Shown here: piece after piece, positions 1 through 40,779 of the stretch
Layout: the number at the start of each line of letters is the position of its first letter
How positions within the stretch are numbered: the first letter of the stretch is position 1
Origin: Gammaproteobacteria bacterium
Lineage (GTDB): Bacteria > Pseudomonadota > Gammaproteobacteria > SZUA-229
Length of the DNA: 40,779 nucleotides
Reading direction: 5' to 3'
Assembly: GCA_029881275.1 (NCBI GenBank)
Contig: JAOUMX010000006.1
Location: 1-40,779 of the forward strand
The notes under the pieces: generated by a model
Seen by the model: only the letters and a program-made list of their open reading frames with translations
What the model was told of the DNA's origin: nothing
Databases searched by the model: none
Translations under genes and position numbers: made by a program

Positions 1-73
1 GTAAATCATCACAGGCGGGTAATAACAGACCAATTGACACAATTATCAAAAAGGTTTTGATATTTAGATTCAT
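1..73 (-). CDS. N-terminus of a lipoprotein, truncated by the window edge (MNLNIKTFLIIVSIGLLLPACDDL...)
   Basis: Reverse complement of 1-73 opens with ATG and encodes a short hydrophobic signal peptide ending in the lipobox-like LLPAC. Too short for the ORF track. Same strand as and 81 bp downstream of the beta-barrel gene. Confidence 0.6.
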   Translation of the reverse strand, partial: MNLNIKTFLIIVSIGLLLPACDDL

Positions 74-154
74 AATTATCTCATTTAATCGTTTTATAAT
101 TTTATTCTAGTCAGCTTTATAATTTTTTCTTACATCAGGCAGGCGCGTAAAACA

Positions 155-1345
155 TTAGAAATAATAAGACAAAAGACAATTAAACTGATTACCCGGACTC
201 AATGAACCACCATATTCAGATAAGGAATGACCTGCAGATAGAATCACACTGGTTTTTAATAACAGATTTTCCTGCCAGTTTATATTCAGGCTAACTGGTA
301 ACAAACGACTGTGATCATTGAGATTTAAAATAACAGTGGGTGAAAGATTTACCAGTGGATGTAACTCAATGGTTAAACCCAGGGCAAGGTAATCCCTGGT
401 ACGCGTAAACAGTTCACCACGAAGAAGCCGAGATGTCAGCTCACTGTTCATTGGCAAGGTGGCGTTATTTTCAGCAAAACCATTATAAAAATATTCTGCA
501 AAACCATAAATATTATGCTCAAACCAGACCCAGGAATAATCCACATTGCTGACCAGTGTATTAACATGTTGCTGATCTGTCAGTTCAGTAACTGCAAAAT
601 CAAAACGCCAGACAGCATCGCTAATAGCTTTGGCGTAACCCATGGCTATAAATGTCTGATCATAATGTTGCGCATAGAGCAGATCGACATCGCCCTGTGA
701 TGTAAGCGCATGGTATTTCACTACCTGCGATGAGTAACGCTGATCGAGATCGCCTGCCGGATTACGGCGTGGCAACAGAATCATTTGCCAGTCATTACCC
801 TTACGGGTAAGCCATTGAGCGTAGAACATGTCATCACCGGTTTTATAATCGGTATCAAGGGCAACGGGATCAAACGGGTTGAAGATATCCAGTGCATGGA
901 ACAGGAAGCCATTTCCCCAGCTCACCGCCTGCCGACCCAGGCGCAATACCAGTCGTTCGCCACTGTAGGCAATAGTAAGACGATCAAGTCGATGATCCTG
1001 ATACTCATTGCTGTCATTTTTTAAGGTCGAGGTTAAATCAAACCAGCGTTGACGATCACGATCAATGTTAACAGGCAAGTCGGGATTATTACTGTGTAAT
1101 GCTGAAATCTCATAATGCATTGCGGCAGAATATTGATCCCAGTTATCTTCTGTGGCCAGGCGTAGACTCAGACTATTTAACGTTTGTTGATTGCCACTTA
1201 ATGGATAAGCAATTGTATTCGCCGGTATATCGGTATAGTTAAAAGCGTATTTAAAATAACCATAGTGTGTCCATGCCAATGTCACCACAGGCGACAATGA
1301 CAGTAATAATAAACACAAAACACATAATGATTGCTGAAATCGCAT
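155..1345 (-). CDS. Outer-membrane beta-barrel/porin-like protein
   Basis: 396 aa with signal peptide, alternating amphipathic strands and C-terminal aromatic (…LLSYYF). Directly abuts the ABC ATPase gene. Confidence 0.7.
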   Translation of the reverse strand: MRFQQSLCVLCLLLLSLSPVVTLAWTHYGYFKYAFNYTDIPANTIAYPLSGNQQTLNSLSLRLATEDNWDQYSAAMHYEISALHSNNPDLPVNIDRDRQRWFDLTSTLKNDSNEYQDHRLDRLTIAYSGERLVLRLGRQAVSWGNGFLFHALDIFNPFDPVALDTDYKTGDDMFYAQWLTRKGNDWQMILLPRRNPAGDLDQRYSSQVVKYHALTSQGDVDLLYAQHYDQTFIAMGYAKAISDAVWRFDFAVTELTDQQHVNTLVSNVDYSWVWFEHNIYGFAEYFYNGFAENNATLPMNSELTSRLLRGELFTRTRDYLALGLTIELHPLVNLSPTVILNLNDHSRLLPVSLNINWQENLLLKTSVILSAGHSLSEYGGSLSPGNQFNCLLSYYF

Positions 1346-2035
1346 TTAATTCTGCTTGTTATTTTCGACAATCTGGCCATCGTGTAATTTAATCAGGCGT
1401 TTGGCGCGTTGCATTACCAGCGGATCATGGGTAGAGATAATAAATGTCATTTCATGCTGCTCTGCCATGTCACGCATTAACTTTAATAAATTATCGGCGT
1501 TTACCGAATCAAGATTGGCGGTTGGTTCGTCCGCCAGAACCAGACAGGGTTTATCCACTATCGCTCTGGCCACGGCAACACGTTGCTGTTGCCCACCTGA
1601 CAGTTCAGAGGGTTTACGATCCTCCATACCCTCGAGTCCAACTTCCCTGAGAATGGCAAGTGAATGCTGCTTGCGATAGTCTTTGCTATCGCCCTGCATC
1701 TGCATCACCATTTCAACATTTTCTCTGGCGGTTAACACTGGAATTAAATTATACGCCTGAAAAACAAAACCGATTTTATGTAAGCGAAGTTCTGCCAGCG
1801 CCGATTTATTCATCTGGTCGACGCGTTGACCATCAACAATAATTTCACCGGAGGTGGGTGAATCCAGTCCGCCGATCATATTCAAGAGCGTTGACTTACC
1901 CGAACCCGAAGGGCCGGATAAACAGATAAAATCCCCTGCTTCAATATCAAGATTAATATCAGTCAATGCCCTGACTTCGATCAGACCCTGACGGTAAATT
2001 TTATTAACATGTTTACAGCTAACAACTGTGCTCAT
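1346..2035 (-). CDS. ABC transporter ATP-binding protein, LolD/MacB type
   Basis: Walker A GPSGSGKST, signature LSGGQQQRVAVARAI, Walker B LVLADEPTANLD. Confidence 0.93.
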   Translation of the reverse strand: MSTVVSCKHVNKIYRQGLIEVRALTDINLDIEAGDFICLSGPSGSGKSTLLNMIGGLDSPTSGEIIVDGQRVDQMNKSALAELRLHKIGFVFQAYNLIPVLTARENVEMVMQMQGDSKDYRKQHSLAILREVGLEGMEDRKPSELSGGQQQRVAVARAIVDKPCLVLADEPTANLDSVNADNLLKLMRDMAEQHEMTFIISTHDPLVMQRAKRLIKLHDGQIVENNKQN

Positions 2036-2036
2036 A

Positions 2037-3266
2037 TTACACCCTTGTTATGGCATCTGCGGGAACCAGCCGGGATGCATGCCATGCCGGATAGAGACTG
2101 GTTAACATGCCCAGAATAATCACTACCGAATTTGCCAGTATCAAATCTTTACTGATAATGACAAAGGGAATGATGTTCGACAAGTGAGCCAGTTCCATGC
2201 CCTGCGCAAAAGCAGACACATCTATACCCTCACCGGTAGCCAGTACAGATAGCCAGGCAAAAAGATTACCGGCCAGCAGCCCGATACTTAATAACAGTAC
2301 TGATTCAACCCAGACCTGCCCCATGATAAAACCCGGTTTCAATCCCAGTGACTGAAACAGGCCAAACTCCCGGGTACGTTCAAACACCGACATAAGTAAA
2401 GTATTGACAATACCAAAGCCCATGGCGAGGAAAACAATTAAATGCCAGATGAGATGAAAATTTTCATACAGGTCGACAATCAGTTTGGAAACCGGTTCCA
2501 GTTGTGACCAGGTTTTCACATCAAGCTGCGGGTTCTGTTGTTGTAATTCAGCAGCAATCACATCGACCTGATTGATGTCGTACAGCAAAATTGATATTTC
2601 TGACACTTCGCCCTTGATACCGAGCAATTCTTCACTGGTTTCCAGGCCGGTAAAAACAAAACCTTTTTCCAGCGCTTCTAACTGGGTATCAAACAGTCCG
2701 ACAATGCGAAAGCCACGATCTGTAATTTTATTATCTTTATCCTGTGACATCAGCACAATGCGTTTGCCGAGTCGGGTTTCAAGTCGTTCTGCCAGTTTAC
2801 GACCGATAATAATGCCGCTATCGCCTGGATCCGTTAAATAACGCCCTTCAACAATAGAATCTTCAAGAAACGATATACCGCTTTCGTTTTCAGGATCAAT
2901 GCCCACCATTATCAATCCTGTTGATTCACGTTCACTGGCAATCACAGCCGGTACACGCAGCCGACTGCTGATCTGTTTTATCTGCGGATTATTCAGCGAT
3001 TCAAACAATGCTTCATCGAGCAATTGAAAGCGGTGATCAATCACAGGGTCATCGAGATATTGACTGGCATGAATCTGAATATGACCGGTAAGATTATTGA
3101 TCGTATCCTCCAGCACCTGCTGACTCATGCCGCGCATAAAGGCGGCGGTAAAAATCATTGCCCAGACACCGAGCACGATGGCAAACAGAATCACCAGTGT
3201 GCGCCGACGATTGCGCCACAAATTACGCCAGGCTAGTGAAAACAATAATGAACCCATGTAATTCAT
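2037..3266 (-). CDS. ABC transporter permease, FtsX/MacB/LolC-E type
   Basis: 409 aa; N-terminal TM with AWRNLWRNRRRT, large periplasmic domain, C-terminal FtsX-like TMs (SVFERTREFGLFQSLGL). Confidence 0.9.
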   Translation of the reverse strand: MNYMGSLLFSLAWRNLWRNRRRTLVILFAIVLGVWAMIFTAAFMRGMSQQVLEDTINNLTGHIQIHASQYLDDPVIDHRFQLLDEALFESLNNPQIKQISSRLRVPAVIASERESTGLIMVGIDPENESGISFLEDSIVEGRYLTDPGDSGIIIGRKLAERLETRLGKRIVLMSQDKDNKITDRGFRIVGLFDTQLEALEKGFVFTGLETSEELLGIKGEVSEISILLYDINQVDVIAAELQQQNPQLDVKTWSQLEPVSKLIVDLYENFHLIWHLIVFLAMGFGIVNTLLMSVFERTREFGLFQSLGLKPGFIMGQVWVESVLLLSIGLLAGNLFAWLSVLATGEGIDVSAFAQGMELAHLSNIIPFVIISKDLILANSVVIILGMLTSLYPAWHASRLVPADAITRV

Positions 3267-4492
3267 ATACTGTGCATTGCCTCAACCGGTTGTAATTTAC
3301 GAATACGGGTGGCGGGATACAGTGCAGTGATCAATGTAAACACCAGGATCACGGCAGGACCCAGAAAAATACTTTTCAATGACATCTGCGGTGTCAGAGT
3401 TGCAGGTATGTTATACAGTTTTCCCATCTCTTCCATGCCTGAAAATGTCAGACCATAAATATAAAAATAATAATTTATGGCAACACCAATCAATGTTCCG
3501 ACAGCCAGACCCAGCAAGGTTAACAGTAACACTTCAAGCATGACCAGACGGCTGATATTAAACGGCGTGTAGCCCAATGCCAGCATAATGCCAAATTCGC
3601 GCGTACGCTCCAGCACAGACATTAAAAAGGTGTTCAGTATGCTGAACGTAATAATGGCCACCAGCACAATATACATTAACCAGCCTGATGAATAATCTAA
3701 CTCGATTGCCTGCCGTATACCCGGTTGTATTTCATCCCATGACAGAATAACCAGATCATCATAAGTGGAAACCAGTTGCTGAAATTGATGGCGCATTGTT
3801 TCCAGTTGTTTGACATCTTTTTCATAAACGACAATAGCGTGACCATGCTGATCCATATTAAACACATCCTGAAATACCTGTAATGGCATTTGCAGGAGAT
3901 TGCGATCAAGTTCGCGCGAACCCGATTCATAAATACCAACCACCGGAATAATGGTGGCGGCAACGGAACCATCCCTGCCGCTACCCAGAATAGTGAGTTC
4001 ATCACCTACCTTGAGTTGCATATTGCGTGCGAGACTACGACCGATGACTATTTCACTGGCTGTTTCTGATGACAAATAACGTCCATCCTTGATGACACCC
4101 GGCAAACTGGATACCTGCTGTTCATATTCGGGCTGCACGCCAACGATCATGGTGCCATAGGTTCGCATCTCTGATGACACCAGCGCAAAACCATTGGCTC
4201 TGGCTGCAATCGCGCTGATACCGGTCTGTTGTCGCAGCTCACTGGCCAGCCTGGATATATTGGCAATGCTGCTGCGCATTTTAGGTTCATCAAGATAACC
4301 CTGCTTCTGTACCTGTATCAATCCATGATATATGCGAATGGAATTTTGAATCATCAAATCGTACTGACCTAATTGCAGACCAATACTGAACACCAGTAAG
4401 GCCGCACCAAAGGCAATTGCCAGCATGGTTAATATGCTACGTCGCGGTTGACGCCAGATATTTCGCCAGGCAAATCGCCAGGTACTCGCCAT
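3263..4492 (-). CDS. ABC transporter permease, FtsX/MacB/LolC-E type
   Basis: 409 aa; AWRNIWRQPRRS, SVLERTREFGIMLALGY. 4-bp overlap with the next permease gene. Confidence 0.9.
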   Translation of the reverse strand: MASTWRFAWRNIWRQPRRSILTMLAIAFGAALLVFSIGLQLGQYDLMIQNSIRIYHGLIQVQKQGYLDEPKMRSSIANISRLASELRQQTGISAIAARANGFALVSSEMRTYGTMIVGVQPEYEQQVSSLPGVIKDGRYLSSETASEIVIGRSLARNMQLKVGDELTILGSGRDGSVAATIIPVVGIYESGSRELDRNLLQMPLQVFQDVFNMDQHGHAIVVYEKDVKQLETMRHQFQQLVSTYDDLVILSWDEIQPGIRQAIELDYSSGWLMYIVLVAIITFSILNTFLMSVLERTREFGIMLALGYTPFNISRLVMLEVLLLTLLGLAVGTLIGVAINYYFYIYGLTFSGMEEMGKLYNIPATLTPQMSLKSIFLGPAVILVFTLITALYPATRIRKLQPVEAMHSI

Positions 4493-4514
4493 GTCTAAAC
4501 TCCTGTCAGATTTA

Positions 4515-5270
4515 CTAGAACCTTGGATTTCTCAAATTCGACAAGGTAAACGTTGTATTACTGATGTCTGCATCAAACTGAATATGGTGCAAACGAAACT
4601 CTGTCCATTCATCGTCTGCATCGACTTTTTGCATGCGTTCAATCGTTGCCAGATTACGCCCGGAAATAAATTTAATTTCCCGTGTCACCAGTTGTTTAAC
4701 CAGTATGCCATCCTGATCGTAAAATTTATGCTCCAGCAATACATGGTCATCACGTACCGTCAGTATTTCCTTACCCCAGACCACAGGTGCATCATCATGG
4801 GGAACAGATTCAATCACATAAATAGTAATACCCTTTTCCTCGCGCTGTTCTAATATGGTATGGGTGTAGTTATCAATCAGATCATCGGCACGGGCAACAT
4901 CATTATTGGAAAAATCAGATCCCATCCAGCTCTGGTGCGACATACTGCTGGGTATTTTAATCACCTTGTTTATTTTTGGCGTGTAACTCCACATATCATC
5001 ACCCAGCAATAAACTGCCATTACCCATATCCTTTTTTGGCGCTGTAATTCTAACCAGAGACTTATCCAGTCCCCGGGTCCATATTTTCATATCCATAGAA
5101 CGCTGCCAGTCCGGCCGATGAATGATCATACTGGCTTCTGAATAAGAAGACAGCCCACGAAAATGATCAATGGCATCTTTGATTAATTGCCGGGCGTCTG
5201 CGGCAATAGCCTGAGTCGATAAAAGGCATAACACAAATAATTTAATTAACATAAACTGTAGTTTGTGCAT
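4515..5270 (-). CDS. Outer-membrane lipoprotein-sorting protein-like (LolA/LolB fold) periplasmic protein
   Basis: 251 aa with signal peptide; pattern MDMKIWTRGLDKSLVRITAPKKDMGNGSLLLGDDMWSYTPKINKVIKIPSSM is typical of LolA-like proteins paired with MacB-type permeases. Confidence 0.8.
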   Translation of the reverse strand: MHKLQFMLIKLFVLCLLSTQAIAADARQLIKDAIDHFRGLSSYSEASMIIHRPDWQRSMDMKIWTRGLDKSLVRITAPKKDMGNGSLLLGDDMWSYTPKINKVIKIPSSMSHQSWMGSDFSNNDVARADDLIDNYTHTILEQREEKGITIYVIESVPHDDAPVVWGKEILTVRDDHVLLEHKFYDQDGILVKQLVTREIKFISGRNLATIERMQKVDADDEWTEFRLHHIQFDADISNTTFTLSNLRNPRF

Positions 5271-5327
5271 CTGTATAATGACCTGTAGTTATTTCTCTTT
5301 TATCAAAATCTGATAATAATAATGACC

Positions 5328-6107
5328 TTAACGCACCAGCACCAGAATACAGCCCAGTTGATCCAGCAAGCGCCCGATTTCTCGACCTTGCGTGGTTAAC
5401 TCCTGCTCTAGCGGCAAAATCATAAGCCCGGGCTTTTGCCTGGCCAGCCTGGTAATAATATTATCAACACTGTACTGATCTATATTTTGATAATCAACCT
5501 GAACTGAAAAAGGAAGCAGATATTGCTGCACTGAGAATTGCGCATCCGTTGTTGAGGTAAATACCTTAAGATTATGCAATTCACCATCCTCAATCAAAGA
5601 ACGAATGACATGCAGTGCTTTTTTTGATTGCGCGGACTCATCATAAAAAAATACTGCCGGATTAATGATCAGCTCAAGCCTGTCAGCCTTAATTTTATTC
5701 ATCGAGACATACTTATCAGGCAACAGAATTATTAACTGTGAATCTTTTGCCTCAGTCAATGCCGACTCAATAACAGACCCTTCCCGCGTTCTGAAGGTGC
5801 AGGTGACATTGGATATTTGCGCAAAATTAATCATCACCTGACGAAGATTATCTGCATGACGGCGTATCTGACGTAACATGGCAACACTATCAAGATTACG
5901 CACAGTTGCCGTCGGAAAAACAATTTCACGACTAAACGGCATATTGGCAACATGCAAAAGATCCGCATCTTCTACAAACAGACCGCAGACATCCGCTTTT
6001 AATTTTTTAGCAAGGCCAAGCAGCGAACGTAAAACAAGCGTACTCTGACCATCTGATCTTAAAGCAATCAGTATTCGCTCAATTCTATTTTCAATATCGT
6101 TATTCAC
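5328..6107 (-). CDS. Universal stress protein-like protein
   Basis: 259 aa; RILIALRSDGQSTLVLRSLLGLAKKLKADVCGLFVED resembles a UspA-like N-terminus. 4-bp overlap with the Lon-like gene. Confidence 0.55.
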   Translation of the reverse strand: MNNDIENRIERILIALRSDGQSTLVLRSLLGLAKKLKADVCGLFVEDADLLHVANMPFSREIVFPTATVRNLDSVAMLRQIRRHADNLRQVMINFAQISNVTCTFRTREGSVIESALTEAKDSQLIILLPDKYVSMNKIKADRLELIINPAVFFYDESAQSKKALHVIRSLIEDGELHNLKVFTSTTDAQFSVQQYLLPFSVQVDYQNIDQYSVDNIITRLARQKPGLMILPLEQELTTQGREIGRLLDQLGCILVLVR

Positions 6108-8527
6108 GTTTTATCCTTGCCTGATGATTTTGAAAATTTCTGCCGTATACGATTCATTTCATTAAGACGATTCTGTACCAGTGCATTCACTGTTTTTCCG
6201 GGAAACAGACCTTTGGCATTAATCTCACCCGCCGAAATACCGGTCAATAACATCATCACCTGATCCACTGTCTGTACCGAATATATTTTGAAATTATGCT
6301 TACTGACGGCATCAACAATGTCTCTACGCAACATCAGGTTTTTTATATTGGATTGAGGAATAATAACCGCCTGCTGACCGGTCAGCCCCCTGGCGTTACA
6401 AATATCAAAAAAGCCTTCAATCTTTTCATTCACACCGCCTATGGCCTGAACCTGACCCAGCTGGTTAACTGAACCGGTGACGGCGATAGACTGATCAATG
6501 GGCAATTCAGACAGGGCCGACAACAATGCACAAAGCTCTGCAACTGAAGCACTATCACCTTCAACCATGCCATAGGACTGTTCAAACACAAGGCTGGCCG
6601 AAAGTGACAAGGGCTGATCCCTGGCATATCGATTTGCCAGATAAGAAGACAGGATAAGCACACCTTTTGAATGAATCGAACCACCCAGCTCAACTTCTCT
6701 CTCGATATCTATAACCTTTCCTGTACCAAGACGTGCAGTTGCGGTGATTCGCGAGGGTCGTCCAAATGCATAATCACCCAGCTGCATAACAGACAGGCCA
6801 TTCACCTGTGCAACCTTGCTGCCTTCGGTTTCAAGCAAATAGGTACCGCGCAATACCTGTTCATGCACACGCTCACGCAACTGATCAAGGCGCCTGATGC
6901 GAGTATCCAGCGCCACCTGCACATCGTCACGAATGACGACTTCATGATTATGCTCGCCAGCCCAGTAGTCAGCTTCACGTAACAGATCGAGTAGATTACT
7001 CATATGCAACGACAGCTTTTCAGCATCTTCGATACGCCGTGCACAATCTTCAATGATTAATGCCACCGCGTCTTTTGCAAAAGGTTTAAAATCGGACTCA
7101 CGTTGCAGCCTGGCAATCAGGCCTGCAAATAAAACCGTGTTTTCTGGCGTGCGTTGAATATCTTCAGAAAGATCAGCCGCTACCTTAAATAGCTGATTGA
7201 ATTCCGGATCATATTTTTTTAATAGATAATAGAGCCAGCGATCGCCTGTCAACACAACTTTAACATCTAACGGGATTGGTTCCGGCTCAAGCGAAATCGT
7301 ACTGGCAAAACTGAGCATTTTTTCCAGCGACTCGATACGTATTTCATGCGCACGCAAGACACGTTTCAGACCTTCCCATGCAAACGGGGAAGACAGCACA
7401 CGGCGTGCATCGAGCACAATAAAACCGCCGTTAGCTTTATGCAATGAACCTGCTTTGATCAGGGTAAAATCAGTCAGCAAGGTTCCAAACTGAGCCATAT
7501 GCTCGATACGGCCGATCAAATTATTATAAGTCGGGTTATCTTCATAAATAACAGGAACCGTTCTGGTTTCACTATTATCAACCAGTACGTTCACCTGGAA
7601 GCGGGTAAACAATGCACTGGCATCATTTTTCTGAGCCATTTGTCCTTCAGGGCTGCCATAACGACGGAACTCTTCAGCATCCTCTATAAAACCATCTTCT
7701 GCCTGATTTAGATAATCCATAACATTCTGATATTCGTGATACCGGGTTCGTAGATCCGCAAGAAACTGATCCACAGTCAGCTGTGTAATTTCCCGATTAA
7801 GCAATTTTATTTTATTTCGTGTTTCTCTTGCCCAGACAGGAATCTTGCGAATAGTGGCACTCACCCTTTCTTCAATGTCATCTATGATGTGTTTAATTTC
7901 ATCCTGTTCCTTAACCGATAATTTTTCGAACTCTTCTGGCGTCAACACTTTGCCATTACGTTTTGGCCCCAGGGTGTAACCACCGGGAGTTCGCATCATG
8001 GCAATATTTTGTTTATCGGCTATTTCATCAAGTTCTACAAACGCAGCTTCTTCTAATGCAGTCAGTTCATCTTTAATATCTTTAACACGCGCATGGTATT
8101 CATCACTTTCAAATGCAGCGGGTATAGCCACCAGAAGATCCTCTACCAGCTGATTCATATCATTACGCAGCTGATTACCCAGACCTGCCGGTAACTTCAG
8201 AATCAACGGCGAATGCTGCCGCTTGAAATTATTCACATAGCACCAGTCACTGGGTTGTTTATGATCGATAACTTTTGTTTCCAGCAGATGCTTGACAATG
8301 GTCAGTTTACCAAGACCGGTGGACCCCGAAACAAACAGGTTGTAGCCATCGTGCTGAATTTCAAAACCAAAATCCAGCGCTTCTATTGCGCGTTGCTGAC
8401 CGATGACATCAGTGCTTTCAGAAATATCACTGGTTGTTTCAAAATTCAGAACCGATGACTCACAGGCGTGATACAGCTCATCTATTGATACTTCAAGTTC
8501 TGTTTTATTCATGACCTCACCCAGCAT
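6104..8527 (-). CDS. Lon-like ATP-dependent protease (AAA_32/S16 family); start may be the ATG at 8512
   Basis: 807 aa; P-loop-like GSTGLGKLT; S16 catalytic region GMVEGDSASVAELCALLSALSELPIDQSIAVTGSVNQLGQVQAIGGVNEKIEGFF with Ser/Lys dyad. Confidence 0.88.
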   Translation of the reverse strand: MLGEVMNKTELEVSIDELYHACESSVLNFETTSDISESTDVIGQQRAIEALDFGFEIQHDGYNLFVSGSTGLGKLTIVKHLLETKVIDHKQPSDWCYVNNFKRQHSPLILKLPAGLGNQLRNDMNQLVEDLLVAIPAAFESDEYHARVKDIKDELTALEEAAFVELDEIADKQNIAMMRTPGGYTLGPKRNGKVLTPEEFEKLSVKEQDEIKHIIDDIEERVSATIRKIPVWARETRNKIKLLNREITQLTVDQFLADLRTRYHEYQNVMDYLNQAEDGFIEDAEEFRRYGSPEGQMAQKNDASALFTRFQVNVLVDNSETRTVPVIYEDNPTYNNLIGRIEHMAQFGTLLTDFTLIKAGSLHKANGGFIVLDARRVLSSPFAWEGLKRVLRAHEIRIESLEKMLSFASTISLEPEPIPLDVKVVLTGDRWLYYLLKKYDPEFNQLFKVAADLSEDIQRTPENTVLFAGLIARLQRESDFKPFAKDAVALIIEDCARRIEDAEKLSLHMSNLLDLLREADYWAGEHNHEVVIRDDVQVALDTRIRRLDQLRERVHEQVLRGTYLLETEGSKVAQVNGLSVMQLGDYAFGRPSRITATARLGTGKVIDIEREVELGGSIHSKGVLILSSYLANRYARDQPLSLSASLVFEQSYGMVEGDSASVAELCALLSALSELPIDQSIAVTGSVNQLGQVQAIGGVNEKIEGFFDICNARGLTGQQAVIIPQSNIKNLMLRRDIVDAVSKHNFKIYSVQTVDQVMMLLTGISAGEINAKGLFPGKTVNALVQNRLNEMNRIRQKFSKSSGKDKT

Positions 8528-8814
8528 TTATAATGACATTTATTCGTTAATCTGCATTCCCGTAACGCAAATACACAACCCGGCAGACCGTTGCATAAAA
8601 CAAGTCCGCTAATTAAGCGCATAATCACAGACCTCGTTGTTGAACTATTCACGACAAAAGCAGCGAATAGAGTTGCTGCTGCATTAAATGAACCGGCCAG
8701 TACTGATAAAACCCGCATGATTACAAAATCCACACCGGCTTTAGCAATCCCGGCAGTTTGCATCCGCCCTGTTATTTCGGCTGCTGCACAGGCATTAATT
8801 TCAAAATCTTTCAT
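8509..8814 (-). CDS. Small hypothetical protein between fdsA-like and lon-like genes
   Basis: 101-aa ORF beginning 4 bp after the FDH alpha stop codon; its TGA overlaps the ATG (ATGA) of the internal Lon start at 8512. An antisense ORF at 8591-8902 competes. Confidence 0.45.
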   Translation of the reverse strand: MKDFEINACAAAEITGRMQTAGIAKAGVDFVIMRVLSVLAGSFNAAATLFAAFVVNSSTTRSVIMRLISGLVLCNGLPGCVFALRECRLTNKCHYKCWVRS

Positions 8815-8817
8815 AGA

Positions 8818-11517
8818 CTACCCTGCTCTCTGTATTGCCACAGCAGTGACTTTAAATTCAGGTGTATTGGCATCCATATCAAGCACACCACTGGTTAACT
8901 GATTAATCGCCACTTCCGGAAAATGAAAGGTAGTAAACAGAACACCGGGTTTTACCTGATCACTTAATTTGGCACCCAGGTGAGTCAATCCGTGCCGTGA
9001 TCGTACGGCCACCGAATCATCATCATGAATATCATAGCGTTGCGCATCGTGAGGATTAATTAATAAAACATCCTTATTAACAATATCAATATTGGGCGTG
9101 CGCCGTGTCATCGAGCCACAGTTATAATGTTGCAGCCGCCTTCCAGTCGTCAGGATAAACGGGTAATTATTTATATCATCGCCAAGCAGTTCCGGCGTTT
9201 CAATAAACCTGGTAAATACAAACCGGCCCTTACCTGTTTTAAATTCTTCAGTATGCAGCGTTTTAGTATCGCTGCCCTCAACTGACACCGGCCATTGTTT
9301 ACCGTTATCACCCAATGTATCCCAGCGGACACCGGCAAAGAACGGCACCACTTTTGAAATTTCTTCCAGTTGTATGGCCGGATCATAACCTGCCTGCTGA
9401 TAGCCCATACGATTCATAATATCGACCATGATCTGTCCATCGGCTCGTGTACCGGGTAAAGGCTCGATCACCCTGTTTACTTTTTGTATTCGTCTTTCGC
9501 CATTGGTAAAGGTGCCGCTCTTTTCAAGATGGGATGCTGCCGGCAGCACAACATCAGCCATGCTTGCTGTTTCAGTCATAAAGATTTCCTGCACAATGAG
9601 AAAATCCAGATTTTTTAATGCACTTCGAATATGGCCGGTATCCGGATCGGTTTGTAAAATATCTTCACCCATAATCCATAATGCTTTCAGTTTTCCCTGT
9701 GCTGCCGCATGAATCATTTCCGGTGTGGTCAGGCCTTTTTCGACAGGCACCTCACAACCATAATGAAGTGCATAATGCTGGCGTGCCTTTTCATCACTGA
9801 TATCAAGATAACCGGCACCCAGTTCAGGTTGCACACCCATATCCGCGGCACCCTGAACATTATTCTGACCACGCAAGGGATTAACGCCGACACCGGGCCG
9901 GCCAATATTGCCGGTCATCATGGCCATGGATGCAACCAGCATAACACCACGACTGCCCTGATAATGTTCAGTAAGACCAAGACCATGAAAACACATGGCA
10001 TTGTTTGCCTGACCATAGAGCAATGCCGCTTCACGTACCTGTTGACGACTGACGCCGGTTACCTGTTCACATTCATCAATATCAATCGCCAGTGCCGATT
10101 GTTTAAATTCACTAAAACCTTCTGTACGTTGTGTTATGAAAGATTCATCTATCAGGTTGTCTGTAATAAGGTAATAGATAAACATATCCAGCAATGCGAC
10201 ATTCGTACCCGGGCGTAATTGCAAATGAATAGCCGCATAACGCGTCAGTTCAATGGCACGGGGATCAATAACAATGAGTGAAACACCTTTCATGGCGGCC
10301 TGACGAATTTTGGCACCGGTAACCGGATGTGCTTCCGTTGAATTGGCGCCAATCACCAGCAGACAGTCTGCCAGCGGAATCTGATCAATAGAGTTGGTTG
10401 CGGCGCCGGTACCAAATGTCTGGCGCATACCAAATGCTGTAGGTGCGTGACAGACGCGGGCACAACCATCGATATTGTTATTGCCTATAACCACACGCAT
10501 AAACTTTTGCATTAAATAATTTTCTTCATTGGTACAGCGTGATGATGAAATACCGGCAATTGCCTGAGCACCCTGCACCTGTTTAATATGATTCAGGGTG
10601 TCTGCAATATAATCTAATGCCTCATCCCAGCTAACCGGCTGAAGTTGGTTATCTTTTCGAATTAAAGGTGTTGTCAAACGATCCGGATGACGGATATATT
10701 CAAAGGCATAGCGACCTTTAACACAGGCATGACCCTGATTAACCGCGGCATCTTTAACCGCAGTAATGGCTTTAATGTCACCTTTTTTAAGCAGCACCTC
10801 GAGATTGCAGCCGACACCACAATAGGTGCAGACAGTGCGCACACGCTGATCGGCGTGCATTGTTTTTGCCCGATAACGATCCGTCAGCGCATTGGTCGGA
10901 CAGGTTTGCACACAACAACCACAGGCAACACATTCAGAAAACTTTATTTCTTCATCCATGGAAAAAATAATCTCCGCATCATAACCACGGCCCTTCATTG
11001 CCAGCACCATTTCACCCTGCACTTCATCACAGGCACGAATACAGCGATAACAGTGAATACACTGCGATGCATCGAAATGAATATAAGGATGACTGGTGTC
11101 CTCATTGACTGATATTTTTCGCAGCGGGAAACGTATTTCCTCAACAGGGATGTGTTCGATCAGTTGTTGAAAAGGTGCTGGCAATTCATCTTTCCGGGGC
11201 AAGCGGTGATTAACAGGATAATCGCTCAGCAGTAATTCCATAATGGTCGACCGGAGTTTTGTGATAACGGGCGAGTCGGTAAATATATAGTCCCCATCTG
11301 TGACCGGCGTATGACAGGATGCCTGCACACGTCTTGGTCCGTTTTCACTGCTGGCAACTTCAACACTGCAAAGCCGGCAGTTACCAAATGGTTCCAGGCT
11401 GTCTTCATGGCATAAAACTGGCGGTGTATGCTCAGGCAGGCATCGGCTTACAAACTGATAAATGGTTTCACCGTTTTTAATTGCATAGGCCTGATGATTG
11501 ATAAATGCCTGACTCAT
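8818..11517 (-). CDS. fdsA: NAD-dependent formate dehydrogenase alpha subunit (FdsA/FdhA-like, molybdopterin)
   Basis: 899 aa: N-terminal [2Fe-2S] domain, 4Fe-4S motifs CIHCYRCIRAC and CVACGCCVQTC, CTYCGVGC, active-site region GCARVCHAPTAFGM, C-terminal molydopterin dinucleotide-binding domain (TTGRRLQHYNCGSMTRR). Confidence 0.93.
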   Translation of the reverse strand: MSQAFINHQAYAIKNGETIYQFVSRCLPEHTPPVLCHEDSLEPFGNCRLCSVEVASSENGPRRVQASCHTPVTDGDYIFTDSPVITKLRSTIMELLLSDYPVNHRLPRKDELPAPFQQLIEHIPVEEIRFPLRKISVNEDTSHPYIHFDASQCIHCYRCIRACDEVQGEMVLAMKGRGYDAEIIFSMDEEIKFSECVACGCCVQTCPTNALTDRYRAKTMHADQRVRTVCTYCGVGCNLEVLLKKGDIKAITAVKDAAVNQGHACVKGRYAFEYIRHPDRLTTPLIRKDNQLQPVSWDEALDYIADTLNHIKQVQGAQAIAGISSSRCTNEENYLMQKFMRVVIGNNNIDGCARVCHAPTAFGMRQTFGTGAATNSIDQIPLADCLLVIGANSTEAHPVTGAKIRQAAMKGVSLIVIDPRAIELTRYAAIHLQLRPGTNVALLDMFIYYLITDNLIDESFITQRTEGFSEFKQSALAIDIDECEQVTGVSRQQVREAALLYGQANNAMCFHGLGLTEHYQGSRGVMLVASMAMMTGNIGRPGVGVNPLRGQNNVQGAADMGVQPELGAGYLDISDEKARQHYALHYGCEVPVEKGLTTPEMIHAAAQGKLKALWIMGEDILQTDPDTGHIRSALKNLDFLIVQEIFMTETASMADVVLPAASHLEKSGTFTNGERRIQKVNRVIEPLPGTRADGQIMVDIMNRMGYQQAGYDPAIQLEEISKVVPFFAGVRWDTLGDNGKQWPVSVEGSDTKTLHTEEFKTGKGRFVFTRFIETPELLGDDINNYPFILTTGRRLQHYNCGSMTRRTPNIDIVNKDVLLINPHDAQRYDIHDDDSVAVRSRHGLTHLGAKLSDQVKPGVLFTTFHFPEVAINQLTSGVLDMDANTPEFKVTAVAIQRAG

Positions 11518-13145
11518 AGTGACGCCTCTACAAAGTAGCCGGACAATTCATCAGAAAAATATTTCTGTATATTACGAATCGGCAATGGCAGACCACTACC
11601 AAGACCGCAGAGAGAACCATGCTCAAGAACATCAAGCAGATCATTAAACGCAGTCACATTAACAGCGGATCCTGTGGTTGCCGCCATAAGCATCTGATGA
11701 CCTTTCGCCGTACCCAGACGACAGGGTAAACATTTACCACAGGATTCACTGGCCATGAATTCAAACAAATGCCGCATGAAATCCAGCATTGGAAATGTTT
11801 TTGGGATAATAACAATACCGGCATGCCCGAGCAGAAACCCCTGCTGCTCAAATGATTCAAAATCCACTGTCAGATCAGGAATTTTTGAAACAGGCACTAC
11901 CCCGCCTAATGGACCACCTACCTGTATTGCTTTAGCATCAACTGAAAAACCACCGGCAACATGATAAATTAATTTTTGCAGGGATTCGCCCATGTCCACT
12001 TCATAAACACCGGGTCGTTTAACACCATGATCCAGACAAACCAGTTTTGTGCCACTGCTTTTTTCTGTACCCATGGCAGAAAATGCCAGGCCAGTGTTCT
12101 TTAATATCCAGGGAATAGCTGCAAACGTTTCAACATTACTGATCAGTGTTGGTTTATCAAATAATCCCTGTTGTGCAGGATAAGGCGGCCGTGTTCTGAC
12201 TTCCGGTTTTAAACCTTCGATAGAATTTAGCAAGGCGGTTTCTTCACCACAGATATAGGAACCCGCACCTTGAATCACTCGCAACTTAAATTGTGCTGTC
12301 TGACAGACCGTTGTTTTTTCAAAATCTTCAATTGCCCGGGCAATAATTTTATATGCACCCGGGTATTCTGCTCGAATGTAAATAAAACCACTATGAGCAT
12401 CACAGGCATAAGCGGCAGCAAGCATTCCCGCAAGAATCAGATGTGGATGTATTTCCAGAAGATAACGATCAGAAAAAGCACCGGGATCACCTTCATCGGC
12501 ATTACAAATTACAAATTTCTGTTCACTGATGGTCTCTGCACAGGCAACCAGCTTGCTCGCAAAGGGAAAGCCTGCCCCGCCTCTACCCCGTAGTGAAGAA
12601 TCTTTTAGTTCATTTATAATTTTGTCTTTATTTAAAAGTACGGACTGATAAAAAATATTTAAATCATCAACATCAGCGTTAAACACTGAAACCGATGAGG
12701 CGTTATAAAATGGAATGCTATCAGCCTGCTGTTTATTACCCGAAAAACACTGGCTGACATCAAATACATTATCGCTTTCCAGGAAGGCTTCACCACGATA
12801 ACAATGACCAAGACATCTAACCTCACCTGTTTCATGCTTTTGATAACGCTTATCCAGTGCTGCCTGTAGATGATGTTGATTGCCCTTGAGTAGACAGGAC
12901 GTACCATTACAAACATAAGCCCGTTTCCCCTGATTGTCAGCCTTAAGAAAATCATAAAATGAACTGGTGGCCAGCAAATGTGCAACAGCGATCTGATGCT
13001 GTTGTGAAATGTGAGTCAACTGTGTATCTGAAGGGCAACCCTGATCTTTCGCAGCATCAGTTAAAAGCTCGAACAGGGTTTTATCTTGACTATGCCGGGC
13101 ACTGATTGCTCGTATGTTGCGGGACATCGGCCACCTCAACAGCAT
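11514..13145 (-). CDS. fdsB: Formate dehydrogenase beta subunit: NuoE-NuoF (FdsG-FdsB/HoxF-like) fusion; start may be the ATG at 13127
   Basis: 543 aa; NuoE-like [2Fe-2S] ligands CNGTSC...CLGHC, then NuoF-like FMN/NAD region SSLRGRGGAGFP...CNADEGDPGAFSDR and C-terminal SCGKCLPCRLG. 4-bp overlap with fdsA. Confidence 0.9.
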   Translation of the reverse strand: MLLRWPMSRNIRAISARHSQDKTLFELLTDAAKDQGCPSDTQLTHISQQHQIAVAHLLATSSFYDFLKADNQGKRAYVCNGTSCLLKGNQHHLQAALDKRYQKHETGEVRCLGHCYRGEAFLESDNVFDVSQCFSGNKQQADSIPFYNASSVSVFNADVDDLNIFYQSVLLNKDKIINELKDSSLRGRGGAGFPFASKLVACAETISEQKFVICNADEGDPGAFSDRYLLEIHPHLILAGMLAAAYACDAHSGFIYIRAEYPGAYKIIARAIEDFEKTTVCQTAQFKLRVIQGAGSYICGEETALLNSIEGLKPEVRTRPPYPAQQGLFDKPTLISNVETFAAIPWILKNTGLAFSAMGTEKSSGTKLVCLDHGVKRPGVYEVDMGESLQKLIYHVAGGFSVDAKAIQVGGPLGGVVPVSKIPDLTVDFESFEQQGFLLGHAGIVIIPKTFPMLDFMRHLFEFMASESCGKCLPCRLGTAKGHQMLMAATTGSAVNVTAFNDLLDVLEHGSLCGLGSGLPLPIRNIQKYFSDELSGYFVEASL

Positions 13146-13263
13146 GGATTAAGACTAGTGATATGTTAAATTATCAACCTGTTTGTGAATACCCGAGTTG
13201 ATATGAATTAAGGTCAGTTCCAGTAATTGTATTAAATCAGCATCTTAGAGAAACAGTGGGATA

Positions 13264-13752
13264 TTAGAAGCCTTTTTCCAGCAATAGCCGATTAATCAGC
13301 TCACGGGAATCATCCTTATCATCCAGCCTGTCGACCGGTAGCCAGGACATATCATTTTCCAGTCGGTAGGAGTTTACATACTCATGCGGGGCACTGCCCT
13401 GCCAGTCCGCCGGCGATAACATGGAGAAATAGGTATGACCATTGGACTTTTGATAAAGATGATAAATCTTTCCGGGAATACGTTTGAAATTACATTCTGC
13501 GCGGTGCAGATCCTGATCAAGTCTGGCTTCTTCAAGCACCGCTTGCGCTTCACGCTGCAGTGATTTTATCTGATCGGCAATCACCTTGAGCTTGGCACTG
13601 ACGCGGGTATTGACCATGGCATCGGCTTCTGAAATCTGCCGGGCCAGATCAACCAGTTCCACCTGGGGTGCGAGACGGCTAACCGGATAAGGTGAGGTGC
13701 TGGCTTCACCCTGATGATTGGCACCGGTATGTTTGCTGGGTGGTTTAGTCAT
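13264..13752 (-). CDS. DUF2452 / C1orf50-like protein
   Basis: 162 aa; VELVDLARQISEADAMVNTRVSAKLKVIADQIKSLQREAQAVLEEARLDQDLHRAECNFKRIPGKIYHLYQKSNGHTYFSMLSPADW matches remembered family pattern. Confidence 0.75.
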   Translation of the reverse strand: MTKPPSKHTGANHQGEASTSPYPVSRLAPQVELVDLARQISEADAMVNTRVSAKLKVIADQIKSLQREAQAVLEEARLDQDLHRAECNFKRIPGKIYHLYQKSNGHTYFSMLSPADWQGSAPHEYVNSYRLENDMSWLPVDRLDDKDDSRELINRLLLEKGF

Positions 13753-13789
13753 GCCGATATTCTACAACTACTGAGATTACCGCGTCAGC

Positions 13790-14228
13790 AAAAAAGCGCT
13801 TTTGATTTATCCCCACATTGAGCAAGCTGAGGAATGAACCATATTTATGGAGATTTCTGCGAAGATGTCTGAGCGAATCGACTTATGATTCGCGAGTTCC
13901 GCATTAGGGCAGGACGCCCGTAATTAGAACAACGCAGGAGCGGTTGTCGAGCAGCCATAAATAATGCGAATGACGAAGGAACCTCCATGCGTTTGTTGCA
14001 TGGAGGCTTGTGATTGTGGGCGGCACTTTTTGCTTACTTTTTCTTGCTGAAGAGAAAAAGTAAGCCGCCCAGGCAGGGCGAAACAAAAGTATGAGTATTG
14101 AATGAGAAATATTAAGAATAAAAACCCGGGAATCTTCAGCTGAATTTAGAATAGCATTAAAACCGAGATTGCTTCGTACCTCGCAATGACCGCCATCATT
14201 ATTCAATATTCCCTGCGCATCTATATAG
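13790..14228. repeat. Non-coding region rich in inverted repeats, probable interspersed intergenic repeat element(s)
   Basis: Palindrome AAAAGCGCTTTT (13792-13803); GCGAATC/GATTCGC (13873-13879/13887-13893); CCTCCATGC/GCATGGAGG (13982-13990/13998-14006); GCTTACTTTTTCT/AGAAAAAGTAAGC (14032-14044/14053-14065) nested in GGGCGG/CCGCCC; GATTGCTTCGTACCTCGCAATGAC near 14168-14191. Confidence 0.65.
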
Positions 14229-17200
14229 TTATTGCTTGCCCCGAAATTTTAACAACACCATTTTAACATCATGCCCCGCGGCCAGCGCAGCCGGTATGGT
14301 CACCAGTGTTACCACGGTAGCGAACATCAGCCCCCAGGATAAAGCCAATGCCATGGGTGATACAAACGGATCCATGCCGCCCCAGCCATACGCGGTTGGC
14401 AACAGACCGACCACAGTTGTGGTGGCCGTTAATAACACTGCACGTAAACGTCGCCGGCCGGCAAGCACAATAGCATCATGCAAATTCATACCCGCTTCAT
14501 GGGCACGCTGAATAAATACCAGTAACACCAGCGAACTGTTCACCACCACACCGGTAAGTGCCACAAAACCTAAACTGGAGAAGAACGATAATGGCATCGG
14601 TTTCCAGAACAGGTCATGAAAATAAAAACTGACAATAATACCAAAGGCGCCAAAGGGAATAGCCAGCATAACAATTAATGGATAACTCAAATTATTAAAC
14701 TGAATTGCGAGGATAAAGAAAATGGCAACCAGCGCGATAACAAATGCTTTACCCAGACTGACAAATGACTCACGATTTTTTTCTTCTTCACCACCATAAT
14801 TGACATTCACTGTATCCTTGAGATTATCTTTCCACTCTGCTTCGTGTTTCTGCACCAGCTTATTCAGCTCTAAACTGGTAATTTGTTTAGTGTCTATATC
14901 AGCGACAACGCTGACAATACGCACAGCTTCTTTATGACGTATGGTGGTGAATCCCGGATGTTCTTCAAAATACGCAATCTTATGCAAAGGCACCAGGCCA
15001 TCACGTTTATTTGGAATTAATAATTCTTTTAGCTGTTGTAATTCGTCAGTGTTATTTTCCGGAAAACGTATGGTGACATCGACTTCTTCTGTGCCTTTAC
15101 GAATCGTTGAAACCACAAGCCCACCAACAGCAGCACGCACATGTTGTGATGCCGTGGCCAGATCGACGCCCGCATAGGTTGCCAGTTCACGATTGAGGAC
15201 CACTCGTATTTCATCATCACCGCGTTTCAAACCACTATCTATACCCATAACACCCGGTATAGTTTTTAAATATTCAATCAACTGTTTGGCAGCCTGTTCA
15301 CTGGCCTTGTCACTGTAACTAAAAATTTCCGCTTCCAGGGGACGGCCAACCGGTGGGCCGGGGCGCAATGCAGTCGCTGCAATTTCAAGATCCGGGTATT
15401 TCTGTTCCAGCATCTCGGCTATTTTGTTCATGTCATCCATGGCATTATGTCCGGGACGCGCGACCGCCGGTAAATAAATCGCACGAATCTGACCATAGCG
15501 ACTTCCACGGCGCGTTAATAAATCACCCTGATCGACAGAGACGTCACCACTTTTTAGCAACGTCGCTTCAAGTACCTCTGGATTAATGTGTTCACGCATT
15601 TCACGGTCAATTTTGCGCAATATTTCACGCATGGTATCCAGACTGGTGCCCGACTCAGCCGTCACGCGCACAATGTATTCATCTACGCCAACGGGCGGAA
15701 ACAACTGGAAAGACAAACTGGTTTTAGCCAGCATCAATGCGGCAATTAACATCAAAAACGAAAAACTGATGGTTACCCAGCGAAAATGAATCGCTTTCTC
15801 CAGCACCCAGCCATAAAAGTTTTCCAGCGCCATCAACCAGGCGCGTTCTTTGGGGTGCTTATTCGGGTTAGTAACATGAGCCACATGACTGGGCAGAATC
15901 AAAAATGATTCCAGCCAGGAGAGCATTAACAGGGTAATTACCACAATCGGGATTGCGATAATAAACTTTCCAATCACACCGGTCATAAACATCATCGGTA
16001 AAAAAGCCGCAATGGTGGTCATAATCGTGGTGGTGACCGGACCGATTAACTCAAATGCACCTTTAACTGCAGCGTCATGCGGCTTGAGACCTTTTTCCAT
16101 ATGCCAGGTAATGTTCTCGCCAATGATAATGGCATCATCGACCAGCATACCCAGCACCATGATAAAACCCATCATGGATATTAAATTCAGTGTCACACCC
16201 GAGGCATACAAAACAAACATACCGGTCATAAATATGATGGGCAATCCCCAGGTTGTTGTCATGGCAACAGAGAAACGCAGGAACAATAATAACGAAACAA
16301 AAACCAGTACCAGACCAACAAGGCCGTTATTGGTTAATACACCAAGACGCATACGGGTAAAACGGGAAAAATCCTGGAAAGCGCTGACATCAACCTCAGC
16401 ACCATAACGCTGGGGAATGGTATCCAGATACTGATAAACTTTATCAACGGTATTAATAATATCTGCGTCGATTTTTTTCAATACCAGAAAAGATAATGCA
16501 GGCTCACCTTTTACATCATTAATGACCGCAGGCTTCACCAGTGATTCTGTTACTGTAGCAACATCCTTTAGCTGCAGTACATCACCTCGTTCATTGGCAC
16601 GTAAAACCAGACTGGCGGCATCATTGACATCGGCAAACTCACCGACAACACGAACTGTTTTCTGCCCTTCCAGGGTATCCAGATCACCGCCCGGTGTATT
16701 TAAATTCCAGTTCTGCAACGCCTGTTTGATTTCACGTATAGAAATATGTTCTCTGGACATACGTTCAGGATCAACCACAATACGCATTTCAGCTTTTCGA
16801 TCACCCTGAATAAAAATTCGTGCGACACCATCAATATTCAGAATGTCATCTTTAATATCGTCACCGAGGCGTTTTAGTGCCAGTTCATCCAGAGGTGCCG
16901 AGATCGCCAGACGAATAATCGGAAACACCGCGCCATCAATTTCAGTAACCACCGGATCACGAGGCATATCAGCAGGTAAAGATGCCCGGTCCACGGCCAG
17001 TGAAATATCACTGGTCAAACGCTGGCGATTACTCGCCGCCGGATCAACTTCCATGGTAATAATCCCGGAACTGGGGAAAGACATGGACACCATGGTATCG
17101 ATGCCATTAATTGATCTTAACTCCTGCTCAATGGGTGTAATAATCAGCTGTTCAATTTCTTTGGGTGACGCACCGGGGTAATAAACATCCACCTGGATAC

Positions 17201-17336
17201 GATCCATGTTTACGTTTGGAAACGCTTCACGATTAATAGTCACTGCAGCATAGATACCTATACCCAGTAAAAATATCGAAACCAGATTAACCAGCAGGCC
17301 ACGTGTTACCAGAAAACGAATAATAGCGTGCATCAA
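14229..17336 (-). CDS. RND efflux transporter permease (AcrB/HAE family)
   Basis: 1035 aa; N-terminal TM, EAFPNVNMDRIQVDVYYPGASPKEIEQLI, TM4 acidic pair GMLVDDAIIIGENI, duplicated topology. Confidence 0.94.
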   Translation of the reverse strand: MMHAIIRFLVTRGLLVNLVSIFLLGIGIYAAVTINREAFPNVNMDRIQVDVYYPGASPKEIEQLIITPIEQELRSINGIDTMVSMSFPSSGIITMEVDPAASNRQRLTSDISLAVDRASLPADMPRDPVVTEIDGAVFPIIRLAISAPLDELALKRLGDDIKDDILNIDGVARIFIQGDRKAEMRIVVDPERMSREHISIREIKQALQNWNLNTPGGDLDTLEGQKTVRVVGEFADVNDAASLVLRANERGDVLQLKDVATVTESLVKPAVINDVKGEPALSFLVLKKIDADIINTVDKVYQYLDTIPQRYGAEVDVSAFQDFSRFTRMRLGVLTNNGLVGLVLVFVSLLLFLRFSVAMTTTWGLPIIFMTGMFVLYASGVTLNLISMMGFIMVLGMLVDDAIIIGENITWHMEKGLKPHDAAVKGAFELIGPVTTTIMTTIAAFLPMMFMTGVIGKFIIAIPIVVITLLMLSWLESFLILPSHVAHVTNPNKHPKERAWLMALENFYGWVLEKAIHFRWVTISFSFLMLIAALMLAKTSLSFQLFPPVGVDEYIVRVTAESGTSLDTMREILRKIDREMREHINPEVLEATLLKSGDVSVDQGDLLTRRGSRYGQIRAIYLPAVARPGHNAMDDMNKIAEMLEQKYPDLEIAATALRPGPPVGRPLEAEIFSYSDKASEQAAKQLIEYLKTIPGVMGIDSGLKRGDDEIRVVLNRELATYAGVDLATASQHVRAAVGGLVVSTIRKGTEEVDVTIRFPENNTDELQQLKELLIPNKRDGLVPLHKIAYFEEHPGFTTIRHKEAVRIVSVVADIDTKQITSLELNKLVQKHEAEWKDNLKDTVNVNYGGEEEKNRESFVSLGKAFVIALVAIFFILAIQFNNLSYPLIVMLAIPFGAFGIIVSFYFHDLFWKPMPLSFFSSLGFVALTGVVVNSSLVLLVFIQRAHEAGMNLHDAIVLAGRRRLRAVLLTATTTVVGLLPTAYGWGGMDPFVSPMALALSWGLMFATVVTLVTIPAALAAGHDVKMVLLKFRGKQ

Positions 17337-18785
17337 CTACTCCTCCGCTTCCAGAAATGAATAATCCGGTAATTTAATATTTTTCCACAACTCTCCCAGT
17401 AGCAGACTTAAATTATACTGACGTTTATTGAGTTCTATTTTCTGTAATTCATACGCCAGCATAGCCTGCGACAGATGTGATTCAAACTGTATTAACTGAT
17501 CGGTGTCGGTTCTGCCATCTTTGTAACGCTGCTCGGCTTCTTTTAATTTTTTCTGTTCACTGGTGACACTAAGCTGGTAGGCCTGAACAGTCTGCTGACT
17601 GACTTTGATTTCCATTAATAAACTCGACAGATCATAATAAAGATCTTCCATAATCTGTTTTTTATTTTGTAGCGCCACACTGCGATCCAGTTGCGCCTGA
17701 TAAATTTCTGCATCATAACCGGATTTATCCAGACCACGTTTAAATTCGAGACTGACGCCACCAAATATTTCTGACTCACTCTGACTGCCGGTAACAGTAT
17801 CACCACCATAGGTCTGATTACCCAGCACCATGAGTAGATCAAGATTATCTTTTTTTGCATCACGACTCAGCTTAATAGCTGTGTCCACCAGTTTTAACTG
17901 TTCATTCACTTTTAAAATTGCTGGACTGCGTAAACTTGCCTGTTGAAACAAATCATCATGTGACTGATCAGGTAATGAATCACTATTGTCTATCACCAGT
18001 TCCAGCGTATCTGACCAGTCACGTCCCATTAAACGATTCAGTGCAATGCGTTGTTGTGTCCATCTAATCTGCAAACTCTGGTATTCAGCCTGCTGACCGC
18101 TGAGTTGAGCATTCACCTGTAAAATATCCTTGTCTTCTGACAGGCCAAGACCGGAGCGGTCTTTTATATACGTTTGCAGCCGTTTTGTTCTTGCGATTGC
18201 CTGTTGAGTATTATGAATGCGCGACTGTGTAGTCGATGCAGCAATATATAAATCAATTAACTGTGTCGCCAGCTTGTCATGCATGGCCTGTTGTTCAGCC
18301 GAACTGATCATCTTACTGACCATTGCTTTTTCTTTCGCCTGGCTGAAGGCAGGATTATCAGCACCTTTGGCAAGTGGATGGCGATACTTTAAATCAAGAC
18401 TCGATGTCACAGACGGGTTTGGCAATACAGGACTGAAGGTGGTGGTAGCATCTTCACGACTCAGGCTTGCATTAAGTGACAATGTCCCACCGGACTCAAG
18501 ACTGCGTCCCAGATTACCTGAAACATCCACGCGATCTGTGGGCGTACCAAATAATGACATGTTTCTGGAAATACCACCCTTGCCAGATAATTGCCAGGCA
18601 AGCTGACTTTCAACTCTTATTGCATCCTGTCGAGCACGTTCAACCTGAATAGCGGCTGCTTTTAATGAGGGGTAATGATCAATAACTTTTTGCAGAATCT
18701 GATTTAGATTCATAGTCTGGGCTGACACGGAAGCCGTTGTCAGCCCAAGATGCAGACACAATACGATGCCTGTCATTAATTTCAT
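17337..18785 (-). CDS. TolC-family outer-membrane efflux protein
   Basis: 482 aa; signal peptide, repeated long coiled-coil segments (YPSLKAAAIQVERARQDAIRVESQLAW; EQKKLKEAEQRYKDGRTDTDQLIQFESHLSQAMLAYELQKIELNKRQYNLSLLLG). Confidence 0.9.
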   Translation of the reverse strand: MKLMTGIVLCLHLGLTTASVSAQTMNLNQILQKVIDHYPSLKAAAIQVERARQDAIRVESQLAWQLSGKGGISRNMSLFGTPTDRVDVSGNLGRSLESGGTLSLNASLSREDATTTFSPVLPNPSVTSSLDLKYRHPLAKGADNPAFSQAKEKAMVSKMISSAEQQAMHDKLATQLIDLYIAASTTQSRIHNTQQAIARTKRLQTYIKDRSGLGLSEDKDILQVNAQLSGQQAEYQSLQIRWTQQRIALNRLMGRDWSDTLELVIDNSDSLPDQSHDDLFQQASLRSPAILKVNEQLKLVDTAIKLSRDAKKDNLDLLMVLGNQTYGGDTVTGSQSESEIFGGVSLEFKRGLDKSGYDAEIYQAQLDRSVALQNKKQIMEDLYYDLSSLLMEIKVSQQTVQAYQLSVTSEQKKLKEAEQRYKDGRTDTDQLIQFESHLSQAMLAYELQKIELNKRQYNLSLLLGELWKNIKLPDYSFLEAEE

Positions 18786-19471
18786 ACATCAAACCTTTGA
18801 TCTTTGATTAAACTTTTTAAAATAAATTTAATATGCATATCGACATATTCATCGGATAAATAATCATCATCAAAAGGCTTGAGAGAATGTTGCCATATAG
18901 TGGCATAGACTAACGGCGCAATAATTAATCGGGCAACCGACTGGGTTTCAACCAGATTAAATTCACCCGTCACCACCCCCTTGCTAACCACATCGGTAAA
19001 CAGTTTTCGTGCTCGTTTGACCACGGTATCAACAAAGAACTGGGCTAACTCAGGAAAATTACCGGATTCAGAAATTACAATTTTGGGAATGGCCGACAAC
19101 CGTGTTTCACCGACATTGGTCCACCAGGCACGAATCAGCTGTCGAAGTAAATGATCGGTTGGCCCCTGATAACTGGCCACAAATGCTTCCACTTTGTCAA
19201 TTTCGGGTGAAATCATTTCCTGCACCACAGCATGAAAGATACTTTCTTTACTTTCAAAATAGTTATACAGCGTGCCCTTTGATATACCCGCTTTTTTCGC
19301 CACATCATCCATTCGGGTTGCGGCAAAACCTTTTTCAGTAAACAGCTCTAAAGCGGCATTGAGGATTTCGTCAGGGCGATCTTCTTTGCGTCGTTTCCAG
19401 CGTGAAGACTGATCTAATAAGGGGTTAGAGAAAACCATAGCATCATCCTTAATAACTGACTGACCAGTCAT
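18782..19471 (-). CDS. TetR/AcrR-family transcriptional regulator; start may be the internal ATG at 19438
   Basis: HTH region ILNAALELFTEKGFAATRMDDVAKKAGISKGTLYNYFESKESIFHAVV. 4-bp overlap with the TolC gene. Confidence 0.93.
   Translation of the reverse strand: MTGQSVIKDDAMVFSNPLLDQSSRWKRRKEDRPDEILNAALELFTEKGFAATRMDDVAKKAGISKGTLYNYFESKESIFHAVVQEMISPEIDKVEAFVASYQGPTDHLLRQLIRAWWTNVGETRLSAIPKIVISESGNFPELAQFFVDTVVKRARKLFTDVVSKGVVTGEFNLVETQSVARLIIAPLVYATIWQHSLKPFDDDYLSDEYVDMHIKFILKSLIKDQRFDV
19457..19470. promoter_or_regulatory. Candidate TetR-family operator TGACTGACCAGTCA
   Basis: Inverted arms TGACTG/CAGTCA with 2-bp spacer, at the 5' end of the TetR gene and just upstream of its likely internal start. 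Confidence 0.6.
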
Positions 19472-19503
19472 TAAATAATAGAATCAGCCGCTTGTCCAGC
19501 GAA

Positions 19504-21318
19504 TTATTGGTCCTCCTCCTCTTCCCGCTGTTCTTTTTGCAACTCCCAGAGATTGGCATAAAGCCCTCTAGAATCAATAAGTTGCTGATGACTACCCTGC
19601 TCAACAATGCGCCCTTTATCCATTACCAGGATTTGATCGGCATCAACAATTGTTGAAAGTCTATGCGCTATGACCAAGGTGGTATGCTGCTCTGCCACTT
19701 CCTTAAGGGATGAGAGGATTATTTGTTCGGAATGGGAATCCAGTGATGAGGTCGCTTCATCAAACACCAGTATGCGGGGATTTTTCAGTATGACCCTGGC
19801 AATGGCAACACGCTGCTTTTCTCCACCGGACAGTTTCAGTCCGCGCTCACCCACCACCGTGTCATACCCCCTGGGTAAATGTTCGATGAAGTCATGAATA
19901 TTGGCCAGTCTGGCAGCACGTTTAACATCGGCCTCGGAAGCGTCGGGATGAGCGTACTGTATATTGTGATAGATAGTGTCATTAAACAGCACTGTATCCT
20001 GAGGCACGATACCGATAGCCTGACGCAAACTGACCTGACTCACCTGCCGCACATCCTGACCATCGATGGTAATGCTGCCTGCCGTGACATCATAAAAACG
20101 AAACAGCAATCGGGCCAGCGTGGACTTGCCGGCACCGGACGGCCCAACCACTGCGATCTTATGACCACTGGGAATTTCCAGGCTGACATCATGCAGGATT
20201 TGACGATCCGGGCTATAGGCAAAATCGACATGATCAAACTTCACGACCGCATTAGTTACCGTGAGCGACTGCGCCTGATCCCGGTCTTCAATTTCCGGCG
20301 CTGTATCGAGTAATTTAAACATCAGATCCATGTCAGCCATGGCATGTTTCATAGAACGATAAATAATGCCCAGAAAGCCCAGCGGAATAAACAGCTGCAG
20401 CATCATGGCATTGACCAGCACCAGATCACCCAGACTCATGTCACCATCGAGCACACCCTGTGAGGCATAAATCATAATCAGGGTGACTCCCAGCGCTATG
20501 ATGCCACCCTGGCCAAAGTTCAATAAGGCCATGGAACTGGTACTTTTAACGGCCGAGTCTTCCCATTGGGTCAAGGTATCGTTATAACGGTTAAGCTCGT
20601 AAGCTTCATTATTAAAATACTTCACGGTTTCATAATTAATCAGACCATCAATCGCCTGGGAATTGGCATTTGAATCATGGGCATTCATTTCATGACGAAA
20701 ATGCATACGCCATTCGGTTACCGCCATGGTGTAACCAATATAGATAACCACGGTACCAAATGTAATCAGTGCAAAATGTGCATCGTATTGACTAAATAAA
20801 ATAATCGCCACCAGTGCAAATTCAATCAGGGTGGGAATGATATTGAAGGTTAGATAATTTAGTATTGATGACAGACTGCGTGTGCCACGCTCCAGATCCC
20901 TGGAAATACCGCCGGTTTTACGTTCAAGATGAAACTTTAATGATAAGTCGTATAAATGTTTTACCACCCGGGTAGAAATATCCCGCATCGCCCGGTAACG
21001 AACCCGGGCAAACACCGCATCACGCAATTCACTGAACATGACATTCATCAGTCGCAATGCGCCATAACCGAGTAACAGACTTAAAGGCAGTGCGGCACCA
21101 ATAGCCTGTGGACTCTTCAGCACCAGATCCAGCTGATCGACAATTTGTTTGAGTATCAGTGGTATGCCAACAATGGCAAATTTAGCCAGCATCAACGATA
21201 ACAGGGCAAACAATACCCGGCCTTTATAACTCCAGAGAAAAGGCAGCATCCGTTTAATATTGGACAGATCTTTGCGTTCAGCGTGTGGCGCTTCCGTGGG
21301 GCGGAAATTTACGTACAT
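19504..21318 (-). CDS. ABC exporter, Atm1/ABCB7-HMT1-like (fused TMD-NBD)
   Basis: 604 aa; GGISRDLERGTRSLSSILNYLTFNIIPTLIEFALV typical of Atm1 family; Walker A GPSGAGKST, signature LSGGEKQRVAIARVIL, DEATSSLD. Confidence 0.88.
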   Translation of the reverse strand: MYVNFRPTEAPHAERKDLSNIKRMLPFLWSYKGRVLFALLSLMLAKFAIVGIPLILKQIVDQLDLVLKSPQAIGAALPLSLLLGYGALRLMNVMFSELRDAVFARVRYRAMRDISTRVVKHLYDLSLKFHLERKTGGISRDLERGTRSLSSILNYLTFNIIPTLIEFALVAIILFSQYDAHFALITFGTVVIYIGYTMAVTEWRMHFRHEMNAHDSNANSQAIDGLINYETVKYFNNEAYELNRYNDTLTQWEDSAVKSTSSMALLNFGQGGIIALGVTLIMIYASQGVLDGDMSLGDLVLVNAMMLQLFIPLGFLGIIYRSMKHAMADMDLMFKLLDTAPEIEDRDQAQSLTVTNAVVKFDHVDFAYSPDRQILHDVSLEIPSGHKIAVVGPSGAGKSTLARLLFRFYDVTAGSITIDGQDVRQVSQVSLRQAIGIVPQDTVLFNDTIYHNIQYAHPDASEADVKRAARLANIHDFIEHLPRGYDTVVGERGLKLSGGEKQRVAIARVILKNPRILVFDEATSSLDSHSEQIILSSLKEVAEQHTTLVIAHRLSTIVDADQILVMDKGRIVEQGSHQQLIDSRGLYANLWELQKEQREEEEDQ

Positions 21319-21428
21319 TATTGTTAACTATTAAAATAAACAGCGCTAGAGTATAAATAGATATTGCTCGTTACAATACAGTTTGTGGAATAATAGCGAA
21401 ATTAAATTACAAAAATCGATATAACCCT

Positions 21429-22460
21429 ATGATTGCCCATAATTACAACAAGGTCATGGCCCTGCTGCTTTCAGTCTGTATTTTAGCTGCCTGTTCAGAT
21501 ACGCCATCAGCCAGAGATAAAGACAGACCCGCCCATCTGGTGGAAACCACAACGGTCACACTGAAAGATATTAGCCTGCAGACCACATTGCCCGGCACTC
21601 TGGAAGCCTTTCGTACGGTTCATATCTTTAACCAGGAACAGGGCCTGCTAAAAAACCTGCCTATCTATGAAGGTGACAAGGTTAAACAGAATGACCTGCT
21701 GGCATCTCTGGATGACGCCTTAATCAAATCGGATCTCAACAAAGCCACGGCGACACTGAAACAGGCAGAACTGGATCTCAAACGCTTACATAATCTGGTG
21801 CCACGCAAGCTGGCATCAGAAGATCAGATTGCCAAAGCCAAAACCGCTGTTCAGATTGCACGGGCTGATGTTGATCATAATCAGACACGACTCAATCAAA
21901 CCCAGATAATGGCACCTTTTGAAGGCATTATCAGTGAGCGACTGGTAGAGCCCGGGGATGTTATTCCTTTATACACTCACATGCTGACACTGATTGACAC
22001 CTCAAGTTTAAAAGCCCGGATTTATGTCTCTGAACTTTTGTTACCGTTAATTAATCTGGATGATCCTGTATTTATAAAAATTGATGCACTCGGTGATCAG
22101 ACATTTAACGGTTATGTAAAACGCATTTATCCCACCATCGATGCCGATACACGTAGAGGCGTTGTCGAAATCAATATCAGTCCTGTACCTGCCGGGGCAC
22201 TTCCCGGTCAGCTGTGCCGCATTACACTGGCAACCGAAAACAAACCCCGGCTGATGATTCCTTTTGATGTTATTCGTCATGACAACCAGGGCACCTATGT
22301 TTTCAAGATTGAAAATAATAAAGCCAGACGCGTCAACATTAGAACCGGCGTACAACATAATGAAGACATTGAGATTATCGAAAACCTGAATGAGAATGAT
22401 ATTGTCGTCAGCAAAGGTTTCTTTGGTCTGGAAGATGACAAAGACATAACGACAAAATAA
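21429..22460 (+). CDS. RND periplasmic adaptor (membrane fusion protein), lipoprotein
   Basis: 343 aa; lipobox ILAACSD; biotinyl-lipoyl-like region IYEGDKVKQNDLLASLDDALIKSDLNKA, hairpin, beta-barrel MAPFEGIISERLVEPGDVI. Confidence 0.92.
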   Translation: MIAHNYNKVMALLLSVCILAACSDTPSARDKDRPAHLVETTTVTLKDISLQTTLPGTLEAFRTVHIFNQEQGLLKNLPIYEGDKVKQNDLLASLDDALIKSDLNKATATLKQAELDLKRLHNLVPRKLASEDQIAKAKTAVQIARADVDHNQTRLNQTQIMAPFEGIISERLVEPGDVIPLYTHMLTLIDTSSLKARIYVSELLLPLINLDDPVFIKIDALGDQTFNGYVKRIYPTIDADTRRGVVEINISPVPAGALPGQLCRITLATENKPRLMIPFDVIRHDNQGTYVFKIENNKARRVNIRTGVQHNEDIEIIENLNENDIVVSKGFFGLEDDKDITTK

Positions 22461-22461
22461 T

Positions 22462-25400
22462 ATGAAAAGACGCTTCAGAACAGGAGGACTTGCAGCCTGG
22501 TCCATCAACAGGCCCATCGCAGTCAGCATGCTGGCACTGGCTATTATTGTCATTGGCCTGTTTTCACTTGAACGTTTAAAAATTGATCTGTTACCCAAAA
22601 TCATTTATCCCGATATACGTGTCCGCATTATTGATCCCGGCGTACCGGCACGTATCATGGAAGATCAGATTACCCGTCAACTGGAAGAACAGCTGGCCAT
22701 TACCGAAGGTGCCATTGTGGTTCAATCGGACACCTCAGAAGGTCGCAGTGCTGTTGGTCTGAGTTTTCCCTATGGCATGGACATAGATGTTGCTTTACGT
22801 GAAGCCAGTACACGACTGGATCGTGCCAAACGCTTTTTACCCACCACCATTGATCCGCCAACAATATACAAACGCGATCCTTCACAGATACCGGTACTGG
22901 AACTGGTGGTTAGTTCTGCCAAAAGAGATCCGGTAGAACTTAGAAGCTGGGTTGATTATGAATTTTCAAAATGGTTTTTAAATGTTGACGGAGTTGCAGC
23001 AACTGAAGTGGGTGGCGGGCTGATACGCGAAATCCAGATTATTATAGATCAGGAAAAACTGGCCTCCGCAGGATTTAATCTTGATGACATTATCAGCACT
23101 TTTCAGAAAGAAAATATTGATATCGCCAGCGGTACCCTGTACATGTATAACCGCCAGCTCAGCACCAGAACCAAAGGCCGGTTCAATAATGTTGATGAAA
23201 TTAAAAATCTACCCCTGTTAAGCAGCGACAAAAAACTGATCGACGAAGCCGTTCGCCTGGGTGATGTTGCAACCATCATTGATACCCATGAAGATGAGCA
23301 GTTACGCGTCAGACTCAATGGTGTACCCGGCATAAAAATATCTATTCAGAAACAACCCCAGGCGAATACAGTTTCTGTGGTAGATAATGTCCTGGAAAAA
23401 CTGGAATGGTTTAAACAGCAAAAACTGTTACCCGAAGACATCGTCATCAAGAAAGTTGATGATCAGTCAACCTATGTGCGTTATTCATTACGCAATGCTT
23501 CTATGGCCGCTCTCTCTGGTGCACTACTGGCGATGTTAATTGTTTATATCTTTCTTAATGATATTCGTCGCACACTGATTGTATCCAGCGCCATACCGCT
23601 GGCCATTTTGATTACCCTCTCAATTATGGATTTTGCCGGTCTGACGCTTAACATTATGTCATTAGGTGGACTGGCCCTGGGCATTGGTATTTTACTGGAT
23701 AACACTATTGTTATGCTGGAGAACATATCCAGACATCAGAAAACAGATCCTGATAAAGAAAATTCAGCCATTAACGCAGCAGCAGAAGTCACCAGTGCCA
23801 TCACTGCATCCACCACCACTAACCTGGTAGCCGTCGTACCCTTTTTATTTATTGGCGGATTAATAGGCCTGTTATTCAGCGAACTCATTATTACCTTATC
23901 CGCTGCCATTGCCGCATCACTGCTGGTGGCATTAACCCTGGTGCCAGCCCTGGGTGCAAGAATTGACAGCAGAGAAGAAAAGGAGAGTAAATTTAGTCAT
24001 CTGTTTGCTCATTTACAAACACACTATGTGCAAAAATTAACTACAGTATTAGCCTATCCCGGCCGTTTATTTATAATCGTAATTCCTCTGTTTTTGCTTG
24101 GCGTATATTACATTTATGAGTCTAAAGAAATATTCTTTCCTGATATGGATGAGGGTCGAATATCCGTTTCGATTACTGCAGACCCCGGCACTCGCCTGGA
24201 AGAACTTGACAGCACACTAAGCAGGATTGAACAGTTCATTCTTACCCAGAATGAAGTCGATACTGCCTTTACCATATCTGGCGGATCAATATTTGGACGA
24301 TCTGAATACGTAAGCAGTAATCGGGGATCAATAAAAATCCAACTTAAACCCATGCAGGAACGGAACATTGAAAGCAAAGCATGGGTCGCAAAAATACAGA
24401 AAGAAATAACAGCGATGAAACTCGCCGGCTATAAAATAAATATGCGTGTCACCGGTGTTCGCGGCATACACACAGGCAGAGGTGATGATGATATAAGTCT
24501 GCGTGTTCAGGGACCGGATATTAATGTACTCACTGAAATCGGCGGTAAAATTATTAATGAAATAAGAGATATTCCCGGTGTTACCAATCTTGTACATAGT
24601 TATGAAGAAACGATTGAAGAACTGGTACTGAATATTGATCGAGAGCGCGCCATAGACCTTGGTATACACGCCAGCGATATTGGTAATGCCCTGAATGTCG
24701 CCCTCAATGGGAAAGTTATTTCAGATTTTATTGACGGTGACAGGCAATTTGATATTCGTATTCGGCTGGACAAAACCATCACACGCTCAACGGCCGATAT
24801 AGAAAATATTATTATTGATACTCAGAACAAAAAAACCATACATATCAGAGATGTTGCCAGTGTGGAAATACTGCCAACACCCAGCACTATAAAACGTGAC
24901 AACCAGCGCCGTATTGTCGAGATTTCTGCTTCACTCAAAAAAGATGCAAACTTACTCGATACCATGAATGCCATTAATAGCAAACTGGAAGACTTTCCAT
25001 TACCCAATGGTTACAGCCTGTATGATGGCGGCTCGCTTGATGCTATCAGAGAAGGTCAACGCATTGGCCTTATCTTACTGATACTGGCATTATTTCTGGT
25101 TATTGTCGTTATGGCGGTTCAATATGAATCACTAAAGAATCCCTTCATTATTTTATCAGGCGCATTATTCACTACCATTGGCATCGCATTTGGCCTGGAA
25201 TTTTTTCTTCACCAGGAAATGTCCATGCCGGCAAAAATCGGCATTATTATGCTCGTGGGTATTGTTGTTAATAACTCGATAGTTCTGGTCGAGCAAATTG
25301 AAATCCAGAGGGAAAATGGCCAGGATATTCTGGCGGCTATCAAGGAAGCTGCACGATTAAGATTACGCCCCATTCTGATGACCACTTTAACCACGGTTAT

Positions 25401-25557
25401 GGGTATGCTGCCCCTGGCCATCGGACTCGGCGAAGGTTCAGAAATGCTGCATCCAATGGCAACCATCATTGTATTCGGGCTTAGCTTTGCCATGCTGGTA
25501 TCATTATTTATTATCCCGGTCATTTATATGCTGCTTCACAGGGAGCGCCTGTTTTGA
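22462..25557 (+). CDS. RND efflux transporter permease (AcrB/SwrC-like)
   Basis: 1031 aa; AAWSINRPIAVSMLALAIIVIGLFSLERLKIDLLPKIIYPDIRV; TM4 GILLDNTIVMLENISRH; duplicated RND topology. Confidence 0.94.
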   Translation: MKRRFRTGGLAAWSINRPIAVSMLALAIIVIGLFSLERLKIDLLPKIIYPDIRVRIIDPGVPARIMEDQITRQLEEQLAITEGAIVVQSDTSEGRSAVGLSFPYGMDIDVALREASTRLDRAKRFLPTTIDPPTIYKRDPSQIPVLELVVSSAKRDPVELRSWVDYEFSKWFLNVDGVAATEVGGGLIREIQIIIDQEKLASAGFNLDDIISTFQKENIDIASGTLYMYNRQLSTRTKGRFNNVDEIKNLPLLSSDKKLIDEAVRLGDVATIIDTHEDEQLRVRLNGVPGIKISIQKQPQANTVSVVDNVLEKLEWFKQQKLLPEDIVIKKVDDQSTYVRYSLRNASMAALSGALLAMLIVYIFLNDIRRTLIVSSAIPLAILITLSIMDFAGLTLNIMSLGGLALGIGILLDNTIVMLENISRHQKTDPDKENSAINAAAEVTSAITASTTTNLVAVVPFLFIGGLIGLLFSELIITLSAAIAASLLVALTLVPALGARIDSREEKESKFSHLFAHLQTHYVQKLTTVLAYPGRLFIIVIPLFLLGVYYIYESKEIFFPDMDEGRISVSITADPGTRLEELDSTLSRIEQFILTQNEVDTAFTISGGSIFGRSEYVSSNRGSIKIQLKPMQERNIESKAWVAKIQKEITAMKLAGYKINMRVTGVRGIHTGRGDDDISLRVQGPDINVLTEIGGKIINEIRDIPGVTNLVHSYEETIEELVLNIDRERAIDLGIHASDIGNALNVALNGKVISDFIDGDRQFDIRIRLDKTITRSTADIENIIIDTQNKKTIHIRDVASVEILPTPSTIKRDNQRRIVEISASLKKDANLLDTMNAINSKLEDFPLPNGYSLYDGGSLDAIREGQRIGLILLILALFLVIVVMAVQYESLKNPFIILSGALFTTIGIAFGLEFFLHQEMSMPAKIGIIMLVGIVVNNSIVLVEQIEIQRENGQDILAAIKEAARLRLRPILMTTLTTVMGMLPLAIGLGEGSEMLHPMATIIVFGLSFAMLVSLFIIPVIYMLLHRERLF

Positions 25558-26300
25558 ATGAGTGGAAGACAGCATCAGATGGCCCCCTTAAACTAAACAG
25601 CAATGAAATTGATATCTGGTTATTCCATTTAAATACTTCACCACCCCGCATCAAGCACTTTTACCCTTTACTGTCCGATGACGAAAAAGAACGCAGTGAA
25701 AAATTCATAAATTTCATACACCGTAAACGTTTTATTGCATCACATGGATTTATGCGCAGTACATTATCACGCTATACAGGAATACCCGCTGAAAAGCTGG
25801 TTTTTAAAAAAGCTGACAATGGCAAACCATTTCTCGCAATTGATAACAACTCACCCGCCATACGCTTTAATCTGAGTCACTCTCACAACATGGCCCTGCT
25901 CGGTGTCTGCCTTGAAAATGAACTGGGGGTTGATATTGAATATATGGAACGAAAAAATGACTGGCGAGGTATCATCAAACGTTTTTTTACTGATGTTGAG
26001 CAAACCAGTATTTTTTCTTTAGCCGACGACCAGCAACAGAATGCTTTCTTTAAAACATGGACGCGCAAAGAAGCTCACATGAAAGTCACCGGTCAGGGAC
26101 TACGTTTGTCACCAACCCAGTTCACTGTCAGCACACCACCCGACAAACCTCAATTAATTAGCTATATCAAGGATGACACTGTTGATATTAACCAATGGTC
26201 TATGTCAGATATTGAAATGCCAGAACTGGCTAATCAGTATTGTGCCTGTTTATCGTATCAGGGGATTATAAACAGGATAAATCAGTACATCTGTATTTAG
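25554..26300 (+). CDS. 4'-phosphopantetheinyl transferase, Sfp type
   Basis: 248 aa; RFNLSHSHNMALLGVCLENELGVDIEYMERKNDW and FFKTWTRKEAHMKVTGQGL are the Sfp-type motifs. Proposed TTG start overlaps the RND stop (TTGA). Confidence 0.9.
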   Translation: MNEWKTASDGPLKLNSNEIDIWLFHLNTSPPRIKHFYPLLSDDEKERSEKFINFIHRKRFIASHGFMRSTLSRYTGIPAEKLVFKKADNGKPFLAIDNNSPAIRFNLSHSHNMALLGVCLENELGVDIEYMERKNDWRGIIKRFFTDVEQTSIFSLADDQQQNAFFKTWTRKEAHMKVTGQGLRLSPTQFTVSTPPDKPQLISYIKDDTVDINQWSMSDIEMPELANQYCACLSYQGIINRINQYICI

Positions 26301-26327
26301 CTGGACACAAAAAAATAATTTTTATAA

Positions 26328-27089
26328 CTATTCACACTCAACAAGAACAACCGATATATTATCATGACCGCCATTATCATTAGCAGCCGCAATCAACTCA
26401 TCGACTTTTAGCTTTATATCCATATCAGATGCCAGTATCTGTTCAATAGCATCATCGCTTAGGCAGTTAGTTAAACCGTCGGAACACAACAGATAAATAT
26501 CCCTGCTTTGAAGATTCAGATTGTAAGTGACAATATCAATATCACCTTTAATGCCCAGCCCTCTGGTTAACACATGATGATAGGGTGACATGCTTGCCTG
26601 ATCATCAGTTAAAACACCGTCATCAATCATTTGTTGCGCAACCGTATGATCCTTGCTCAGTTGATTCAAACAATTATCACGCCAGCCATAAAGCCTTGAA
26701 TCACCCAGATAGGAAAATCCTGCTGTATCATCTATCGCGACCAGCATAACAACCGTGGTAGCCATGGATGCCAGACGTTCATCTTCTCCCTGTTGTTGTT
26801 TTATTTCCTGATTAGCCAGCTGTATGGCTTTGTCAATATTCTGCAAACACCAGTTATCCGAATAACCCGCCCCACTGTTTGCCAGCATAACCGCTTTTCT
26901 GAAATGTTCTTCAATAACATTAACTGCCAGTTTACTGGCAACATCACCACCTGCATGACCACCAACGCCGTCAGCAACAATAGCCAGCAGCTGCGATGGT
27001 TTATTAAATTGATTAAAACAGATGCTGTCCTGATTATTTGCCCGGACCTTTCCCCTGTCAGTTCCACCATATACATTTATTTTAATCAT
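26328..27089 (-). CDS. PP2C-type Ser/Thr protein phosphatase (Stp1/PrpC-like)
   Basis: 253 aa; GKVRANNQDSICF, VADGVGGHAGGDVAS, YLGDSRLYGWRD, LLCSDGLTNCL, DNGGHDNISVVLVE. Confidence 0.92.
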   Translation of the reverse strand: MIKINVYGGTDRGKVRANNQDSICFNQFNKPSQLLAIVADGVGGHAGGDVASKLAVNVIEEHFRKAVMLANSGAGYSDNWCLQNIDKAIQLANQEIKQQQGEDERLASMATTVVMLVAIDDTAGFSYLGDSRLYGWRDNCLNQLSKDHTVAQQMIDDGVLTDDQASMSPYHHVLTRGLGIKGDIDIVTYNLNLQSRDIYLLCSDGLTNCLSDDAIEQILASDMDIKLKVDELIAAANDNGGHDNISVVLVECE

Positions 27090-27098
27090 GCAATTTCC

Positions 27099-29396
27099 CT
27101 ATGGAGCGCCTTTTCTTAATGCAGCAGCCATCTCCTTACCACTTGCATAGCGACTATCTGCTTTCTTCTGTAACGCCTTGTTAACAATACGCGTTGCACT
27201 GGATGGCAAATCGGAACGCACTTCACGAATGGGTTTATGTTTATCATGCGTTATCTGATAGGCGAGACTGGCGATACTATCAGCGGAAAAGGGCAATTCT
27301 CCTGTCAGCAACTGATAGAAACTGATACCGAGAGAGTATATATCCGCATGGCCATCAACATTGGTACCGGTCATTTGTTCCGGCGCCATATAAGCAGGAC
27401 TACCCATAAAACTTCCGGTTCGGGTTTTGGCTGAATCTGTAATACGTGCTATACCAAAATCGGTAATTTTAATTTTACCTGTTTTCCGATCATACATAAT
27501 ATTACTGGGCTTGATGTCGCGGTGCACAATATTCTGTCCATGGGCATAATCCAGAGTTTCTGCAACATCCGCAATGATATTGTAAACTTCAGCAACCGGT
27601 AATAACTTGCCTTTTACCGCATAGTCACTCAAAGGTACGCCTTGCGCATAATCCATGGCAATAAAAGCAAAATCTTTTTCATCACCCACATCATAAACAG
27701 TAACAATATTTGGATGACTTAAACGACCCGCTGCTTCGGCTTCTCTAAAGAATCGTGACTTAATGGTTTTAATGTCAGTATCACTGAACATATTATATTC
27801 CAGTGTTTTAATCGCTACCTGACGATTTATTTTTGGATCCTTGCCCAGATAAACTACACCCATGGCACCACGTCCCAGTTCTTTCTCCAGTTCATAGCGA
27901 CCCAGCACGGGTAACTGCAACCCAAGATCAGGCATAACCAGTGTCTTGGTAGCCGAACCGGGAGTAAGAATTTCTGTTGCGGTTCCAGAAACATTGGTTA
28001 AGGATGCTAAACGCTTGGCAATATCCTTGTAACCTTTATGTCTGACATTGATTTCACTGTATAACTGCAATGCCTTGTCATACTCTCGGCGTCGTTCATA
28101 ACCCAGACCAATTTCATACATTTTCTCCAGTACATCTTCGGTCGGTTTACATTTCAACAGACTATAAAGCGCTTTATCATGATCGCCCTGTTCAAACTGG
28201 TACTGACCCAGATGCCAGAGCGCTTCATGCGTCTGTAATCTTAAATGGTTAATGCTTGCATCATTATGCTGTTTTATTAATACGACAATATGTCCGGCAA
28301 CCAGATATAGATATACACATACAAATGGCATCCAGAAACCTTTAATAACAAACAGCCCGTACTGAGAAACCAGAATAAAGGTAAATAATAAAATCGACGT
28401 AACATAGGCAGTAGTTCTACCCATGCTTGGCACAACTTTTAGCAAATAAAACAAAACCAGAATCAACAAACAAATATTTAACCAGTATGCCCAGGTTGGA
28501 ACTTTATAAAATGACTGACTCATTAAACTTGTCAGATTATGAGTTAATGCCTGTACAGCAGAATCATTTTCGTGACCAATGATAAACACCCTGTTTTTGA
28601 TTTTATCTGTCGATAATTTGAGCGCATCTTCCAGTGAAATAAATGTCTTTTCAGGCAGGTGCCCGGTGAACATTGAGTAATACATCATCACATGACCACT
28701 GATATCCGTATTAATCACGCCAAAATCAAGTTGCAGGACACCATCGTCATTCCAGACCATTTTATTTGCTTTTTTAAACCTGGAAAATAAAGCCAGGCTG
28801 ATATCAGGAATATTGGTACCCGATTCAGACTCCTGCCAGATCAGTGGCTGACGTGCAGTCACCGTGGTCTTTACTGTTGGTAATCGTTCATAGGGGAAGT
28901 TGTTATCCAGGGCATAAACTGAAATCGATTCCATGGAAGGTAAAAACACCTCGGCAAGTGTCTTCACCGCAATATGAGTATCCGTTGTTTCAGTTTGCAA
29001 TTTACCCGTCGAATAATAATCGGATTTGCTGGTCGCTTTAATGGCAAGCTGAATATTGTGCCTGCTCAATAATTGAGCAAGATGACTGAGACTGGACTGG
29101 CTAGACGCCCATTGACTTCCAACCTCTGTAGCCTCTTTGTTGTCAGTCTCGACAATTTGGTAATCCAGTGAAGGCAATTGATCTAGAAACAGACCGACAC
29201 CTGCAGCTTTAGACTTACCTAATTTACTAACTAACCAGCTCAGCTGATTGATCTCATCCGGGTTAGTCATTAGTGTTTCCGGCAGCCTAATCAGGGTGAT
29301 ATGGTCGACAGGAACAGGTTCAGGCAGCAGAAAGCTGGCCACCCGGAACATCTGACTGTCCGACCATTCCACCCAGCTATAGCGCATGCCTAGCAT
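27099..29396 (-). CDS. Membrane Ser/Thr protein kinase: CHASE2-like sensor, TMs, TPR-like segment, C-terminal Hanks-type kinase
   Basis: Kinase motifs LGRGAMGVVYLG, VAIKTLEY, IVHRDIKPSNIMYD, ITDFGIARI, GSPAYMAPEQM; three TM segments around residues 310-400; TPR-like ALWHLGQYQFEQGDHDKALYSLLKC. Confidence 0.88.
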   Translation of the reverse strand: MLGMRYSWVEWSDSQMFRVASFLLPEPVPVDHITLIRLPETLMTNPDEINQLSWLVSKLGKSKAAGVGLFLDQLPSLDYQIVETDNKEATEVGSQWASSQSSLSHLAQLLSRHNIQLAIKATSKSDYYSTGKLQTETTDTHIAVKTLAEVFLPSMESISVYALDNNFPYERLPTVKTTVTARQPLIWQESESGTNIPDISLALFSRFKKANKMVWNDDGVLQLDFGVINTDISGHVMMYYSMFTGHLPEKTFISLEDALKLSTDKIKNRVFIIGHENDSAVQALTHNLTSLMSQSFYKVPTWAYWLNICLLILVLFYLLKVVPSMGRTTAYVTSILLFTFILVSQYGLFVIKGFWMPFVCVYLYLVAGHIVVLIKQHNDASINHLRLQTHEALWHLGQYQFEQGDHDKALYSLLKCKPTEDVLEKMYEIGLGYERRREYDKALQLYSEINVRHKGYKDIAKRLASLTNVSGTATEILTPGSATKTLVMPDLGLQLPVLGRYELEKELGRGAMGVVYLGKDPKINRQVAIKTLEYNMFSDTDIKTIKSRFFREAEAAGRLSHPNIVTVYDVGDEKDFAFIAMDYAQGVPLSDYAVKGKLLPVAEVYNIIADVAETLDYAHGQNIVHRDIKPSNIMYDRKTGKIKITDFGIARITDSAKTRTGSFMGSPAYMAPEQMTGTNVDGHADIYSLGISFYQLLTGELPFSADSIASLAYQITHDKHKPIREVRSDLPSSATRIVNKALQKKADSRYASGKEMAAALRKGAP

Positions 29397-29718
29397 GGCC
29401 CAAATAAGCCCTGCTAATAAAACTAAACCGGTAAGGGATTTAAAACTGATATGACCTGCTCTGGAAATGACCGTACCCTGATAAATTCTAATGAAATATG
29501 AATGTATTTTAGCTGTTATTTTGTTAAATGGGGTAAGACACTGATAATTCCCACAAATTTGTATAATTTCTAATCAAAACTATACTAGTCATACTTAAAA
29601 CCATATTTAATAAAAGGGATAAAGCCCGGATCAGCACTATTGATATAACAGTTATTTAAAGCACAAATTGAAAATCCGTCGATATAAACATTAACGTTTT
29701 AAAAGGAGGTAAGGATAA

Positions 29719-30102
29719 ATGAGTGAACGTATTTACCTGATTATTGCTGGCCTGGCCTTACTGATAATTTTATATCTGGATATGGACAACCTAATCTATG
29801 GTTATATTGGTATATTATTTTTCGAAGGCATAACCAACTGGCGCATTCCAAAAGTGGTCAGTAAAATACGCTACAGAAATGCCTGCCTTATACCGCAATA
29901 TATAAATCAGAATTACAAAATCAATATTGAAGCCGAGCAGGCATTAAGGCTTATTCTTGCCAGTATGCTAATCATTAGCTATATAGCGATCCCCAATCAG
30001 GCCTGGTTCTTACCCTGGTTTCTAGGTGTAATGCTAACATTTGCAGGCATTTCCAGATTCTGTCCTATGGTAATGACATTAAAATGGATAGGACTTAAAT
30101 GA
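29719..30102 (+). CDS. Small membrane protein with DUF2892/YgaP-TM-like C-terminus
   Basis: 127 aa preceded by strong SD AAAAGGAGGTAAGG; EQALRLILASMLIISY...FLGVMLTFAGISRFCPMVMTLKWIGLK resembles DUF2892. Confidence 0.6.
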   Translation: MSERIYLIIAGLALLIILYLDMDNLIYGYIGILFFEGITNWRIPKVVSKIRYRNACLIPQYINQNYKINIEAEQALRLILASMLIISYIAIPNQAWFLPWFLGVMLTFAGISRFCPMVMTLKWIGLK

Positions 30103-31493
30103 AAGAAGATTTATCCAATACCTGGAAAATTAGTATCGCCGTAAAAATCGCAGCACCTATCTTATGGTTAATTATCATTTCCAGTGTTCTATTTTCAGCT
30201 ATTGTTCAGCAGGATGTTGAAAGAAACCTTGCCTCCAGCATCAATCACAATGCTGAAGTACTGTCTCATGAAGTAGAAGAAATTATTAATTTTAGTGAAT
30301 TAACTGAAGATCATATAAATACAACTCGAAGCCATATTGAATTATTACTCAATAAATTTAACTTTAGTTATATTGAATTTTATCTTGCCGATAAACTTGT
30401 TCTAATAGGCAAGAAAGCCACAAATCATGACCATATAACCCTGGATATTGCATCAAAAAAAGAAAAAATTGATCTCAAAATATACCACCAACCCATAGCT
30501 GATCAAATTGCTGACGAACGTAAAAAAACATTATTTACAGTAGGTCCGATTTTTATAGCATTTGGACTTGTACTTGCATGGCTTATCCGATTTGTAGTTA
30601 TCAAACCCCTTCTGGAACTGGTTGATGCTACCCAAAAGATTTCCGATGGTAACATGGAATTACGTATCCATAGCCATCGCGAAGATGAATTTGGCTCACT
30701 CGCCAAATTCTTTAACCAGATGATGGATCACCTGAATGAAAACCAGCATAAACTTTTAATCACTGCTGAAGAGGCGCAACAGGCTAATCGAGCTAAAAGT
30801 ACTTTTCTTGCTAATATGAGCCATGAGCTACGCACCCCTCTGAATGCAATTATTGGATACTCTGAACTGCTACTTGAGGAAGCAAAGAAAGTTGCTGATC
30901 AACAACGAATTAATGATTTAAATAACATTCATATATCCGGTACACATTTATTATCACTGATTAATGATGTACTGGATATATCAAGAATTGAAGCCGGTAA
31001 GATGGAAATCTACCTGGAAGAAGAAACCATTGGTGTTTTAATAAATAATGTTATCTTTACCTGCAAATCTCTGATTGATAAAAACCATAATACACTGACC
31101 ATCAATATGCCGGGCATATCGGATATCGTAATGACATCCGATATTACAAAAGTCCGCCAGATTTTAATTAATTTAATTAGTAATGCCTGTAAATTCACTA
31201 CTAATGGCCAGATCATACTTGATGTTAATGTAGAAAATGAACAGGTAAATTTCATTATTACTGACACAGGAATCGGCATCAACGACGACCAGATAGAAAA
31301 AATATTTCATCCATTTCAACAGGCAGACTCATCCACAACTCGTAAATTTGGTGGTAGCGGATTAGGCCTGTCCATCAGTCGACATTATGCCGAAATGATG
31401 AATGGTGAACTTAATATTGATAATAAAAACACCCATGGCTCAAAATTTATTTTGAGACTCCCACTCACCATAACTGGAACCTCAAGTAAATAA
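30099..31493 (+). CDS. Sensor histidine kinase (TM-HAMP-HisKA-HATPase)
   Basis: H-box FLANMSHELRTPLNAIIGYSELL, N-box LINLISNACKF, G-boxes DTGIGI and FGGSGLGLSISRHYAEMMNG. 4-bp overlap with the upstream gene. Confidence 0.93.
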   Translation: MKEDLSNTWKISIAVKIAAPILWLIIISSVLFSAIVQQDVERNLASSINHNAEVLSHEVEEIINFSELTEDHINTTRSHIELLLNKFNFSYIEFYLADKLVLIGKKATNHDHITLDIASKKEKIDLKIYHQPIADQIADERKKTLFTVGPIFIAFGLVLAWLIRFVVIKPLLELVDATQKISDGNMELRIHSHREDEFGSLAKFFNQMMDHLNENQHKLLITAEEAQQANRAKSTFLANMSHELRTPLNAIIGYSELLLEEAKKVADQQRINDLNNIHISGTHLLSLINDVLDISRIEAGKMEIYLEEETIGVLINNVIFTCKSLIDKNHNTLTINMPGISDIVMTSDITKVRQILINLISNACKFTTNGQIILDVNVENEQVNFIITDTGIGINDDQIEKIFHPFQQADSSTTRKFGGSGLGLSISRHYAEMMNGELNIDNKNTHGSKFILRLPLTITGTSSK

Positions 31494-31516
31494 AAAACAA
31501 TCGATGGAATTATTTT

Positions 31517-31906
31517 ATGCTCACAATATTAGTTGTAGAAGATAATGCCTTAAATCGTGACATGCTATCGCGCCGATTACAAATGGAAGGCTACAAAGTA
31601 GAGACTGCTATTAATGGTCTGCAGGCCATTGAAACAGCAAGGACCCTGCTTCCGGATTTAATATTAATGGATCTGGATCTGCCTGTTATAAATGGCTGGG
31701 AAGCAACAAAAACATTAAAAGCTGATACTGTTACCCTGGATATTCCAGTCATCGCGCTTACCGCCCATGCATTCAATGAAGACAGAAAACAGGCCATCGA
31801 AGCCGGATGTGATGACTATGACACCAAGCCCGTCGATTTCCCACGCTTACAGGAAAAAATGCAGGCTTTACTAGAGGGTGAAAAATTGAGGGCAATCACT
31901 CGCTGA
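31517..31906 (+). CDS. Single-domain response regulator (CheY/DivK-like)
   Basis: 129 aa; ILVVEDNALNRDML, phosphoacceptor DLILMDLDLPVINGWEA, IPVIALTAHA, KPVD; no output domain. Confidence 0.92.
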   Translation: MLTILVVEDNALNRDMLSRRLQMEGYKVETAINGLQAIETARTLLPDLILMDLDLPVINGWEATKTLKADTVTLDIPVIALTAHAFNEDRKQAIEAGCDDYDTKPVDFPRLQEKMQALLEGEKLRAITR

Positions 31907-32396
31907 CATAATTGTATTGTGTCACGTGATCTTTAACTATGCCCTTCTTGAGGACTTTAAAAACATCTTTATCAAAAACAATCTTACAAGGCGCCGAGAA
32001 GCCACAATCGAACATAATTTCACCGTCTATCCTGCGAAAAACATCGATATGGGCAATAATTTTTTCATCCAGAACACCAAACGTGTCCTTAATATAAGCA
32101 CTGCCTGCAGACTGCTTATTAACAACCTGAAACACCTCACGGATAGCCTCTGGTGTCACTGTCTTTGAGTAGGGATAAGGAATATAAAGCCGTATAAACC
32201 GGTTATCGCGATAGAACTTTACATAATGACTTTTACCGCTCATTTCGGCCATATCACCATCATTTTGCTCACGGCTAAAATAACCGGAATAAATCACCAC
32301 ATCGACATCTTCCTGTGCGGATGAAATATCCGAGAATACAATAGCTGACAGCATTAAAAACATGGTTATAAAAAGACCGCGATTCTTCATTAGCAT
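31896..32396 (-). CDS. Hypothetical secreted protein
   Basis: 166 aa with signal peptide (…LMLSAIVFSDISSAQ) and two Cys near the C-terminus (FDCGFSAPCKIVF). Convergent 11-bp overlap with the response-regulator gene. Confidence 0.7.
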   Translation of the reverse strand: MLMKNRGLFITMFLMLSAIVFSDISSAQEDVDVVIYSGYFSREQNDGDMAEMSGKSHYVKFYRDNRFIRLYIPYPYSKTVTPEAIREVFQVVNKQSAGSAYIKDTFGVLDEKIIAHIDVFRRIDGEIMFDCGFSAPCKIVFDKDVFKVLKKGIVKDHVTQYNYVSE

Positions 32397-32599
32397 AAAC
32401 CCTGACTCAGTTAAGATTGGTTATTGATCCACCATACAGCCGTAAGATTAGAACATGCGCTTTATCTTGGTGCAAGGCATAGCCTATGGTATATTTTCAT
32501 GCTGTAACCTGTAAATATGATCAGGTTCCGGCAGTTATATGCCATAGTCTGTTAATTTAACCGGATATTAATTTAAACCCCCATACACCTGATTGACTT

Positions 32600-32911
32600 A
32601 TGATAAAAAACGTTAAAAAATTCGTTGGCATCTGTCTATTTTTACTATTTACAGGCCTGTTTGCTCAGCTGAATGCTCAAGACCTTGAGCAAAACACAAC
32701 CACAGCAGCCAGTAGCAACCAACAGATATTTACCCAGGCACAAACATCAGTTTCAGGTAATCAATCTATCACAGCTAAATCACCAGAAGCCAAAAGAGAG
32801 CTGTCGATGTTTTTTAAAATCGGCATAGCACTCAACATCATCATGTTAACCGCCTACATAACCTGGGCCGTTCGACAATGGCGCCAATCAAATAATAAAA
32901 AAGACCAATGA
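32600..32911 (+). CDS. Small exported/membrane hypothetical protein
   Basis: 103 aa; N-terminal signal/TM plus C-terminal TM (MFFKIGIALNIIMLTAYITWAV); ATGA overlap with the SCO gene. Confidence 0.65.
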   Translation: MIKNVKKFVGICLFLLFTGLFAQLNAQDLEQNTTTAASSNQQIFTQAQTSVSGNQSITAKSPEAKRELSMFFKIGIALNIIMLTAYITWAVRQWRQSNNKKDQ

Positions 32912-33540
32912 GTAAAATTCAAACAAGAATAATCATTGCATTATTTGCATTTATCATTGCTCTCGCCTCAATGGTTTTCGTCAAACAACCTGCGCAGCCA
33001 TTACCTGCTGAACTAATTGCCGTGGTTCGGCCCAAAGCAGTAACCTTAAAAGAATTTTCACTGACCAACCAGCATAACCAGACTTTCACTCTCGAACAGT
33101 TAAGAAATCGTCAGTCACTGATATTTTTTGGTTACACATCATGTCCAGATATATGCCCGACCACATTATCGACATTAAATATTCTGTTTAAGTTACTTGA
33201 GAAAAAAAAGGCCAGCGGGAATTTACAGGTGGTATTTATTTCGGTTGATCCGGAACGGGATAACATTGAAAAACTCAATGCCTATATGAACTACTTTAAT
33301 GAGGACTTTATCGCAGCCACTGGCAATAAAGATGAAATAGACAAAGTCGCCAAACAATTCAATGCGGCTTATTTCATTGAAAATGACAATGCCGGTGAGA
33401 ATTATCTGATCAGCCATGCCAGTTCAATTTTCCTGGTTAATCAGGAGACAAAAATTATTGCTTCATTCTCACCACCGCATAATCCGGATATTTTAGCCGA
33501 ACAGTATTTGAAAATACGCGAGTTTTTTAATTTCAAATAA
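32908..33540 (+). CDS. SCO1/SenC-family copper/thiol protein
   Basis: 210 aa; LIFFGYTSCPDICPTTLS (CxxxC), VVFISVDPERD, ISHASSIFLV (His ligand). Confidence 0.93.
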   Translation: MSKIQTRIIIALFAFIIALASMVFVKQPAQPLPAELIAVVRPKAVTLKEFSLTNQHNQTFTLEQLRNRQSLIFFGYTSCPDICPTTLSTLNILFKLLEKKKASGNLQVVFISVDPERDNIEKLNAYMNYFNEDFIAATGNKDEIDKVAKQFNAAYFIENDNAGENYLISHASSIFLVNQETKIIASFSPPHNPDILAEQYLKIREFFNFK

Positions 33541-33623
33541 CAGATTTTTTCTAGCCAGCACATAGAAATATATATATTATGCTACTCTTCTCTGTAAATT
33601 TTTGTCTAATATAAAGAAGGTCA

Positions 33624-34052
33624 ATGGACATAATCCCCTATCTCCCAACTTTTCAGGCAATTCTGAATCTGATTTCTGCTACCCTGATAGGCTGCGGTTA
33701 CTTTTTCATTCGTAATAAAAACAAATCAGCACATCGTACCTGCATGACGTCAGCATTAATCGTCTCAAGTTTCTTTCTGGTATCCTATTTTTATTATCAC
33801 TGGTCAGTTGGCAATGTCCCCTTTGCAGGACAGGGTCTGATACGCCCTGTTTATTTCAGCATTCTATTTAGCCATATTCTGCTGGCACTGAGCATGCTCG
33901 CTCTAATTCCAGTAACAGTAATACTGGCTATCAAAGGAAACACCCGCACACATAAACGATTTGCACGTGTGACTTTTCCTATATGGTTTTATGTTTCTGT
34001 TACTGGCGTTATAATTTATCTGCTGGTTTTTCACTTTTATCCAGCGCAGTAA
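33624..34052 (+). CDS. DUF420 family membrane protein (CtaM/YozB-like)
   Basis: 142 aa; FQAILNLISATLIGCGYFFIRNKNKSAHRTCM, HILLALSMLALIPVTVILAIKGNTRTHKRFARVTFPIWFYVSVTGVIIYLLVF. Confidence 0.85.
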   Translation: MDIIPYLPTFQAILNLISATLIGCGYFFIRNKNKSAHRTCMTSALIVSSFFLVSYFYYHWSVGNVPFAGQGLIRPVYFSILFSHILLALSMLALIPVTVILAIKGNTRTHKRFARVTFPIWFYVSVTGVIIYLLVFHFYPAQ

Positions 34053-34175
34053 ATATACTGACTAATTCCAGGTTTATTGATATAAAATATTGCTTTTTCC
34101 GGCGATCTATTGAAATATCAGGTTTAATTTAATCGTTATCAAATATTTTTTAAATCAGCATTTAAGGCCCTAACA

Positions 34176-34427
34176 ATGGAAATGATTTATTTTACAGTAG
34201 CAGCAGTTGTCCTCTATGGCGTATCCGACTGGATTCTCAACCAGATTGAAATCCGGCATGGTGCACGACTGGAAAATCGATCACTGATATTTTTTGTTAT
34301 TATTGGCACACTATCAGTTATTTCATTTTATGTTATTCAAAATCTTTACATAAAATCTGATACCACCGTTACACCAGAAAACACTCAAATTGAGCAGGTC
34401 GTACAGCCTGTAATCCCGCAGCAATAA
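34176..34427 (+). CDS. Small membrane hypothetical protein
   Basis: 83 aa; two predicted TM segments; follows DUF420 on the same strand. Confidence 0.55.
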   Translation: MEMIYFTVAAVVLYGVSDWILNQIEIRHGARLENRSLIFFVIIGTLSVISFYVIQNLYIKSDTTVTPENTQIEQVVQPVIPQQ

Positions 34428-34441
34428 TAATTAAATGACTG

Positions 34442-35839
34442 CTAAGAAGACTTACGAGCAGATGGCCAGATAGACTGAAACACAATAATAAGAAACAGAA
34501 TACCGCCAACGATAGCAATCATGCCACCCAGCCCCATCAATCCCATACCGGCAATTTTTTCAATACCATCTAATTGCTGAGCAACACCTGCCGTTTTTCT
34601 CTGCACGCCATATCCACCTGACCAGGCCAGTCCCAATACATGCATAAATTGCCCTGATCCATAAATAACAGGTTGCCATTTAACCAGCTTACCCTGTGGT
34701 TTTGTAAATCCAAGCCCTGGTAAAAGATGAAACGTAATACCCATAAAGGCGAGCGTAACTGCCACAATAGAACCATGATAATGGGCGGGTATAATGACAT
34801 TACTACCACTGATCATGTATCCAATGACACCACCCATGGCAAATAATAATATCGAAAACAAAAGCGCATTACCTGCGGCACTTTCTTCCGGCATAGATTT
34901 GGCGCCTGCAAATAAACTGTAAATGATCATTACGCCGACAGGTGCTGCTGCCAGCCCACCCCCAAACTTCATGATCAGACTAATTATTTCCAGGTGATCA
35001 GCTGAACCAACATCAAATAAAATATACACCAGTGGCGTCATCAGTACTGGCAACAGGCCAATGGCAAATAGCATCAATACTATTCTGGGTGTTATCTGCA
35101 AATGGATACCGGAAAAGGTTGCCAGACACAGCCATGCAACCAGCATAAGCTGAACATGAACAAACTGAACTGTGTGTCCTGCCCCCCAGAAAAGCAGTTC
35201 ATAATAATACTCACCTTCTGCTGTCGCTGGCATTCCATACCAGGATGCCAGCAGTGCCGCTATCGCAACCACAGCGGAAATCAATGCGGTGTATAAACCA
35301 AAACGAATGGCCCCTTCCCCACTGATAATCGCCCCCACCGGGTTTGAAAAAAACAGACCTCGCAGGACAAGCACAGCAAAACCCAGACCAAATAAGCCCA
35401 GGCCAGCAAAGAAAACAGGATCGCGCAGTACAGGCACATAATTATTCATAAATGGCATACCCGCTCCCAGGAATGGCGCCAGAATAATAATCAACATCCC
35501 GGTTGCTGATAAAAATAAAGCCAGCCAGCCGCACTTGAAACAGGCTGCACGACTATTCAATGTCCAGAACATACCCGCATAGGCCAGAAACCAGACCAGA
35601 ACAGTGAGATCAACATGCACTACCAGTGCTGTATGAAAAAAATCAGTCCAGGGCACTATATCCTGAAAGAATGGTGTTCTTGAAAGGACAATAAGAATGG
35701 TAAACAGACCCGCTATCAGTAAAGAACTGATCGCCAGTAATAACCAGGCAATACTCATTCTGCGGTTTTTATTATCTGTGGGCAGTGTCAGAACAAAATT
35801 GTCAGCCATCGCATTATAAGAATGCATATCTTCTTTCAT
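34442..35839 (-). CDS. Heme-copper oxidase subunit I homologue, divergent (apparently lacks CuB His-His)
   Basis: 465 aa, ~12 TMs; TM2-like HVDLTVLVWFLAYAG, TM6-like LLFWGAGHTVQFVHVQLM, TM10-like VIIPAHYHGSIVAVTLAFMGITFHLLP; expected TM7 HH position reads TPLVYILFDVGSADH. Confidence 0.8.
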   Translation of the reverse strand: MKEDMHSYNAMADNFVLTLPTDNKNRRMSIAWLLLAISSLLIAGLFTILIVLSRTPFFQDIVPWTDFFHTALVVHVDLTVLVWFLAYAGMFWTLNSRAACFKCGWLALFLSATGMLIIILAPFLGAGMPFMNNYVPVLRDPVFFAGLGLFGLGFAVLVLRGLFFSNPVGAIISGEGAIRFGLYTALISAVVAIAALLASWYGMPATAEGEYYYELLFWGAGHTVQFVHVQLMLVAWLCLATFSGIHLQITPRIVLMLFAIGLLPVLMTPLVYILFDVGSADHLEIISLIMKFGGGLAAAPVGVMIIYSLFAGAKSMPEESAAGNALLFSILLFAMGGVIGYMISGSNVIIPAHYHGSIVAVTLAFMGITFHLLPGLGFTKPQGKLVKWQPVIYGSGQFMHVLGLAWSGGYGVQRKTAGVAQQLDGIEKIAGMGLMGLGGMIAIVGGILFLIIVFQSIWPSARKSS

Positions 35840-35948
35840 AACAGATGGATACTCTGGGGTTAATCAGGCACTAGATTGATTGATACAACTAATAGTATCT
35901 AATCTGTCTGCCATATAGAAATACTCGAACCGTTTCAATAATGAAAAT

Positions 35949-36452
35949 TTAAAACACATTAAAACCACCTATCTCTGATTTAAACTCTATAACCAGATGC
36001 TGTTCGGGCGCCAGGGTTATTTCCTGTTCAAGCTGATAGATTGGGCCTTCAACTTTAACATCATCGTTCAACCAGACAGTGAGTTTATGTTTTCCCGCCG
36101 GTGCTCTGATATTTTCATAAATATCTATACCCTGATCTTTATACAAGCCAAGTGGTGGCGCAGTTTTACTAAAAATCACCTTATCATCTAACTTGAGTTC
36201 CATAATAATCGGTGAACGCTCACGGGGACAATCCATGGGTTTACGCATATTAGGTGGCAATTTAAGCAAGTCTTCCTGAGAATATTTTACACAGGCACGT
36301 ACATGTTTACCGACATGACCGAGGGTAAAAGTAATCATGGCCTGATTTTCGTCAAGATGATGATAGGAAGGATACAATGAAAAATACCCGACCAGCCCCA
36401 TGAACAGAGCATAATTAAAAATCTGTAATGGATAGCGTATAAATTTTTTCAT
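35949..36452 (-). CDS. Hypothetical membrane-anchored periplasmic protein
   Basis: 167 aa; single N-terminal TM then beta-rich domain; ATGA overlap with the upstream cytochrome b fusion gene. Confidence 0.75.
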   Translation of the reverse strand: MKKFIRYPLQIFNYALFMGLVGYFSLYPSYHHLDENQAMITFTLGHVGKHVRACVKYSQEDLLKLPPNMRKPMDCPRERSPIIMELKLDDKVIFSKTAPPLGLYKDQGIDIYENIRAPAGKHKLTVWLNDDVKVEGPIYQLEQEITLAPEQHLVIEFKSEIGGFNVF

Positions 36453-37996
36453 GACCCACCTTCATTCACGGATTCATGATCAGCATCAAGTTGCTGAAGA
36501 CTTGCCTGAAAGCGATCAAGTTCTCGACGCAATTCCTTACAATCGGATTCCGCTGCTCTGAAAATATTAATACGGGCACGATTAGCTCGTTTACGTAAAA
36601 TGGGCTGACGTTCCCCCGCAAGTCGTTCATCAAACCATTTATTACCATGACGGAAATAACAGTCACCGGTACGACAACCGGTAACAAAAACACCATCAGC
36701 ACCCTTTTTAAGCGCATATTCAATCATCGTGGGTGGAATCATACCGACACAGAAAAAACTAACAACGGCAATACTGGATGATTGCAAACCTGTAAAATTA
36801 ATGGCGTTATCACAACCAAAGACAATAATTTTATTTTCACCCTGCAGATTATTAATAGCGGACTCAACATTAGTACGAAGACTATTGATTGATGACTGAG
36901 GCATATCAATGCCGGTCACCAGTTCCTGCTGACTGTGCCTGAATGGATTGGAAGAATGACATGCACCCACGCAGATCCCACATGCTGCACAGAGTGATTC
37001 ATTGACTACAACTTCATTTTCCCAGCGTGCACCATCGGTTCGCTTTTGTACCGTGATCGCATCAAATGGACAATCCATGGCACATTGTTCACAACCATTA
37101 CACTCATCAAGATGTACTTCCGCTGCCTGACCCGTTTTCTTTCTTGGCAACCAGGGCATGATCATAAGAAACCCGGTAATACCCAGCGTCAACATCCAGA
37201 CCTGTCCTTCCGTCCAGTAATCCATTAATGGATAAATATTAAGATAAAACCAGTCAACATTAAGCACTGCAGGCGCTTTGGTAATGTCCGCAGCTTCATG
37301 ACTCACTGCAGGCAAGAGCAATGACAGGACAAGCAAGGCAATAAAACTACCGACAGCCAGCCCCCTGGGTGGCACAATAGAAACATCAGACAGTCGTTTA
37401 ACATGAATCCACAAGGCAAAAAATAAAATTACCGGCTGACCCAGTAAATGCAGAAAGCCCATAAGGGTAAAAAATCGATCATTAATCTGACTTTGTAGAA
37501 AATTACGTGACATGGAGGCAGGCATCAATGGCAAAGCATCCATTAACTGTGATGACTGTACCGCAATGTACAGCGCAAGATCATCCCAGACCAGCCAGTA
37601 ACCGGTGATACCCAGTGTAATAACAAACCAGAGTGTTGGCACACCGGTTACCCAGGAAAACCAGCGAAATCCCCGATAACGATCCAGTGCAAACTCTCTA
37701 AACATATGTAACAGAATGGTAATGATAGCCGCATCGGATGCATAACGATGTAAACTTCGCATCACGCCAGCCACATACCATTGATCATGAGTCATGTATT
37801 CAACAGACGCATAGGCACCGGTAAGACTGGTATCAAAAAATATAAATAAATACAAACCACTGACAAAGACGACCCAGAAAAAGAAAAAGGTCAGTGTGCC
37901 AAGGTTATAAAGCGGGTTCCAGGCATTACCAAATGACAGGTTAAACCAGGTTTCAAGAGCCAGGTAACCTCGTTTCACCGGGTGTATAAATTTCAC
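36449..37996 (-). CDS. Cytochrome b (b6-like) - 2x[4Fe-4S] ferredoxin - MvhD-like fusion protein
   Basis: 515 aa; heme His pairs SLHRYASDAAIITILLH and FLHLLGQPVILFFALWIHVKR; ferredoxin CNGCEQCAMDCP and CAACGICVGAC; MvhD-like VFGCDN...FFCVGMIPPTMIEYALKKGADGVFVTGCRTGDCYFRHGN. Confidence 0.85.
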   Translation of the reverse strand: MKFIHPVKRGYLALETWFNLSFGNAWNPLYNLGTLTFFFFWVVFVSGLYLFIFFDTSLTGAYASVEYMTHDQWYVAGVMRSLHRYASDAAIITILLHMFREFALDRYRGFRWFSWVTGVPTLWFVITLGITGYWLVWDDLALYIAVQSSQLMDALPLMPASMSRNFLQSQINDRFFTLMGFLHLLGQPVILFFALWIHVKRLSDVSIVPPRGLAVGSFIALLVLSLLLPAVSHEAADITKAPAVLNVDWFYLNIYPLMDYWTEGQVWMLTLGITGFLMIMPWLPRKKTGQAAEVHLDECNGCEQCAMDCPFDAITVQKRTDGARWENEVVVNESLCAACGICVGACHSSNPFRHSQQELVTGIDMPQSSINSLRTNVESAINNLQGENKIIVFGCDNAINFTGLQSSSIAVVSFFCVGMIPPTMIEYALKKGADGVFVTGCRTGDCYFRHGNKWFDERLAGERQPILRKRANRARINIFRAAESDCKELRRELDRFQASLQQLDADHESVNEGGS

Positions 37997-38099
37997 AATT
38001 AATATTCCTCAGAAATGCCTAAATAACTTGATTCTACAAGAACAGTTAGAATGTGCGAAAAGCTTAATACAGCTAACGGTAATTTGTACTTGATGCTTG

Positions 38100-38930
38100 T
38101 CAAACAGCTGAATTACGTCCACTACGACGAAATTCCCGAACAATAAAGCTGGCGGTTAGAAAAAGAATGAGCGCACCAATAAACATCCCTATAAATAAGG
38201 AATAATCAAAATGATAGGAATCCGTATTAGGGTCATAGGCGGTACAGAAAAAACGAACCTTATCCAGTAAACTGTCAAGCTTTGTCTGGTCAGGCTTTGG
38301 TCTGTCAAGCACCAGTTCTAGCAAAGGGTCGACCAGTAACTGGGTATCAAACACTTCACCATAAACCTGGCGATATATTTCACCATTGGCATCGACAACA
38401 GTCGCCTGCACGACATGATCAAATCCATTCGGCGCGGTAAAAAACAGAAAACCCAGTTCTTTACTTAAGGTCGCAATGGTATCAGGCGATGCACTTAACA
38501 GATTCCAGTTTTTATCATCTATGCCCTGTTGTCTGGCAAAATACTTCATTGCCAGTGGATTATCATTTTGAGTATCAAAACCAATCACGGCAACATTAAA
38601 ACTTTCCTCACCAAGGACATCACGCGCTTTATCAACCACTTTGGAAAGATGACGAATTGTCATAGGACATATTTGATAACAACTGGTAAAAATCATACTG
38701 ATCACCAGCGGCTTACCACGTAAATCCGCCATCGACACTGAAATACCCTGCTCATTAATAAAACGCAGTTCACTAATGGTCTTGCCAATAGCATCCTGAC
38801 TGGCCTGCAAAGCCGATTTATATTGAAAGGTCTGAATATTATTTTTGGGGTCAGTTTTAACCGTGTTATCACCATAAACAGGGACGGTCAAACTGCACAA
38901 CAGAATAACTAAATAAATTAATTTATACAT
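38100..38930 (-). CDS. SCO1/SenC-family protein with C-terminal TM extension
   Basis: 276 aa; signal peptide, VISMIFTSCYQICPMTIRHLS (CxxxC), GFDHVVQATVVD, then FFCTAYDPNTDSYHFDYSLFIGMFIGALILFLTASFIVREF. Confidence 0.9.
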   Translation of the reverse strand: MYKLIYLVILLCSLTVPVYGDNTVKTDPKNNIQTFQYKSALQASQDAIGKTISELRFINEQGISVSMADLRGKPLVISMIFTSCYQICPMTIRHLSKVVDKARDVLGEESFNVAVIGFDTQNDNPLAMKYFARQQGIDDKNWNLLSASPDTIATLSKELGFLFFTAPNGFDHVVQATVVDANGEIYRQVYGEVFDTQLLVDPLLELVLDRPKPDQTKLDSLLDKVRFFCTAYDPNTDSYHFDYSLFIGMFIGALILFLTASFIVREFRRSGRNSAV

Positions 38931-38949
38931 GAAGGTAATCAGGTATTAA

Positions 38950-38985
38950 TAATAACTGTTAGACAATGAATGCTAACAGTTATTA
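38950..38985. terminator. Perfect 13-bp hairpin at the end of the heme O synthase gene (terminator or processing hairpin)
   Basis: TAATAACTGTTAG (38950-38962) / CTAACAGTTATTA (38973-38985), 10-nt loop; overlaps the stop codon at 38983-38985. Confidence 0.55.
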
Positions 38986-39840
38986 AACCACCATAACATC
39001 AAGTACCGCGAAGAAAAGCAATGCTATCAACTGAACCAGTGAAGCCAGAAAACTGACAATAGCTGTTTTAGGTGTCGGATTACTCGCCAACTGGGCAGCA
39101 CGGTAGATAAAATAACCACCGCCAGAAACAGCACCAATTAGATAAAGCCAGCCCAGACCATAAAAGAATGGCAGCACAGACACACTGACTAACAGAATAG
39201 CATTCCAGAGAACTGCTTTAGCTGCCGCTTTATCACCTTTCACAACTGGCAACATAGGCACACCTGCCGCGGCATAATCCGCATGCTTGGCAATCGCCAG
39301 ACTCCAGAAGTGTGGCGGTGTCCAGAGAAACAACACCATCGCCAGAATGATTGGAATAGGTCCCAGACCGGGGTCGACCACTGCCGCGCCTGCCAGTACT
39401 GCAAAACTACCCGAAGCACCACCAATCACAATATTCAGCCAGGTGCGACGTTTTAACCAGACGGTATAAACGATGGCATAAAAAAACGCACCCAGAAAAA
39501 TAAACAAAGCAGCCTGACCATTCAATGTGTAAGCAGCCGTTCCCACACCAACAATCAGCAGCAGATTGATAGCAATTAACCATAAAGGATTGTCACCGGA
39601 AAACTCACCGGTCACAAAAGGACGTGATTTTGTTCGCTCCATGAGGTGATCAACATCACGCTCATAATATTGATTAAAAGCACCTGCACTACCTGAAGCC
39701 ATGAGTACAGTTAAAGCCAGTACAATAACTTGCCATACAGGCACTGACTGCCCAGGCGTCACCATCAGAGCAACAACCGCTGTAATGCTCATAATAATGC
39801 CGATGCGAAGTTTGAACAGATTGATAAGCTGTTTAACCAT
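38983..39840 (-). CDS. ctaB: Protoheme IX farnesyltransferase (heme O synthase)
   Basis: 285 aa; SGSAGAFNQYYERDVDHLMERTKSRPFVTGEFS (UbiA-family Asp motif), LKRRTWLNIVIGGASGSFAVLAGAA, FLWTPPHFWSLAIAKHADYAAAGVPMLPVVKG. Confidence 0.95.
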   Translation of the reverse strand: MVKQLINLFKLRIGIIMSITAVVALMVTPGQSVPVWQVIVLALTVLMASGSAGAFNQYYERDVDHLMERTKSRPFVTGEFSGDNPLWLIAINLLLIVGVGTAAYTLNGQAALFIFLGAFFYAIVYTVWLKRRTWLNIVIGGASGSFAVLAGAAVVDPGLGPIPIILAMVLFLWTPPHFWSLAIAKHADYAAAGVPMLPVVKGDKAAAKAVLWNAILLVSVSVLPFFYGLGWLYLIGAVSGGGYFIYRAAQLASNPTPKTAIVSFLASLVQLIALLFFAVLDVMVV

Positions 39841-39948
39841 TATTAGCCTTACTAATTTTGTTATTTACATTAGCAGGTGATTTCTCACCCTGTTCCTTCA
39901 TACTGAATCGTTGATTCAGATCTGCAACTATAAAGCATCAGGTCAAAT

Positions 39949-39980
39949 AAAAACGAACGGTTTTTACGCCGTTCGTTTTT
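39949..39980. terminator. Rho-independent terminator downstream of the oxidase subunit I gene
   Basis: AAAAACGAACGG (39949-39960) / CCGTTCGTTTTT (39969-39980), 8-nt loop, T-rich on both sides; lies just after the minus-strand stop at 39992. Confidence 0.85.
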
Positions 39981-39991
39981 ATTGAGCTGTA

Positions 39992-40779
39992 TTAGCCAAG
40001 TGGCCAAACTGACGCCAGGTACTTCCAGTTAATGAAGTAGTACACAACAAAGGTTACCAGCAACAATAAAGCCAGACCAAACGTGCCGGGTGCTTCAAAT
40101 GTCTTGGTATCATGATGCTGTGCAGGTGGTGCCATAGGCACAACTTCTGGTTTGCTGACATTGTAAACATCTGCTGCCAGAGGTTTACCAGTAAAGCACT
40201 CCAGGAAGCCCGCAGACTTCTCGATCTTTTCACCGAATAACAATGAACCAACAGTCACTAACAGGTAAGCACCGCCACCGATAATACCGAGAACACCACC
40301 AATAGCACCTATTGCCATCAGCGTGTAGGCCATACCGGGATATTCAAAGGTTAACAGTGCGCCGGTAAAGTCCATATCCCAGTGACGACGGGAAACACCC
40401 AGTGTACCTGCACCCAGCATAAACAGAACCAGAATGGTCATGCCGCCGCCAAACAGGTATGGCTGAATCTTGGCCAGACCTGGCATAAACACTTTTCGAC
40501 GGAACAGTGCAGGAATCAGCAAATAGGTCAGTGACATGAATGCCAGAGTCGTGCCTGTTACCACCGTTGCATGGAAATGCGCAGGTACATAAATAGTGTT
40601 ATGGATGATCAGGTTAATCTGCTCAGTACCCATTACAACACCGGTAATACCGCCGATGAAGCCGAAGGTCACCAGAGAAATGAACATACCGGAGAACACG
40701 GGGTTACCCCAGGGTGCTTTACGCAGCCATTCATACAGACCTTTTGTATAACCTTTCTGACGCTGAGCCACTTCGATTG
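39992..40779 (-). CDS. Heme-copper oxidase subunit I, C-terminal part (5' end outside the window)
   Basis: TM10-like IYVPAHFHATVVTGTTLAFMSLTYLLIPALF and further TMs. The frame stays open past the ORF-track start to the window edge (…IEVAQRQKGY). Confidence 0.88.
   Translation of the reverse strand, partial: IEVAQRQKGYTKGLYEWLRKAPWGNPVFSGMFISLVTFGFIGGITGVVMGTEQINLIIHNTIYVPAHFHATVVTGTTLAFMSLTYLLIPALFRRKVFMPGLAKIQPYLFGGGMTILVLFMLGAGTLGVSRRHWDMDFTGALLTFEYPGMAYTLMAIGAIGGVLGIIGGGAYLLVTVGSLLFGEKIEKSAGFLECFTGKPLAADVYNVSKPEVVPMAPPAQHHDTKTFEAPGTFGLALLLLVTFVVYYFINWKYLASVWPLG

Follow-up and report, generated by a model that had tools for sequence, protein, structure and literature searches.

Two adjacent genes, one encoding a fusion of a di-heme cytochrome b with two [4Fe-4S] cluster motifs and an MvhD domain (here called the fusion) and the other a 167-residue protein (p167), belong to an upstream operon that runs CuA subunit II, B-family subunit I, ctaB, SCO, fusion, p167. 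The heme-copper enzyme of this operon carries the signature of an eNOR-type (ba3-a1) NO reductase, and the pair very probably serves this enzyme rather than forming a trio with the CuB-less protein encoded downstream. As an explanation of the whole, we tentatively propose, at a little below an even chance, that the fusion and p167 are an accessory redox module that would mature the putative NO reductase encoded with them; the partner is fixed far better by the data than the reaction. The operon, co-occurrence, ligands, and folds of the pair were established by computation. We know of no description of how eNOR, a recently recognized route to N2O, is supplied with copper, hemes, and electrons. 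The enzyme itself is already known; in the eNOR literature covered, which did not extend to the principal publication on the enzyme (Murali, Hemp et al.), we found neither a functional description of the pair nor a mention of the two proteins as constant companions of the enzyme.

The window, that is, the whole 40,779-nucleotide stretch of DNA that was analyzed, constitutes a single contig in a genome of 2.85 Mb. Transcription on its minus strand runs through the end of subunit I, ctaB, SCO, the fusion, p167, and the gene of a COX1-like protein. The start of the operon sits beyond the window on contig C108, the end of which shares 127 identical bases with the end of the window, and the two parts of subunit I join into a single reading frame. 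The original prediction had described three co-directional genes, with an ATGA overlap between the fusion and p167 indicating translational coupling and a gap of about 110 bp before the oxidase-like gene. All three indeed lie on the minus strand, the reading frames of the pair share the overlap, and the gap measures 109 bp. No terminator-like site was found within this gap, and the terminator and promoter scans gave results no better than those from shuffled sequences. A "second oxidase" had also been mentioned nearby; a heme-copper gene does lie upstream, but it forms the operon's core, and its eNOR signature had been missed. The divergently transcribed DUF420 gene is often found close to the cluster in Gammaproteobacteria.

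Table 1 Features of the locus. Positions refer to the window unless contig C108 is named.
Feature	Position	Strand	Remarks
CuA subunit II gene	C108:8725-9258		Outside the window; 178 aa; precedes subunit I
Heme-copper subunit I, C-terminal part (B-family, eNOR-type)	39992..40777	-	576 aa once joined with contig C108
ctaB, heme o synthase	38983..39840	-	TIGR01473 above cut-off, 260 bits
SCO-type copper/thiol protein	38100..38930	-	PF02630 5e-13
Fusion (di-heme cytochrome b + 2x[4Fe-4S] + MvhD)	36449..37996	-	515 aa, GTG start; domains from Pfam
p167	35949..36452	-	167 aa; N-terminal TM helix and Ig-like beta-sandwich, predicted periplasmic
COX1-like (heme-copper subunit I-like) protein	34442..35839	-	465 aa; heme-binding ligands, without a complete CuB site
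DUF420 protein	33624..34052	+	PF04238 3e-39; divergent neighbor
Second SCO protein	32908..33540	+	PF02630 2e-41; neighbor

Loci encoding the fusion were collected from Gammaproteobacteria, Magnetococcales, and Alphaproteobacteria (80 named loci), including Candidatus Parabeggiatoa, Thioploca, Sedimenticola, and Thiogranum among the Gammaproteobacteria and the cultured alphaproteobacterium Limibaculum sediminis. The order CuA subunit, subunit I, ctaB, SCO, fusion, p167 recurred in all three groups, with ctaB in the same position in most relatives and SCO between ctaB and the fusion. The p167 gene lay directly 3' of the fusion in 77/80 loci, and the CuA subunit, the heme-copper subunit I, and SCO were immediately upstream of the pair in 46/80, several of the others ending at contig ends. 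In some Magnetococcales (L118, L126, and L128), the fusion and p167 were not encoded with eNOR but close to heme d1/nir genes; the association of the pair with eNOR held even where the two were encoded apart. Between the conserved operon members of the 80 loci, whose flanking genes are partly annotated, no gene for a Rieske protein or for a c-type cytochrome such as cytochrome c1/f was found.

The best PDB match of the subunit I orthologue was the Thermus thermophilus ba3 oxidase (4gp4/1xme, 2e-47 to 3e-47), which places it in the B-family. The CuB ligands H228, H277, and H278 and the heme ligands H66, H382, and H384 were kept in all relatives having the respective column (58-60 sequences), and the position of the catalytic Tyr (H228+4) was occupied by Gln (Q232) in 60/60 subunit I sequences. 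In subunit II, the CuA ligands H124, C159, E161, C163, H167, and M170 were each conserved in 59/59. Gln at the active-site Tyr position is the eNOR signature (PMC8756737, Table A4, Figure A7). The ba3-a1 type, which lacks the catalytic Tyr and has SCO in its operon (PMC6431628), was renamed eNOR once NO reductase activity had been reported for a member (PMC8879329). The operon described here shares with eNOR/ba3-a1 operons the CuA subunit II, the B-family subunit I in which Gln replaces the catalytic Tyr, and SCO (PMC6431628, PMC8756737), and additionally contains ctaB. On the basis of these signature residues and ligands, the upstream enzyme was assigned to the eNOR (ba3-a1) type, and we infer that it functions as an NO reductase. 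Because the enzyme bears this signature, the setting would be NO reduction rather than O2 respiration. Identity with sNOR (norSY-senC-orf1) was rejected because the Tyr position is occupied by Asn in that enzyme and by Gln here. RME88945 (cytochrome b6 + DMSOR-beta + FlpD) was considered as a possible eNOR neighbor and rejected; PMC8756737 lists this entry for a cytochrome c domain instead.

Co-occurrence was examined in a class draw of 229 genomes and a phylum draw of 274 genomes. In the class draw, where all subunit I calls had E < 1e-170 compared to 1e-45 or weaker for other heme-copper oxidases, subunit I was present in 19 genomes, the fusion in 20, p167 in 21, and the COX1-like gene in 24. 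All 19 eNOR genomes had the fusion, compared to 1/210 others (p = 8e-27), and the sole fusion-bearing genome without subunit I was 77% complete. All 19 also encoded p167, which was confined to the 20 genomes with the fusion and one in which the fusion was cut by a contig end. The COX1-like gene was found in 15/19 eNOR genomes and in nine without eNOR (p = 4e-14). The phylum draw contributed 28 further subunit I genomes, 27 of which had the fusion, often far from eNOR or on another contig, compared to 0/13 genomes without eNOR. Together, 46 of the 47 eNOR genomes in both draws carried the fusion; G290, an eNOR genome that is 97% complete, lacked it. Because of these counts, the upstream enzyme, and not the COX1-like protein, is the firm partner of the fusion and p167. 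The pair thus offers two concrete targets for the question of how eNOR obtains copper, hemes, and electrons, and a marker by which this NO reductase can be distinguished in metagenomes from oxidases that resemble it.

Genes with a cd1 domain (NirS/NirF/NirN type) occurred in 16/19 eNOR genomes versus 27/210 others in the class draw (p = 1e-10). Within these 43 genomes, the motif HLWVEGx(F/W)E, which we take to be a marker of c/qNOR (NorB), was detected in 3/16 with eNOR and in 21/27 without (p = 3e-4); it was searched as an exact DNA pattern, which divergent NorB may escape. Since eNOR genomes mostly bear NirS and lack this motif, eNOR appears to substitute for c/qNOR. Both associations lend independent, though indirect, support to a putative role in NO reduction. 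The host genome follows this distribution, with cd1-domain genes on C120 and C145 and no c/qNOR motif found in the exact DNA pattern scan, whereas G137, a genome from the same family as the host, combines cd1-domain genes with the c/qNOR motif and has neither eNOR nor the fusion.

The fusion matched Cytochrome_B (residues 27-199, 1e-16), two 4Fe-4S motifs (292-348), and FlpD/MvhD (404-503, 2e-17) in Pfam, as the original prediction had it. Structural comparison with Foldseek matched its membrane half to the full cytochrome b (bc1) fold over about 290 columns, including helices beyond D. The four heme ligands H83, H97, H183, and H198, which have the spacing of cytochrome b6, were invariant in 86/86 relatives, and so were all twelve Fe-S cysteines (Cys 299-346, 395, 416, 441, and 446), the MvhD part accounting for four of them. 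A DWFY motif stands where cytochrome b has PEWY, with W249 and Y251 present in 86/86; its retention suggests quinone chemistry. Among NCBIfam families, ExtP was the best match and ExtQ a further one. Two paralogues combined the same cytochrome b with other modules: in L068:2675-5212, which adjoins SCO in the same cluster, a CysJ-like flavodoxin-FAD-NADPH reductase, and in L163:5586-7571, a [2Fe-2S]-FAD-NAD(P) reductase. Both retained the four heme histidines and DWFY. Because NAD(P)H reductase tails are swapped onto the same cytochrome b, electron entry is argued to be cytoplasmic. The topology of cytochrome b is established and, by analogy, the Fe-S part of the fusion would lie in the cytoplasm.

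The AlphaFold model of p167 (pLDDT 94) featured one N-terminal helix and a beta-sandwich, which we read as Ig-like and which is predicted to be periplasmic. C54, C75, R77, R79, G102, and D106 were invariant, and H46 and H122 nearly so. No sequence relative of p167 was found in Pfam or the PDB, and a fold search of the PDB returned mostly generic beta-sandwich proteins, none at E <= 0.001. A relationship to FixG_C was rejected (hhalign probability 1.4%).

Several known systems resemble parts of the pair. CcoG (FixG) is likewise a membrane protein with two ferredoxin-type clusters that is encoded with a heme-copper enzyme, and it has a periplasmic Ig-like domain. The fusion differs from it in using a di-heme cytochrome b and MvhD and in leaving the Ig-like part to another protein, p167, which is unrelated; neither the fusion nor p167 matched the FixG_C domain. 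The likeness of the fusion and p167 to CcoG would therefore be one of working only, not of homology. The C-terminal half of the fusion resembles the ferredoxin-MvhD tail of HdrA2 (2e-26), a QmoB-like component of methanogen heterodisulfide reductase, but the FAD-containing HdrA core is absent, and the tail is attached to a cytochrome b. With cytochrome b6, the cytochrome b of bc1, and ExtP/ExtQ, the fusion shares the four heme histidines at b6 spacing and the fold beyond helix D. In contrast to cytochrome b6/bc1, it would exchange electrons via Fe-S domains with a predicted cytoplasmic location.

In the maturation mechanism, which we hold with somewhat less than even confidence, a low-potential cytoplasmic donor would pass electrons to the MvhD [2Fe-2S] cluster and the two [4Fe-4S] clusters of the fusion and from there to the two b hemes, across the membrane, and to a periplasmic exit. 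On that side, p167, anchored and Ig-like, would be the partner of the fusion in eNOR maturation. The topology, the direction of electron flow, and the acceptor, for which Cu, heme, and quinone are candidates, are those we infer. The most likely use would be reduction of the copper (and/or thiol) passed from SCO to CuA/CuB of eNOR, which would parallel the role of CcoG in cbb3 oxidase biogenesis. CcoG reduces cupric copper and bears two ferredoxin-like cluster motifs (PMC8267372). Cofactor maturation is suggested by the ctaB and SCO genes of the operon and by p167, the Ig-like partner predicted to be periplasmic. A redox role in the biogenesis of an oxidase-type enzyme, one of the roles originally suggested, is the best-supported reading; the enzyme here is of the eNOR type. 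Several observations count against maturation: CcoG is also present in 17/19 eNOR genomes of the class draw, so that a general cupric reductase is not missing; p167 has no detectable sequence similarity to FixG_C; the DWFY motif, being PEWY-like, suggests quinone chemistry; and the nearly complete eNOR genome G290 lacks the fusion. A more specific form, held with clearly less than even confidence, is that the pair is a dedicated eNOR maturation system built as a modular trans-membrane reductase, in which one cytochrome b is plugged into MvhD/ferredoxin, CysJ-type NADPH, or [2Fe-2S]-FAD sources and passes electrons on to a new acceptor, Ig-like and periplasmic. Modules that can be exchanged on the cytoplasmic side would illustrate how one membrane cytochrome is re-wired to different electron sources.

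Quinone-linked electron supply is the main rival of the maturation reading, although we consider it rather unlikely. Here, the fusion would be an electron input in which a ferredoxin- or NAD(P)H-linked donor reduces the MvhD and Fe-S clusters, then the b hemes and quinone, feeding NO reduction at eNOR; alternatively, it would run in reverse, driven by the proton gradient, and make low-potential reductant. The cytochrome b fold with helices beyond D, the resemblance of DWFY to the PEWY of the Qo site, and the interchangeable NAD(P)H reductase modules of the paralogues support such a role. However, eNOR has a CuA subunit, so that cytochrome c should be its donor and any bc1 could supply it; moreover, no dedicated soluble donor gene is conserved beside the pair, the operon slot of the pair falls among maturation genes, and it is not obvious what p167 would do in a quinone reductase. 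It is quite unlikely that the upstream enzyme is instead a microaerobic O2 reductase and the pair serves an oxidase. The precedent is the sNOR of Nitrosomonas, a B-type heme-copper oxidase proposed as an NO reductase, whose induction when O2 is limiting led to the argument that it is a high-affinity oxidase (PMC6967387); against this reading stand Gln at the catalytic Tyr position in 60/60 sequences, the strong NirS association together with c/qNOR replacement, and the NO reduction reported for a ba3-a1 type member (PMC8879329).

A role of the pair in sensing NO or redox state and thereby controlling nitrite/NO reductase genes would suit its position beside nir/heme d1 genes when it is unlinked from eNOR (L118 and L128), but no signaling domain or regulator is conserved with it, and it retains every Fe-S and heme ligand, as an electron conduit would; we regard this as very unlikely. 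The original prediction of a single membrane complex of the CuB-less homologue, p167, and the fusion is highly improbable. The three genes neighbor one another both in the window and in many loci of Gammaproteobacteria, and the COX1-like gene is correlated with eNOR; nevertheless, it is missing from 4/19 eNOR genomes, present in nine without eNOR, and inverted or distant in many loci, and the conserved neighbors of the pair lie upstream. What is conserved in the neighborhood is thus the pair of fusion and p167, not the trio. Lack of conservation, which the original prediction had named as its own refutation, therefore holds for the trio and does not hold for the pair.

The COX1-like protein is a separate, loosely associated accessory outside the core unit. 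In Pfam it had only a sub-threshold COX1 match (1.7e-6), and the sole match of its profile was the Aquifex ba3 oxidase (1.7e-5). The heme ligands H75, H353, and H355 and the TM6 histidine H222 were present in 41/41 sequences. When HMMER aligned the protein with the Aquifex ba3 oxidase, the TM7 His pair was absent or replaced; a gapped profile alignment offered an alternative in which a His conserved in 35/41 would equal one TM7 ligand. The CuB site was regarded as lost because the variable-His motif lies about 13 residues further along when the register is set by the preceding Arg. The protein is therefore probably CuB-less, as had been claimed, with the one candidate ligand of the gapped alignment as a reservation. 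The Tyr position (H222+4) is occupied by Phe226, with Phe in 90% or more of the relatives, and neither the complete set of three CuB histidines nor the active-site Tyr of an O2 reductase was found. The window copy can be read as H-D-H, and gNOR has Asp (D) at the active-site position (PMC8756737, Table A4); an assignment to gNOR was rejected given that the neighboring residue varies (D/N/S/H/E) and the active site has Phe. The gene lies 3' of p167 in many Gammaproteobacteria and is inverted, distant, or absent elsewhere; its other neighbors include ctaA, ctaB, SCO, nirS, a gene for a NosR-like FMN protein, and a sigma-factor-like gene.

The gene for subunit I of eNOR, the NO-reductase-type heme-copper enzyme whose operon also encodes the cytochrome b/[4Fe-4S]/MvhD fusion and its 167-aa anchored partner (p167), is divided by the assembly between the window contig and contig C108 of the same genome; 127 identical bases are common to the two (40653-40779 and L064:10211-10337, respectively). 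Sequence identity of eNOR was lower (51-52%) in genomes G354 and G419, where the fusion itself occurs in two tandem copies (contigs C102 and C64, respectively). In some Magnetococcales (loci L118, L122, and L126), an apparent isc Fe-S cluster assembly operon is divergent from the fusion and p167 pair.

Cytochromes b of the fusion family were also found joined to other reductase tails; downstream of an eNOR operon, the gene for the CysJ-type protein lies next to one for SCO.

Features in the window and in collected loci
Feature	Location	Strand	Basis
Fusion-family cytochrome b + CysJ-type NADPH diflavin reductase, 846 aa	L068:2675-5212	-	
Fusion-family cytochrome b + [2Fe-2S]-FAD-NAD(P) reductase, 662 aa	L163:5586-7571	-	
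Second copy of CuB-less COX1-like protein	L063:772-2100, host contig C230	+	
166-aa protein	window 31896-32396	-	
Large pair of formate dehydrogenase-like subunits: alpha (molybdopterin) + beta (NuoE/F-like)	window 8818-13145	-	By-eye reading of translation

The second COX1-like copy (47-48% identity) has as neighbours another copy of ctaB and a gene resembling SURF1. At five further loci (L166, L168, L169, L170, and L171), COX1-like genes lie close to nirS, to heme d1 genes, to PCuAC, or to the gene for an FMN/Fe-S membrane protein resembling NosR/NirI. The 166-aa window protein had no Pfam match; an apparent relative is encoded beside PCuAC and near nirS (L166:3646-4173).
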